From Phaeodactylum tricornutum CCAP 1055/1 (Eukaryota > Bacillariophyta > Bacillariophyceae > Surirellales > Neidiaceae): 64,000 nucleotides of DNA. Positions 1 through 64,000 of the stretch are shown here, in pieces. Every line of letters begins with the position of its first letter. Position 1 is the first letter of the stretch. Where the stretch lies: positions 577,518 through 641,517 of the forward strand of contig NC_011678.1 of NCBI RefSeq assembly GCF_000150955.2, written 5' to 3'. The notes beneath the pieces are model-generated. The model was given only the letters and a program-made list of their open reading frames with translations, made no database searches and was not told where the DNA came from. A program made the position numbers and the translations under genes.

Positions 1-2243
1 TCAATGTACATCGTAGTCACCGGCAGGTGATCCAATACGTTGATCCAGCGGAAACGGACAAGTTTACGAGCGCCGAAATTGTGGCCATTGACGAAGCTGC
101 AGCAATTCCGTTGCCCGTTGTGCGAGCTCTCATGAGCCACCCAGATCGCTTGACTTTTTTGAGTTCGACTATTAACGGATACGAAGGTACCGGTCGTGCT
201 CTTAGTCTCAAACTCATTAAGGAACTGCGGGATGCCAAAGGAGGACGGCACGCCGAGATGCAGGCCGCCTCTTCCGCAGCAAACTCTATCGTTGGAGCAA
301 AATCGAAAAAGGGCGAGGCCAAAGTTCATGAACAACGGTGGGCCGCAGCAGCGGCTGCAATTCTGGAAGCCAGCGAAGGTTCTGATAAGCTGTTTGGGCC
401 ATTGAGAGAAATCGAACTGCTGACGCCCATTCGATATGCACACGGCGATTCAGTCGAAGCATGGCTCAATAAGCTCCTTTGTTTGGACTGTGGATCAGCG
501 TCTAACTTGAAACTGAACGGAGGGGCTCCTGCTCCAGGCGATTGTGAACTTTACAGCGTAGATCGTGACGCTCTTTTTTCTTTCCACAAGTTATCCGAAG
601 CTTTCTTGCAGAAGGTCATGGGACTTTACACGAGTGCTCATTACAAGAATTCACCCAACGATTTGCAGATGCTCTCTGATGCTCCAGCTCATTCACTTTT
701 TGTACTGCTTTCGCCGTCGGCTGAACAAGATGCAAATTCTCTCCCGGATGTTCTTACCGTTGTTCAAGTGGCCCTAGAAGGACGTATCTCTAGAAAGGCT
801 GTCGAAGCGCAGCTTGCCCGAGGACATCGCTCGGCCGGCGATTTGATTCCTTGGACAATTTCTCAGCAATTTGGTGACTCTAAATTTGCTCAGTTGAGTG
901 GAGCGCGAATTGTGCGTGTTGCTGTCCACCCTTCGGTGCAAGGAATGGGATACGGGTCCAGGGCGATCGAACTTCTTTACCGATTCTACAACGAAGAAAT
1001 GGTTTCGCTCGTCAATGACGAAGGTAACGATGATGCTGATTCTGACGCAGAGCGCAATGGAGAAGAAGAAAGCGACAATGATGAGCCGACGACATCTGGA
1101 ATTGGAATTTTGGGTGAAAACTTGAGGCCCCGCAAGGAACTTCCACCTCTTTTGCTTCCTTTGACCGAAGTGGATATGCCGAGACTTGATTGGGTTGGGA
1201 CATCGTTTGGGCTAACTCTTCAACTTCACAAATTTTGGAGCCGTAGCGGAATGCGGATGCTATATTTGAGACAAACCAAGAATGAGCTTACGGGTGAACA
1301 TTCATCCATTATGGTCCGTGCTCTACCAAGGCGAAGTGGTGTCGATGACTCTTGGCTTTACGCGTATCTGAGTGATGCTAGGCGACGATTCACCACTCTC
1401 TTTAGCGGGCCTTTTCGCCACTTGGACGTTAGGCTTGCTCTTTCCGTGTTCGATAATATGGATGTGCCAAGCAACACCACCGAAGCTAAGCAACGCGCAG
1501 GAGCTTTGGCAGGCACTCTTACCTTCAAGGAACTCGACTACTTCTTGACACCATATGACTTGAAGCGCCTTGAATTATACGGACGAAATTTATGTGATCA
1601 TCACCTTGTAATGGATCTACTACCAATAATTGGGCGATTGTACTTCACTGGGCGTTTTGGATCTGACTTCAACTTATCTAGCGTCCAAGCCGCGCTCTTC
1701 TGTGGGATTGGACTACAGAACAAGAGCGTCGACATTTTGACGAGAGAGCTTGGTCTGCCAACCAATCAAGTCCTTGCAATGTTCAATAAAGCAGTGCGAA
1801 AAATGTCCATTGCCTTGAACTCTGTCGTTGAGGAGAAAGAGAAAGAGAGTCTCTTAACTGGTGAGAAACGAAGCAGAATTGAAGAAAGTGCCGAACAGAT
1901 GCGTCATGTTTCTCGGCAAACTTTGGATGAAGATGCCGAGCAAGCTGGCCAGGAAGCGATCGCAACGCTCAGGGCGAACGAGATGGCGAACCATCTACCG
2001 GAGCTTGCACACGATACTGAAATGCTGAAGTACGTCGTCAAGGGATCTGATAAACAGTGGGAAAAGGTCCTCCAAGACAAAGATGTAAGTGGAACAGGCA
2101 CTGTGCAAATTTCGGAGGTACGAGAAAAGAGAAAAATTGTTGACGATGACGACATAGATCACGAAGCTAAAACAGAGGACAAAGTAAATAAAACGAAAGG
2201 AAGCAAAAAGCAAAAGAACACAAAAAAGAAGTCCCGGCGGTAA
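1..2243 (+). CDS. NAT10: RNA cytidine acetyltransferase NAT10/Kre33 family, 3' part (5' end outside window)
   Basis: The frame is open to the left edge of the window, so only the last ~745 residues are seen. NAT10/Kre33 (bacterial TmcA) uses ATP and acetyl-CoA to make N4-acetylcytidine in 18S rRNA and some tRNAs, in the nucleolus. The visible part starts in the helicase-like ATPase module: H-R-Q-x-I-Q-Y, then the hallmark V-A-I-D-E-A-A-A-I-P-L-P and T-I-N-G-Y-E-G-T-G-R. A GNAT acetyltransferase core follows near 900-980 nt, with RVAVHPSVQGMGYGSRAIELL (V-x-x-x-x-Q-x-x-G-x-G acetyl-CoA loop). An acidic insert (about 1014-1090 nt) splits the GNAT region, as in other eukaryotic members. The last ~40 residues are rich in Lys and look like a nucleolar tail. 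Its stop lies 61 bp from the stop of the convergent ABC1 kinase gene. No intron is seen in this part. Family assignment is firm; the start is not visible. Confidence 0.95.
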   Translation, partial: NVHRSHRQVIQYVDPAETDKFTSAEIVAIDEAAAIPLPVVRALMSHPDRLTFLSSTINGYEGTGRALSLKLIKELRDAKGGRHAEMQAASSAANSIVGAKSKKGEAKVHEQRWAAAAAAILEASEGSDKLFGPLREIELLTPIRYAHGDSVEAWLNKLLCLDCGSASNLKLNGGAPAPGDCELYSVDRDALFSFHKLSEAFLQKVMGLYTSAHYKNSPNDLQMLSDAPAHSLFVLLSPSAEQDANSLPDVLTVVQVALEGRISRKAVEAQLARGHRSAGDLIPWTISQQFGDSKFAQLSGARIVRVAVHPSVQGMGYGSRAIELLYRFYNEEMVSLVNDEGNDDADSDAERNGEEESDNDEPTTSGIGILGENLRPRKELPPLLLPLTEVDMPRLDWVGTSFGLTLQLHKFWSRSGMRMLYLRQTKNELTGEHSSIMVRALPRRSGVDDSWLYAYLSDARRRFTTLFSGPFRHLDVRLALSVFDNMDVPSNTTEAKQRAGALAGTLTFKELDYFLTPYDLKRLELYGRNLCDHHLVMDLLPIIGRLYFTGRFGSDFNLSSVQAALFCGIGLQNKSVDILTRELGLPTNQVLAMFNKAVRKMSIALNSVVEEKEKESLLTGEKRSRIEESAEQMRHVSRQTLDEDAEQAGQEAIATLRANEMANHLPELAHDTEMLKYVVKGSDKQWEKVLQDKDVSGTGTVQISEVREKRKIVDDDDIDHEAKTEDKVNKTKGSKKQKNTKKKSRR

Positions 2244-2304
2244 GGCACGCTATAAAGTAGCAAATGAAACGAAAAATTAAACCTACTAAGTGTTCAGCTC
2301 GATT

Positions 2305-5000
2305 CTACCTGATTCTAATATCTTCGGTGACAGTGTTTGCTCCACTGATGGAGCCAAAGGTCGGTCCTGGCAACCCGAATACAGCTCGTAGTCCTCGACT
2401 CAGCGCGCGCTCCCCTAGACGGGCAATTATCTCGCTAGCCGCTCGCTGCACCCTAGGCTCTTGCGAAAGCTTTCGAACAATCGGAACAAACATGGTGGGG
2501 TCGGACTTTGACCCCGACGCGCCAAGCAATGAGAAAATCCTTGAGAATCGTAGCATTGTTGGTGTTGGTGCTGGTAGAACATCGCGGAGATCGTCAGCGG
2601 CCTTTTTGCGTACCCCTTCGAAGCCCGTTTCTCGTCGCTGTAATATCTCTTGCAGCGAGCGAAATGCCCGGACGGCAGCCACCTCGTCGTTGATTGCTAA
2701 AGCCCGAGATGCATCAAAAATATATCTTATACTTTCTGCACCGAGACTATCAGCAGAATTTACGATCTGCTCGGAAAGCTCAACCAGCATATTGTCGCCA
2801 TCTTCCGAAATCAAATAATCCGTCAACACATCCAAAGCGAGCGTGACGTCGTACCCTGATGACTCCTTCGCTTCATCAAGCAACCCCTCCAATCGATCCC
2901 ATCGAACATGGCCATCTTTCGTCAACGCTAGTCCTTTCAGTGCTTCCTGTAGATCGTCTTGTGGATCGGTCAAAACGCGACTCGCCACGTACGGATACGC
3001 TTCGCCAATAATGCGTGCCTTAGGGTCCACTTGAATGGCCAAGCCTTCCAGGACGCCGAGACACCGAATAATGGCGATATAGAATGGGGGCAGTGAAAAG
3101 GGGTATCGATACATGATGTCTCCAAGCTTATTAATGACGTTCTTAAAATTGAGCTCGCTGATGTCGGCGTCCAATACATCTGGTAACGCGTTTTCCAACG
3201 CAAGTTCGATGGGCTTAAGATCTGTGCCTTCTGGAATGAAGCCCAGCTTGACGTAAAGGCGAACGAGCTTTTCCCAGTCACGGTTAACAATGTGAACAAC
3301 TGCCAGCAGGAATCCATTGCGTTGATTCTTCGTAGCGTAACTCATCATGCCAAAGTCTAAATAACACAAACGGCCGTCCGGGCAGGCCAAAAGGTTTCCT
3401 GAACATGACGAACATTTTGTTGCTAGGTGTGAGCAAAAATCTGCCGTAACAAAAGCAAGCAATTCAGCGTAACAGAATACTTACCAGCGTGGGGATCTGC
3501 ATGGAAAAAGCCATTCTCTGTCATCTCACAATGAACGAAAAGATATAAGTCTCCCTCACAAAGGCTTCCGTTGCGCAGTAGATTCCCTCTCCTATTTCAC
3601 TTACCAAGGATTTGTCGCAAACTGCACTGTACCAGGGTATCAACCAGCTTTGATTCGTCTAAATTGTATCTCGTCAAAGATGCCCGATCCGTTAAACGAA
3701 AGCCGTCAACCCATTCCATGGTCAAGACTTTAGATGTGGTCAAGTCGCTGTAGATTTTAGGCACAAACACGTCCTTGACGCCCGCGTACAGTTCGTTAAA
3801 CCGCTGGGCGTTGGCGGCTTCCGCCACATAGTCGATTTCTCGGTAAATCAGTTCGCCAAAGTCATCAATGATTGATTGTACATCAATATCACGGTTTAGC
3901 AAGCGGAAGATACCATTGTAGATACCGGACCACCAGCGCAGTACGTAAAGATCCAAGGCAATAATCTCTTCGCATCCCGGGCGTTGAATCTTGATAGCGA
4001 CCTCTTCTCCATTTGCCTTGAGTCGTGCTTTGTACACTTGCCCTATGCTTGCCGCCGCAATTGGCTCCTGCTCCACGAGTTCAAAGATTTCCGAAAAGTC
4101 CCGTCCCAGCTCTTCTCGTACGGTCTGGAGCGCAAACTGGTTAGAGAATCGCGGGACATCGTCCTGTAGTTTTTGCAATTCTTCCAAGTATTCACTGGGC
4201 AGCAAATCCGGACGTGAGGCCAGTGCTTGTCCACCTTTAATAATGGCCGGTCCCAAATCAGAAACGGCCTGGGTTAACTGTTGCGCACGGGCCCGGCGCA
4301 TCGGTTGGGATCGGCCCGTGGCGTAGTCCCACACTACCGAGGCGGCCCACCAGCCGATTGGAAAAGCGATCTGAAAATTTCGGACAACCCATTTGGCTGG
4401 CTGACGAAAAAGCAGCTTCTCGGCGGCCACCGGATCGTACTTGACGAGAGGCTCGGCGACCTTGACACCGCGGGCCCAACGAGTGACCAAATTACTCCTT
4501 TCCTGCTGCGGTGTATTCGCGTCACCACTTCCACTTTGTAAGTGCCCATTCAGCCAGAGGCCATCCGGTACTATTGTGCTGTTAAAATTCACGAGAGCTG
4601 ATCCCGTTACGGACGCTGTTGTGCTGGTGGACGTCGCGGCCAGGGCATTGACAAGTTCTTCGTCTCGAGCGGTAAACTGGGACAAGAGTTCTTTGGCTTT
4701 CGCCAAACGCGCCGACTCAGTGGACACGACGCCCTTTTGAGACGAAGAAGTCAAAGATGCTGCTGATGTGGATGTTAGCGACGGCGATTCTGTGGAGGAA
4801 GTTTTTTCAATAGTGGAAGCAGCGAGACGAGACGATCTTGCCGAAGTACCCGATCGCGAAACCGAAAATCGTCGTTGCAAGCCTGCCGAATTCAATGCAT
4901 CTACGCCGGTGCTACCGGCGACAAGGACAAACAGGACTCCCAAAAAAGGCATGGAAGATAGTAGCAAGTTATTGCGACGATAGGAAGTACTCGGTAACAT
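2305..5000 (-). CDS. ABC1/ADCK (UbiB-like) atypical protein kinase, plastid type, three exons
   Basis: ABC1K proteins are atypical kinases/ATPases; plastid members act in plastoglobules on prenylquinone and lipid metabolism. The best model has exons 5000-3605, 3517-3485 and 3398-2305 (all minus), joined by introns of 87 and 86 nt with GTAAGT donors and AG acceptors, both in phase 1, giving 840 residues. Exon 1 holds the N-terminal hydrophobic signal, the family K-x-G-Q motif (I-I-K-G-G-Q, about residue 254), the Ala-rich loop A-A-A-S-I-G-Q-V-Y and the Lys of V-A-I-K-I-Q-R-P-G. The 33-nt middle exon carries E-N-G-F-F-H-A-D-P-H-A-G, the catalytic/metal-binding segment. Exon 3 begins with G-N-L-L and holds L-D-F-G-M (the DFG equivalent). 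The signal peptide and Ser/Thr-rich stretch after it suggest plastid import, but the cleavage motif (V-D-A-L-N-S) is not the textbook ASAFAP. The ATG at 5000 is the first in frame. Confidence 0.92.
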
Positions 5001-6015
5001 TCTGGTAAGAACCTGCAGCCCGAGAGAAACTGAAGAACATTCGACTTCAACGAAATGGTGGGGTTGGTTTTGGTTGTTGGCTCCGTCCGAGTCAGCCCGA
5101 ACCCATTCACTTTCAGTGTCTCTGTCATTCCGGTGTCTATTTTCGATACAAATCTTTTCTGAAATATCTTGTAAAATTCTATAGTTAACACAAATCCAAA
5201 TCGCGATATGTACAAGTTGTCGAATATGAGTCCAAAGTGCACGTCGTAGTCCTTGTAATTAGGTTGCAAGGCAATTGGCTTAGAGAAGGAAGTAAAGCCT
5301 AGCAGGTAACCCATCAACTGTAACATTGTAATTCACATGACAGGCAAGCCAAAAGACGCATTTCACAGTCTGTTTGCTATCATGTAAGAAAGCAAAAAGA
5401 ATATCATGCCAACAACACTAATATAGAAAACAAGGAGTTTTCTTTGCAGCCGCGCACAGTATGGGCTCGAGGAGTCGTCTTTTGCGATATGGTTGCGCGT
5501 TGCGACCATCGGTAGATAGCTCATTGACGACCCCTCGTCAACAAGATGTACTTCATAGGCTTTGAGTGGATTTACATCACAGTCAACGTAGATTGGTTTT
5601 GCGAACCGCAAGAGGAGTGAATACGAAAGGAAGAGACTGATTGCAACGATTCACGGCACGAACCGCACCCGCGATTGACAACGTGTGTGAATATCAGCAT
5701 GCGTTGGGAAAAGGTGTGGTTCAGCCTTCCTGCGTGGACCGGTACACAGACCAGAGAGCTCTACAAGAGGTGCAGACCAAAGTGTGCACAGCGCAGAGGC
5801 TTCAGTTGATTCTATTTCATCGTGGGTGTCCATGTGCTTGGAAAAAATGAGTGCCGCAGGATCCCACGGTTCTTGTTTTCGAAATTTTAACCAACACAAG
5901 TTCGGCATTTCTTTTATGGGCCACAATTGAGAAATTAGGGACTCGTACGGAACCAGCAATATACGGAAAGCATTTCTCGCCTTGCGACGATAGTGAAGAA
6001 TAGTAGTGCTTTCGA
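5001..6015. other. Intergenic, divergent upstream region
   Basis: Lies between the minus-strand ABC1 kinase and the plus-strand membrane PDZ gene and should hold both promoters. Two copies of the recurrent ACAGTC element are seen at about 5361-5371 (TTCACAGTCTG) and 5576-5586 (ATCACAGTCAA). Short open frames here have no family resemblance and no ATG with good context. No RNA gene is recognised. Confidence 0.5.
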
Positions 6016-9000
6016 ATGATGGAGCGGCGATGTTCCTCGAGCGGAAGGATAGTTCCGATTATTCTGACCTTGTTAGCCGTTTCAAGTTGTGTCTTCATTG
6101 AAAAATGGACTGGCAGTGACGCGCTTCTCTCGCGGAACCAATTACTTCGTCGTCATTACTCGTTCAACGTAAAAAGCACTGGAGTGCAGTCACTTACGAA
6201 TGCGGGTCAGCGAGATCTACTAACGAACACCACCTCATACTACGACGTCGTTTTGACTATGGCCTTACTCTACGTAGACCAGAGCACTGCCTCAGCGATG
6301 GAAACGCTCGATAGTCAAACCCCTGCAGTGTCGCAGTTCTGTCAAGCGGTCAATACACAAGTACGTACGCTCCTTTGGGTAAAATAATCATGCAATTGGG
6401 TGAAAGCCTTAAACTTTGTGTTGCTGATACTATGAAAACTGACTATCGACAAACTCTCGATCTCGAGGCGAGCGGAAATCAGGTTGCCTTAGCCGGGAAG
6501 TCTATCGGTGCCAGTTTCGAGACGTTCATCATGGATGATATAAATGGAAATTTACCCAGTTATGATTGCCGGCTCCTTAACACTAATCGTGTCTACGACA
6601 ACGACGGTGAGGATCTACTGGGTCAAGGTTTTTTCATCCTCGAGGTCATTGTGGAACAAAGGGTATATGTAACGGCTACCGACACCTTGACAATAGAGCA
6701 AGTAACAAGTCTTGTCGGATTGGGTTTCAATCGAGGTGATGGCGGTCGAGTCAAGTTTCGGTCTTTGCTACAACAGTACGAAGCGTTCGAAAGCATCTTG
6801 AATGTTGAAGTATTAGAAAGTGTATCGTCACCACAGGCCGCCCCTTCGTCCATACCGAGTACTTTTCCATCCGGCAAGCTCTCCTTTGCTCCATCTCCAG
6901 CACCAACTATAACGCCATCAGCTGTACCTACGGATCAACCGTCGCATCGTCCCTCGATATTCTCGACTGCTATGACTACGAACTCACCATCTTTCCCGCC
7001 ATTCAATGTACCAATGTCATCAACACCTTTGAAAGCTCCAACACTACTGCCTGCGGCTTTGCCCACAACTTTGGCCCCAAGTTCTCCGAGCTCGTCCAAG
7101 TCCAACAATGATGGTTTACCTTTAATTATCGGCACAACTATTGGGGGGGTGTTGACTATGCTGGTGTGCTGTTTTTTCGTCTTTTGTGTATGGTTTCCCT
7201 ATTGGCGTGAGGGGAACACCGGCGACGGCAATGGGCCGAATCGGCAATTTGAAACGAGCAGTCAAATGTCATCGGGACGTGACACTATTGTCCCGGGTGT
7301 GGTTCAGTTGGATGATGCGTCCTTGGCTAATACTACTTTGGGAGATGAGACAACAGATGGTGGCTTTCGCAACAATTCTGCCGAGAGCAAGAGACCGCAA
7401 TATTCGTTTCTCAAACCAGCCCCAATCGCATCAATGGACAGTTTTGACGAGAGCTCTCTGTACACTTCACCCGGACCACCCGCTAGCAACGCAAACCAAA
7501 GCAGTTTACGCATAAGTTCCATAGCCATGGCTGCGGTAAAGCCCCCGGTTATGTCCAAGATTGACACATCCATGGAACTGAACCCCAGTCTGAGCCTTGC
7601 CCTTCACTTTGAAGACGACATCGTCTTTCCCTTGTCTGAGAGTAAAACGGATTGGAGCACCGAAAAGCGAGCTACAGTGCACAAGGATTCCATGCATTCG
7701 GTGCTCACGGGCGGCGGAGTCGTGGATCTAGATGAGGTTTATTTCTTTGATGACGACGAGTCGAAGGAGGAAGGCTTTGAGCGAGTGCCCGGTATACCTG
7801 GCAAACTGGCAATTACGTCTTCTAAGAGTGACGAAGAAAAAGCTCGCAAAGTGTCTCAATCAATGGAAGAAGGTACTAGAGGTTTCGATCCATTTGACGA
7901 AGAGAAGTCTGGGTCGTCGTCGTCGTTCACTTTTGACAACGGAGTGGAGACGGCTGAGATCTTCAAAGAAGACTCCTCGTCCGATACGGAAGAAGACGAG
8001 AGTTTGCCCGTGACTAACCCACACCAGTCCAAACGAGTGATGCCCCTGCTGTCAGGGAGTACTCCCGAGGCCAACGATACCCAAAGAGGCATTCAGCCTT
8101 GTGATGTGCATAGACGAAAGTTGATCAACAACATTGGAGAAGGCGCTCTGGATACAATAGAACTAAACAGGAATGGGCACGATAGCAAAGGCGACGATAC
8201 CCAAAGAGGCATTCAGCCTTGTGATGTGCATAGACGAAAGTTGATCAACAACATTGGAGAAGGCGCTCTGGATACAATAGAACTAAACAGGAATGGGCAC
8301 GATAGCAAAGGCGACTTAAAAGAGAAGCAGAGAGAAGCACGCCTCTCAAGGTCAGCAAGAAAGAACAATTCGTTGCTCCGGAATGTTCTAGAGGATGCCC
8401 GTCGTTTAGCTGAGGCTGCAACTTCTAACAATCGTTCCAGAGCTTCTCGAAAGACGGCACCACCGCGAATTGTCGACAAAATCAAACGCAACTCGCACGA
8501 TAGCCAGCCTTTTGATTTACTAGCTGATACATTAGACGTGAAGGAGTCTCTTTCTCTTGCTTCGGCAAAACGCCCCGCGCATTCCACGAAAGGGAAGGTT
8601 GTCTCAAAGATGACTGCTGCGCGGTCGAGAGGAAGCGGAGATTTGACAAGCGACAATGATCATGCTAGAATTAAGGCCTTTGCAAGTACACATCTCTTCC
8701 GCAGTCGTCTTCTGGGCAAAAGAGAGGCAGGGACTGGTCAGCATAGTTTGCCTTCATCAACCACTTCGAATTCTTCATTGCGGCTAACTGTAAATGTTGA
8801 AGCTGAAATCACTGATGCGACGTCTGCTTTCGATGCCAGCTCGGTCCTAACCTCTGCAAATCCAAGAGATTCTCCACAAGGCAAGTATGCTGGTCAATGC
8901 CCGGAAAACCAGAGTGTATTGTCACCCCCCAACAACATAGAAATTTTATACCCAAACGGAAAAATAACCGTACAGGACGATTTGTCATGCACACGGGAAG

Positions 9001-9823
9001 GCGCTCCAAAACCTTTGTTAACTGATGCGGTGGATAAAGCTCCTGAAGCTTGTTCTACAACTGATATTAAGTCGACAAGTGTATGGTCGATCGCGCAATC
9101 ATCTCAACCACAACGGTCTCGAAATTCACGGTGTGGGTCAATATCAAGTACGGGACGACAGCTAGAAAGATCGCCGGTATCTACCCAGTCACGGCGGCAG
9201 AATCGGCGCCTTTTGCGTGATGAGATTGGGAGCTCCAGTCGCACCTTTTCTTCCGCCCCAGAGAGGTCCCAAGGAGAAGAAAAGAGTTTGGGTGACGACA
9301 CCCTGCCTCTGGCATTTGAACAGGATTTGGAAAGGCTTAAGCTGCAGCTCGTAGATATCGTGCGCACCGATGCATTCAAGGTTGGTCCCTCTTCAATAAC
9401 AGCGTCTAAGACAAATCGATCCATTGCCTTCGTCAGGAAGAATAAGAAAGACCAAATTGTTGTCATCGTCCCCCCAGGGAAGGTTGGAGTGGTTCTCGCA
9501 AATCGGTACGATGGAAAGGGAACGATGGTGTCGGAAGTTCGGCCTTCTTCAGCTGTTCATGGGGCCATTTTCCCCGGAGATGAAATTGGTACGTTAGTGA
9601 CTGTGCTTACGATTGTTGTCGCCAACATTGCTTGAAGAATGTTTTTACTGACCCTTCTCCCCGACGTATAGTGGAAGTAGACGGCGAGGACGTCACAGCA
9701 ATGGTTGTCAAAGATATTATTTCTCTTGTGTCCTCCAAATCAAAATTAGAACGACGATTGACTCTTGCCGCTTCGAAAAGCGGAAAAAACGCGATTCAGG
9801 GACTAGAATATATTGAACTGTAG
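6016..9823 (+). CDS. Type I membrane protein with Ser/Pro-rich stalk, long cytosolic tail and C-terminal PDZ domain
   Basis: Not recognised as a named gene. The ATG at 6016 starts a signal peptide (R-I-V-P-I-I-L-T-L-L-A-V-S-S). An extracytosolic region follows, then a Pro/Ser/Thr-rich stalk (about 6840-7110 nt, P-S-x-x-P-S runs), one transmembrane helix (about 7113-7200 nt, with Cys-Cys) and a cytosolic tail of roughly 800 residues rich in Ser, Asp and Glu. The last intron is clear: donor GTACGT at 9589, acceptor TATAG ending 9671. It joins P-G-D-E-I to V-E-V-D-G-E-D and completes a PDZ domain (K-V-G-V-V-L-A-N-R ... D-G-E-D-V-T). The first junction is not resolved: the frame from 6016 closes at about 6387 and the main frame takes over, so an intron starting with GTACGT at 6361 is likely, with the acceptor near 6467 or 6482. 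The tail holds a perfect 120-bp tandem duplication. A scaffold or receptor role is inference from layout. Confidence 0.75.
8074..8313 (+). repeat. Perfect in-frame 120-bp tandem duplication (2 copies)
   Basis: Copy 1 is 8074-8193 and copy 2 is 8194-8313; by eye they are identical at every base, third codon positions included. Each encodes 40 residues starting D-T-Q-R-G-I-Q-P-C-D-V-H-R-R-K. It sits in the cytosolic tail of the membrane PDZ protein and keeps the frame. Exact identity means a very recent duplication, recent gene conversion, or an assembly artefact. Confidence 0.97.
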
Positions 9824-9901
9824 TCTAGTTTGATCTCATCTAAAAGCTATTCCTTACGGAAGGCGCATGTATGAAACAACGTCTCAGCCTTCTGCTATGG
9901 C

Positions 9902-11302
9902 TTAGAACCCTCCTGTATTCCGCCCATCAAATTGAACGCTGATGCTATGATTGCTATGCCCATTCAAACTTTGTTGGGAGTCGTGCCGGTGCACCCCTCT
10001 TCCTGGATGATGAACTTGATGTTTCGTATTGGACATCCGTCGAAGCGGAACCGCCGGCCCGTTAACTCCTCGTCCACTTCCATCATCTAAAAGGGAACGA
10101 TTTGAACCTTGTCGCTGCATAAGCTGTCTCGAGGAATTTTGCCTTCCAATATTTCGTCCTGAATACTGCTTCACCATACTCCGACTCATTGCAGATCGCT
10201 TCATGCTGTCGCAAAGCTTCTCCATTGCTTCATTGAGAGTCGCTGGGTTCTTGCTGCTCGAGCCATACATTTGCGAGGGTGACTTTATCCCCTGTATGTT
10301 TGAAGCAATGGATATATTTCCGTGAAAATAGGATGGATTTCCAGCCGTGCCGTGCAATGAGCCCCCATGGAGCGAAACACCATGAAAGGAACCTCCGGAC
10401 AAAGATTCCCTATGTGCTTTTGTTCTTTGACCAGACATATTTATCATGTGGGATTGTGATGCTCCATGCATTGACTGACTGAGCCCGAAGTGCGTACCCT
10501 GCGTTTGCCGCATTTGCTGTAGGTGATTCAAGGGAACAATTGATCCCATTGGCATTCCAGTATTACATACTTGTTGCTGCTTTTGATGAATGTGGTGTGT
10601 TGCAGCACTTGTTGAAAAGCTGGCAGTTCTTGGACATTGGATGTCCTGTGGAAGCAAGTGCTGCATTGGATTCATGTTTTCAGTTTTTGACGGAGGCTCC
10701 ATACTCAAACATCTCTCGGGAAGGGTTTGGAGGTGGTTAGGTTGACCCTTGATACACGCTTGAGGTAAGCTTTGTCCTGATGACGTTCGTCCTATACTGT
10801 CGTCGCTAAAGCTCGACTCGTCTAGGCTGTACATCCCTTGCTCAGAATGATGATCCAAAGACAAGTCAACCAAATTCGGTTCTAGAACCTGTTGCGAGAA
10901 GGAATTGTCTGAATATGTATTGACAAATTTCATTGACTTTGGGTACAGGTAGGAAGATTCAGAAGTGCTTGAGATTTGCACAGAAACCTCTGCCGGTGTG
11001 CTGAAATAGAGTCCTCCGAAGTCCTTTGGGTCGATCTGGTCGTAGTGGTCTACTGCGGCGCCATCATCGCTATTGATGGCAAATTCATCATCATCCATCA
11101 GGATTTTCGCAAAATCTTTTCCCGAATCATTAAAAAGAGGAGACTTTAGCAGCTCGTCAGGGTCAAAGTCATCATCAAGCATATTATTTGCTTCATTCTG
11201 GCCAACGTGGTGACAAGAGTCATCGTTTTGTTGCATGCGATTAGAGACGTCTTCACTAATCGTTTGGTGAAGAGACGCTTGCATTCCTACCATTGTGTTC
11301 AT
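9902..11302 (-). CDS. Low-complexity Gln/His/Ser/Asn-rich protein, function unknown
   Basis: Encodes 466 residues from ATG 11302 with no intron needed. The N-terminal third is acidic, with the cluster D-D-D-F-D-P-D-E-L-L-K-S-P-L-F and D-D-D-E-F. The middle is rich in Gln, His, Met and Ser with several G-G-S-x-H-G repeats (about 10350-10400 nt). The only well-ordered segment is near residue 355: T-L-N-E-A-M-E-K-L-C-D-S-M-K-R-S-A-M-S-R, which reads as an amphipathic helix, followed by a basic R/Q/S-rich tail. Acidic patches with Gln/Asn-rich regions are common in transcriptional regulators, but no DNA-binding domain is visible, so that is only a guess. It is tail to tail with the PDZ gene (78 bp apart). 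Confidence 0.7.
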   Translation of the reverse strand: MNTMVGMQASLHQTISEDVSNRMQQNDDSCHHVGQNEANNMLDDDFDPDELLKSPLFNDSGKDFAKILMDDDEFAINSDDGAAVDHYDQIDPKDFGGLYFSTPAEVSVQISSTSESSYLYPKSMKFVNTYSDNSFSQQVLEPNLVDLSLDHHSEQGMYSLDESSFSDDSIGRTSSGQSLPQACIKGQPNHLQTLPERCLSMEPPSKTENMNPMQHLLPQDIQCPRTASFSTSAATHHIHQKQQQVCNTGMPMGSIVPLNHLQQMRQTQGTHFGLSQSMHGASQSHMINMSGQRTKAHRESLSGGSFHGVSLHGGSLHGTAGNPSYFHGNISIASNIQGIKSPSQMYGSSSKNPATLNEAMEKLCDSMKRSAMSRSMVKQYSGRNIGRQNSSRQLMQRQGSNRSLLDDGSGRGVNGPAVPLRRMSNTKHQVHHPGRGVHRHDSQQSLNGHSNHSISVQFDGRNTGGF

Positions 11303-12086
11303 GTTTGCCGGATCCGATGTATTTCCAGAGTATCACAGAACTAAGGTTTGTGATTATGTTTGGGCAGGTACCAATACTCCGGGAATTGAGCCGAAAACGC
11401 CATTAGTGAGAATGTCCCTTCAATTTTGCGAATGACCAAACCGCAAGATTGCTTTTTGGGCCTTTTTGCAATATTGCCTACTATAAGTTCTGAGTTAGAG
11501 ATGGATATCATATTTATGAATCTTCGTTCATTTTTGGGTCACGAGCAACTTTTTAACCCGCCGGACGACGAGACTATTGGCAAGATCAAACACTGATAAA
11601 ACTTCTTACATACAAAGTATGAGTACATTTGACATTTTGGGCACTTCTTGTTTCCTACATATACTTCAAATGGGATTTGGTAGTTTGACACTCCTGAAAT
11701 CTGCAACGAAGCCGGTAACTCGATGCATATAAATTACTCATAGACCTAGGCAACCTATTGCCATTTAACAGTAGGGTCTAAGCAATTCTATGAACAGCGA
11801 GAATGTCTGGCTTTCCACGTGTATAAAATAGTGCGGCCGACAAAATTTAAGTATTAGGGTCCTCCATATCAAACCATACCTAGTGCCCGCAACACTACTT
11901 TCGACATGTTGACTGATCAAGCTTGAGTCTCGGCGAAGCGCATCCTACCAATGTAAGGGTAGTGTCACTTTTTCGATTCGTACACGAAAAATGATATCAA
12001 CAGACAGGTTACAAGTAGATAGATGCTCTAGTCAACGGATAAGCTCTGTATGTAGTGAGTGATGTATGCATTAGATAGTTGATTCG
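11303..12086. other. Intergenic; nothing recognised
   Basis: 784 bp between two minus-strand genes of unknown function. AT-rich, without a long open frame, tandem repeat or RNA gene that I can see. It should hold the promoter of the 9902-11302 gene and the 3' UTR of the next. Confidence 0.4.
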
Positions 12087-12608
12087 TTACTCCATGTCGA
12101 GATCAAAAATGAAAATGGAATCACCAAGACAGTCTACATCCAATGAGTCGCATTCTCTGGATATTCCCGGGTCTGCTACTGAAGATAGTTGCTGGCACGG
12201 ATGGTGTGATTGGGCGTATTCCATATCAAATGAGGTATCCTTCTCAGCAGGCATGAAGTCAGTGTTGTAGCAACAGCTCTTCATGCCCCCCATCCGATTG
12301 TACATACATGAATTGTCCTTATCATACTCTTTTTCAAGTTCTTCTTGACATAAGACTGTATTTGCGGACACAGGGAATCTTTGTTCTAGATTGGGCGGGG
12401 TATTCGCATTTCGAGCTATTGTACTCGTCAGCGAGACATCCACAGGCATCTTTTGCCTCACTGACTTAAACATCTGATTGTTCGCGTCTCGCAAGTCAGG
12501 TCCGGTGGATATGGAGAGACTTGGCTCCCTTTTGATTGAGTGTAATTTGAGATATCCCTGCAGGTTGCGGCTGACCTCTGACAATGCGCCTTTTTTGCCG
12601 GACGACAT
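12087..12608 (-). CDS. Hypothetical protein, start uncertain
   Basis: 173 residues from the first in-frame ATG (12608, M-S-S-G-K-K-G-A-L-S-E-V); the frame is open about 40 codons further up without an ATG, so an upstream exon is possible. There is a short basic helix-like region near the start (V-S-R-N-L-Q-G-Y-L-K-L-H-S-I-K-R-E-P), then a Cys-containing stretch (S-C-M-Y-N-R-M-G-G-M-K-S-C-C-Y-N) and an acidic, hydrophobic C-terminus (I-F-I-F-D-L-D-M-E). No family recognised. It resembles its neighbour at 9902-11302 only in being rich in Ser and acidic residues. The composition suggests real coding sequence, but support is modest. Confidence 0.45.
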   Translation of the reverse strand: MSSGKKGALSEVSRNLQGYLKLHSIKREPSLSISTGPDLRDANNQMFKSVRQKMPVDVSLTSTIARNANTPPNLEQRFPVSANTVLCQEELEKEYDKDNSCMYNRMGGMKSCCYNTDFMPAEKDTSFDMEYAQSHHPCQQLSSVADPGISRECDSLDVDCLGDSIFIFDLDME

Positions 12609-13421
12609 CCTGCGTCGGGATCTGGCCTTTTCCTGTTGTGGAAGCGAACACAAGACAGGATCTTCGGAAGCAGGAAGCAAAAATAAATTTTGCCTTGCAA
12701 CGTGAGTTGTAGATAGAAACAGACTCAATGAGCGATGAATAATCCTTCACGTTGAAAACTCTTCAAGCACAGCTCAGATCGTACGAGCCAAAGCCAGTAG
12801 TTTTTCTAACATACACTGTATCCTTTTAAATCCAAGGCAAACGCCCGGACGGCGTTTTTGAAGCAAATGACTCTGTCTATGAAACGTGTGGTTCTGCAAG
12901 CTCGATTTCATGCAAGGATGGAATAATTCCGGAAACTGACTCACCTATTCCCAAAATGTCTTTCGACGTAAAAAAAATCGGGATATTACCTCACCAAACG
13001 TTATTCCTAACCTCACATTTTTTTCGATTGGACATTTTGGTATATTTCTTAAATTCCTTCGTAAAATTAGCCCTATCAAACCAACCAACTTTTTTGTCGT
13101 TCTAATAACATAAATGGGTAAAATCAATAGATCTGCAATGTTGAAATCATCGTGTGGACCTAATCTCTATCAAATTGTAAATGTAAAAACGAGAAAGGGG
13201 ATTGGGCACCGCTACTGACAGATGAACAGACACCCGACCTCAGACCCTATCCAAGTTGGACTCATGATCTTCTCTGCGCTGCAACACTGTCCAAGGTTTT
13301 CCGTTTCTAGCCAAAAGCTGGCTAACAAACGGTCGCTTGTCTCTTTTCGGTTAATTGTCACCATCCGTCTCTTTACGAGAAAACACAATCGAATCTGTCT
13401 TTTAGTGCACGGTCCACCACA
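12609..13421. other. Intergenic, divergent upstream region
   Basis: Lies between the hypothetical minus-strand gene and the PRPP synthetase gene, so it probably carries both promoters. The AT content is high around 12960-13130. No RNA gene or repeat is seen. An unseen first exon of the minus-strand gene could lie near 12700-12760. Confidence 0.4.
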
Positions 13422-15125
13422 ATGTTGAGTCGCTATGGAGAGATTCGCTGCCATCTTCTACGCAGTGGAGGCAGAGTATTTGGCTGTGTTACTGGGGGAG
13501 CGGCCGGAGGCGACTCGGGCAAACGCAATCTGCATGCGTGTATTGCTGGAGCCGCAACCTTGGTAGCGAGTGCAGCTGTTATAAAAGTATGGAGCCCTGC
13601 AATTTCGCAATGTGATCAGGGAAACGGAGATCTTCCCGTCTTCGGTAGCTCGAGCGATCCCATCATGCTATCAACGGACAAAGAAGACGGTATTCTACTG
13701 AAGAATATTGCCATTCGCCCTATACCGTCCCTGAGCAAGCACTCCAGGAACGAAGACGCAAGCTCCGATTACCGAAAATCTGTAAGGGCGTTTGACGAAT
13801 CAATGAAACAGTTCTGTAGAGACACAAGCGATGTGGATTTACCGCTACCGGAGTTGGATGGTTGTCAGAAGCCTCTTGCCACAAGTCGAGGGAGCCCTCA
13901 AACGCAGCCCACTCATCGTGTCCAGACTTTGGAGCCTCATTCCAATGAATTAGTTACAACTCGTAAAATGTATTTCTACCGAACGCCGACGATACATTCG
14001 CGAATCGCCGAAAAGTTCATTCTGCTGGCGGGTCCTTCTTCCGAAGACCTCGGTTGCGACATCGCGCACTTACTGGGCGTACCAGCGAATCGCATGGATG
14101 TTGGCCAGTTTGCCGACGGCGAAACTCGAGTCCAAGTTCAAGACTCAGTCCGCGGCAAGAACGTTTATATCGTAAACTCTACTACATCGTCGGATTCTAT
14201 AATGGAGTTATTGCTGCTGATTTCTACGTTAAGAAGGGCGAGTGCCAAACGGATAATAGCAGTGGTCCCGTACTATGGATATTGTCGACAAGACGAGCGT
14301 AGGCAAGCGCGACAACCGATTGCCGCCAAAGACATGGCACTCATGATGGAAGAAATGGGAGTTGATCGGGTCATTTGTATGGATCTACATAATGACTCTC
14401 TTCGTGGTTTTTTCTCTCCTTCCGTCCCCGTTGAAGTACGTCAACGACACGAGCAATTCTATTTCGCCGGATTCGTTTCCGCTTTAAATTATCTCAATCC
14501 GCCACTTCTTTTGTTTTAGCACTTAATGCCTGTTCCCGTTGCGGCCGCTTACTTTCACGAGGAATTGAGTGCTGGAGTGGAACAGAAGAATGAAGCATTT
14601 CCTAAGGTGACAATTGTTGCTTCTCATGAAGGGCAAGTCGGCCGAGCGACACAATTTCGATCCGTCTTACAACGCCTTTCAGGAGAGAATATTGAACTGG
14701 CCGTTCTGTCGAAATCTCGCATGAGACCGGGCGAAAAGCAGTACGAACCGAAATTGGTAGGCAATGTGAAGGGACGGAAATGTATCCTGGTGGACGATAT
14801 CGTCAACACGGGTACCACGTTGGTGAGTAACGTGCAAATGTTGAAGCAGGAAGGGGCGGATAGTATCTACGCATGGGCTACCCACGGCGTTTTTGGTGCC
14901 AGTGAGCTCAACGATGCACCGGAAAGATTGCAAGAACTACAAGATCTCGATTACTTGTTAGTGAGCAACTCAGTCAGCAACCCGAGATCGTTGCCGTCCA
15001 AGATTCGCCTTTTAAACGTAGCGCCCTTGCTAGCTGAAGCCATTGCCCGGGCGCTTCATGACCAATCTATTAGTGGTATTTTGAGCCTCGAATCTGTGGA
15101 AGACCTGGAACGCTACGATGGATAA
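13422..15125 (+). CDS. PRPS: Ribose-phosphate pyrophosphokinase (PRPP synthetase) with long N-terminal extension
   Basis: Makes PRPP from ribose 5-phosphate and ATP for nucleotide, His, Trp and NAD synthesis. Two exons: 13422-14435 and 14520-15125. The 84-nt intron has donor GTACGT and acceptor TTTTAG in phase 0, joining S-P-S-V-P-V-E to H-L-M-P-V-P-V, for 539 residues. Family signs are G-x-F-A-D-G-E-T-R-V, the catalytic region [14 protein letters not shown], the M-D-L-H motif and the PRPP loop [12 protein letters not shown] near the C-terminus. The first ~180 residues are an extension absent from typical ~320-residue enzymes. It starts with an Arg/Gly-rich, hydrophobic stretch that could be a mitochondrial or plastid targeting signal or an anchor. 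The segment before the PRPP loop ([14 protein letters not shown]) differs from the common V-V-S-P-D-x-G-G-x-x-R-A, so the protein belongs to a divergent subgroup. Confidence 0.93.
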
Positions 15126-15403
15126 AGCTATGCACGAATCAATTCACGAAACCAAGTACACCACAACAATTTGCCCCAGATAATACCAGACGTACAATAA
15201 TAACTAAACAACGACGCGGGTCGTCTCATTTGCTACAGCGGATTTCGCGTACCTCTATTGATTAGTTTGATTAGTTGGTTTTGTCAATTGATTAATATAA
15301 GTATGCTTATTTACGAAGGCATGTAAAAAATGTATGTTCGCAAAGGCCCGGTTCCTAGGTCCACCAGCGGCCCCTTACAAGGGTATAGATAGATAGTATC
15401 CAC

Positions 15404-16186
15404 TTACGACGGTGGATAATAGCCCAGGAACGTCGAAAAGTCGGCCAACACACTGCTGCGGTGGGGAGGCGCATTGATCAACGTCTTTCGGCAACAGGGG
15501 CAGTTATCACTCCGCAGCATCCATTCGTACAGACAAGTGCGGTGGAAGACATGCTTGCAACCTTCCCGACAAACGGCAATGAATTCGTGACGGCCACAGT
15601 GGCGGAATTCCGCGAAGCAAATGGGGCACGCGGTGGTTGCTCTGGTCTTAGTGTCAAGGTCACCTAAGCGTTGAATGGGAAGCGAATAGCGAATCCTTCG
15701 CAATCGTTCTTCGGGGCAGGTAGAGTGTGATGTTCCTCGGGACGAGTACACGTGATCAGCGTCGCCGAACGCGTTCTCGCGGTACCGAGATATCCTGTTC
15801 CAGACGAGAATTAGTTTGGAGCAGGCAATCCAATCTTGGAGTAACCATCCGATGGCGATTGCGATAGCGCTAGATACGGTCAAGGTGATTATCAACCAGG
15901 ACGAACAGGATGTTGACGTTGTGCAACCCTTCCAAACTCTATTTCGCTCTATCTGGGTATGATTCCACGATGGGAAGGGCGAAGAAGAATACGAAAGGCT
16001 TTCCCAAGAACTAGTGGTGGTAGGCCCTTTGCTAAACTGAGATTGTTCCACTGCGTCTTCCGTGCTTTGCTCCTCCTCGGTGTCAGGACCGGGGTACACA
16101 GGAAACTCGGAAAGTATCGTGCAGAGTATTACGGTAAAGTTCACCACCAGGAAGATCCCGTCGACATGCCTTCGTCGCAATTTCAT
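15404..16186 (-). CDS. Membrane RING-H2 finger protein (probable E3 ubiquitin ligase)
   Basis: 260 residues from ATG 16186; the frame is open about 77 codons upstream but has no earlier ATG. Two hydrophobic segments are visible: V-D-G-I-F-L-V-V-N-F-T-V-I-L-C-T near the start (signal or anchor) and W-L-I-I-T-L-T-V-S-S-A-I-A-I-A-I-G-W in the middle. A RING-H2 domain occupies the C-terminal part: C-P-I-C, then a spacer with G-R-H-E-F, C-x-E-G-C-K-H-V-F-H, C-L-Y-E-W and C-P-C-C, followed by a short tail. RING-H2 fingers bind two zinc ions and recruit E2 enzymes; membrane members commonly act in ER or endomembrane ubiquitination. Substrate unknown. Confidence 0.82.
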   Translation of the reverse strand: MKLRRRHVDGIFLVVNFTVILCTILSEFPVYPGPDTEEEQSTEDAVEQSQFSKGPTTTSSWESLSYSSSPFPSWNHTQIERNRVWKGCTTSTSCSSWLIITLTVSSAIAIAIGWLLQDWIACSKLILVWNRISRYRENAFGDADHVYSSRGTSHSTCPEERLRRIRYSLPIQRLGDLDTKTRATTACPICFAEFRHCGRHEFIAVCREGCKHVFHRTCLYEWMLRSDNCPCCRKTLINAPPHRSSVLADFSTFLGYYPPS

Positions 16187-17240
16187 GATTGTAAACACAA
16201 CATGTAACGAACCGGAGTCTGTCGTTTCCAGAGTGTTTGTGTTGGAGGTCAGGGACGTGGGTTGGGAATGTATAATGATCGCGAGGGCAAAATACGAGAG
16301 AACCACCCAGAACGTGTTTCTGGATTCGTACCGGTTGTAGTGTTGCTGAGCGAGTGGGTTTGAATCCTTCCGCGAAAAACAACTACAACCCGCGAATTGA
16401 GGTATGTCACCCGTCACTGCGACTGTCGGGACAGCACCCGAACTCGCTCACAATCCGAGACTGTCGGATAGACCGACGGACACGAAAATCCTCCGGATCG
16501 CTGATTGTGACGTGTGCTGGCTGGCTGTCCTGCCTGCCCGCCCCCCCCCCCTGGAATGGAACGTGAGCGCCGTTCGAACGATTTCGATCGATGATTTTGA
16601 AAAAACTACCAGGCTTGCGAGAGATATTTGATTCTAATGCCAAATTCCCTATTCCAGACACACGTGAGGCCCAGGGTGCGCCGCGCTGTCCGGTCGTGAA
16701 CAACCATCGAACGGTTTTGTTGTTGGCCGCTATCGATCAACTCTAATTACTCTACGGTGGGGGGAAGAAGCACGGGCTTCTCGTCTCTCGATCCGAGCGC
16801 AGGGTGCACGCCCCCACACACCCTCACTCCAACCGTCGGGTGTCGCGTTTCGGACCCATCCCCCCCCCCACACAGAGCAGCCGGTGCTGTAAGAAGTTCG
16901 GTCTGTATCCCACCAATACGGGGAGTTTGGACAACTTTCTAGGTTGGTAGGATTTGTTCACACAAATCGTAGTTCCCTACCTGTCAGCTTACAGTTAGCT
17001 AGTAGGGATCTACTGTCTACTGTTGGCTCTCTCGGTGAAGTAGGGGTGTTGGTCGGAACAAGCCTTGGCTTTTTTCACATCTTTGGCTACGGACTCCGTC
17101 TGTGTTTCGGCGTCATACACACGCACATACACACAAGAGTCCCTCTCTGCGTTTTGTTCGTTGCTGTGGGAAGTGTTTGTCTCCGTAGTAGTGCTTTGGT
17201 CGTGATACTCAGAACCACGGTTCATTTGTAGTTAGCGATC
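16187..17240. other. Intergenic, divergent upstream region with poly-C runs
   Basis: Lies between the RING-H2 gene (minus) and the G3BP-like gene (plus). Contains an 11-base C run at 16541-16551 and another of about 10 at 16860-16869, plus CACACA tracts near 16815 and 17110-17125. An element CTTACAGTTAG lies at about 16988-16998, some 245 bp upstream of the G3BP-like ATG. The stretch before 17241 is probably a long 5' UTR. No RNA gene recognised. Confidence 0.45.
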
Positions 17241-18821
17241 ATGAGCAACAGTGGAGCTTCGACTCCTCACAACAGTTCATCGTCGACGCCGCCGCCGCCG
17301 CCTCCGTCCCAATCGGATCCACTGACGGTGGGGACGCGTTTCGTCAAGCAGTATTACCAAGTGCTGTCGACGACTCCCGATCAGATCCACCGTTTCTACC
17401 AACCCACTTCCTGGTTGTCGGCGGGACACGGATCGGAGCCCACAATCCCGGCAACCTTGGAAACCATCCAGGCGAGTCTCAAATCTCGTTTCGTCATTGC
17501 GGAGTCGTCGACGGACCCGAACAACGCCGAGAAGCATGCGGAAACTCCCATACGCTTCGAGTTTGAGCACGGAGCGATTGATGCGCAGTGGTCCGTGCAG
17601 GGTGGCGTCTTGCTCGTTGTCACGGGGCAAGTTCTCGTCCCCCTACTCAACGAAGAAAAGGATACCAAAAAATCTTTCGTGCATACCTTCTTCTTGGGAT
17701 CCACGACTGCGGCGGGGAACAAAAAGAGTTACTACGTGCATAACGATATTTTGCGATTCGTCTACCAACCGGAAACGGTCTCGACCGCTACTCCCGTGGC
17801 TGCTCCCTCCTCGTCCCAGGAAGAATCCGAGGAAGCCAAGGGAGCAAAAACGAATGGTGCCACCGTGGAAGTGACGAACACGACAAACACTACCATCCAG
17901 GAGAAAGTAACGGAAACAGTATCGCTGGTGGAAGCATCGGTGCCGTTTCTGGAAACATCGGCGCCTGAGGCTCCAGGCGGTGGCGTAGAGGAAAGCAAAG
18001 AGCTCGTACCGGAGGACATCCAGCCCGAGGCCGATCACGATCCCGGTAGAGGCGTGGAAGAGAGCAAAGAAGTGGAAGAAGAGACGACTGCCGGAACGGG
18101 AAATTCCGTGGCGGGTCCCCCCGGCTCGTGGGCTAGTTTGGTGGCACGCAGTGGCACTAGTAGTGCACCTCCGACCCCCACTCCGGGGACTCCGGCGCGT
18201 GGAGCCCGGCAGACAAGTTCGCAAAAGCCGTCTACTGCCGCGAAAGCAGCCGAGAAGCCACTGAATGCGGAACTCAAAGGTTCCAGCGCAATGTCCAGCA
18301 GTACTGGAGCTTCAGCGAAATCAGGTGAAGGGACAACTTTGGTGGACAAGAACAATGCGAACGCCAATACCAATAATCTTGCTTCGAAATCCACTAGGCC
18401 TCGTCTCCCGACCTCGAAACGCGATCCGGACATGACTTTGGTAATCAAGAACATTTCGCCAGAAACGACAGAGGCTGATATTCGTGGTTTGTTTGAACAG
18501 TTTGCGATAAGTACCGATGCAAAAGTGATGGGCTGCACGGTATCGTCGCACCGTATCGTCGCCTTTGTCGACTACAGTAGCCCGGCAGCGGTTTTGGCCG
18601 CGATCGAAGCGCATAACAACAAGCCCTTGGTTTTACACGACCAAGTTTTGGTGCTGTACCAAAAAACGTTTGAGAAGACGGGCGGTCGCCACGGTGGAGC
18701 TCCTAGCGGAAGCATCGGCGGTGGCAGCAGCAGTGGAGGAAGACAACCCCGGCGTGGAGGAGGGCGTGGCGACAGAGGAGGAAGTGGCCGTGGTGGACGT
18801 GGAGGACGAAGTGGTCAGTAG
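17241..18821 (+). CDS. G3BP: G3BP-like RNA-binding protein (NTF2-like + RRM + RGG tail)
   Basis: 526 residues, single exon. Residues ~15-175 form an NTF2-like domain: P-L-T-V-G-T-R-F-V-K-Q-Y-Y-Q-V-L at the start, F-Y-Q-P-T-S-W, and H-T-F-F-L ... Y-Y-V-H-N-D-I-L-R-F-V at the end, a classic G3BP/NTF2 strand. The middle is acidic and disordered (Glu/Val/Thr-rich with the repeated motif G-V-E-E-S-K-E). An RRM follows at about residues 397-475 (T-L-V-I-K-N-I-S ... I-V-A-F-V-D-Y). The tail is made of R-G-G/G-G-R repeats. This order is the layout of G3BP, the nucleator of stress granules, which dimerises through its NTF2 domain and binds RNA through RRM/RGG. Cytosolic. The ATG has a clean context and the upstream frame is not open far. 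Confidence 0.9.
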   Translation: MSNSGASTPHNSSSSTPPPPPPSQSDPLTVGTRFVKQYYQVLSTTPDQIHRFYQPTSWLSAGHGSEPTIPATLETIQASLKSRFVIAESSTDPNNAEKHAETPIRFEFEHGAIDAQWSVQGGVLLVVTGQVLVPLLNEEKDTKKSFVHTFFLGSTTAAGNKKSYYVHNDILRFVYQPETVSTATPVAAPSSSQEESEEAKGAKTNGATVEVTNTTNTTIQEKVTETVSLVEASVPFLETSAPEAPGGGVEESKELVPEDIQPEADHDPGRGVEESKEVEEETTAGTGNSVAGPPGSWASLVARSGTSSAPPTPTPGTPARGARQTSSQKPSTAAKAAEKPLNAELKGSSAMSSSTGASAKSGEGTTLVDKNNANANTNNLASKSTRPRLPTSKRDPDMTLVIKNISPETTEADIRGLFEQFAISTDAKVMGCTVSSHRIVAFVDYSSPAAVLAAIEAHNNKPLVLHDQVLVLYQKTFEKTGGRHGGAPSGSIGGGSSSGGRQPRRGGGRGDRGGSGRGGRGGRSGQ

Positions 18822-19647
18822 AAAAAGGAGACGTGGTAGTGCTGGTCAAGGCACATTTGCTGCAAAGAAAGAGATTTCTGTTGCTCTAAAAGATCGACGG
18901 CCAAATGTATTGGACGACGACCACAAAATTTGGTACAATGTACAAGTCAATTGTGTAGCTAAACGGAATGCGCATAGATATTGTATCTTGGCTTAGAGAA
19001 GACTGCTTCACATACTTCTTACATTAGGCGCAATAGGAGCCAAACGTTCGGGAAGGGTGAAATGGTCAAGAATGCCTCATTCCTGTACTACCGAGCGAGC
19101 GGAGAATAAAGTTTAGGATCCTGACCGTCGCCACCAACCTAATTTGTTGTTGTAGCAAACAATAAGCTACAAGATTTTCCTAACTTTTTAACAATTGGTG
19201 ACGTAATGGAGATGCCTGCTGGTATGTGGTGGAACAAGCGATGTAACTGTGTCCTTAAATCAGCGGTGTGATGCCATGTGTTTCCGGACGATAAAAGAAT
19301 TCATTTAGATTAATGTCTTTCTCAGATCCCCTGATATTTATCAAATGTCTATGATATACACGAGAAGCTGTTGTCGGCAGCAAAAAAGAGACAGACATTT
19401 GGAAACACGATTGACTGGGTGGTGGTGATCTCGGCATTTGTTGGCAATTCAATGTCACAGTCAGTCGTTGTTCGTTCCCAGTTGCGCTTGTTTTGCGTGC
19501 CCGCCAGTTAGTGCTTGCGGTTTCATTTACCTTGTCCTGTTAGATTTACTATTAGATTTCCTTTCCCGATACAGCTTTGGGAAAATCGTCGGATCCTTAC
19601 TCTTTTGCAGCGTCGCATTTTTGTCTTGTACAGTTCATCTCCTTCCC
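18822..19647. other. 3' UTR and intergenic; upstream region of the ankyrin gene
   Basis: No gene recognised. A TCACAGTCAG element lies at about 19454-19464. The downstream frame is open from 19438 but has no ATG before 19648, so 19438-19647 is treated as 5' UTR. If it were translated from a non-ATG codon or an upstream exon it would encode a hydrophobic segment. Confidence 0.4.
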
Positions 19648-21861
19648 ATGAGATCTATTTTGCGTCAACAAGATCAACCCCGACTGTTACACCGCCTTCC
19701 CAGCCAGCGGCAGTCGATGCAGGCATCATCATATTTTCCCCTGGACAACGTGCTCGACGTATCCTATCTCGACTCTTCGCTGCCAAATTCGCGGGAATGC
19801 GACTTTTACACGAATCCCACTATTCTCAGTCGTCTGATTTTGCACCAAAAGTACGAAGCCGCAATGCGCCGTTCCTCTACGCACAGCGAAGAAGCAAGGA
19901 CTTGGGTGGTCGTGCGGCGCCAGACTAGTCCGGCTTCTTCCGTGAGCAACCAAGCCGCGACCCCATCATCCCCCGCCAAAACGACATCGCAGCGTTCGAA
20001 CGTGACTTCCCTGAGCTCGTTGAGTGAAGATGACGTCAACAACACAACGCTTTCTTCGAACAGAAATGGTGACGTGAATTGTGAGTATTATTCCTGTCGT
20101 CAGCTCCCCATTCACATGGCCTGTGGAAACTTGTTTCGTGTAGTAGATCCGGCTTTGAAAGCTCAGCTCGAAAAGCTCATTGCCACGCTGGTGGTGGCCT
20201 TTCCCGAAGCTTGTTCCCAACGCGATCACCAACACCGGATGCCTTTGCACGAAGCGATCTGGTACCGAGCCGGTCCCGAGACAATTTCGGCCTTGTTGAT
20301 TGCCTATCCCGACGCAGTTTCCATGCGGGACAAGTACGGCCGCTATCCCATGGCGCTCAATGAGTGCCGAGACAGCCCGTATCGTACACAGATTCGGCAT
20401 ATGTTACTACAAGGTCGAGACTTTTGGAATACGGCCCGCACGGAGGCCAAGCTGCGACTCAAACATCGCACCGTGCCTGCCGATTTGCAGAGCGTTGCTT
20501 CCCAGAGCGTTTTGGCAGCCAGCGTAACCAGTACCGACGACAATTCAATGTACACACGTGGTGATAGTGTACGGCAAGGCCGGGCGGGCCCGGGATATCA
20601 GCAACTATCGCCAACGATAACTGGTTGTGGGGAATACAAACGTACCATTACTTCTTGGTCACAGTTGGAGCACCGCACGAATACACTGGAAGAGAAATTG
20701 GCCGAGTCGATGCAAGAAAACTACGAAACTGGAAAAGAAGCAACCAAGTTGCGGGTTTCCAAAGCGAAATTACAAGCAAAGTATGACGTACTGATGGGGA
20801 CGGGCCTCGGAAAACAGATAGAACTTTTGCAAAATGAAAAGATCGCACTGGAAGTTCAAGTTCGCGACCTCCAACAGCTCGCTCCACTTGCGGAAGTGCG
20901 ATCTTTTCCTCTCAACCAAGACCACCCTATGGATAAACTTGTCCCACAAAATATCGTCCTTCACTGTCAGCCCGAAGTGACGGTAGACGTGGAATTGCAA
21001 GTCTTGAGGGAAGAAAATGTCCGGCTCAAAGCCGGTATGGGGCTGCTGTCGCAGAAGCATAAAGATTACCAACGCCGCTTAGACTTTGCAGAATCTTTGT
21101 TGGACGACATGGAAGATCCCGAAGACTTCCCATTCTTTGACGACAACGCAACCGATTACAGCACGATCTTTACAATTTCTACAGGAACGCCGAAAGAGAA
21201 AAGGATACACACGCCGCGCCGTCCGGAACCGGAGAAGCGGGTCCTGTCGCCCGCACTCCAACAAGTACGTCCCAAGTCGGCAATGAAAAATTTCATGCCG
21301 GTGGAGGATGTCAGTCAGAACAAGCCCGGTTTCATGGACCCACTTGATCCATCGCTGCTGGAAATGTCGCGAGAAGACGACCTGGAGTCTATCCTCAAAG
21401 GAGCACAAGAATATTTTGATAAGTCGTCGGGCCTCACTCGTCGCCTTGCCGATAGCATGTCATTGCCTACATCACGCATGACGTCCCAGATCACATTACC
21501 AAGCATTCTTGAAAAGCCCGATGGGCAAAGCTCCCGTGACAGCCGGTCTGGAAGCTTCAATAGTGGCCAGTTTAGCACGGAGGAAAAGGAGAGTGCGCTC
21601 GACGACGAGATCATCGAATCTAGTCTGCATACTGCAATAGCCGGCAGCGACAACTTGACAGTGCTTCTGCAAGAAACAGCCCGGCTCTACAGCGCTCTAC
21701 CCCGTGATGCTTCCATCCCTCCTTCGCTATCTCCAAATGTATCGGATGTCACGTTGCAGCTGGCACGTATGGAACTGGAGCATGGCTCGGTAAACTTCGA
21801 AGACCTTTTGGCAGAGGCCGCTCAAATCTACAGCGGAAGCAGCAATGTGTCCCACTTCTAA
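19648..21861 (+). CDS. Ankyrin-repeat and coiled-coil protein
   Basis: 737 residues from ATG 19648, the first in-frame ATG. Residues ~145-245 hold at least two ankyrin-type repeats: L-P-I-H-M-A-C-G-N, M-P-L-H-E-A-I-W-Y-R-A-G and G-R-Y-P-M-A-L-N, with the diatom-style Y-P-D-A-V-S-M-R-D loop. Residues ~330-480 are predicted coiled coil (L-E-E-K-L-A-E-S-M-Q-E-N-Y-E-T-G-K-E and following). The C-terminal third is Ser/Asp-rich with two similar short helices, S-D-N-L-T-V-L-L-Q-E-T-A-R-L-Y-S and V-N-F-E-D-L-L-A-E-A-A-Q-I-Y-S, a small repeated motif. This layout is common in diatoms and the function is unknown; a protein-protein scaffold is likely. Confidence 0.82.
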   Translation: MRSILRQQDQPRLLHRLPSQRQSMQASSYFPLDNVLDVSYLDSSLPNSRECDFYTNPTILSRLILHQKYEAAMRRSSTHSEEARTWVVVRRQTSPASSVSNQAATPSSPAKTTSQRSNVTSLSSLSEDDVNNTTLSSNRNGDVNCEYYSCRQLPIHMACGNLFRVVDPALKAQLEKLIATLVVAFPEACSQRDHQHRMPLHEAIWYRAGPETISALLIAYPDAVSMRDKYGRYPMALNECRDSPYRTQIRHMLLQGRDFWNTARTEAKLRLKHRTVPADLQSVASQSVLAASVTSTDDNSMYTRGDSVRQGRAGPGYQQLSPTITGCGEYKRTITSWSQLEHRTNTLEEKLAESMQENYETGKEATKLRVSKAKLQAKYDVLMGTGLGKQIELLQNEKIALEVQVRDLQQLAPLAEVRSFPLNQDHPMDKLVPQNIVLHCQPEVTVDVELQVLREENVRLKAGMGLLSQKHKDYQRRLDFAESLLDDMEDPEDFPFFDDNATDYSTIFTISTGTPKEKRIHTPRRPEPEKRVLSPALQQVRPKSAMKNFMPVEDVSQNKPGFMDPLDPSLLEMSREDDLESILKGAQEYFDKSSGLTRRLADSMSLPTSRMTSQITLPSILEKPDGQSSRDSRSGSFNSGQFSTEEKESALDDEIIESSLHTAIAGSDNLTVLLQETARLYSALPRDASIPPSLSPNVSDVTLQLARMELEHGSVNFEDLLAEAAQIYSGSSNVSHF

Positions 21862-22342
21862 CTTGTCGATAGCTTACGCAGTAATAAAGAAGCATAGTCT
21901 TAGGACAATGGGGATAGACCCTAGACATATTTTGCTGAAAGCCCTAATCGTCGCTTGGTCTAAAACAAGGTATCCATCACGTCCCAATTGTTTTCAAATA
22001 CTTCTTCCTGCATGATTTCTCTCATAGTCTTTATCTCACAGTCAATAGAAACGTTCCTCTGTCATCTAACATTCAATAGAAATGTATATCTGTCAAAAGC
22101 TTTAACCATATAGCTAGTAGAAGAAACGTGAAAGTTTTTTTGTGAGTAACAAAAGCACCTCCAAATGTTTTTTCTCTTTTATTTGTCGTAGAGACAAATT
22201 ATTGATATTGGGTCTTCAAGCAGCTCTGGAACAGGTCCTGAGAGTTGGCACTGACAGCGTTCAAATGCGATGGGCAATCAGCCACTACACATAGCCCAAA
22301 GAAACAGCCGATCGTGTTCGCACTTTGTGTTACAAGGGCAAA
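21862..22342. other. Intergenic
   Basis: 3' UTR of the ankyrin gene and upstream region of LAMTOR2. One TCTCACAGTCAA element at about 22034-22045. No gene or RNA recognised. Confidence 0.4.
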
Positions 22343-22786
22343 ATGCTTAGATCTTGCCGTATTCCGCCAGTTCTGAACCGAATTTGTGATGAGCAAGTTC
22401 AATTTGCCTTGCTCGTCACGAACGACGGCGAGTTGTTGGGTTCATCGACGCAGCATCTACACAGCGACTCTTCCACATGGAATCCTTCCATTACCAAAGA
22501 CCCGGAATCATTCGGAACGTTATTGGCAGACATCGCTATGGACTATCAACGGCTCGGTGAAGAATATGCCGGCATTGATGCAACTCAACGATCAAAATCG
22601 CACATGCAATGTCTATTGTTGGAACTAGATCTTGGATTGGTGGGTGTATCGAGCTGCCTCGGAACTGACTGTCTCGTCCTAGCTGTGGCTAAATCGGATG
22701 CTCCACCGGGACTGCTAAAGGCAAGGCTGCAAACGGTTGCGGTTTACGTACAAGAAGCTCTGTCGACCATTACAGAAACAGCTTGA
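22343..22786 (+). CDS. LAMTOR2: LAMTOR2/p14 homologue, Ragulator roadblock subunit
   Basis: 147 residues, one exon. The roadblock/LC7 fold is recognised from the N-terminal helix and first strand (M-L-R-S-C-R-I-P-P-V-L-N-R-I ... F-A-L-L-V-T-N-D-G-E-L-L-G-S-S), the middle helix (L-A-D-I-A-M-D-Y-Q-R-L-G), the strands C-L-L-L-E-L-D-L-G-L-V-G-V-S-S and L-V-L-A-V-A-K-S, and the final helix L-L-K-A-R-L-Q-T-V-A-V-Y-V-Q-E-A-L. This order matches human LAMTOR2 along its length, including the M-L-R-x start. LAMTOR2 pairs with LAMTOR3 in Ragulator on the lysosome/vacuole, which anchors Rag GTPases for TORC1 activation. A Ser/Asp-rich insert of about 20 residues follows the first strand. The ATG at 22343 is chosen because the six upstream codons lack an ATG and M-L-R fits the family. 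Confidence 0.85.
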   Translation: MLRSCRIPPVLNRICDEQVQFALLVTNDGELLGSSTQHLHSDSSTWNPSITKDPESFGTLLADIAMDYQRLGEEYAGIDATQRSKSHMQCLLLELDLGLVGVSSCLGTDCLVLAVAKSDAPPGLLKARLQTVAVYVQEALSTITETA

Positions 22787-23049
22787 GCTACGTAATAGTT
22801 TCTTGAGTGGCGCATACCTAGCAGAAGGGGGAGTTGCACGGTCTACTCAGGAACCGCTCTCACTTGATCTCTCAGCCACCAAATTTACGAATGCTTCGTA
22901 CTGACGAACTCATAATAACGCTTCAGACCAGTTACTCAGATCTTGTAAAAAGAGCAAAAATTTTTCCAAACTTATTCTCTCTTATACTTAAGTTAGTGAA
23001 TATTGAAAGGCTATTGTTTATATGCATTGCGACTGTTTTCTGGATCTCA

Positions 23050-24438
23050 TTACACAGATCGTAGTTCAGGATAGTCCGCGACCACTTCGCGAAGTGTCAG
23101 GCTTTCGGTTCGGTCTTCAGGAGTCCACAAAATTTCGGCGCTTTGCAAACAATCGTCGGTACGTACATCGGAAGCAATCTTACGCAATGCTTCCTCCACA
23201 TCTTGGATTGATCGAATCATGGGAACTTTGGTTGAGTCTCCGTCAATGGCTAATATAAGTGTCACAACTGCCATGGTAGCTTTGCCACTATTTCCGGAAC
23301 CGCGACTATCAGGACTTTCGCTGTAGTCGACGCCACCGTACTGACTTACGGTCTCTTCTTCGAATTTGCTCCGCTCTTTAATAGATACCGTGTTATAGTC
23401 CCGTTGGGCCTTTGTACGGTCGTCAAAGTGCTTGTATCGTGTCGTTGCCGAAACAATAGAATTTTTGCGTCGGAGCAATTCCAACGCAACTTGAGAAGTC
23501 AAATTTTGAATACCCATGCGGCTGTCCGTCTTGGAGGTTCGAGCCAAGCGGCTCAGCGCACTTAAGATAGAGTTGGTATCGTCGCGATTGGGGACTTCAA
23601 GGGCTACACTGACCTGCACGACGGAGGTCCCAGCACCAAGAGCACTCATTTCAACATTGCTTTTCCATATAGACGTACCCGAATCATCATTTCCCCAAGA
23701 AGAGGTGGCCGTTCCGTCGCGGGCGCTACGAATTGCGTTGGTAATCATAAAGCCAAGTCCGCCCAAAAACAGTAAATCGAAAAAGCTCGGTCCACGATTG
23801 TAAGTCATAACACCAGGTCCTCCAAAGAAGAACGGCCGCGGCATGAACGGGTTGTAAAAGGGACTCGCGAATGGTGTAACAAAGGGAGTGATCGTGGGTG
23901 CAATAGTTACACCAGGACGGGTGCCGTAGTAGCGTGGCGAATACCCCCGCGAGTAGCCGCCACCGTAGGACCGGGAAGGCGACATCATACGACTAGAGCT
24001 TTGGCGCGGCGCGGAGAACGAACCACCCATCCGACCTCCCGACATGGCCGCATCAGCTGCCATAGGTGATAGCATGAGCACCAGTGTCAGCATAGTAGCG
24101 GCAATCACAGCACTGGGATCCTTTACCATATTCTGCAAGGCTGTTGCTATAATCGGGGTAGGATCAGTCGACCTTTTCTCACTCAAAGAAGGGGGAGCAG
24201 TCGTTTCTGCCGCTTTCCCACCGAATTCGTTGCTTGAGAATGGGGAGGTGCTCCACAACGTCGTTGGTATGGATTGCATCGTCACAGCCGGCGCTGCAGT
24301 AAACGTGTGAGAGTGGCGAGCCGTCGGAGAAAAGGCTTCGGATTGCTCTGTTGCGATGGCCACGAACGCCAGTACGGCCAGCGCTTGCGGCCTTCTAGGG
24401 AGTGTAAGGGATCTCTTGCACATTTGCTTCATTGTCAT
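23050..24438 (-). CDS. DUF1517 (FLAP1-like) plastid membrane protein
   Basis: 462 residues. The N-terminus is a signal peptide ending at S-E-A-F-S-P, an ASAFAP-type motif, then a Ser/Thr-rich transit region, so plastid import is expected. A second hydrophobic stretch (V-I-A-A-T-M-L-T-L-V-L-M-L-S-P-M-A-A-D-A-A) could target the thylakoid. The DUF1517 signature follows: M-S-G-G-R-M-G-G-S-F-S, a Gly/Tyr/Arg-rich run, Pro/Phe-rich strands, a hydrophobic helix (F-F-D-L-L-F-L-G-G-L-G-F-M-I) and the conserved C-terminal domain (V-Q-V-S-V-A-L-E, L-S-R-L-A-R-T-S-K-T-D, and I-L-W-T-P-E at the end). The Arabidopsis member FLAP1 tunes non-photochemical quenching under fluctuating light; the same role here is inference. 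The element TTGACTGTGAG lies about 260 bp upstream. Confidence 0.85.
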   Translation of the reverse strand: MTMKQMCKRSLTLPRRPQALAVLAFVAIATEQSEAFSPTARHSHTFTAAPAVTMQSIPTTLWSTSPFSSNEFGGKAAETTAPPSLSEKRSTDPTPIIATALQNMVKDPSAVIAATMLTLVLMLSPMAADAAMSGGRMGGSFSAPRQSSSRMMSPSRSYGGGYSRGYSPRYYGTRPGVTIAPTITPFVTPFASPFYNPFMPRPFFFGGPGVMTYNRGPSFFDLLFLGGLGFMITNAIRSARDGTATSSWGNDDSGTSIWKSNVEMSALGAGTSVVQVSVALEVPNRDDTNSILSALSRLARTSKTDSRMGIQNLTSQVALELLRRKNSIVSATTRYKHFDDRTKAQRDYNTVSIKERSKFEEETVSQYGGVDYSESPDSRGSGNSGKATMAVVTLILAIDGDSTKVPMIRSIQDVEEALRKIASDVRTDDCLQSAEILWTPEDRTESLTLREVVADYPELRSV

Positions 24439-25382
24439 TTTCGACCTTTTCCTGCCTTGATTACTGAAAAATTGTGATACAGAGCTGACTTCCTGGAAAA
24501 GCTAAAGAGTGCACGATTCCTCGACAAGCGCTAAAGAAGAGGCGTAATGCCTTCAAAACGTGAGATGAGAAAATGTGAGCTGCGTCGATCCCAGATTCTA
24601 AACCAACCTTGACACGATATTTCCGTGGCGGTGTCGCATTTCCATATTGCGTCGATCACGATGAGTTCGATTCTGTTCGCAAGAGAAAAACGACACGTGT
24701 TGACTGTGAGTCTTAACCAATCATTACCAACTAATATTAAGTACTGTTCACACCGTGTCGCCGAGACAGATTGATTGGCTGTGGACGAATGCAGCGGCAG
24801 TGAATTTTTGTGACATAGTTGAAACTATGTCCGAGTACCTATTTGTTTTCTTGTCACGTATCAGCTCGTCCTGTATGTATTGTAAATATCGACTATGGCG
24901 AGATTTAGATTACTCAAAGATCAAAATTGTCAGCTGCCCAGTTTTGCGAGGCACAACGTACATTAGGTCACTTAGAGTTACGAGAAATTCTATTGCGACA
25001 GCAAGATTTCTTACCGGCAAGGCTGCATGGTTCAAGCCAGTCATTAATAGATATGCACATTGTTGTATGGTCGTTTCTAAATCTCGTCTAGCAGATAAAA
25101 AGGAGGTTCAATATGGTTTGCAACCTTTTTGGAAATGTATGCTTGAGCTCAGAGCCGGTAGAAGTTGCTTGGTAATAGTAAGCCAATAGCTTTGGTAAAC
25201 GTTCCATTTCTTAGGTACTGTTCCATATTCAAGGGTTCAGAAGGACCGGCAGGAGAACTCCAAAAGTCTCATCTAAAGAATATTGCGATCCCAAACATGA
25301 AAGCCTAGTACTTGCGAAAAGTACAGCGAATAATAGACTTATCCTTAGTCTTCAAAAGAAGTTACAAATCCTGAAAGCACCT
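24439..25382. other. Intergenic; no supported gene
   Basis: The 944 bp hold the upstream region of the DUF1517 gene (with TTGACTGTGAG at 24700-24710) and the 3' UTR of APH-1. A plus-strand open frame at about 24755-25189 starts at GTG and looks like chance (rich in Cys, Arg, Ser, no family). No RNA gene seen. Confidence 0.4.
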
Positions 25383-26354
25383 CTAATCCTCGTGAAAGGA
25401 TACCGCTGGGGCTTCTCCATGCACCATGGCAATTTGAGAAGGGGGCATGTAGATACGACCCACCCCGGCCCAAAACAGATACGCTGTCACAAAGACCATG
25501 CCCGAGGTCAAAGGAATAGATATTAAACATCCGTGGTTGAAATAATCCGCAGTGGTGAAGACAGCTGCAAAAGAATGAGTGACCAGACATAGTAACAAGG
25601 CAAAATTACCCCCAGTTCGACTATTTCCAAACCATGCACCAACAGATACGTATTCATCCTCACCCTGAGCCCCTCGGTGAAACATACGACGCCGGCGCAT
25701 GCCGAAGAAAGTAAAAAGCATCCAGAAAACATCAAGAATAGAGAACAAGAATGCATATACCGCAGATAATGCCAGCGATGGAACCTGTGGACACGCGTCT
25801 TGGTACAACACGCCCTCACTATCACCGACTTGAGAAGCCCAAAGTGTCCCATACAGCATAATTACATGCATCCCACCAAAGCCGACCCCAGCGGCAACAC
25901 CACAGCTTGCATCGTTTAGTTGTAGTCGTAGCTTTGTCGCCTCGGTCCATTGGTCGCTTTCCTGTGTAATATTTTGTTCGATGCGAGCGTTCGGTGCGTC
26001 GGTGCTGTTGATCCCCTGTTCGGGATGAGCAACGTCCCGACGACGTTGGTCCGACTTTTCCATCGAATTTTGAATTACCTGCTCCACGTTGTGGTACAGC
26101 GCAACAAATCCACATCGAAAGGCAAACTGGAAAAAGACACCGGGGACGAGAGCAGCCAAAGGACCGCCAAGGCCAATGGCGTGGAAAATGGTCCAAGCGA
26201 GACTCGCGGTGACGGCAGCAAGGAGAAAGAAAAAGGCAGCTGTTGTTACTACGATCACAAGTTGGGCCTTCTGATATACTAAGAGTCCAAATAGCGACAG
26301 AAATGGCCCAAAGGCCAACAAGGCCGATCCTATCGTCAAGGAGACTTCGGTCAT
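25383..26354 (-). CDS. APH1: APH-1, gamma-secretase subunit
   Basis: 323 residues from ATG 26354, one exon. Seven hydrophobic segments fit the APH-1 fold. Recognisable parts are the first helix (G-S-A-L-L-A-F-G-P-F-L-S-L-F), the second (V-V-T-T-A-A-F-F-F-L-L-A-A-V-T-A-S-L-A-W), F-R-C-G-F-V-A-L-Y-H, and the family's Gly-rich helix 4 with the G-x-x-x-G pattern (V-A-A-G-V-G-F-G-G-M-H-V). F-W-M-L-F-T-F-F-G and a conserved His in L-V-T-H-S-F-A-A follow. APH-1 is the scaffold of gamma-secretase with presenilin, nicastrin and PEN-2, an intramembrane protease of endosomal and ER membranes. The loop between helices 3 and 4 is longer than in animals. It shares a 524-bp divergent upstream region with the coiled-coil gene at 26879. 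Confidence 0.85.
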   Translation of the reverse strand: MTEVSLTIGSALLAFGPFLSLFGLLVYQKAQLVIVVTTAAFFFLLAAVTASLAWTIFHAIGLGGPLAALVPGVFFQFAFRCGFVALYHNVEQVIQNSMEKSDQRRRDVAHPEQGINSTDAPNARIEQNITQESDQWTEATKLRLQLNDASCGVAAGVGFGGMHVIMLYGTLWASQVGDSEGVLYQDACPQVPSLALSAVYAFLFSILDVFWMLFTFFGMRRRRMFHRGAQGEDEYVSVGAWFGNSRTGGNFALLLCLVTHSFAAVFTTADYFNHGCLISIPLTSGMVFVTAYLFWAGVGRIYMPPSQIAMVHGEAPAVSFHED

Positions 26355-26878
26355 GGTTATGCTTGGCAAAGTGGTGTCAGTACGCTTGCTGGTGTCTGCT
26401 GCCGGTCGGCAATGCACACTGGTCGTTTCAAATCATGAGCAACGGCAAGAAGAATACCTAAGCCCAAAGACGGTTTTAGATATGGCATACAGAGTTTTCT
26501 GGGACTTGGATACCTAAATTGATTAGTGAAATCTCATTCGCGCTATTTTCGAGATTTAACTAAAACGTGTCTGACTTACTAATTATCCTTGTGTCGTTAC
26601 TTGAATCCCCACCAACGGTCAAGTCATGCCCGAATCGTGCGAACAAATAGGGCGCCACACAGTTGTCCGTTCACGGAAATCAACGTAAAGTTGATGCTGA
26701 TTGACTTTCGCGTCAAACTTCTTTATACACACCGCCGTGACAAGGGACGACGACAATGGACTGAAGTTTTTTTGTGAGAAAGAGACAGAAGGTCGAACTA
26801 CAAACCGCTAAAGCAGTGACAAGCAGGCGGTTGTTTGAGGAGTCAATCAGTCAGAAAAACACACTTCCCTCGAGGACC
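26355..26878. other. Divergent upstream region of APH-1 and the coiled-coil gene
   Basis: 524 bp between two divergent ATGs. Nothing beyond promoter/5' UTR is recognised. The plus-strand frame is open from 26774 without an ATG. Confidence 0.4.
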
Positions 26879-29074
26879 ATGACGGCAAAAGATACCGTTG
26901 TTTTCGCTTCTTCCGGCAGTGGCGTAGGGAGCCCGCATGGGAATGCAAGTATCTCTCTACTAAACCATGACGTTCGTTTCCAACATCTTACTCCAACCAT
27001 GGAGGTATTAGACGAAGAGATTGTTGCTCCCAGCTCAAGTGAGGATGGTTCCGAGCCTCAAGCCAAAAGTATGAAATCTCTCCTCCTTTTGACTCAGATC
27101 GCTGCGGCGGAAGATCTCCATATAACAAAGGACCAGCCTTACAGCTGCTCTCATCAGAAATCTTTGCAACTTCGACAGCAGCTCGATGAACTACAACGAA
27201 CCAGCCATCCCTATACGGCCAGGCAAATCACTGGGCTAGCCGATGCTATACAAGAGCTGCAATCTCGGGCTATCCTGCTTCAAGTAGAAAACGACGCACA
27301 GTCACAGGACATCCAGCAGTTGTACAGCAAGTTAAAAGAGACACACAAAGAAAATAACAAACTTGAAAAGTCCTTGGCGCGAATGACTCGAAAATACCAG
27401 AAATTGCTCGACAAATCGGAACGTCAGCGACGCGAGCGCAAAACTTTGATTCAACATGTCAAGTCTCTATTGCAAAAAGGTAAAACCGACGAAGTGTCTC
27501 GACGTGATTTGGAAGAAGCCAATCAAGTGTACAAAATATACACCCACGAGCAGTTCCTGGCGCAAAGCGTTCGAGAGCGAACGACCTCTACCGATAGCAA
27601 TTTTTCCGACGCCGATGCCTTGGACTTTGGCGAAGATGGACAAGGTGATGATTCGGCAAGCAGCAAATCCTCGAACATATCTCTGGTAACAAGTGAATGC
27701 GTCGCAACTGTGCGTTTGGCGGCGGCTGCAAAGCCCCAGCTTTTGTCTCCGCTTAGCAATACAGAAGGTCATGAAACGTGGACAACGTCCAGCGAGACCA
27801 GTGGGTCTGGTACCATAACGACCATTGCTACCCCCAACAACGCAGACGACTCTTCCAGACTTTGTGAATACTCCTTGCGATTTATAAATGGAGCAAAAAC
27901 AGGGCTTATGATCCACGAAATTGCACTAAATCAGCAGAGCATTGACGAAATAAGCTCGCCCTCGGCACTACTGAGCTCCGCGATGCTTGAGGAGAATGAA
28001 GTCGGAGACTGCGTCCCTCTGCAAGGTACTACACCACATAAAAATGCATTTTCCATGAGTTTTGGCTTTGAATCTTTTCTTCATCGAAATAAAGCCGAAG
28101 ATAAGGATATACAGGATATCGAAAGCCGTGCATTCTTGGTTTCCGGATATACAGAGGACTTCGATAGCGAAGCCAACACAAAACCTCCTGTCGGAGCTCG
28201 ATTGATTGCCATAGACAACAAACCAGTACACGATACATGGACTTTGACAGACGTTTATGAAAAACTACGTGCCACTTGCGGTGATGACGTCAATGACAGG
28301 CACAGCGATACACTAACATTAAGCTTTCGCAACGACACACTCTCAACGAAGTGCAAGGAAGCCTTGAAGCAGCAGATAGAAGCAGAATCAAACGAAGTTG
28401 CCTCGGAGATGCTTATATGCACGTCCAAGGAGAAATTTTACGAAAAGGCAAGTCCCTTCAGTTTTGGTTTTTTGAAGCCCAGTTCCAGCACTCGCAAGCA
28501 TTTGAAAGAGATTGAGCCGGCAAGAGAGGATGCGGAGAATTCATCCGCAGAACAAGACACGTCGAAGGCTAAGAAGCAAAGTGTGATCGAGACCGAACCC
28601 AAGGAGTCTCTAGACGAGTTCGAGCTGGGAAAATCCTCGGGAATTAATTTTGGTTTCTTGATGGCCAAAGCCGCCAGCCCAAAAGTTTTCACGACCCAGG
28701 ATGATCAAGTTGCGTCCTGCCCTGCCAGCGCTTCTAGCGAATCCAATTGTCCGCAAAGTATTAAGGACTCAGCTCGAAAGTATCAGTTCTGGAAACTTGC
28801 AAAGGAGACTGGGCCGCCGTGTGACAAGACACTCAGCACGTTGGAGAGCACAACGGAGCAATGTGCTACCGAGAAGAAATCTCATAGTACCACGAATTCA
28901 TTTCAACTGAATTTCTGGGGTAGATCCCAATCTACTCCACACAAACACAACGCGAGCGAACAACTCTGCCCTTCCCCAAACGCGCAAATAAAAACGTCGG
29001 TAAACAGCTTGAGTGCACGAGCCAGTAGTCGTGCCGATGACCAGACTGGGGATCCTTGCTCTGACCAAGACTAG
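26879..29074 (+). CDS. Coiled-coil protein with PDZ-like segment and repeated F-G-F motifs
   Basis: 731 residues from ATG 26879. Residues ~90-205 are a long coiled coil (Q-L-R-Q-Q-L-D-E-L, then L-Y-S-K-L-K-E-T-H-K-E-N-N-K-L-E-K-S-L). A segment near residues 415-480 reads like a degenerate PDZ domain: A-F-L-V-S-G-Y-T, V-G-A-R-L-I-A-I-D-N-K-P-V, W-T-L-T-D-V-Y-E-K-L-R, L-T-L-S-F-R-N-D. Four related short motifs are spaced through the protein: F-S-M-S-F-G-F-E-S-F-L, S-P-F-S-F-G-F-L-K-P, G-I-N-F-G-F-L-M-A-K and F-Q-L-N-F-W-G-R. They look like repeated docking motifs, each followed by a basic or Ser-rich stretch. No enzyme domain seen; a scaffold role is inference. Confidence 0.78.
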   Translation: MTAKDTVVFASSGSGVGSPHGNASISLLNHDVRFQHLTPTMEVLDEEIVAPSSSEDGSEPQAKSMKSLLLLTQIAAAEDLHITKDQPYSCSHQKSLQLRQQLDELQRTSHPYTARQITGLADAIQELQSRAILLQVENDAQSQDIQQLYSKLKETHKENNKLEKSLARMTRKYQKLLDKSERQRRERKTLIQHVKSLLQKGKTDEVSRRDLEEANQVYKIYTHEQFLAQSVRERTTSTDSNFSDADALDFGEDGQGDDSASSKSSNISLVTSECVATVRLAAAAKPQLLSPLSNTEGHETWTTSSETSGSGTITTIATPNNADDSSRLCEYSLRFINGAKTGLMIHEIALNQQSIDEISSPSALLSSAMLEENEVGDCVPLQGTTPHKNAFSMSFGFESFLHRNKAEDKDIQDIESRAFLVSGYTEDFDSEANTKPPVGARLIAIDNKPVHDTWTLTDVYEKLRATCGDDVNDRHSDTLTLSFRNDTLSTKCKEALKQQIEAESNEVASEMLICTSKEKFYEKASPFSFGFLKPSSSTRKHLKEIEPAREDAENSSAEQDTSKAKKQSVIETEPKESLDEFELGKSSGINFGFLMAKAASPKVFTTQDDQVASCPASASSESNCPQSIKDSARKYQFWKLAKETGPPCDKTLSTLESTTEQCATEKKSHSTTNSFQLNFWGRSQSTPHKHNASEQLCPSPNAQIKTSVNSLSARASSRADDQTGDPCSDQD

Positions 29075-29176
29075 CCCATCAGTCATCATACTAGCTATCA
29101 CCTTCGCAAAATCAATTACATGCGGCAAAAAGATAAAACCAATTTATGGTTTTGGTCTACTAGTTCTACTTTATAG

Positions 29177-30364
29177 TTAAGGAAAAAGATTACTGGGCTT
29201 CAGCTGCTTTTGCTGGGAAGTGATGGCAGGTTCCTTAAGAAAGCCCTCAATAACGGTTTGAGGCGATCCAGCTCTCGTAATCCTTCGTTCTTTCGCTTTT
29301 CGTTGGGTGGATCTTGTATCCCGTTCACTCCTAGTCAAGCTTCGGATAGGCAAAGACAGTGCATTCGGCGCTACTCGTTTCAGCTTCGATTTCCGAGGCG
29401 TTGTTGGGCACACCGAAGTATTCTTGAGATGATCAAAGCCCCGCTTAACAGAAGGAGGCGGCACGAGTCCGACAAAGTCGCCTCTTAAACGTCCTGTATT
29501 TTTGCGCTGTCGAGCCGTTCGAGTAGTGGCAGTTTTAGTGAGAGGCTCTAACACTATAAATCGAATCATTCCGAAATCTTCAAGCTTCCTTGCCATGTCT
29601 GCAATTTCACCCTTTGATATAAAAGGATCGTCCTCACCTTCGTGGAGATCCCGAGGACCAAACGTACAATACAGTTCTTCTTGGTCTCGCCGCTTTGCGA
29701 GTATTCCTTGCATAGTATCAGGATCGATCTGTTGAGTACCCTTCCAAAATGATATCTGCTGCAGCTCTCCTTTTCTTAAAAAGGATACGTTGTAGTGTTC
29801 CAGAATCGTGCTACTGGAGGCCAAAATCTCTTTAAAACAATGGAGACAGAAGGGTAGGTATACCCGGCCTGGTCGATGACCAGCATCTCGACTCAGCTTT
29901 AGTACACAATCCTTGACGAGATTAACTAAAGTCGTTTTGAAAAACGATCTACTCCAGTGCTGGACATTCCATCCTGCAGGAATCCAAAAATAGTCGAGGA
30001 TTACTTGGTCGAAGCCCTCGTCTATTAAATCAAAATGCTTCTTCAGCGTTCGACAGAACGTTTGCCGATTAAAGTTTCCGTCGAAATGCCGATCATCTCG
30101 ATAGATTGCCCCTTTTTCCTGGGAGACAGTGTAAACATCTACATGACAATGTTCTTCTGTAGCTACACAACGAGCAAGATCACGTCCATCCATCTGCGTC
30201 AGTATGTTCTGTTTTACAGAGTCCACCACTCTCTCGACCAAAGAAATTCTACCACCGCCATTGGATATTCCCTCGCAACCAGGACGTTGCTTAAAAAGGG
30301 ACAACGTTTCAATCTTCGGATAAGACACTCCCAGAAGAAGGACCTTTGGGCGACTTTTTCTCAT
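29177..30364 (-). CDS. Unknown protein with alpha/beta core and basic tail with PIP-like box
   Basis: 395 residues from ATG 30364. The N-terminal 220 residues alternate helices and hydrophobic strands: P-K-V-L-L-L-G-V-S-Y, H-V-D-V-Y-T-V, D-Q-V-I-L-D-Y-F-W-I-P, and G-R-V-Y-L-P-F-C-L-H-C-F-K-E. This could be a Rossmann-like or methyltransferase-like fold, but no SAM or nucleotide motif is clear. The C-terminal ~110 residues are basic and disordered and end with S-P-Q-T-V-I-E-G-F-L-K, close to the PCNA-interacting consensus Q-x-x-[ILM]-x-x-[FY]-[FY]. A second Arg/Lys patch (R-Q-R-K-N-T-G-R-L-R-G-D) could be a nuclear signal. The gene is tail to tail with the coiled-coil gene (102 bp). Confidence 0.72.
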   Translation of the reverse strand: MRKSRPKVLLLGVSYPKIETLSLFKQRPGCEGISNGGGRISLVERVVDSVKQNILTQMDGRDLARCVATEEHCHVDVYTVSQEKGAIYRDDRHFDGNFNRQTFCRTLKKHFDLIDEGFDQVILDYFWIPAGWNVQHWSRSFFKTTLVNLVKDCVLKLSRDAGHRPGRVYLPFCLHCFKEILASSSTILEHYNVSFLRKGELQQISFWKGTQQIDPDTMQGILAKRRDQEELYCTFGPRDLHEGEDDPFISKGEIADMARKLEDFGMIRFIVLEPLTKTATTRTARQRKNTGRLRGDFVGLVPPPSVKRGFDHLKNTSVCPTTPRKSKLKRVAPNALSLPIRSLTRSERDTRSTQRKAKERRITRAGSPQTVIEGFLKEPAITSQQKQLKPSNLFP

Positions 30365-30931
30365 GGTACACTATTATTCCAACTACTACTCATTGCCAAA
30401 TGAGACTCGATCAAGGACAATCGTGGTGACGTTACAAAGATCATGCCAGGAAATTACATTACCGAGACAAGGTAGTCTTTTGGCGATCGGATGACACAAA
30501 CAGTTACAGTTCGTGGATATCGAAACAGGCATGTTCACAGAGCGGCGGGACTGAGGTTCAGGTCACGGATGCTGACGAAGGTAAGAATGCCTGACGTTCA
30601 AGAATGAAAACCGAATAATTGAAGTATGGAACTTGTGTTTCCACTCCCAGACAACTGACAATGAACTTTACTGTTATTCGATGGTGAATGAAAGTATATC
30701 GGAAACATCTCTGATAGATTTATACCCTCGTCAAACATCCTCAGACAAAGTACCGCAGCATTTCGTCGCTATGTTTCCAACAATTTAGACGCAATGTCCG
30801 ATGCACTGCGATGACCGCAGAATAGAAGGCTACGGTATGACTGCGGTCTACATTGTGCCGAGAAACATCGGATTCGGTCCTGTTTTGGAATAGAATACAA
30901 AATGCCTTCATTTACATTAAGCAATATCTTG
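30365..30931. other. Intergenic
   Basis: Upstream of the 29177-30364 gene and downstream of the Cys-rich gene. Contains CAGTTACAGTTC at about 30501-30512. No gene or RNA recognised. Confidence 0.4.
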
Positions 30932-32221
30932 TTAATATAGAGAAGCCCATGTCGCAAGTATACATCCGAGCCCCCAGAAATATCGGAACGATGAAGCACT
31001 GCTAGCCGTCACTGGCTGATTCTGAGCTATTCCTGCTCCATCTTCAGTATTTCGAAGAGTGGCAGGCGGTTTTGTATATTCTGGAACAAATTCGAACATA
31101 GTTTCTACCAAAACTGGTTGACAATTGTCAACAGCAACATTTGCATCAATGTTGGAGCAATCGAAGATAATGCCTTTGCCCTCATTGCAGATTTGACAGT
31201 TGTTGCAGGCCTGGTCATTATAGAAAACACCACACCCGTCAATTCGACGCCCGTCCGCCGTTTCTTCCACACTGACTGTAGAGCACGTCTGCTCGTAAGT
31301 ATAGGGTATACGAATATCGGCGCACGTCCGTACTGATTTAATTCGACCTCTGTCTACATCGACGGATGTCGCAACCTGGCCACAAACATTGCTTTCACTA
31401 CACTTTTCCTCCAGCGTTTTACAGTTGACTTCATAATTTCCGCTTCCTGAATCCGCACATTCGCAACCAACATTGCTTCCAGTCCCCTCTTCGAGACTAC
31501 TACAGAAATCCTCAAAACCTGGCAAGAAGCCAGCGATCAATCCTGCTCCGCCAGCAAGGTCCATATCCAAATCAACCGTTCGACATTGAGTTGTGATAGC
31601 ATTCTCGTCCACGTTAGAGCAGTCAATTTGGACTCCCATCCCATTGTTGCAGATGTTACAATCATTGCATACATCGGCCCCATAGCTCACAGTGCATCCA
31701 CAAAAGCCTTGGGAGCTGTCGTTCTCATTGCAGAGTTCCAATGCGACACAAGTATCTTTGTAGTCGATTCTCTGCCGACTATTAACGTAGTCACGAATGC
31801 AAGTTGTTGAAGAAAACACCCCGCCATTTACTAGTGTCATGGCAATGACTGGTCTACCACATACGGCGTTGAGAGGCCCGCATACTGCTTTGTCGTACTC
31901 GCAAGTCATACTGAAAGTATTGCTCTGCAAGGCACCGATGCAGTCGCAGCGCACCGGATCTTGAAACTGATTCTCTATCGCACGACAAACGCGTTGAATT
32001 GAGTTTCCTGTGTACGCACCATCAGTCTCTTGGACTGCACGGCTGTGATGCGAGGAAGCGAGTGTGGCCAGTTTATGGGCCCGTCCCATCATGGCCTTCT
32101 CGGAAAACACCGACTCGTGTTCAGGCAGAAGATCAGCCAAGGGGACCTCCGCTGTTCTGACAGCCGCGTGTGCTGTCACGCACATAATCAACAAGCTTAC
32201 AATATGTCTTGTGTTAGTCAT
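30932..32221 (-). CDS. Secreted Cys-rich protein with internal duplication, possibly GPI-anchored
   Basis: 429 residues from ATG 32221. A signal peptide (I-V-S-L-L-I-M-C-V-T-A-H-A) starts it. Two homologous Cys-rich units follow (about residues 70-215 and 240-370). Each has C-x-C at its start (C-D-C-I-G, C-E-C-A-D), an 'A-V-C-G / N-V-C-G' step and a conserved end: C-N-D-C-N-I-C-N-N-G-M-G-V-Q-I-D-C-S-N-V-D in unit 1 against C-N-N-C-Q-I-C-N-E-G-K-G-I-I-F-D-C-S-N-I-D in unit 2. The C-terminus is Ser-rich and ends in a hydrophobic stretch (Y-F-W-G-L-G-C-I-L-A-T-W-A-S-L-Y), as in a GPI signal or tail anchor. It is therefore probably a cell-surface protein. Family unknown; it looks diatom-specific. 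TTGACTGTGAAC lies 65 bp upstream of the ATG. Confidence 0.82.
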   Translation of the reverse strand: MTNTRHIVSLLIMCVTAHAAVRTAEVPLADLLPEHESVFSEKAMMGRAHKLATLASSHHSRAVQETDGAYTGNSIQRVCRAIENQFQDPVRCDCIGALQSNTFSMTCEYDKAVCGPLNAVCGRPVIAMTLVNGGVFSSTTCIRDYVNSRQRIDYKDTCVALELCNENDSSQGFCGCTVSYGADVCNDCNICNNGMGVQIDCSNVDENAITTQCRTVDLDMDLAGGAGLIAGFLPGFEDFCSSLEEGTGSNVGCECADSGSGNYEVNCKTLEEKCSESNVCGQVATSVDVDRGRIKSVRTCADIRIPYTYEQTCSTVSVEETADGRRIDGCGVFYNDQACNNCQICNEGKGIIFDCSNIDANVAVDNCQPVLVETMFEFVPEYTKPPATLRNTEDGAGIAQNQPVTASSASSFRYFWGLGCILATWASLY

Positions 32222-32937
32222 GGTCTGTTTAATTTCTTTTTCATTGCTATTTGTTGTTGTGTTGCGGTGAAGTTTTGTGACCGTGGTTGACTGTGAACTT
32301 TGCTCAAACTAGTATGACCTCTCCATAGAATATATGTGATTTACATATTGTAGCTGTAAATGACCGTATGACCCTAAAAAAATAATTTCTTACGACTAAT
32401 GCCCATCGAACGATGCTGACAGTCAGTGTATGAGTCGCCGCCTCACGTGAATGGATCCTTGATTCAATTTTTCTTGTGCATTGGAACCCGTTGACGAGAA
32501 GCGCTATTGAAATTGCCCAAGTCGGTGTTTCGTGCATGGAAGAAAACACGGAAACTTGACTTGTAAGGTTTATGGGAGGGTCGTGAAGATAAGTTTTCTA
32601 AGAAGAAAACGGGAATGCTGCTGCAACGGCAATGTTCGAATGTTTGACAAGCTTCCTTCTACTGACGAACAAACAGACACGACTGCTCTGATAAGGGCAT
32701 TTGAGAAAGGAAGCATGTAGCTTCGAGTGAAATGAAGCAAGACAATTGCTACATATTACAAATTGATATCCGACCTCGCATGGCCGCCACTTTACAGAAA
32801 AGCGGGGCCGCAAACAGCCATATTCGATCCTCAAAGGGTAGAGTTCTGCAGCCAAAATGTTGGGCGAAATGGCGATACCTCGGGCACTTCCAACCACTTT
32901 GTCCCTCGGTCAGCGAAGTTCCCCGTCAACGGTCGGT
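32222..32937. other. Intergenic between two minus-strand genes
   Basis: 716 bp. The first part is upstream of the Cys-rich gene, with TTGACTGTGAAC at 32286-32297. A second related site (CTGACAGTCAG) lies at about 32414-32424. The rest is 3' UTR of the SnoaL-like gene. Short open frames on both strands have no support. Confidence 0.4.
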
Positions 32938-33792
32938 TCAAATCTCCTTTTCTGCTTCCGCAAATTCTGTCGAAGACCTAGAACCATTTTCGTCCGCAGC
33001 GAGCTGTTCTTCCAACGATTTTACATCTCCCAGCTCCCACACCTTGAGAATTTTACCGTTCTGAATGGTAAACTCGGTCGCTCCCATCCACGCGACCGAC
33101 TTGCCAGTAGGCGTATAACCCAGCAACTGTCCATTATGTTTTCCAGTAAAGCGTAGTCGACAGAAGGCTTTATTACTTTCAACCACCATGGAATGAATCT
33201 CACAGTGGTAATCGTCCAGCGCCTCGCGAATGGTGGCGACCATGCGCGACAAGCCATCATGTCCGACCCGATCAAAGCCTGTATTGCCGTTGAATCGCAA
33301 GCTTGGGCTACAAACTTCTGGGATCAGATCTATCTCACCACGATTCCAGATATCGGCAATGAATTTCTTGACCAGAGCTCGTGTGAGTTCGGTAGCTGCC
33401 AAGTCGATCGTGTACTGCTGTGAAGGAGGTACGTTCGTGTTGGAGCTCTTGTCTTGGGGCGGCACCCGGACCGTCGTCGTGGTGACACGGTTTCCGTTCT
33501 CGTTTACAGTTGTGCTGGACTGACTGTGAACTTGCTCTTGTAGCAGTTGCGTCTCAGACAAGGGCATGTTACTGGAGCCCGTACTCGACGACGTACGAGA
33601 TTTCCCAGGCGGCTGAGAGACGGTTTTATCATTTTGGCTCTTCTTTCCGCTTGGGTCGCCTTTCCGAAATTTCTTAAAAAATTTCATGGGTTCTAGAGCG
33701 CCCTCGTGTATTCTAGATACAGCTATTAATGCAACGAATTTCAGAGCACTGACAAAAGTGCTTCGTTTAAAATTATCAGCTGCAACGCTCAT
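32938..33792 (-). CDS. SnoaL-like (NTF2-fold) domain protein
   Basis: 284 residues from ATG 33792. The N-terminal ~65 residues contain a hydrophobic stretch (F-V-S-A-L-K-F-V-A-L-I-A-V-S) and a basic region, possibly an anchor or targeting signal. A Ser/Thr/Gln-rich linker follows. The C-terminal ~140 residues are a SnoaL-like domain: A-L-V-K-K-F-I-A-D-I-W-N-R-G-E-I-D-L-I-P-E, F-D-R-V-G-H-D-G-L-S-R-M-V, V-V-E-S-N-K-A-F-C-R-L-R-F-T-G-K-H, and F-T-I-Q-N-G-K-I-L-K-V-W-E-L-G-D. SnoaL proteins are small cone-shaped folds used as cyclases, isomerases or binding modules; the ligand cannot be told. The element CTGACTGTGAAG (gene strand) lies about 20 bp upstream of the ATG. Confidence 0.8.
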   Translation of the reverse strand: MSVAADNFKRSTFVSALKFVALIAVSRIHEGALEPMKFFKKFRKGDPSGKKSQNDKTVSQPPGKSRTSSSTGSSNMPLSETQLLQEQVHSQSSTTVNENGNRVTTTTVRVPPQDKSSNTNVPPSQQYTIDLAATELTRALVKKFIADIWNRGEIDLIPEVCSPSLRFNGNTGFDRVGHDGLSRMVATIREALDDYHCEIHSMVVESNKAFCRLRFTGKHNGQLLGYTPTGKSVAWMGATEFTIQNGKILKVWELGDVKSLEEQLAADENGSRSSTEFAEAEKEI

Positions 33793-34219
33793 GGTGGCAG
33801 AAAGACGCTGCTTCACAGTCAGTCTTGATTTTACTCTTTATTTTGGCGGGGAAAATAAGATAAAATTACATACAGATGTCATATATATATTGTCGCAATA
33901 GTATCTGTGTCGATAATCAGGACAGAGCGGGACAGTGCCCCGTATTTCATACACATGGATCGTCCTTGTCAGGTCTTTCCCGCTACGCTTTCTATGTAAC
34001 TGTAAGTTTCCTGTAAAAACACTACCTTACATCCAGCGGCCTCTGTACTTTGGTTCGCTGTGCGCCAGTTTTTATACTACACTAAGGTATAAGCTAGAAG
34101 CCTATTGTGATTGCGTGGTTTCCAAATTATGATACAAAGCAACGTTTGCAAGGTCCAATACTTCTTAAAAAAAGCCAGGAAAAGCTTGTCCGCACATAGA
34201 CGTTTTTCGCTTTCTTGCC
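33793..34219. other. Intergenic
   Basis: 427 AT-rich bases between the SnoaL-like gene and NPRL3, with TTCACAGTCAG at 33812-33822. Nothing else recognised. Confidence 0.4.
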
Positions 34220-36415
34220 TCAGGCATCGTCGTGTTGGTCATCCCCAATCTCTGCTATTCGAATCACTATCCGAATGCGGTCGTGCCGTTGGGCCATCAT
34301 TCGGAGCTTTGTAATTTCAAACCCTAGTCTCCAGGCACATTCTTGCAATGATATTTGGCCTTGCAGACAGTCAGTATCCTCTAGCTCTTGGTACAAGAGA
34401 TCATCAGCTAGAGGCTCGACTGGCCGAGCACCACTATCCACCTTCTCCTCATTCTCATGATCTTCTTTCTCGGGTTTCGTTTCCTTACTTTCCGAATGTT
34501 GCGAAGATGGTGGCACGGAGATTAAAAATTCCTGCAGATGAACCAGTACTTTGTGTGCCCGTAGCCAGGTTGCCATGCGGAAGAGGCGTTTTTCGACTTC
34601 TTCCATCTCTCGTCGCCTTTCCTGACCTATCGTATCGACAGAGCCATCCCCATAGGTGCCCGCCACAACCGGAGATATGTCCGAGGTTGGAACACTCGAA
34701 ACTAGAGCTACCCGATGCGGAAGAGAGTTCCGGATGCATTCCGAAAGTATGCGCGCTGGACAGCTCGATGTCCTTCTCGCCCCTGACGACGACACCAGTT
34801 TCAAAGATTCCCCTAGCGTTCGTTCCGCATCCGTTAATACACTGACCACCAAAAATATTGGCACTTCCGGTCCAAAGTGGTGGGAAAACGCCAAGCCTGA
34901 GCTATGTATTTGATCTACATGAACACATGCAAGCCGACAGGATGGAGAAAGGATCGGCGACACGACACATGCCCCCTGCCCCACCAAATGAGTCGCGATC
35001 TCTGTTGCAGTCTGTAGTGGGACGCTGGCTTCCATGGCAATTTCGCTAAGGGGTTTTTGCGGATTCATTCGCAGCAATAATTGTTGCAGACGGTGGGGCA
35101 TTGTACCGGGATTTCCTTTTACGCCACCGAGCATAGATTCAAGCAACTGGGACGGCGACGAGTATGGAAAAAGTAAGGTTTCGAAAGGACGGACCACAAA
35201 CTTAGTGTCGCAGGACAAATTGTGTATGAGGCGGACGGATTCAATAGCAACTGCAACATGTCTATTGACGTAAACAATTGCTTCACGGGACGTCAATATA
35301 TCGAGTGCTGTAGGAGGGAAGTCATTATTCCGGGCTAGTGCATGATACGTTTGCAAGAGTTCTCGAGCCAAATTTCCTTGGTGTGCAAAACCGGTATCGG
35401 AGTGCGCTGGAGGATTTGCAGCTACCATTATTTCCAATAATTCCTGTTCTTTTTCAACGGCATCAAGGTCTTTGTCTGCTTCAGCGCAAGCATTAGCAGC
35501 ACTTGTGATGTGGTTCCTCAAAGACATGGTCGTCTCAGAACGATGATCATACGGTACACTAATGAATGAGTTACTCCGACGATGCCGCATTGCGTTCGAT
35601 CGGTCATTGGGCAGCGTTTTGGAAGTCATAGAAACGGGACTTACTGCGGCCGCCGTGGTTTGTGGCTTCGAAGTCTTGACGTGTTCTTGGTACTTCTTGT
35701 ACAAATCGTGCCGGAGCTGATGAAACAAGTTGGCTTGAAGAGAAACGTATCGACAACGACGTTCTTCGCGTTCCAATGCCCGACAAAGTCGGGTCAAAGA
35801 AACATGTACCCGACGTATACTGAGAAACGACGCTGATGCCTTGCCACCATGGCTGCTGGCAGCGAATTTGCCTTCAAGCATCGACAGTGATTTATGAATC
35901 TGTGACTGTCTATGTTGTTTCATTTTTTCCCGGGCGTTGCTCTCAAACCATCCCGTGATGGGAAGGGACGTCGTTTTAATCTGCGGCGCTAGTGCCACAA
36001 CCACGCTAAACAAAACTAGGTCGTCGCTGTCATCGTGGCCATCCTCGAAAACTTCTGGAGCTGGATTGCTGGATCCCAATACATCGTCTTGCATTAGCAC
36101 TGCTCGACAACAAAAGACGGTTCCACCAACCGATAGCGTCATCGGTTGGCCGCATAAGGATGGCTTTGGTCGAAAGAGCTTGGCCATTTGCCTTGACTCA
36201 AGTCGAAAGAAAATATCCTCGTCCTCCAACTGCACAGGCGATGTGGGATAGCGCAATACCATTCGGGCCCCCTTTCCTCGTTGATCGACCACCAACGCAA
36301 TTCCGATAACGGAAAAAGGGGAGGAATCTTGACGAGAATCATCCTCGTTTCCACGAAAATGAGATGGACGCTTGTGGATTGAAGATTGGACGCCGCTCTT
36401 TGGCTGTGTCGCCAT
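34220..36415 (-). CDS. NPRL3: NPRL3 homologue (GATOR1 complex, nitrogen permease regulator 3)
   Basis: 731 residues from ATG 36415 (M-A-T-Q-P-K-S-G); the frame is open 19 codons further up, but those encode an unrelated hydrophobic stretch. The longin-type N-terminus of NPR3 is clear: F-S-V-I-G-I-A-L-V-V-D-Q-R-G-K-G-A-R-M-V-L-R-Y-P, followed by F-R-L-E-S-R-Q-M-A-K-L-F-R-P-K and the strand L-F-S-V-V-V-A-L. The middle holds a helical region with R-V-H-V-S-L-T-R-L-C-R-A-L-E-R-E-E-R-R-C and a conserved domain (N-P-Q-K-P-L-S-E-I-A; A-T-E-I-A-T-H-L-V-G-Q-G-A-C). The C-terminus ends with winged-helix-like W-R-L-G-F-E-I and R-I-R-I-V-I-R-I-A. With NPRL2 and DEPDC5, NPRL3 forms GATOR1, the GAP for RagA that turns TORC1 off in amino-acid shortage. 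Large disordered inserts explain the length. Confidence 0.83.
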   Translation of the reverse strand: MATQPKSGVQSSIHKRPSHFRGNEDDSRQDSSPFSVIGIALVVDQRGKGARMVLRYPTSPVQLEDEDIFFRLESRQMAKLFRPKPSLCGQPMTLSVGGTVFCCRAVLMQDDVLGSSNPAPEVFEDGHDDSDDLVLFSVVVALAPQIKTTSLPITGWFESNAREKMKQHRQSQIHKSLSMLEGKFAASSHGGKASASFLSIRRVHVSLTRLCRALEREERRCRYVSLQANLFHQLRHDLYKKYQEHVKTSKPQTTAAAVSPVSMTSKTLPNDRSNAMRHRRSNSFISVPYDHRSETTMSLRNHITSAANACAEADKDLDAVEKEQELLEIMVAANPPAHSDTGFAHQGNLARELLQTYHALARNNDFPPTALDILTSREAIVYVNRHVAVAIESVRLIHNLSCDTKFVVRPFETLLFPYSSPSQLLESMLGGVKGNPGTMPHRLQQLLLRMNPQKPLSEIAMEASVPLQTATEIATHLVGQGACVVSPILSPSCRLACVHVDQIHSSGLAFSHHFGPEVPIFLVVSVLTDAERTLGESLKLVSSSGARRTSSCPARILSECIRNSLPHRVALVSSVPTSDISPVVAGTYGDGSVDTIGQERRREMEEVEKRLFRMATWLRAHKVLVHLQEFLISVPPSSQHSESKETKPEKEDHENEEKVDSGARPVEPLADDLLYQELEDTDCLQGQISLQECAWRLGFEITKLRMMAQRHDRIRIVIRIAEIGDDQHDDA

Positions 36416-36811
36416 GGTGATTAGGTAGTTCGGGAGAAAAATGAGCATGCAAAAAGCAAAACAGGACACCATTTCTAATGTTTTGATCTTGAAACACTAT
36501 CCTAGCAGTATTCCGTATTCCATACGCATTTTAATTAATTGTCGCTACGATATCTTTAAGACACTTCCAACTATAAATCCCCTTGTTCGATTCCCATCAA
36601 GATTGACTGGAATATTCAATCACTCTAAAGTTTCATAGCGAATTTTATCGCGGGAATCCAAAAGTTGAAGAAGTGATCCTCGCGATCCTTTTTGGACTAC
36701 GGCTTCAACTATCGTCCATCACGTACAGGCTAAATTGCATGATGTCGATTGACAGTGCACCATATCCGCATCCACTTGCGTTCAGCGTGCAAACTCCTAC
36801 ACATTGCCACC
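36416..36811. other. Divergent upstream region of NPRL3 and Psb31
   Basis: 396 bp. Contains TTGACAGTGC at about 36749-36758, about 55 bp before the Psb31 ATG, within a probable 5' UTR. No other feature recognised. Confidence 0.45.
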
Positions 36812-37549
36812 ATGAAGCTTTCCGTTGTTGCTTGTGCCCTCCTTGCCTCTTCTGCAGCTGCGTTTGCTCCTGCGGCTAGCCAGGTGAGTGTTGATGTATT
36901 GAAGAACAAAGAAAATTGGGGAAAGATCTTTCGTTATCTTACAGTTGGCGACAACTAGTGAATCCACGAGCTGAGTCGTACCGTGACGTTAGAAGGATCG
37001 ATATCTCGCATTATCGAATTGTAGGTTTTTCTCACATGAGACGCCACCGCTCTTTCTTTATTGACACAGCGTTCCAGCACCTCCTTGAACATGGACCGGC
37101 GTGCTGCGTTCGGTGCGATTGTCGCCGGAGCAGCGGTTGTTGCCACCGCACCCAACGCTGCTTTTGCGGACGGAGCCGTTTCTGGAGCCACCGTCCAAAA
37201 AGCTCGTACGGTATACGGTGGACGTATCGCGGAGTTGAAGGAGGCCGTTAATAAGGGAGACTTTGGCGCTGTTGCGAACGAAAAGAGCGCCTTTGTTCTT
37301 TTTAACTCTGGCGCCTACCCCACATCCAAGTCGAAGGAAGAGAAGAAAGCCGCCATTTCGTCCACTAACAAGATCTTTGCTGCTGTCAAGGCTGGCGACA
37401 AGGCTGCCTTGAAGTCGGCCTACGATGAATATGTCAAGACCAACGACATCAAGCCTTTCCCAAAGGTTGACCCCAAGAATGGCCAGGGGTACTCGAGTGA
37501 CTACGATTACCGAGTCCGTACTCCGGCTGCCGCTATTTACGTCCGTTAG
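36812..37549 (+). CDS. psb31: Psb31-like extrinsic lumenal subunit of photosystem II
   Basis: Two exons, 36812-36883 and 37070-37549, with a 186-nt intron (GTGAGT..ACACAG, phase 0), giving 183 residues. Exon 1 encodes the ER signal peptide with the plastid motif A-A-A-F-A-P just before the intron, so the targeting exon is separate from the mature protein. The start of exon 2 holds a short transit segment (R-S-S-T-S-L-N), then M-D-R-R-A-A-F-G and a hydrophobic stretch ending N-A-A-F-A-D-G. The R-R before the hydrophobic core suggests Tat-type lumen import. The mature part (~125 residues, helical, V-Q-K-A-R-T-V-Y-G ... I-A-E-L-K-E-A-V-N-K-G-D) matches Psb31, an extrinsic protein found in diatom and related photosystem II that helps stabilise oxygen evolution. 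A PsbQ-like protein is the alternative, but size and helix pattern favour Psb31. Confidence 0.82.
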
Positions 37550-38562
37550 AAAGAAATAATCAGGATCAAAATTTGGTTCGGATTGCCTTCCTCTGACAAA
37601 AATACTTTTTAGCGATACCGCTTGGATCGCGTGTCCTTGGTACTGGAGTCTTTCGTTTTCGTTTCGAAGCAACTAGTAGAATAATGCCAACATAGAAGCT
37701 AGTTACGACGACGATCTTTGTTGTTGGGTTGTAGCGATGAAAAATGCGAGCTGTACTGGATCACTGCTCTCTGATTTTAAAGATGTGTTCCGTTGCAGAA
37801 GACCCTTTGCAATCGCAGCCTACATTTGAACTATGTGACCAAAACGGGGAATGCAAAGTAGTTAGACGCATTTACAGTCAGGTCCGCAACTCGGATACAG
37901 TTAAACAGACCCCTTAGCTTGGCGTTTCCGGTGGCGTACGATACCATAGTGAGGGCTGCCCTCACAAGTTTTGATTATCTTCACGGATATATTTATCCTC
38001 ACGACGGTTGCAAAACTATGCTTACAACAAATACGAACTATTCCGTCCAGTGAATCCTGGCCGATGTTAAGCCGCGCTTCCCCTCCAAGAATCGTATAAT
38101 TTCTATATTGCCTTGCGTATGTTAGCCAAACGAGAATGACATGTGAAGTCTTTTGCAGGGAAGGCTTATGTCTTATTTCACCTTGATTGATCCAAAACGA
38201 CCTTAGATCGAAATTGTAGATGAATTTTGAAGGGATGTGTGGAGACCCGACCGTATTTACCGGACGAATACATATTCACATTAAAGTCAATAAAGTATGC
38301 AATGTAAGTGTAAATACGTGGTACCCACCAATTTGTGGCACTTAGAATGGGACTTTTCCGTACCTAAAGAACACGAATCGATGCTGTGGATGCAGTGGAG
38401 AATCGTTACTTGTCAAATTGCCTATGTTATGAACGGCTCGACTCGAGCGGACTTTGGTAAACACAGTGATATCTATCAGATGTTCTGCAGATTAAACCTG
38501 GCGCCACGGAAAGTGAGATTCGAACGAGCTATTCCAGGGGGCGCCAAGTGCTGTCGACCACG
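37550..38562. other. Intergenic; nothing recognised
   Basis: About 1 kb after Psb31. One TTTACAGTCAGG element at 37870-37881. A 102-codon open frame at 38297-38605 overlaps the next hypothetical frame and has no support. No RNA gene seen. Confidence 0.4.
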
Positions 38563-39294
38563 ATGTCTGCTTGTGACGAAGTGGACGGAGCAACCACTCG
38601 TCTAGATCCGCAATCGACCTCTTATGTTGACTTGTCATCGACCTATAAACACGAATTTCTAGCTGACAGTATGGCGCACGCTATTGTAATGAACCCCACT
38701 TGGAGGTCAACTTATAATGCGCGTGGTCGGGAACAGGTGCCCTTGTCTCCAAAGCGTTCTAGTTTGCGTCACGAGTGGCAACGGGGTCAACATAGCGCCA
38801 ATGACGAATTCACCGAGAGTCGTTCGGCGGAAGTCGGCCAAAACTGTTTCGCATCGTCGGATAACAACGATTCGTTGCTAAATATGGATGCACATGATAC
38901 CGTAATGACTACAGGTGTCCCGATCCACGTCGGAAAAATAGATTTTCATCAATACAGTCTTGGTGGCTGGAAACTCTTTCTATTCAGGTTGATACGGGAC
39001 GTTGAACTCTTCGGCTGCCAAAGATGCACCTCGGTTCAAGAGAGTCCTCTCGTATTGCTGCCAATCGTCACTATCGGAATTTTGCCCCTTGGAAGGAGGA
39101 GGGGGAGGAGGAAGCGGCGGCGGCATATCAGGGTAGTCCCCAGCAGGATTGAACCTTTGAGTGTTTGCCGTCGCAGTCAACCCAGCGCTAGAAAATTCCC
39201 CGCCATCGCTCATGGCCGACATTTGCGAGAAATCTCGGGCCAGGTTTGTGGTTGGGAAGCGGAGCGTCGACGGTGTGGGATCTTGTGGAGATAA
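38563..39294 (+). CDS. Hypothetical protein, weak support, 3' half antisense to the DUF6824 gene
   Basis: 243 residues from ATG 38563 (M-S-A-C-D-E-V-D-G-A-T-T). The first ~140 residues lie outside the opposite-strand gene and have a protein-like composition (Ser/Asp/His-rich, polar). The rest runs antisense to the 3' end of the DUF6824 gene and turns into Arg-rich sequence typical of a shadow frame. The true gene might end by splicing near 38970 or might not exist. No family recognised. Confidence 0.25.
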   Translation: MSACDEVDGATTRLDPQSTSYVDLSSTYKHEFLADSMAHAIVMNPTWRSTYNARGREQVPLSPKRSSLRHEWQRGQHSANDEFTESRSAEVGQNCFASSDNNDSLLNMDAHDTVMTTGVPIHVGKIDFHQYSLGGWKLFLFRLIRDVELFGCQRCTSVQESPLVLLPIVTIGILPLGRRRGRRKRRRHIRVVPSRIEPLSVCRRSQPSARKFPAIAHGRHLREISGQVCGWEAERRRCGILWR

Positions 39295-40728
39295 TGGAAA
39301 CGTAGAAACTGGAACGCGGGATGTGTTGCCAGAGTAATGCGATTGGTGTACCTCAAAGGTAGCCTTCATCCGCGCCCAATCCGCACTTTTTTGCGCGGAG
39401 ATCTTGGCGGAATCTTCTTCATCTTCAGACTCTGTATCGCTACAGTCTAGCAGCGATGATTTCGATTTACGCTGTTGAAGCAACGGCGGAATAATGTTAC
39501 CGGTGACCTGGGCTGGTGCCGGAAACGCTGGTCCGGAATCGTCCCTCAGGACGTCTTCTAATTGTTTTCGTTCGGTTGGTCCGAGTGAAAGCGAGCCGAA
39601 ACTCATTCCAATAGCTTCCAGCCCCCCATCAACGGTAGCGGGTATTCCCCTAGCGTAACCATTGACGGACCCAAATGACATCCCCATCGTTTCTAGTCTT
39701 GGCGCCGTTCCAATACTCATCATCGTCCCAAAGGAAAGACCTGCCGGCTGCAGTTCACCGTCCAGGACTCCGGCCATTTCCTCCAAAATAGTTTGAGTCC
39801 CAATGCTCATGGCGGAACCACTAGAAAGCCCGGCCGGTTGAAGACCGCCGTCAACGGGTTCGATACTATTGAGTTCCCGTCCGGGTTTTTGGCCGTATCG
39901 AGAATCGGTACCGTCGCCGTATTCCACCCGGTTTCCGTGCGTGGGTTGCTCCAATCGCTCTTGTTCCGCATCGGACAAGACAATGGAGCCAAAACTGAAC
40001 CCGCCATCGGTTTGAAGTTGGGGCGGTGGTTCGGCTGCGTAACCAGGCAAAGTCGTCTGGGGCAGCGTGACTCGGTTAATTGCGCCCGTAGCGGGTTCCG
40101 CCGCCACGTGTTCATTTGGTCCAGAATGCGGCGGAAAATACGTTCCGCGTCTCGAGTCCAAGCCAGAGGGGATTGGTACTGATAAAGCTGTGGGGTAAGT
40201 AGTCTGGAGTGGTTCAGGGAAGCAATGCCTGGGTGGCACGAAAGTTTGTGTTGAATACGAGAAAACGCTCGACTCGGTGTCCGTCGACTCGGACGCACCA
40301 GTCTTTTCTGGCATCGAAGTAGGAGGCTTGCTGGCTGCGGCCTTTGACTGTGCGCTTGTGGTACTGCTGTCCTCTTCTTCGGATTGTGTTTTACCCTTTA
40401 TCTGCGGGGCGCCTTCCCGCAGTGCCTGACTGGTCTTTTCGCTAGCCTTTTGGTCTCCAATATCGGACCATAGATTTGTGTTCGCATCCTTCTGTAAAAA
40501 GCGCCCGGGAGGATCTTGATTGCGCACGGCGTTGACGACGGACTTGCTCAATAGCATTTTTTGCCGCTTGGGGAGAGAAACGTAGAGTTCCTTGTTCGCC
40601 GCCACCAGCATGCGCCAATGCAGGTTCCCCACGTGATTGTTCGTCCCGCCACCACGTCCGCACAAGACATCGTGTGCGTGTGGATGTTGGATATCTTGGA
40701 AAGGATAATGGGAGTTATCCCGGGTCAT
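38980..40728 (-). CDS. DUF6824 protein with repeated MSFGS motifs (putative regulator)
   Basis: 582 residues from ATG 40728. Residues ~15-100 form the DUF6824 domain, abundant in diatoms: H-D-V-L-C-G-R-G-G-G-T-N-N-H-V-G-N-L-H-W-R, then a Lys/Arg-rich helix (K-E-L-Y-V-S-L-P-K-R-Q-K-M-L-L-S-K-S-V-V-N-A-V-R) and P-P-G-R-F-L-Q-K. The rest is disordered, Pro/Ser-rich, with a run of related motifs between about 39590 and 40010 nt: F-S-F-G-S-I, G-L-S-S-G-S-A-M-S-I-G-T, G-L-S-F-G-T-M-M-S-I-G-T, G-M-S-F-G-S-V and G-M-S-F-G-S-L. A poly-Pro stretch lies near the C-terminus. DUF6824 proteins are thought of as putative DNA-binding regulators because of their small basic domain, but this is not proven. Confidence 0.85.
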   Translation of the reverse strand: MTRDNSHYPFQDIQHPHAHDVLCGRGGGTNNHVGNLHWRMLVAANKELYVSLPKRQKMLLSKSVVNAVRNQDPPGRFLQKDANTNLWSDIGDQKASEKTSQALREGAPQIKGKTQSEEEDSSTTSAQSKAAASKPPTSMPEKTGASESTDTESSVFSYSTQTFVPPRHCFPEPLQTTYPTALSVPIPSGLDSRRGTYFPPHSGPNEHVAAEPATGAINRVTLPQTTLPGYAAEPPPQLQTDGGFSFGSIVLSDAEQERLEQPTHGNRVEYGDGTDSRYGQKPGRELNSIEPVDGGLQPAGLSSGSAMSIGTQTILEEMAGVLDGELQPAGLSFGTMMSIGTAPRLETMGMSFGSVNGYARGIPATVDGGLEAIGMSFGSLSLGPTERKQLEDVLRDDSGPAFPAPAQVTGNIIPPLLQQRKSKSSLLDCSDTESEDEEDSAKISAQKSADWARMKATFEVHQSHYSGNTSRVPVSTFPLSPQDPTPSTLRFPTTNLARDFSQMSAMSDGGEFSSAGLTATANTQRFNPAGDYPDMPPPLPPPPPPSKGQNSDSDDWQQYERTLLNRGASLAAEEFNVPYQPE

Positions 40729-41391
40729 GGTGTATGTGTTCTCCACCCTCCCGGTTTAGAGTGGGAGTACAGAGGGTTCGAACAGTCGTTGGCTTTTGGG
40801 AGGACGTGACTTTTTCGGTTGGTAAGGAGTCTAGCAAGCAAGCTACCTCTAGCTAGCGAGCTTGCTTTCTTACTACTTCCGAAACGAACCCGAACAAACC
40901 GGTTGACTGGGAGTCGCTGACTTTGAGTCGCGCAGGACTAACGAAAGAATGGGGAAACAGCTCTCTACTAGCTAGTTGTAGAGGTATGTGGTTAGGTAAT
41001 AACTGTAAGTATCGCTCCAAGATTGGCGGGGACTTTGAATTATTATCAATCTGCCGCCTGTCCTGCTGCCACTTCCAAATCCCTTTTGTCGACATCACAG
41101 TCAAGAAGGGTTGAAATGCGCCGGATCCGGAAATGTCTGTCGTTCGTTTCCTTGTTCCAAACCAATCGGTACCCGAACGAGACCGGATTGGTCATTATAA
41201 AGTCATTTGAGACATCTCAAGTATATGGATTCCATTCTTTTTGGTCTCGTATCGCGTTGGCGTTCCCAATTCACTGTCGAGGTGAAACTGTTTGAGAGAT
41301 CTTCCTGTGCTGCACAAACCCGCCGTGGAGACAGCGTGCGAACAAGTAGACACTGGTGCGCTCACATTCAACGCGTGTGGTTTGGAACAGA
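40729..41391. other. Divergent upstream region
   Basis: 663 bp between the DUF6824 gene and the secreted-protein gene. An ATCACAGTCAAG element lies at about 41094-41105. A CTAGC-rich stretch (about 40828-40860) includes CTAGCTAGCGAG. No RNA gene recognised. Confidence 0.45.
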
Positions 41392-42246
41392 ATGAGATCA
41401 CTGTGTTACTTGTGGCTTTTGGTACTTTGGCTACTTCCGGTAGTGCAGGGGGAAGGGGATCCAGAGATTGACTTTATGCTCCTCGGCGTCAGTGGAACTC
41501 TGCAGGACGGCTTCGAACTCCGCCATCGACTAAATTACCGTCATCCGCAAACCCAAATGGACTATCCCGCCCAATTCGTCGGCACGGCTCTCGTCCCCGG
41601 TTACAAGGCGTACCTGGATGTCAAGGATAAAGGCTTTCGCGAGTACCGGGAAGCCAATCCTCCCACCGTGCCAAACGCCGTAGTAATGCCCACAGGCTGC
41701 GCGGCGCACGCCAACATCTACCACGTTTTCTTTGTGCCCACACCTGTCCTTCTCAACGTATTGGCCGGTGAACCACGCTTTCTGAGCATCACACCCGATA
41801 CCGGTCTGGTGGACTTGCAAGCCGACGAGACCAGCGACACGGTCCGCCGGGTGGCGCGGTCCGTCATCAAGGCGCAGCACAAACGGGACGACTCCCGTGT
41901 CGCGATTCCGCTCGTCACGGGCGTATGGTTCCACGACACTTTCGTCGAATCTCCTCCCGTGTACGTCCGTGACGGTACCAAGGTGACCTCCTTTGACGGG
42001 GGACTGGCTGTTTGGGCGGGTGTGGAGCGGGAGGACCTCGTGGACGCGGACGCGACGGCCTGGGCCAACGTTCACACCAAAATTCGTCAGTCGGAACGGC
42101 AAGCCCCGAAAGGGATTCGACCAGGAACGTGCCGACAGATCCGTTTCGGAGTGAGTGACGAACAAGCGCGTCTAAATTTTCCGTTTACGTCTGCACAAGT
42201 GGAGGCTCTCCTCGCTCCCAACGACTCGGAACACTCCGAGCTCTAA
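41392..42246 (+). CDS. Secreted/ER-lumenal protein of unknown function
   Basis: 284 residues from ATG 41392, chosen because it starts a good signal peptide (M-R-S-L-C-Y-L-W-L-L-V-L-W-L-L-P-V-V-Q-G); a Met 12 codons upstream would put a basic stretch in front. The mature protein has no further membrane segment and only a few Cys. Visible motifs are M-L-L-G-V-S-G-T-L-Q-D-G-F-E-L-R-H-R, P-T-G-C-A-A-H-A-N-I-Y-H-V-F-F-V and V-T-G-V-W-F-H-D-T-F. High GC at third positions and no breaks indicate real coding. Family not recognised. Its stop is 115 bp from the stop of the convergent kinesin gene. Confidence 0.75.
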   Translation: MRSLCYLWLLVLWLLPVVQGEGDPEIDFMLLGVSGTLQDGFELRHRLNYRHPQTQMDYPAQFVGTALVPGYKAYLDVKDKGFREYREANPPTVPNAVVMPTGCAAHANIYHVFFVPTPVLLNVLAGEPRFLSITPDTGLVDLQADETSDTVRRVARSVIKAQHKRDDSRVAIPLVTGVWFHDTFVESPPVYVRDGTKVTSFDGGLAVWAGVEREDLVDADATAWANVHTKIRQSERQAPKGIRPGTCRQIRFGVSDEQARLNFPFTSAQVEALLAPNDSEHSEL

Positions 42247-42361
42247 GTGGACGAGGCCGGGGTAGGACGACACCTTTTTGCATAACAAAGTATATCTTAG
42301 GAATTGCATCAACATACGTCCTCTATACAATCTAGCTTAACTTCAGTGTCGCGTAAGGTAT

Positions 42362-45300
42362 CTACGGGGGAGTGAGGCTATGCTTGGTAGCCACGCCAAC
42401 ATGCACCCGGCGCATTTGAGAGGCAAATCGAAGGGTCGATATCGTCTCTAGCAAGTCTTTCGGTTCGCTCGAAACACAGGCAATTAGAAGCACCTTTGTG
42501 TCGCCTTCCAAACTATCACGCAGCAAATGTGTTATAGTAGAGTTGCGGTACGGCACCGATTGCAAGAATTGAGAACGTGCGGTGACAACATCCGCCAACG
42601 TGACCAAAGATCGGTTCACGAAACGCCACTCGTCAATCGATGAGCCCGGCGATCGCGCGCGATCATCTTGCAACGGTGAAGACTTTCGGCTGCTATTGGA
42701 GCGTACTGGGGTTAGATCAGCGCCCGCAAAATCCACGAACTGAAGGCGACCAACCGTACCCAGACCAGTAGCGACATTCTTCGAAGCCACTTTAATGGTG
42801 GCGATAACGTGGCTACAATCCATGGAACGAGCTTCACTATTCTCCAAGCATTCTTTCCAGACACAAACAACCTCCTCGAGATTGCAGACCTGTACAGCTA
42901 CGGCGCCTTGAATAATGGTATCCCCGTGCACGTCGGACCGAATCTCCAACTTGGCAGTACGTCCAAGACTCGTATCTTCTTCCGAAGAACGATTTGAGCG
43001 GGCGCTCTTCCGGGTGGAATCCACGCGCACAACCTGGCCGCGGGCATCTCCAGTGGGCGTGCCGGCCACCAAATCGGTAAGTCGCTCGTTGCATACTTCC
43101 ACAATTGTCAGCGTAAACGTGTCTTGAATGCCATCAGATCGATGATCCGCAATCGAAAAGAGTTGGCGCATAGCCTGTAGCTGCATCCCGTGGTTCTCCA
43201 GGGAAACAGAGATTTCAGAACCAGCATTGGCGGACACCTTAACATCACCTAATATTGTTCGTGTCTTTCCGGTACCAGACTGCCCGTACGCCAGAATGCA
43301 AACGTTGTAGCCGTCCAGAACACCCAGACAGACGTCTTCCAATTCGGCGTAGAGATCATCTTGAGATGCTTGCGAGTCAAAAACGCGGTCAAAGTCGTAG
43401 CTCAGCGGCGTCAAATCACCTACATTCTTTCCACGGTGTAACAGCAATGTTTCTTGTGACGGATGTGACATCAACTTGGCTGCATTGGAATCCGTAGGGG
43501 CTGTCGTTCGACAATACACACGGACCACTCCACGTAGATCCTGTACCTCGTGCTGCAGCTTACGGCGCGATACACTCTCCAGAGCCAGACGCTCGCGAAG
43601 CCGCGTAACCTCTGAGCCTGACGTTTGCAACGCTACGGAAACTTGCTTGGCCCATTCCTCGGCAGCTTGTGGTAACGATGCCATTTCTGCTGCTGTCGTT
43701 CGACGCATCAATTCATACTCCCGACGAAGTTGCGTGGTCTTGTCTTGGAGTTGATGCAATATTTGAGCTGTTGGGATCTTTGTGGATGATGTTTGCGGTT
43801 GTACGACATCACTACTAATCGACACCGTCGAAGAATTGTTCGACAGTGACTTGGAATCCCCACCGCCGGCTGCTTTTTTCTTCCAATGGCCACTACCCAT
43901 GAGAGACAATTTCTTGACTTTGCGATTTTTGGTTACCGAGGATTCCTTCTCCTCGTAACGGTCCTGATGCTTTGCCAAATCCAGACGCATTCGTTCCAGC
44001 TCCATTTCCAAAGCGCAGTTGCGCTGCACCGCAGTGTCTAAAGCTTTTCGCTGCGATGATTCGGACGCAGTGAAGCGTGCTTTGATCTGTTCGATTTGCG
44101 AGGCTGAGGAGACTCGTAAAGACTCGAGTCGTTCTTCGACCGATGCTCGTTGCACTTCCGCCGCGGCCACGCGCGTCTGCAGCAATCCCGCTTCTCGTTC
44201 CGCAGCGTCGACCTGTTTTTTCCAAAAGGCAACGGTCCGGCGTTCGGCTTCGAGCCGTTCCTCCGCGAGTCGCGTTTGCGCCATGGCCTCGGCGGAGCGT
44301 TTTTGCGCCACGGCGGCTGCTTCGGCAGCCTTGTGTGTGACGGTATTCTGCCATTCGGCCGAATTGGACTTTTCGGCGGATTGGATGGCCTGCTCGGCAA
44401 CCTTTACCGCACGGGATGCCTCGGCACGGGAGGCATCGAGCTCGGCACGGAGTTCGTTCAGCGCCTGATGGAGTTCTTCCACAATTTCTTGATCGTAGCC
44501 GTGTCCGGTTAAGGAGGACATCCGGGAAGCTTCGTCATAATCGTCGTCGTAGTCTTCGTCATCAGCATTGGTACGTTTGCGGCGCTCTCTACGGACAATG
44601 ACGGGATCGTCGTTGCTTTGGGGAGACGGTAAAATTTCGACGATTTGATCACCGTGCGAGGTACGGTGGGAGGATTCAAAGAGTGTAGACGATCGCGGGG
44701 TAGTGTGTGAATGATTGGAGACAGAAACTTGTTTGGCCCCCCCTTGTGATTTGTCACTGTAAGTGTCTGTGGTGGGCATTGGTGTGGCTGCCGGTATTGG
44801 TGGTGTTGTCCAGTGAGTGGAGGGATTGTGGTGGAGTGGTCGGTGTTTCCCCACTTGTACGGTGGGACTAAGGGGGGAGGCGGGGCTGGGCGTCGACGGC
44901 GGATGCGGGGAGTTTGTTTTTTCGTTGGTGGTCAGTGACATCTTGGTTACGGGTGTGACATTGTCGGATATCGACTGTATGGATGGAGGATCATCGTCTC
45001 CTTCCAACGGCACTTGCAAAAACCTCGAAAAGGCGCGCGCGAACTTATCCCGATCCAGTTTAGTAGGCGCTTCCATGTCGAGCGACGGTTGTCCCGGTTT
45101 CGTGATCAGAGTAAGCAAACGCACGGCGGGTGACGGATTCCGACGGGTGCGTTCGGTAGTCTTGCCCTTGACAACGGCAACGAACTGATCGAGACTGACC
45201 GCCGCGTGCTTCTTTTTCCCCCACACCAGTGCTTTGCGGGACGGATTCGAAAGTCCCGAATCGGATAGTGCATCGGGTCGGTGCTGTCCCACACTCCCGA

Positions 45301-45733
45301 CACTCTTGGACGCGACGGATTTATTGGATTTAGCGTCCATCAGTTCTTCCACGGCCACGCATTTGACGTACCGCAGATTGGCTTTACCGCTGTGATTGAT
45401 TTTGCGCACCGCGATTCCGCCGGGATCGTCGCACAAGCGTTGTTCGAAGAGAACCTGTTCCTGTTGCGCCAAAGCGAGTGTCCTGGCCACAGAGGTTGGG
45501 GATGTGGTCGGTGGCAAGAGGCGAGCATTGGTGTGGGTCGGGAATCGCGGGGGGCCGCTGTTCGTCGCCGTGAGGGTCGTCCGGGACGGCTCCTCCGTAC
45601 TCGTTCCCGACGACGTTGATGCCCGGACGGCAGCCGTGGAGGGAGACAAAGGGGGCGTCAAGGCAGGAGTTGCTTTCCATCCTTTCTTCGTCTGGGATCG
45701 CGAGCGATTGACACTCGTGGACGCTTCCACCAT
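42362..45733 (-). CDS. Divergent kinesin-14-like protein, C-terminal motor
   Basis: 1123 residues from ATG 45733 (the first in-frame ATG). The N-terminal half is disordered (Ser/Thr/Pro) and ends with a long coiled coil from about residue 410 (Glu/Ala/Arg-rich heptads). The motor is at the C-terminus, preceded by a kinesin-14-type neck (Q-D-L-R-G-V-V-R-V-Y-C-R). The P-loop is intact: A-Y-G-Q-S-G-T-G-K-T. The end of the motor is well kept (V-P-Y-R-N-S-T-I-T-H-L-L-R-D-S-L-E-G-D and E-T-I-S-T-L-R-F-A-S). Switch I, normally N-x-x-S-S-R-S-H, reads N-S-E-A-R-S-M-D-C-S-H, and switch II, normally D-L-A-G-S-E, reads D-F-A-G-A-D. Such changes are expected to weaken ATP hydrolysis. Kinesin-14 proteins move to microtubule minus ends and work in the spindle; this one may bind microtubules without stepping. 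Confidence 0.85.
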   Translation of the reverse strand: MVEASTSVNRSRSQTKKGWKATPALTPPLSPSTAAVRASTSSGTSTEEPSRTTLTATNSGPPRFPTHTNARLLPPTTSPTSVARTLALAQQEQVLFEQRLCDDPGGIAVRKINHSGKANLRYVKCVAVEELMDAKSNKSVASKSVGSVGQHRPDALSDSGLSNPSRKALVWGKKKHAAVSLDQFVAVVKGKTTERTRRNPSPAVRLLTLITKPGQPSLDMEAPTKLDRDKFARAFSRFLQVPLEGDDDPPSIQSISDNVTPVTKMSLTTNEKTNSPHPPSTPSPASPLSPTVQVGKHRPLHHNPSTHWTTPPIPAATPMPTTDTYSDKSQGGAKQVSVSNHSHTTPRSSTLFESSHRTSHGDQIVEILPSPQSNDDPVIVRRERRKRTNADDEDYDDDYDEASRMSSLTGHGYDQEIVEELHQALNELRAELDASRAEASRAVKVAEQAIQSAEKSNSAEWQNTVTHKAAEAAAVAQKRSAEAMAQTRLAEERLEAERRTVAFWKKQVDAAEREAGLLQTRVAAAEVQRASVEERLESLRVSSASQIEQIKARFTASESSQRKALDTAVQRNCALEMELERMRLDLAKHQDRYEEKESSVTKNRKVKKLSLMGSGHWKKKAAGGGDSKSLSNNSSTVSISSDVVQPQTSSTKIPTAQILHQLQDKTTQLRREYELMRRTTAAEMASLPQAAEEWAKQVSVALQTSGSEVTRLRERLALESVSRRKLQHEVQDLRGVVRVYCRTTAPTDSNAAKLMSHPSQETLLLHRGKNVGDLTPLSYDFDRVFDSQASQDDLYAELEDVCLGVLDGYNVCILAYGQSGTGKTRTILGDVKVSANAGSEISVSLENHGMQLQAMRQLFSIADHRSDGIQDTFTLTIVEVCNERLTDLVAGTPTGDARGQVVRVDSTRKSARSNRSSEEDTSLGRTAKLEIRSDVHGDTIIQGAVAVQVCNLEEVVCVWKECLENSEARSMDCSHVIATIKVASKNVATGLGTVGRLQFVDFAGADLTPVRSNSSRKSSPLQDDRARSPGSSIDEWRFVNRSLVTLADVVTARSQFLQSVPYRNSTITHLLRDSLEGDTKVLLIACVSSEPKDLLETISTLRFASQMRRVHVGVATKHSLTPP

Positions 45734-46048
45734 GATTTTTCTCGAAAGGAAAGGACTGTGAACGACAAAGAGGAGGAGTGGGTGTCGCAAGGAAACTTGT
45801 TTCTCGCGTCTTTGCTCGATCCGTGCTGGGGGAAGGGATGGAGAAGAAGATTCCGCGCCTTGCTAGTCCAGTAGGCGAGAAGGATCGGTGGACCGTTCGT
45901 ATGCTAGCCGTAGTAGTAGTAGGTAGTAGTAGCAATAGCAGTACCACGAGCACTGTCGTTGTCGCTGTGGTTTGGCGCAGCCGTTGACCTTGCGTCACTG
46001 GAGGAATTCGCAACGAAGGTGCGTGTACCTATCAATGTCAATAACTCT

Positions 46049-46111
46049 CACACACACACACAAAGAGAAAGAAAGAGAGAACGCACACACACACACACAC
46101 CACCACCACCA
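46049..46111. repeat. CA/CAC microsatellite
   Basis: (CA)n at about 46049-46062 and 46084-46102, the second running into (CAC)n to 46111, separated by a purine-rich AGAGAAAGAAAGAGAG tract. Simple repeat in the kinesin upstream region. Confidence 0.9.
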
Positions 46112-46814
46112 ACTGAAACGAATCTCGCAACACACGGATGCAAAGGACTCTGTTTCCTTCACGATCCGCGGGACCTCGCTGGTACATACACATGCGCGTG
46201 AGGCGGCGGCGGCGGCTCTCCTCTAAATGGATCCGCCGCAGTGCGGGGCTAAGGTCCATTGGTCGTGTTGCAGTTAGGGCGCGTACCCGTTGCATGGCAC
46301 GGCTGGCTCGGTCCGGGGCGTCACGGTCGGCCCGGGAAGAGCCGTTCGTTCATTCGTGATAGGAACCCGCTTTGGTATTTGCGAAACGGAACGGTTGGGA
46401 GTTGTCCACTATGCTTCTTATGTTAGGCTCTATATATATCGTAGTTTTGGAAGATCGGCAATCAGAACGGCCCTCCGAAAAACCCGGCTGGCTGGTTGGG
46501 ATGGGAGACCGACGTACAGACTAGACCAGGCAAAAGGACGAAGGAGAAATACACGACTCTCTCAGTCCAAAGAGCTACTAGAGTGAGAGGAAAAAGATGA
46601 GGAAAGCGACTACCTCCCATTATTCCCCAGGACGGGCAAAAATTTGCGGACTGTGAGGAAGATGGAATAATAGGAAATCCAGTAAACCTACTGTACTGCT
46701 ACTGTTTGCTCCCTTCATCATTTTCTTTCTATGTAAACAACGTAATTTTTTTATGTACACAACGTAGGAGTTGCTCGTTTCTTTAAAAGCACTCTTTCGT
46801 TGCTTCGACCACTT

Positions 46815-46838
46815 CACCCACGTCTCTCGGCGTGGGTG
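46815..46838 (-). other. Perfect 8-bp stem-loop in ArsS 3' region
   Basis: CACCCACG (46815-46822) and CGTGGGTG (46831-46838) pair perfectly around an 8-nt loop. It lies about 95 nt after the ArsS UAA on the gene strand. It lacks the AUGA...GA core and the apical A-A of a SECIS, so it may be a 3' processing or stability element. Confidence 0.55.
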
Positions 46839-46922
46839 TCGTATCAAAGCAAGTCATTCGAGTCTTTGCTTTCTCCACGCACATCTTTCCATCGTTGTCT
46901 CTCACCGGGGCGTCAAGGGTGT

Positions 46923-46944
46923 CCACGGCGTAATTACGCCGTGG
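46923..46944 (-). other. Perfect 22-bp palindrome just after the ArsS UGA
   Basis: The 22 bases are their own reverse complement (CCACGGCGTAA followed by TTACGCCGTGG). On the gene strand they form a GC-rich stem of 8 bp with a UAAUUA loop, starting seven nucleotides after the in-frame UGA and containing the UAA that closes the extended frame. Stem-loops at about this distance after a UGA are known as selenocysteine redefinition elements in some animal selenoprotein mRNAs. Confidence 0.7.
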
Positions 46945-48277
46945 TCCCTTGTCAGCTCGATCCCATACCGGCCGTACATCCAAAACAATGATTGTCCGTC
47001 CGAATCTCATGCTTTTGCAACTCCTCCAACGATTCCACATCAAACACGGTCAAATCCTTACCCATACCGTAACCCAATTGCTGATTGAAATCGCAGTCGA
47101 ACACCTTGCCATCCCAACGGACGGATACGGTATTCACACACATGACAGATTCTATCGTTCCCGCGTTGAAGTTGCGCACCAGTAATTCCATGTAGTCCTG
47201 GAGCTCCCCACGGCGGTGCAAGAAATCCGCAAAACGCTTAATCGGCATGTTCGTCATGGTGAACAAGGCGTCAAACAAAATACCGAAATTGTCGGCCAGC
47301 TGCGATTTGTACTGCGCTTCCAATTTGGTCTGTTCCGGAGGCAAAAAGGCTCCGAGCGGATTGTACACCAAATCCAAATGCAACCCCGATCCCGGAACGG
47401 CGTACCCCGCCTCGTTCAGCGCCAACAAAGCAGCAATGGATCGTTCAAATACTCCACTTCCCCGTTGTTGATCGACATTCGTTTCGGAATAGCACGGCAA
47501 GGAGGCTATCACGCGCACACCGTTTTCTTTCAGAAATTCGACCAGATCTTCCTGTCCCGGTTCCTGCAAGACGGTCAGATTGCACCGATCAATGATTTCT
47601 AGATCGGGTCGAAGGGACCGGGCCATTCGGACCAGGTACCGAAAGTGTGCGTTGAGCTCCGGCGCCCCTCCCGTAATGTCCAGAGTAGTCACGGAGGGCG
47701 AGTGTTCTAACAACCGGAGACACTGGGCAGCCGTTTCTGCCGTCATCATTTCCTGGCGCAAGGGCGAGCTCTCCACGTGACAATGTCCACATGCTTGGTT
47801 ACAGTAGAGACCAATATTGATTTGTAGAATCTTGGTGGTGCTCCGTCGCAGACCGGGACCCGGAACATTTTCGTCAAGAAAGGTTCGGAAAGAAGGAATC
47901 CCGAGATCATCCAATGCGCGTCTGCGGTTTGCCCTTTCTTCTTTCGTAACTTGTGCCGCTCCGAGCTCGGCGTAGCGTTTTGCAGTATTCTGAAAATCCT
48001 CGTCGTCGGCGAGTTCCGTCAAGGTTTGTTGAACGAGCGAGTCACCGAATAAGTCCTTCCGACGCCAGCTTTTGGCTTTTTCGAGGCGGATCTTGTCCAC
48101 TTCCACCGACGTCTTGCCGTAATCTGGTAGCTCTGGACGATTAATATTGTCTTCGGTTGTGGACGATAACAAGGTCCGCGAGGAGCGTTGTTTTGGTGCC
48201 ATCGTTCGCTGTCGCTGTTGAAAAGCGACCGACTGGGCTATGAGGAGACACACCCATAAGGGGCCCTTCCTGTACAT
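46934..48277 (-). CDS. arsS: Radical SAM protein of ArsS (arsenosugar biosynthesis) family, probable selenoprotein
   Basis: From ATG 48277 the frame gives 441 residues, then UGA (46954-46952), five more codons (Q-G-T-T-A) and UAA. The radical SAM core has C-N-Q-A-C-G-H-C (C-x3-C-x2-C, [4Fe-4S] site) and L-D-I-T-G-G-A-P-E. The C-terminal Cys-rich domain has V-M-C-V-N-T, W-D-G-K-V-F-D-C-D-F-N-Q-Q-L-G and H-C-F-G-C-T-A-G-M-G-S-S, after which the family has Cys or selenocysteine followed by x-G. Here that codon is UGA, so the natural protein is read as 447 residues with Sec at 442. ArsS links the 5'-deoxyadenosyl group of SAM to methylated arsenic, an arsenic detoxification step known in cyanobacteria and algae. 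The N-terminus has a signal-like stretch ending S-V-A-F-Q, so plastid import is possible. TTGACTGTGAT lies about 90 bp upstream. No certain SECIS was found by eye. Confidence 0.88.
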
Positions 48278-48909
48278 GACTTGGATGCAATGCTACTACG
48301 GTAGTTCGATATTGGTTGTCGTTCGTGTATAGATTGGAGTAGCAATTAGGAAAGAGTCAGCAGATATTGACTGTGATGGTGGAGCAGGTTTGGCTACGGG
48401 GCCGTAGGAAGTCGAAAGATATTCCCGTTGGACTCGATTTACATTACAATAGATTGATGACCCTTGCCCTCTCTAAAAGCTATCCTGCTGTCATAGGGTC
48501 CGGTCTTGTCAGATGGATTACCATTGGATTTCCTATCTAAATGTGAGACACAACCTTCGAATAGACATAAATTGGATGTGACTTTTTAATAATCAGTGAC
48601 TGTAAATCCAAATAGGAATCCTTTTGAGGGGAACAAATAAATACATTCGAAAGCTATAGATTTATATTGTCACAGTAACATGGAAAGGCTTCATGAGCCC
48701 TGAAAATCGGAAGCATACTACTTATTTTCTGATGTCTTCCTGTCAACATAGTTTGCCTGTTGCCTGGTTCCTAGAATTTATTCACATTTGATGCTGACAG
48801 TTAGAAAGACTACTAGCATTTTTCAAATTCAAAGCAGTCTTGACTTCCAGTCAAGAAGGGTTACATCCTCTCAAATTTATGCTTGTTCAGCAAAGGGCGG
48901 CATAGACAA
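48278..48909. other. Intergenic between two minus-strand genes
   Basis: 632 bp. Elements TTGACTGTGAT (48367-48377), CAGTGACTGTAA (about 48594-48605) and TTGTCACAGTAA (about 48667-48678). No gene or RNA recognised. Confidence 0.45.
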
Positions 48910-49851
48910 TCAGAGCGAGTAGCCAAAGAACTCAAAGTCCTCAGCGTAAACACGGCCAATCAGGTCACGTGTCTCAGTGGTGAAATTGGCTACGCTTAGC
49001 GACCCACCGCCTTTGTTAACCTTTTTCGACTGTAGTGTCCAGCTCAGACCAAACCGCGACAACAAGCACGAGAGGCCTTGAAACCAGGTTTCCTGTCGGA
49101 TGATATATACTTGGATTGGCTCATCAAGGCTGTTGGTGATGTTTCGGACGTAGTCTACCTGAGGAATAAAGTGTCCATCATGAACAAAATATTCCAGGGA
49201 CGGCAACGATCCATTAGTTGCACGTCCAGCTTCCATCATATTTAAGTGCTTCAGTACAAATGCATTCATCATAGACGAGTCGTCCTTCATGTCGGGGGAT
49301 TTCGTCCTGTATTTCCATTCACTTAAGACTCGTTCGTATGGGTTTCGGACAACAGTAAATAAGGCCGAATTGTCAAACCACTTTAACAAATTTGATTCTT
49401 TCATTTTTTTCGATTCATATTGATAATAAGGGATCGGTAAATGCCAATATGGGATTTTAAAATCCGGGCTGTAAGCCTTTCGAGGGGGATGTGGCGGGCA
49501 GGACGTGACGTGACAACCGTCGATGGAACGAAACCAGTGGCAAGCTCCCCACGAAACGTTATGCTGCGCAGCCAAGCATTCTGTTGCGGAGCCGGCCGTT
49601 TTAGGAATATGTATGAGGTCGAGGCGGAACGAGCCATCACGAACTGGCTCGCAAAACAAACGTTCCTGTTCGTCCAGGAAAACGAACTGGGACTGGGACA
49701 TCGGCAAGTATGGTTTCTGGTAGAGTTTGGATTCGTTTATGTAGGGATGATGTAGCCGTAAAATACTACACCACCAACTCACGAATAACGTGATGGCAGC
49801 CAGCACGAAGGTATGAAACATTCTTGGCTTGAGCTTGTTTGGCATGGCCAT
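48910..49851 (-). CDS. Golgi-type carbohydrate sulfotransferase (type II membrane protein)
   Basis: 313 residues from ATG 49851. A short basic N-terminus (M-A-M-P-N-K-L-K-P-R) precedes one signal-anchor helix (F-V-L-A-A-I-T-L-F-V-S-W-W), the layout of Golgi type II enzymes. The lumenal domain has both PAPS-binding elements: L-I-H-I-P-K-T-A-G-S-A (5'-phosphosulfate loop, with the conserved Lys) and F-T-V-V-R-N-P-Y-E-R-V-L-S-E-W (3'-phosphate-binding Arg and Ser). N-glycosylation sequons are visible (N-V-S, N-G-S, N-I-T, N-F-T). The family moves sulfate from PAPS to glycans; diatom sulfated polysaccharides are a likely substrate, by inference. Confidence 0.85.
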   Translation of the reverse strand: MAMPNKLKPRMFHTFVLAAITLFVSWWCSILRLHHPYINESKLYQKPYLPMSQSQFVFLDEQERLFCEPVRDGSFRLDLIHIPKTAGSATECLAAQHNVSWGACHWFRSIDGCHVTSCPPHPPRKAYSPDFKIPYWHLPIPYYQYESKKMKESNLLKWFDNSALFTVVRNPYERVLSEWKYRTKSPDMKDDSSMMNAFVLKHLNMMEAGRATNGSLPSLEYFVHDGHFIPQVDYVRNITNSLDEPIQVYIIRQETWFQGLSCLLSRFGLSWTLQSKKVNKGGGSLSVANFTTETRDLIGRVYAEDFEFFGYSL

Positions 49852-51022
49852 CCTAGCGAGTTTATCAGCAAAGTCTTGATTATACCCCGACAATTTGTTT
49901 GATCAAATCTTTTTCAGGTCAGCTATCAGCTGCATTAACTGAATGCAACGGGAAGGAGTGGATTGTGAGGCTCCAAGACTGGAAGTGAGTTTGTAACGTA
50001 ACCTTGAAATCGCGATATTTGCCCGAATGTATGCCAAGTCTTCAAATGAGAGAACGTTAAAGGGTGCATCCCGAACACAATCTTTTATTACGTTGAAAAA
50101 ATTCAAAAGAGAGTTTTTGTCACAGCAAGGTAATTCTGTATCCGTTCAAATGCTTACTTACACTTCTATCATCAACACTGTTCGCACGAGTGTAGGACAC
50201 ACATTTGTTCTACATAAGTTCAATATAAAATTTACGACTCATTTGAATTGCTATGAAGTATGTTATACAGCATAGAGCAGTCTCACATCGAAAAACGGAA
50301 TCTGCCCATTGTACCGTGCCTGACCCTGGCCTTTCGTTTCGAAACATCCACGTCTTTTCACTGTCATCGGACAATCGGACAGGCCAATCCGCCCCTGTCA
50401 AAATGCTGATTGTTCACAGTCAATAACAGTAAATAAAGATACAGGACGTATTCTTGCCAGGCGCTTTTGAATTGACTTTTCTTTCGTGACTAGATTGATT
50501 TAACAGTGAGTCACTGTAAGTGGAGCGGTAGAATAGCGATTTGTCTCGCTCCATTCTTGTTTTGCTGCTTTACAGGAAATTGACAGAAACCGTTTGGACA
50601 TTTTATCTACAGATATACTCTCACAATATGAGCCAATCAAACGCGATTAAAATGTCTTTGAGCGTACGTAGGTGAGGGGAACTTGACTGTAAATATTAGA
50701 CGACGGGCATTCCAAGTCGTTCGAAGTTGTTCATCAAATCCGATTACATGGTCACTGACAGTTACTGTGATTAGTGCGAGGTTTTTGATCCTCTCAGTCA
50801 GTGCGACATCGAAGCCTCGTACGGCCGAGCCACCCAATAACATACACAGCTTCGAACACCAAAGCCGTCCACCGATTTCCATTTCCCCTCCGTTCTTTAG
50901 TATTCTACGAGGAAGCATCGTGGGACTGAAGAATCAACGTTAGTACTCTAAAAGGAGCTTACTTTATCATCAAGTCAATTCCCTTGGTGTCGCTATATAC
51001 AGCTGGGAACAACACAACGACC
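49852..51022. other. Divergent upstream region rich in TGACTGT/ACAGTCA elements
   Basis: 1.17 kb between the sulfotransferase and the ABC transporter. Four element sites cluster here: TTCACAGTCAATAACAGTAA (50413-50432), the near-palindrome ACAGTGAGTCACTGT (about 50502-50516), TTGACTGTAAA (about 50683-50693) and CACTGACAGTTACTGTGA (50753-50770). No gene has convincing support; small open frames lack homology. Confidence 0.5.
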
Positions 51023-54000
51023 ATGGAAGAATCAGCGCGAAAAGATGCCTCTTCGGAACGCAAACGCATCCCCGAAGAGGAAGCGTCGCTACCTTCCCAT
51101 CTCTTCTTCTTTTGGGCTCGCGGTCTCTTTCAAAGAGCTTCGGTGTTGAGCAAGCAAGGCAAAGCTCTGGAACACGAAGACTTGCTCCCTCTCCCTACGA
51201 TTGACTACGGTAAACGCATTGGACCGGCGTTTGCCAATGCCTGGAACAAGGAAGAAGAGCACATGCAAAGCGAGCAAAAAAGACACAGCGCGTCGGAAGC
51301 GCCCACGGTAATTGGTGCGGGTTTGGCGGATGCTGTGGATGGTAGCTATTCCACAACCCGTGTTCGCCACGCCATTTTTGCGGTAATCGGTAGGCGATTT
51401 CTATTTGCTGGTCTCATCAAAGTTCTAAACACGGCTTTGCAATTCAGCTTCCCCCTACTTCTCAACGAGATCCTCGCATTTATAGAGGACACGCAGGCTG
51501 GAAGAATTCCCGAAGATGCTTCGTGGGAAGACAAGTACCGTGGCTACTGGCTATCGGCTATTTTGTTTGCCGCGATGGCAGCGAAAGCCATTACGGAAAA
51601 CGTATACTTTCATAAGGTATACCGAGCTGGCTACCAGGCTCGAGTTGCTGTTTCCGCGGCTGTTTATAATAAGGCTCTACGTCTAGCAAACGCCGAGCGC
51701 CAAGGCACTACATTGGGCGAGCTTATCAATTTAATGCAAGTCGATGCCACCAAGATTGAAATGTTTGTACCTCAAATTCACGTTTTGTGGGATGGTGTGC
51801 TGCAAATTTGTGGATACATTACTATCCTGTATACGCTAATTGGATGGCCGTGTTTTGCGGGTCTAGCAATCATGATGTTTGCTGGCCCGGTACAAGGAAT
51901 CATCATGAAGCGATTGTTTGCTTTGAATCGTACTATGGTCAAGCACACGGATTCTCGCATCAAGACGACCAACGAAGCTTTACAAGGCATTCAATGTGTG
52001 AAGATGTATACTTGGGAGGAGTCCTTTCAACGCGAAATTGGTAAAGCCCGGAACGAAGAATTGGATAATCTGAAGGGTGTCGCGTACTTGCGCGGTTTTT
52101 CGCGGGCATACATGGGTGCCTTGCCGGGAATTGTGGCGGTCGCATCGTTCATTGTTTTCGCGGCCGCCAAGACTGGCTCCACTATTTCCGCATCAACCCT
52201 ATTTGCTGCTTTAGTGGCGTTCGATCAGTTGCGATTTCCTTTGCTCTTTTATCCTTTGGCGTTGGCACAGCTTGCACAAGCTAACGTTAGCGCTCGCCGT
52301 GTTGAAATCTTTTTGCAAATGCAAGAGATTGGAAAAGACGATTTGAAAGACGGAGGTCTGTACTTCCGTGACGACAAAAAAGCAGAAGGCGGTGGCGAAA
52401 TTGCTGTCAAAGATGTGAACATTTACTGGAGTGATCCCAATGTGCCAATTGACGCTAGCGATGACGACAATCATTCCGTAACTACAAAAAGTGAAGTGAG
52501 TTCAATGGACGAAGCGGAAACCCCAACCAAACGCTTTCCAAAGGCCATTCTTGAGAGCGTTTCTCTCCGAGTGGCCCCGGGAGAGCTCTGTGCGGTTGTC
52601 GGCCGTGTCGGTAGCGGCAAAAGCACACTTTGCTCTGCAATTTTAGGTGAAACTCTATTACAGAGCGGAGAAGTTCAAGTTAAGGGGAAAATTGCATATG
52701 CATCGCAGTCAGCCTGGATACTGAATGCGACACTGCGTGACAACATTCTGTTTGGTATGCCATTTGATCAAGAAAAATATGATAAAGTGCTGAAAGCTTG
52801 CCAGCTCTCACATGACCTGGATATGCTTGACAACGGTGACATGACCGAAATTGGAGAGCGAGGCATTAATCTGTCTGGTGGTCAAAAGCAGCGCGTTTCA
52901 GTTGCTCGTGCGGCATATTCGGATGCCGACCTTGTAGTGCTGGACGATCCCTTGTCCGCTCTCGATCCTGAAGTGGGACGCCAGTTGTTTGAGGAGTGCA
53001 TTGTTGATCTAATGAAGGAAAAAACTCGACTCTTCGTCACAAATCAACTCCAATTTCTTCGGTATTGCGACTCAGTTGTTGCTCTTGGGAAGCGAAAGGT
53101 CATCGAACAGGGAACGTTTGACGACCTGAATGCTGCCGAAGGTGGAGAAGTGAGGCGACTTTTGAACGAGTTGAAGTCTTCCGAACAGTCACAAAACCAT
53201 GAACAGGAGGAGAATTCTAAGGTGGCAACTGTTGCGAGAACGGCATCCGCCGCAAAAGATCCCTCCGTCAACAGAAAGAAAGAGAAGAAAAGCGATGCTG
53301 GTCTCGTGACAAAGGAAGAGCGGAATATTGGGGCAGTGTCATGGGAGGTATACAAGAAATACGTACTAGCCGGGGGTGGTTATTTCAAGTTCTTCTGCGT
53401 GTATTTTGGATTTGTTCTCTCCGCAGCTAACGGTTTGGCCAGCACATCCTGGGTGTCTTTTTGGACGAGCGATTCTGAGTACGAAAGGAACTCACAGGTG
53501 TTTTACCTTAGTATGTACGCTATGCTTGCAGTTACTCTCGGACTGTTCACCTACATGCGAGCTTTCCTCCTCGCTCGGTTCGGCGTTCGTGCCGCGGAAA
53601 AGTTTCACAAAGACTTGCTGGAGTCCGTTCTCCAAGCACCCCAAAGTTTTTTTGATACTACACCTGTGGGTCGGATTCTTTCTCGATTCTCGAAGGACAT
53701 GTATTCGATCGATGTTGAGTTGAGCGACTATTTCGATTTTTTCCTTTTCACGTCACTTACTGTCGTCGTTTCTCTGGGAACAATCATGTTTGTGACGCCC
53801 TGGTTCGGAGTTGCTATTCTACCACTGGGACTTGTCTATTTTCGTGTGCTTAATTACTTTCGGAACGTCTCTCGTGAGACCAAGCGCTTGGAAAGTATTT
53901 CGCGCTCTCCTGTATACGCTCATTTCTCTGAAACCCTCGGTGGGCTTTCCACCATTCGAGCCTATGGACAGTCCATTCGCTTCATGGAAGATTTTGAAGG

Positions 54001-55204
54001 CAAAGTTGACTACAATACTCGTGCTTACTATAGCAATAAGACGGCTGACCGATGGTTGTCAGTTCGTCTTGAATTGATCGGTGCAACGATTGCAGGGCTT
54101 GCAGCGGTATTCTCCTCCAACGTTGCTATTTCTGATTCTGTTTCCGGTCAAGACAGCGATAGCAATTTTGCTTCGTTGGCCGGTTTGTCTCTTTCCTTTG
54201 CTATCTCTTTAACCAGTTTACTAAACTGGTGCGTACGCTCGTTTGCGCAGCTCGAAGCCGCCATGAATGCGTGTGAACGTGTGCTATATTACACGGAGAA
54301 CATTCCGCAAGAAGCCCCGCGTACTTCGGACGAATTGGAAGACGCTACCTCCTCGTCTACCGAGCACTCTTTGTCGAATCCCGCTGTTTATGCCACTTCA
54401 AAATCTGGTGGAAAAGCGGATCGTGCTGCGTTTAAGTGGCCCGACAAGGGAGAAATTACGTTGAAGAATCTTCGAATGCGGTATCGAGCGGAAACACCGC
54501 TGGTCTTGAAGGGACTAAACGTGACCATTCATGGTGGAGAAAGGATTGGAGTCGTAGGACGTACGGGGAGTGGCAAGAGCTCACTCCTGTTGACTCTGTT
54601 GCGTTTGGTGGAACCTTCCTTAGAAGAGGGAGATTACCAAGCTCCTCTTTCAATCGATGGAGTTGACGTGCTTCGCATCGGCCTGAAAGATCTCCGCTCC
54701 AAGCTTGGTATTATTCCACAAAACCCTGTTTTGTTTTCCGGTACCGTTCGTAGCAACATTGATCCGTTCGACGAATACTCCGACAAACAAATTTGGGATG
54801 CCTTGTCCCGATGCGGAATGAAAGAGTCGGTCGAAAATATGCCGGGTATGCTGAATGCTAGTATCGCTGAATACGGAGAGAATTTATCGGCCGGAATGCG
54901 CCAGATGCTGGTCCTTGGTCGTGCTTTGTTGAAGCAATGCCGTATTTTGCTCTTGGATGAAGCCACTTCGAGCGTGGACTACGAGACGGATCGTGAGATC
55001 CAAAGAACGCTGCGGGAAGCCTTTAATCAGTGCACCATTCTCACTATTGCTCATCGCATCAATACTATTATGGACAGCGACAAGATTCTGGTCATGAAGG
55101 ATGGATATGTGGAGGAGTTTGCCCCTCCTCAAGAGCTTCTCAAGGACGAGAATTCCACCTTTTCGGAAATTGTACGACACGCCAAGTCCGGAGAGCATCA
55201 GTAG
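51023..55204 (+). CDS. ABC transporter subfamily C (MRP type), short form
   Basis: 1393 residues from ATG 51023, one exon. Order TMD1-NBD1-TMD2-NBD2 without the extra TMD0 of long MRPs, so an ABCC4-like short form. The N-terminus has L-F-F-F-W-A-R-G-L. NBD1: Walker A G-R-V-G-S-G-K-S-T (about residue 526), signature N-L-S-G-G-Q-K-Q-R, Walker B V-V-L-D-D-P-L-S-A-L-D, with Asp in place of the catalytic Glu as usual for ABCC NBD1. NBD2: Walker A G-R-T-G-S-G-K-S-S (about 1178), Walker B L-L-L-D-E-A-T-S-S-V-D; its signature reads N-L-S-A-G-M-R-Q, where L-S-x-G-Q is usual. ABCC proteins export glutathione, glucuronate and similar conjugates, drugs or cyclic nucleotides from the cell or into the vacuole. 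The substrate cannot be told. Confidence 0.95.
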   Translation: MEESARKDASSERKRIPEEEASLPSHLFFFWARGLFQRASVLSKQGKALEHEDLLPLPTIDYGKRIGPAFANAWNKEEEHMQSEQKRHSASEAPTVIGAGLADAVDGSYSTTRVRHAIFAVIGRRFLFAGLIKVLNTALQFSFPLLLNEILAFIEDTQAGRIPEDASWEDKYRGYWLSAILFAAMAAKAITENVYFHKVYRAGYQARVAVSAAVYNKALRLANAERQGTTLGELINLMQVDATKIEMFVPQIHVLWDGVLQICGYITILYTLIGWPCFAGLAIMMFAGPVQGIIMKRLFALNRTMVKHTDSRIKTTNEALQGIQCVKMYTWEESFQREIGKARNEELDNLKGVAYLRGFSRAYMGALPGIVAVASFIVFAAAKTGSTISASTLFAALVAFDQLRFPLLFYPLALAQLAQANVSARRVEIFLQMQEIGKDDLKDGGLYFRDDKKAEGGGEIAVKDVNIYWSDPNVPIDASDDDNHSVTTKSEVSSMDEAETPTKRFPKAILESVSLRVAPGELCAVVGRVGSGKSTLCSAILGETLLQSGEVQVKGKIAYASQSAWILNATLRDNILFGMPFDQEKYDKVLKACQLSHDLDMLDNGDMTEIGERGINLSGGQKQRVSVARAAYSDADLVVLDDPLSALDPEVGRQLFEECIVDLMKEKTRLFVTNQLQFLRYCDSVVALGKRKVIEQGTFDDLNAAEGGEVRRLLNELKSSEQSQNHEQEENSKVATVARTASAAKDPSVNRKKEKKSDAGLVTKEERNIGAVSWEVYKKYVLAGGGYFKFFCVYFGFVLSAANGLASTSWVSFWTSDSEYERNSQVFYLSMYAMLAVTLGLFTYMRAFLLARFGVRAAEKFHKDLLESVLQAPQSFFDTTPVGRILSRFSKDMYSIDVELSDYFDFFLFTSLTVVVSLGTIMFVTPWFGVAILPLGLVYFRVLNYFRNVSRETKRLESISRSPVYAHFSETLGGLSTIRAYGQSIRFMEDFEGKVDYNTRAYYSNKTADRWLSVRLELIGATIAGLAAVFSSNVAISDSVSGQDSDSNFASLAGLSLSFAISLTSLLNWCVRSFAQLEAAMNACERVLYYTENIPQEAPRTSDELEDATSSSTEHSLSNPAVYATSKSGGKADRAAFKWPDKGEITLKNLRMRYRAETPLVLKGLNVTIHGGERIGVVGRTGSGKSSLLLTLLRLVEPSLEEGDYQAPLSIDGVDVLRIGLKDLRSKLGIIPQNPVLFSGTVRSNIDPFDEYSDKQIWDALSRCGMKESVENMPGMLNASIAEYGENLSAGMRQMLVLGRALLKQCRILLLDEATSSVDYETDREIQRTLREAFNQCTILTIAHRINTIMDSDKILVMKDGYVEEFAPPQELLKDENSTFSEIVRHAKSGEHQ

Positions 55205-56018
55205 AGGTCACAGTAAATCGTACTGGACTGAAGAAAGACGCCTTACATTAATAGATATATTTAGGCTACCAAGGAGGTGTAATAGGATTGAAAAGACTAA
55301 CAGAAAGTACCCTCTCGAGAAAATGAGGTAGCGGAAGGTTTTACTCTGCAACAAAAATTAGGAGTGACAAGATTCCATATTCTATAGAAAGAATAGGAAA
55401 GAATGAGGACGCTATTGCTGACGCAGATGGAAGCAGTCAGAACGAACAACCGCGGAGTTGATGCCGAAGTCTTTCTGAAAAGGGTGTGATTACTAGCCAA
55501 TCAAAAGTATTTCACATGCTTTTCATTTATCGACAATTGAATTCTACACCCTAAAATCGTTGTGAGGAAATTGCAAAACGTTAAATTCAAAGCGGTGGAT
55601 GGCAGCAAATTGTGTCTTTTTTTCTGATCCGCCATTGAAGCGGTAATGAAGCTAATATTGAATCTCTGTGCCATCTGCTTCATCTGTTCCACTAGAGGCT
55701 TGTTCATTGACCTAGTATACGTCGTCGTATTGTCGAATGCTAAATGTTTAGCAATACTCGAAAGCAATGTAAATTCCGGGACGTCTTTCGGCCATCTGGA
55801 CGACCACGAAAAAGTGCCTCCTGATGTTGGTGCACACACACACTTTGTGCCCGCTTGCTTGTCGCGAACACAAGGAGCTCCCCTTTCGTACGCTTGTCGC
55901 AACTGCTCGACGGCACTCAAGTCTTGTGCGAACTCCCACTACAAAACTAACGTGTTCGACAATTGTTTCCAAATCACCGTCATCGATTATCTTGTCTCCC
56001 TCTTCAATCTTTGTCACC
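55205..56018. other. Intergenic and 5' UTR of the MYB gene
   Basis: 814 bp. GTCACAGTAAAT lies at 55206-55217, right after the ABC transporter stop. A minus-strand open frame (55501-55920) starts at TTG and has no family resemblance. Pyrimidine-rich sequence precedes the MYB ATG. Confidence 0.4.
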
Positions 56019-57170
56019 ATGTTTCACGAAAATCTGAACGATTCCACCCATTTGTTGCTCGATGAGGCCGACATCACCAGCATGATGAACGAGGAACCGT
56101 CGCTTTCGTCCGATCTCCCGAACCCTCTTCCACCACCGAGATTGCTCCTTCCGGAACACAACCTTGCTCCTCTGGCAGCGAGCGGAACCGTAACCCCGAC
56201 AAGCCTAGATACGGCTCCAAGGGCAGCGACGGGTCCCATTACTCGAGTTCCTAGTTCGATCAAGACCTCCAAGAAGGAGCGTGAAAACACGGGACGATGG
56301 CTGGACGAGGAGCATCAAGTCTTCCTGGAAGGTCTAGCAAAACACGGGAAACAATGGAAGCTCATTGCAACCATGATTGGGTCGCGGACGGTGGTGCAGG
56401 TTCGTACTCATGCGCAGAAGTACTTTCAGAAGATGGACCGATCGTCACACAAGGAGGATTCTACGGCACGTCCTAGTGGAACCGGTACCGCTGAAAACGT
56501 CTCCAACTCGGTAACGACGAAGCGCAAATCCTTACCGACAAACTTGCCGTCCCGCAAAAAGGGTAAGACACGAAAGTCTGCCGCCTTGGTACAGCGTAAT
56601 ACTTCAGTTTCGATGTCGAACCTTCCGATGAGCGCGCCGCTGGAACTGTAAGTCTTGTGTGCGGTACTGATACGTATACGTACGCCTATGGCCGCGGGAC
56701 CGTACCCCAACGGTGTCACCGAAAGAATATCCTCTCATGCTTGATTTTCCTTATTGCTTCACTACAGTGCCAGTATCGTGAGCCATTCATCGGTATCCTC
56801 GGTCGACAACTTGAGCACAATCTCGCCGGTGGGAATTGCCGACTTGGACATGCAAGGTATGGACACCACCTGGGCTAAGGACTCCAACAGCCTGTATCTT
56901 GGTGCTTTCGACGAGGACGAAATCGTAGAGGATCCTTTGGAATGGCTATTGGGGGGTGTGGGCATGCAGCATTTGCCCGAGTCTTCTTTGGTTCCCATGT
57001 TTCCGGAATTTGGGGAAGACCTCTCGTCGGGATTGCACCTACAGCAAAAGCTGGTCCCTGGCTCCAGCGATCACCATTACGCAGTTATTGAACACCACCC
57101 GCACGATGGACTCGACATGGGCGATCCCAAGATAACGGTTCAATCTCTCTTTCTCGAGTCTGAATCTTAG
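56019..57170 (+). CDS. MYB-related transcription factor, SHAQKYF type
   Basis: Two exons, 56019-56647 and 56768-57170, with a 120-nt intron (GTAAGT..CTACAG, phase 2), giving 343 residues. The single MYB repeat is at residues ~90-145: G-R-W-L-D-E-E-H-Q-V-F-L-E-G-L-A-K-H-G, W-K-L-I-A-T-M-I-G-S-R-T, V-V-Q-V-R-T-H-A-Q-K-Y-F-Q-K. The spaced Trp residues and the R-T-H-A-Q-K-Y-F helix are the variant form of SHAQKYF, the group of plant CCA1/LHY/REVEILLE-like factors. A Lys/Arg patch (S-R-K-K-G-K-T-R-K-S) follows as a likely nuclear signal. Exon 2 encodes a Ser- and acid-rich tail, with E-D-E-I-V-E-D-P-L-E-W-L-L as a possible activation motif. Target genes unknown. Confidence 0.9.
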
Positions 57171-57841
57171 ACAATACATACTTGTCTTTAGGGAGCGAGC
57201 GATGCCTACATTGCACACAACTCTTGTGTATTTTGTATTTTTGCTTTTTCACTATATCAACAACAACGAACTCGATGATCATCTCTACACGACCTATGCA
57301 ATCAATACTACCACCAAAACGGCAATGTACCTTAAAAGAATAGGTGATTTGTTGTACAAGGGGAACCTTTTGAACTTTCTCTATGTTAGTATTTTGTAAC
57401 TTGATGGTCTACACTCGATCCCGTACGGAAAGTGGACGTAGTAGAGCTCTAGCAAATGGACCCCTGCCCTGCCTTTCTGGTTGCGCATTTGTTGTTTACA
57501 GTTAGAGCGAGCGTCTCGAGCACAGAGCGGGGGTGTCTCTAGCGTCCGGGAAAAACGGACCTCGTAAACCCTAGACGGAGCAAAGAGACTAGGGTTATTT
57601 TCTCTTCACGTGGCCGCATTATGGTTTTTTCTGTGCCTCTATACCCACCGTACCGGGAACTCAACCTTGTTCTTCCACCTGATATGTCCGGGTCCGCGGC
57701 TTCCCCGAAGAAAGCAACATGACCTGTTGGGCCCATAGATTCTCCGCGCTTTTGCCGTAAGATCCGCTTCTCCATTCCATTATTTGTGACGCAGCGTGTT
57801 TTAAAAGCCTGACATTCCGATCCTTGCGTTCTTTCTTGACC
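57171..57841. other. Intergenic
   Basis: 671 bp: MYB 3' UTR and ascorbate peroxidase upstream region. TTTACAGTTAG lies at about 57495-57505. No RNA gene recognised. Confidence 0.4.
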
Positions 57842-59041
57842 ATGGCGAACGCTCACTACGCTGACGAGTTCTACGACAATGCGGCACGCGCCGAAGTCTC
57901 CCGGGCTATTGTGAACAAGAAGGTGAACGTCTGTCCCTTCACGGTTCGTCTCGCGTGGCACGCGTCGGGCACCTTTGACCAGAGCGATGCCAGTGGTGGC
58001 AGCGACGGTGCCCGCATGCGTTACGCCCCGGAGCTTTCCGACGGTGCCAATGCGGGTCTCGCTCTCATGCAGGACATTATCAAACCCGTCAAGGAAAAGT
58101 TCCCGGACATGTCCTACGCCGATCTCTGGACCATGGCGGGAACGCAAGCGATCAAGCTAACGGGAGGACCGGACATTCCGTTCAACTACGGACGGACCGA
58201 CGATGCGGACAACAACAAGTGTCCGGCCAACGGACGTCTACCGGACGCGACGCAAGGCGCTGAGCACCTGCGAGATGTCTTTTATCGTATGGGCTTTGGT
58301 GATAAGGAGATCGTTGCCCTGTCCGGAGCGCACACCCTCGGATCGTGCCACCGTTTGCGCTCTGGTTTCGACGGACCCTGGACCACGAACCCCCTCAAGT
58401 TCGACAATGAGTACTTTAAGAATCTGCTCGAGATCGATTGGAAGCCTCGCGAGTGGGAAGGTCCCTTGCAGTACCAGGATCCTTCCGGAAAACTCATGAT
58501 GTTGCCCACCGATATGGCACTCATTCAGGACGAAGCGTTTTTGCCTTTTGTCAAAAAGTACGCCGAAGACGAGCAAGCCTTCTTTGCTGATTTTGCCGAA
58601 GCTTTTGCTGCTTTGATCTCCAAGGGATGCCCCGCGCACTGTCAGCCCAATGCTGAGCGTCAGGCTCCCCAACACGACTCCAACAAGGAGTTCCGCGATC
58701 TCGCTATGCACGGCTCCGTTGAGCGCATGGAAGCCGCTAGTGAAGGTGTCGATGTGAACGCGAAGGAAGCCCATTCAGAGCGTACCGCCATGCACAAGGC
58801 GGCCTTTTTTGGACACTCGAATGTCATGGAGTACTTGATCGGTCTCAAGGGTGACGTCAACGCGGTCGATGCGGACGGGGACACTCCCCTCCACGATGCC
58901 GCCAAGTTTGGCCACGATGCCGTGGTAGAAGCTTTGCTCAAGGCTGGAGCGGACAAGACAATCCGAAACAAGGAAGGAAAGTCGGCTACCGACTTGGCGG
59001 CGGCCAATGGTAAAGATGCCGTTGTCAAGATGCTGGCTTAA
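57842..59041 (+). CDS. Ascorbate peroxidase fused to C-terminal ankyrin repeats
   Basis: 399 residues from ATG 57842, one exon. The class I haem peroxidase domain (~residues 1-275) has the distal triad region V-R-L-A-W-H-A-S-G-T-F, the proximal V-A-L-S-G-A-H-T-L-G-S-C-H, and R-S-G-F-D-G-P-W-T-T-N-P-L-K-F-D-N, which carries the Arg and Trp typical of ascorbate peroxidase, plus L-P-T-D-M-A-L. It should reduce H2O2 with ascorbate. From residue ~284 three ankyrin-type repeats follow (E-R-T-A-M-H-K-A-A-F-F-G-H; G-D-T-P-L-H-D-A-A-K-F-G-H; G-K-S-A-T-D-L-A-A-A-N-G). No signal or transit peptide, so cytosolic. The fusion is unusual: typical cytosolic APX has ~250 residues and no ankyrin part. There is no intron or frame change between the parts, and strong codon bias suggests high expression. 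Confidence 0.92.
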   Translation: MANAHYADEFYDNAARAEVSRAIVNKKVNVCPFTVRLAWHASGTFDQSDASGGSDGARMRYAPELSDGANAGLALMQDIIKPVKEKFPDMSYADLWTMAGTQAIKLTGGPDIPFNYGRTDDADNNKCPANGRLPDATQGAEHLRDVFYRMGFGDKEIVALSGAHTLGSCHRLRSGFDGPWTTNPLKFDNEYFKNLLEIDWKPREWEGPLQYQDPSGKLMMLPTDMALIQDEAFLPFVKKYAEDEQAFFADFAEAFAALISKGCPAHCQPNAERQAPQHDSNKEFRDLAMHGSVERMEAASEGVDVNAKEAHSERTAMHKAAFFGHSNVMEYLIGLKGDVNAVDADGDTPLHDAAKFGHDAVVEALLKAGADKTIRNKEGKSATDLAAANGKDAVVKMLA

Positions 59042-59395
59042 TACAGCAGTGTTTTGCGCATTGCGCTCCAGATAGTTCGGAGGTTTTGAGCGTAACGCAG
59101 TAACAGAGAATATTTGTTCACAGTCTGTAGAAGCTTTTTCTGCCTTGGGCAGCGTATTTGAAAATGTAGCCATGTACTTTGCAAACTATCTCTACGCAAT
59201 GTTTACCGGTTCCGGAGGGCAGCCCATACATTGGAATAGCGAATCTTGAAACAGCATACTTCGTACTCCAAAGTGTTAATTCAAACAAACAACGCTATTA
59301 ACCTCACAATTGTATCAAAAAGTGGAGCAAACTGGCGTTCAAAATCTGTACGGGGAATCGATAGCTGCAATCAGCGTTTTGGGTTTTTGACGACA
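59042..59395. other. 3'-3' intergenic region
   Basis: 354 bp between convergent APX and U-box genes. TTCACAGTCTG occurs at about 59116-59126. Nothing else seen. Confidence 0.4.
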
Positions 59396-60067
59396 CTACA
59401 CTTCATCATCCATTAATTCCGTGTCCTCTCGCGCCTTCAATAGGCCCTTGGCAATGGCGAGACCAGCAAAGACGAGCAACGTCGTTATCGTCAAGGAGAT
59501 ACATATTAGTTTCTGCCAACTCTTTCGTCGTAGCATCTTCGCTTCCTCGTCTTTGGACCGTTGACGGTCGAGTGAAGCGATCTCCTGGGGAAGTAGCATG
59601 AATCGTGATGGTATTGGTTGGTAAGGCTGTTTGGTACCAAACCTCCCTCGTCCTCGGCCGAAACTCGTTCTTCCGAGCTCCACATCCTGCATACTACCTG
59701 CTCGCAAATTTTCAGCTTCATCCGCGCTGTCGGGAGTGTTTTGTCTCGGAATGGAAGGCGTTCCGGCAAGTTGTCCGTCGAGTTGCTTCCACTGCTCCGT
59801 CCGTGTCATTTCCCTCCGCCATTGCCACTTTTCGATACGTTCGGCAAGCACATGGTTGGTCACCAGGTCGCTTACAGAGAGCGCTTTCCGGGATATGGGA
59901 CAACACGCGTTGCCCTTTTCTTCAATCCAATCCACAATCGCGCTGCGTTCGAACGAATGTGCGCACAAATCCACGACGGGGTCGTTCATGATTTCGTACG
60001 TCAATGGACAGAGAAAGCTCGGTGGGTGACTATTATCCTGAACCCGCCGACTCATCTTTTTTCTCAT
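59396..60067 (-). CDS. Tail-anchored U-box E3 ubiquitin ligase
   Basis: 223 residues from ATG 60067. The U-box is at residues ~15-85: F-L-C-P-L-T-Y-E-I-M-N-D-P-V-V, H-S-F-E-R-S-A-I-V-D-W-I-E, C-P-I-S-R-K-A-L, L-V-T-N-H-V-L-A-E-R-I-E-K-W. U-boxes are RING-like folds held by salt bridges and recruit E2 enzymes. A polar linker follows, then a basic stretch (M-L-R-R-K-S-W-Q-K) and a single C-terminal helix (L-I-C-I-S-L-T-I-T-T-L-L-V-F-A-G-L-A-I-A) with a short acidic tail. This is the layout of a tail-anchored protein facing the cytosol. The element TTGACTGTGATTC lies about 30 bp upstream of the ATG. Confidence 0.88.
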   Translation of the reverse strand: MRKKMSRRVQDNSHPPSFLCPLTYEIMNDPVVDLCAHSFERSAIVDWIEEKGNACCPISRKALSVSDLVTNHVLAERIEKWQWRREMTRTEQWKQLDGQLAGTPSIPRQNTPDSADEAENLRAGSMQDVELGRTSFGRGRGRFGTKQPYQPIPSRFMLLPQEIASLDRQRSKDEEAKMLRRKSWQKLICISLTITTLLVFAGLAIAKGLLKAREDTELMDDEV

Positions 60068-60686
60068 GCTAGGTTGGTACTCCAGATGTTCGTGAATTGA
60101 CTGTGATTCGTTCGGTTCGCTTCCTGTCGTGTTTTTGTTTGGTTTTGTGATCGGTTCCCGTTGATCACTCGACCGTCCAAACGGAAAACAGGTGCCTACC
60201 TACTTTCCTTCGTGAGAATACCATCGTGGTCCATTGCGAACATGCGGGAGCGACTCCCACGACCTCGACTGGCGAACGTGACACGTACCGGTATTCCCTG
60301 TCCAAAGCGGAGACGATTTCTGTGTCGCTATCGACAACGGTATGTATAGTTGGACGACAGAAAACGACAACATTCCAATGTCGTTGATTTAAAAAAAAAA
60401 GGACTCTACTCACATTTAGAATTTCCCCAAATTTGCATCTGTTTATGCCTTGGCCCATTTCTACACCAACAGAAAGAATGGACGCAGTCTGCGATTCGGA
60501 AGTAGTCCTGATGGTCAACAGTGGGCGTCGACGAACATGCCGTACCAAACAAACCATTTGCCTTTCATTTTTGTTCACTAGCTCTTACTTTCATTCCCCT
60601 ACGGACACTCTCGTACAGTGTTCCACCAGAACGCTGTCGGCAGTGTGACGACCCCAACTAGTTTCTCCCGAGGACCACCGTTTACA
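60068..60686. other. Divergent upstream region
   Basis: Between the U-box gene and the interrupted hypothetical gene. TTGACTGTGATTC lies at 60097-60109 and a run of ten A at about 60392-60401. A minus-strand frame at 60165-60578 starts at GTG and has no support. Confidence 0.4.
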
Positions 60687-61011
60687 ATGAATTGTACGCA
60701 AACTGCCGCACACTTGACCGAAAGATATCACACGTTCCAGCCCTTTGACCCCGAAGAACTTAGTTTGAACCGCTACCTTTCTAGAAATGGTCTGCTGCTG
60801 AGCATGTGTCTCAACATACAAAGTTGGCGTCCGTGTGCTCCGACGGGGGACCAAAATCACTTGGCCGCGTCCTGGATTCAGTCGCGGGAGACGGGGTACC
60901 GGGTCATCCATGCCCCGCAGTTGCCGGATACCACGTTCGGCATCATTTTGGATCCAGCAGTGACTGAAATCAACTGTCTATACCCAGTAGACGCTGGATC
61001 GGATGGACGTG
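60687..61011 (+). pseudogene. Hypothetical host gene interrupted by a retrotransposon insertion
   Basis: From ATG 60687 (M-N-C-T-Q-T-A-A-H) the frame gives about 108 residues that read like a real protein: F-Q-P-F-D-P-E-E-L-S-L-N-R-Y-L, L-A-A-S-W-I-Q-S-R-E-T-G-Y-R-V-I, F-G-I-I-L-D-P-A-V-T-E-I-N-C-L-Y-P-V-D-A-G-S-D-G-R. It then runs into the LTR at 61012, where the same frame turns into Leu/Ser/Phe-rich noise. The rest of the gene, if it exists, should lie beyond the far end of the element, outside the window. Family not recognised. It may instead be a short genuine gene ending in the LTR. Confidence 0.45.
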
Positions 61012-61264
61012 TGTTGAAATCTCGACCCTCTCTGCTCACTCTACGTAGGATAACAGTTAGTCAACTTCCTTCCAAACTCTTGTTCTTATTGTGGGGTTTA
61101 AACCTATTTTCTAATGTGTTTTTCACACGATTGACTTCGCTCATTTCAACCGCTCATTCTCGCCAACATTTGCTCTTGTTCCAATTAATCATATTTGAAC
61201 TTTGCTTGCTTCATCGCACATAGTCTTGCTTTCCTAAACAGATAATTCTCATCACATGAATACA
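61012..61264 (-). repeat. Long terminal repeat of the copia-type element (3' LTR)
   Basis: About 253 bp. In element orientation it starts TGTATTCATG right after the polypurine tract and ends TTTCAACA, so it has TG...CA ends. The boundaries rest on these signs only, since the partner LTR is outside the window. The adjacent host bases ACGTG (61007-61011) would be the 5-bp target duplication. Confidence 0.65.
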
Positions 61265-64000
61265 TATATTTTCCACCCAACGTCAGTTAGACGTTCGTCC
61301 GTTTGTTCCTTTATCAGTCCGAAGTACGGACACATGACTGACGGTCATTTCACGACATCCTCCCTCCGGGCTTCGGACATGAATTTCCTTCATCATCTCA
61401 TTCCAATTTTCTCGAACATACATTGTACCATTCCGAATATTGCTCGCATGCTTCTGATGCAAATTCTCCGTCGTGTTCTTGGTTCCAATATCTGCCTCGT
61501 TGTTCTCCGATCGCGTATGGGTGATGTCAATCTCCCCATTCTCGTAATGCTCGCGAATAAAATGGTAACGCACATCAATGTGCTTTGTTCTCTGACCCAC
61601 TTGTTGATTCTTGACCAAAAATATTGCTCCGGTATTATCTTCCAATATAATCCCTGGATATTCGCATTCTCCGAGCTCTGTCATTAACATCTGCATGAAT
61701 AGTAACTCTTGTGTAGCTAGTGCGACAGCAACATACTCCGCTTCGCAACTGCTCAACGCAACCAATGCTTGCGTTTTCGACATCCAATTCGTCAATGTTC
61801 CACCGACCGTAAAAAATGCTCCCGAAACGCTTCGACGATCATCCTTATTCGTTGCGTATTTGCTATCAACATTTGCAACAGCTCGCATCTCTCTCGGTTT
61901 TCGATAAATCAATTTCACATCATTTTCGTATTTCTTCAAATACCCCACAACTCTCTCCAATTCCTTCCAGTGTTCAAATCCTGGATTTGAGAAATGCTTC
62001 GTTAATTCTCGTGCTGTGTTCGATCCTTCCGGGAAAATCTTTGTTACCAAGTACATGTATTTTCCGACAATCGATCTATACTTTTCTGCGTCCACGATTT
62101 CTGACGTGTTTTTCAACAGTGAAATTCCAGGTGTACCAGGTGTACTGTATTCCTTTGCTTCTCGTCCAACATGTCTTTCGAAACTCTCGATGATTTCTTT
62201 GACTAGTTTTGGCATACTCCCAATCAGGTGTCTCTCTTCCGAATTGTTCTCTTTCCATTCGTACCAGACGCCAAGGTGCTTCTTCAGCTTTCCGAGATCT
62301 GAATAATTAAACCTTTTCTTGACACCAACCTTGAACCACTCAATTTCTTGTTTTGGCCCAAATAATATCGTATCATCGACATGCGTCATCGCGACCAAAC
62401 AAACCTTGTTGCCGCGCTTCCGATAGAAAACACACGGGTCCACTTCACTTGATTCCATACCCATCGGTACACCAGTGAGATGTTTCTTATACTCGATGTA
62501 GAAACGTCTTGCTGCATCCACATTCCCGTACATAGATTTCGTTAATTGAATACAGGCTCTTTCTGATTCATCGGCAGTAATAAACCCTAGTTTCACCATC
62601 CCTTCTGGCCACTCAATATATGTGTCTCGATCTAATTGACCTTCCAGAAAAGCCGCTTCAATATCAATCACTTCGATCACCCAATCATTGTTCGCGAGAG
62701 TTTTTGCGATTCCGATTCGTACCGATGTATCGTTTGCAACCGGTGAAAATGACTCTGAATAATCGACTCCTGGTATCTGCATAAATCCCTTTGTCACAAT
62801 TCTGCTCTTATAGCGGGTCGTTCCGTCCTGCTCGTCTTTCTTCTTAAATACCCATTTTGTTGGCAAAATTGTCTTTCCAGATTTTCTTGCTTGCGAACGC
62901 GGTACTTTCTTCCAACTTCCGCGGCTAATAAAGTTCATAATTTCGTTCACAGCCGAAGGTAACCACTTTTCCTTTTCTGGTCCAACAAGTGCTTCACTCA
63001 AAAGCTCTTTCGGTTCACCATGATCACTGCTCAACTCCGTATTGAACACAAAATGAACCTGCTTTGATCTGTTGTTTTGTTCAACCACTGTCGGTTTCTC
63101 CATTGCTTCTTTCGCTGTCGGATTCCAGCTAACATCTAGCTTTCTCATTTCGCGTTCCAAACGACTCGCAATTTTTGCCGCTCTTTCTTCGTCCGACTCT
63201 TGCACAACCGGAACTGCTGCATCTCCAACATTCCTCCCTGCTGCAGTATCGGGTGCTGCATCTTCAGGTATGTTTACTTGCGGGATTTCTGGCATTTTGA
63301 CTTCACTGACGAATTCTTTGTCGTCGATTCCGACAGGTTCTTTCAAAGTATCTGGGTCCTTCACAAAAATACTGAGAGTTCGTTTCGGATCTGGCCGCTT
63401 CCAATCCGACCATACAACATCTCGAGATTCAATAATGCTTTTGTTTTGCGGATTGTACAACCGATAGGTGTCTGCCGAGTGATTTTTCGCGTAGCCCACC
63501 ATAATTACGCGTAGGCTTTTTTCTTTCCATTTTCCTTTAAATTTTCGGCGTATCGTAGCGTATCCAATCCGTCCAAATTCCACGAGACGATCCATAAGTT
63601 TGGTCAGTTCATTGGAAAACAATTTGTCCGGGGACTTGTCCGACATCGTGTTCAATGAAATATTTTCCAAATCGTTTGCCGTGTTTAAAGCTTCTGCCCA
63701 TAATAGGGCGCGCGCTTCCGGCGTTAAATCCGCCGCCATCATCATTGCATTGGCTCTCTGCTGAAGCACTGCAATTCGTCGCTCAACTACTCCGTTCTGC
63801 TGGGGTGTGTCCGGGGCAGTCAATTCCAAAGTCATGCCTTTCTTATCACATAATTTTTCCAAAGGGTTCTTGTTTTCTCCAGCGTTGTCGGCTCGGAGAT
63901 ACTTTGTCTGCTTTTGCATACCTTCCAACTTGGAAAGTACGTTCTCTTCTAACCATTGAGACAAATCGCTGCGTTTCTTAACAAAACCAATAAATCCTTT
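61012..64000 (-). mobile_element. Ty1/copia-type LTR retrotransposon, 3' part (5' part outside window)
   Basis: On the minus strand, a pol frame of about 900 residues runs from the right edge of the window to 61283. Parts in order: the end of the integrase core (R-A-D-N-A-G-E-N and T-P-Q-Q-N-G-V-V-E-R), a linker, reverse transcriptase (T-K-W-V-F-K-K-K, A-A-F-L-E-G-Q-L, M-T-H-V-D-D) and RNase H (S-S-C-E-A-E-Y-V-A). The order integrase before reverse transcriptase is the mark of the copia group. A purine tract (gene strand GGGTGGAAAATATA, 61265-61278) and one LTR follow. The visible part looks whole, so insertion is probably recent. Gag, protease and the other LTR are not in the window. Confidence 0.93.

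Follow-up and report, generated by a model that had tools for sequence, protein, structure and literature searches.

A probable selenocysteine codon in an ArsS-family gene of the diatom Phaeodactylum tricornutum, followed by a non-canonical SECIS-like element

Does the UGA that interrupts an arsS-like reading frame in Phaeodactylum tricornutum end the protein, or is it read as selenocysteine (Sec)? In the 64-kb stretch of DNA analyzed here, which we call the window, a minus-strand frame running from 48277 to 46952 ends ...TDNHCFGCTAGMGSS-UGA, and reading on through this codon gives ...HCFGCTAGMGSS-UGA-QGTTA-UAA, the sequence and location that the initial annotation had reported for the C-terminus. 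Up to the UGA, the open frame comprises 446 codons when counted from the preceding stop and 441 when counted from the ATG at 48277. With the UGA (46954-46952) read through, the gene would occupy 46934-48277 on the minus strand and encode 447 residues with U at position 442, the M-G-S-S codons (46966-46955) lying just 5′ of the UGA and the proposed true stop, UAA, at 46936-46934. We favor, at a probability of about 0.75, a eukaryotic ArsS that contains Sec and whose SECIS departs from the canonical form.

Judged by its sequence, the gene product is a member of the ArsS radical SAM family, as had been proposed. It matches the ArsS profile TIGR04167 at 421.9 bits against a cut-off of 300, over positions 2-302 of the 303 in the profile; profile searches also detect PF12345 (DUF3641) and PF04055 (Radical_SAM), the radical SAM CxxxCxxC motif is present as C159, C163 and C166, and the C-terminal CxGCTAGxGSS[C/U] motif is present as CFGCTAGMGSS-UGA. 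Identity to 32 aligned bacterial ArsS sequences is 50-58%, and the protein is longer than bacterial ArsS by some 140 residues at its N-terminus. At its N-terminus, MYRKGPLWVCLLIAQSVAF (48221-48277, minus strand) resembles a signal peptide of diatom type with an ASAFAP-like plastid motif, and MYRKGPLWVCLLIAQSVA-F in the same segment is similar to the signal peptide and Phe motif found in plastid proteins of diatoms. Based on this N-terminus, arsenosugar synthesis may take place in the plastid. In marine algae, arsenosugars are a main form in which arsenic ends up. In bacterial arsenosugar synthesis, arsenic adenosylation by ArsS is mentioned in PMC12159101.

Because UGA is also an ordinary stop codon in the window, terminating 6 of the 21 ORFs listed there (the arsS-like frame included), the weight of the argument rests on the position of this particular codon, on the tail that follows it and on the RNA structures downstream. 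The UGA falls in the Cys/Sec column of the family, as the initial annotation had claimed, and in bacterial ArsS this column does not vary: all 141 of the loci read have a Cys codon after GSS, 133 of them recognized by motif and 8 with a divergent motif read by eye. These relatives comprised the best 80 of 184 loci on genome contigs, the results of searching two of their own genomes, and the best 30 loci from each of two phylum-wide family searches; of the 143 loci gathered, two (L083 and L084) were dropped as other radical SAM proteins, and those placed in the tree include three identical pairs (L081/L002, L082/L001 and L111/L003). A bacterial Sec form, with UGA at the Cys position, was found in none of the 141. 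The two phylum-wide searches returned a family match in 157 of 377 and 92 of 294 genomes, with no internal stop among the matches listed; 52 plasmid records also match the family and stand outside the 141-locus codon count, and no relative was found on the viral contigs scanned. CxACTAG replaces CxGCTAG in seven of the bacterial loci (L014, L015, L024, L072, L127, L133 and L140), which lie in several parts of the tree.

Seventy-nine columns are identical in all 32 aligned bacterial sequences, and the window protein keeps 78 of the 78 that remain when the UGA column is set aside, the cluster cysteines among them, which argues that the gene is under constraint and has not decayed. Beyond the UGA, the tail Q-G-T-T-A (46937-46951, minus strand) has the commonest length of the family, the distance from Cys to stop being five residues in 57 of 133 bacterial loci, and it retains Gly as the second residue after the Cys, which is found in 133 of 133; QG directly follows the Cys in 4 of these 133.

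In the 3′ flank, where the initial annotation had called for a SECIS, a SECIS-like element is present on the minus strand at 46786-46872, although it is not of textbook form. Helix I is formed by AAAGC/GCUUU and ACUC/GAGU, the core consists of AUGAC (46857-46853) opposite CGA (46799-46797), helix II has 12 bp with one bulged base, an internal loop places unpaired GA (46840-46839) opposite AA (46814-46813), and helix III with its loop spans 46838-46815. The AUGAC/CGA core lies 94 nt 3′ of the UGA. We read the core by eye, against the energy model, as tandem G.A pairs with a C.C mismatch, whereas the model pairs UG with CG. The element thus recalls form 2 of the eukaryotic SECIS in its downstream position, its GA core (as read by eye), its 12-bp helix II, its internal loop, its apical helix and its helix I, and departs from that form in having GA in place of AAR or CC and in finding no Rfam match. 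Its apical helix is longer than is usual for form 2.

How rare such an element is depends on the measure used. Folding energy gives a z of -6.15 against 1000 shuffles, and the plain folding energy is not extreme, 172 of 25,566 89-nt windows being at least as stable as the SECIS-like stretch. A scan pattern designed after the element had been seen (UGA-N-helix-N-GA, with at least 9 paired among the first 13 bases and the apical motif not required) ranked it best, at -35.7; the two strands of the 64 kb gave 65 candidates in all, partly overlapping, and the next scored -29.5. None of 2000 shuffles of the 251-nt flank reached a score of -30. When the whole 64 kb was shuffled 20 times, the top score equalled or bettered -35.7 in 3 cases; a match of this quality is therefore expected about once per several windows of 64 kb, and one sited 94 nt behind the UGA should be far rarer.

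The departure from known SECIS elements is concentrated at the apex. Published descriptions place an AAR motif at the apex (PMC2746813). One search rule in the literature looks for AA or CC at a distance of 10-13 nt behind the quartet, with 15-39 nt remaining to the 3′ GA (PMC2375036). In the element described here the distance from quartet to apical pair, 13 nt, is inside the published range, the distance from apical GA to 3′ GA, 40 nt, is one over the published limit of 39, and the unpaired apical pair is GA, not the canonical AA/AAR or CC. When NUGA, AA or CC, and GA were strictly required, a scan of the window returned 53 candidates, of which none lay in the 1.2-kb 3′ flank. Rfam models, whose sensitivity on diatoms is uncalibrated, were run on 3.8 kb and on 211 bases around the gene and gave no SECIS up to E=10; the matches that were obtained all lay far below the gathering scores of their families. 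Some predicted algal selenoproteins are on record without a SECIS predicted by SECISearch3 (PMC6627142), so a miss by the standard models is not rare. If the element is a SECIS, diatoms must accept GA at the apex; we think this likelier than that it is no SECIS at all, because the other SECIS features fit, and the element offers a concrete case for deciding whether the apical AAR can vary in diatoms. Over part of its length, a 42-nt stretch at 46829-46870 has a 71% copy at 45775-45816, some 1 kb downstream and near the start of a kinesin-like ORF.

A second predicted RNA structure adjoins the UGA itself. The stem-loop at 46914-46951 (minus strand) starts at the first base 3′ of the UGA and has a folding energy of -25.4 kcal/mol (z -7.15 against 1000 shuffles), an energy reached by none of 63,962 38-nt windows on both strands at step 2; the next most stable are the same site on the plus strand, at -23.5, and then a site elsewhere at -22.6. 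Its upper stem is a 22-nt perfect palindrome, CCACGGCGTAATTACGCCGTGG (46944-46923), which begins at the 8th base after the UGA and has the UAA near its centre. In a bacterial SECIS, the hairpin follows the UGA directly and its small apical loop carries a G. We rejected a SECIS of this type because the loop here is AAUU, without G, and the setting is eukaryotic. We also rejected a mobile repeat as the source of this hairpin and the SECIS-like one: allowing up to 3 mismatches, the window holds no further copy of either. By analogy, the stem-loop is probably a redefinition element similar to the SRE of SELENON and SELENOT, which likewise lies just 3′ of the UGA (PMC8704476), although the hairpin in the window has no spacer and contains the true stop. 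According to the same source, structures adjacent to stop codons stimulate readthrough, and SREs aid redefinition in SELENON.

Taken as a selenoprotein gene, the locus would produce a Sec-containing ArsS, a radical SAM enzyme of arsenosugar synthesis, in the following manner. The nuclear mRNA would carry a type-II-like SECIS hairpin with its core about 95 nt after the UGA, and this hairpin would recruit a SECIS-binding protein together with the Sec elongation factor, bringing Sec-tRNA. The strong hairpin immediately after the UGA would bias the ribosome towards Sec, and the UGA would be decoded as Sec442, after which QGTTA would be added and translation would end at UAA, the true stop. Within DUF3641, Sec442 would stand where the bacterial relatives have their invariant Cys near the C-terminus, in the arrangement C431-x2-C434-x7-U442, and it is a candidate cluster ligand or redox partner of C431/C434. 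The frame, the Cys column, the tail and the predicted RNA structures with their rarity are what the sequence shows; the working of the RNA elements, Sec insertion and the role of Sec in the enzyme are inferred. The initial annotation had described this residue as likely catalytic; in the AlphaFold model, whose top PDB match is 6efn (SkfB), tail residues 442-447 are left unplaced at pLDDT <50, so the model does not inform the position of Sec. No solved structure matched the window protein by sequence at E 0.001. A standard gene caller would end the protein one residue before the proposed Sec, as had been stated, and if ArsS needs Sec, gene models of the enzyme would lack its last six residues and arsenic handling would depend on selenium supply.

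If the UGA were simply a stop codon, a Cys codon would have mutated to UGA, the protein would end at GSS and might work less well without its last Cys, and the hairpins would serve as signals for processing or stability in the 3′ UTR. The change from TGY to TGA takes a single base, ending in UGA is usual for ORFs of the window (6 of the 21 listed, this frame included), and a canonical SECIS was found neither in the Rfam scans nor in the AA/CC scan of the flank. However, ordinary termination must also accommodate Cys in 141 of 141 bacterial relatives, the retention of 78 of 78 other invariant columns, a tail of family-typical length with its invariant Gly, the best-scoring SECIS-like element of the 64 kb, and an adjacent hairpin that exceeds every other 38-nt window tested in stability, and we judge it unlikely. 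Readthrough without selenium, in which the adjacent hairpin would promote insertion of Trp, Arg or Cys to give a small full-length share of product, gains from the presence of a hairpin directly 3′ of the stop, a kind of structure known to stimulate readthrough (PMC8704476); nevertheless, only the insertion of Cys would bring back the chemistry of the invariant residue, the AUGAC/CGA core of the SECIS-like element is left unexplained, and we regard this alternative as very improbable.

Two further explanations were weighed. A recent nonsense mutation, a pseudogene or an assembly error in one record is conceivable insofar as the evidence comes from a single record, but no other lesion was seen, all 78 of the other invariant columns are kept, and two RNA structures would be left unexplained, all of which makes this explanation highly improbable. 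An intron spanning the UGA, which the initial annotation had named as an observation that would speak against Sec, finds a donor-like string, GTATGG, within the GMGSS codons. Splicing at that site would also remove the conserved MGSS, there is no GT between GSS and the UGA, and a search of the 1.2-kb flank for SSC-like strings yielded only two GSS strings with no Cys after them; because the only nearby GT would take MGSS with it and no SSC-bearing exon was found downstream, we consider the chance of such an intron to be negligible.

The preferred reading, a Sec-containing ArsS, has a predicted bacterial precedent. Sec forms of this family are on record, in agreement with the initial annotation: one is listed as a high-confidence prediction in PMC13188914 (TIGR04167, motif GxxU, AAR34688.1). 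The window gene shares with ArsS/TIGR04167 the whole catalytic domain, the DUF3641 C-terminus and the Cys/Sec column after GSS, while differing from bacterial ArsS in that it resides in an apparently eukaryotic nuclear genome, has UGA for Cys, and is followed by a 3′-flank hairpin instead of a bacterial SECIS signal. Diatom genomes are credited with 20-44 predicted selenoprotein genes in section 5 of PMC7539508, an algal selenoproteome survey in whose abbreviations FeSoxR stands for FeS oxidoreductase, and the figure legend of PMC5917014 lists Fe-S oxr among the selenoproteins of Aureococcus. The name of this algal family, on which the comparison was made, would fit a radical SAM protein; FeSoxR may be the same protein as ArsS or a different one. 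Among the 16 selenoproteins that PMC2375036 lists for Thalassiosira pseudonana there is no radical SAM protein. For P. tricornutum itself, a likely misannotated Sec has been reported in SELO (PMC3281104), and the row for this species in a tRNA survey shows no UCA anticodon, which speaks against Sec, but also no Cys tRNA (PMC7678280). Among the open-licence papers that our searches listed, judged by title or by passage, we found none on a eukaryotic Sec-containing ArsS and none combining ArsS with selenoproteins and radical SAM, or selenoproteins with arsenosugar biosynthesis.

This class of protein is already known, and what is new here is the SECIS-like element together with the UGA-adjacent hairpin, an unusual signal. 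That this gene is the first eukaryotic Sec-containing ArsS and that it uses a two-part recoding signal, a UGA-adjacent hairpin containing the stop and a SECIS with an apical GA, is a fuller proposal that we advance tentatively and with some doubt. Were it true, diatom SECIS-binding factors would accept a purine pair other than AA, current SECIS searches would miss such genes, and selenium supply would gate arsenosugar synthesis, possibly in the plastid.

The neighborhood of the gene is eukaryotic. A kinesin-like ORF, recognized from its translation, lies on its 3′ side, and a domain scan of ten ORFs (three without a match) placed a sulfotransferase-like ORF on its 5′ side and identified, as further neighbors, an NTF2/RRM protein and a fusion of a peroxidase with ankyrin repeats; ARAGORN found no tRNA within the 64 kb. 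In a quick tree, the window protein and seven bacterial rows, among them a named Planctomycetota locus, make up a clade of 8 rows (SH-aLRT 96). The protein thus falls outside the clade of cyanobacteria (37 rows, SH-aLRT 99), and it sits on a long branch that the program flagged as unsure; sampling for this tree was narrow, and for that reason we do not press the origin of the protein. The peroxidase fusion occupies 57824-59041 (plus strand), where a haem peroxidase domain and ankyrin repeats share one open frame. At 2305-5000 (minus strand) an ABC1 kinase extends over two neighboring open frames, which match profile positions 1-184 and 191-242; an intron or a break in the frame may therefore separate the two.
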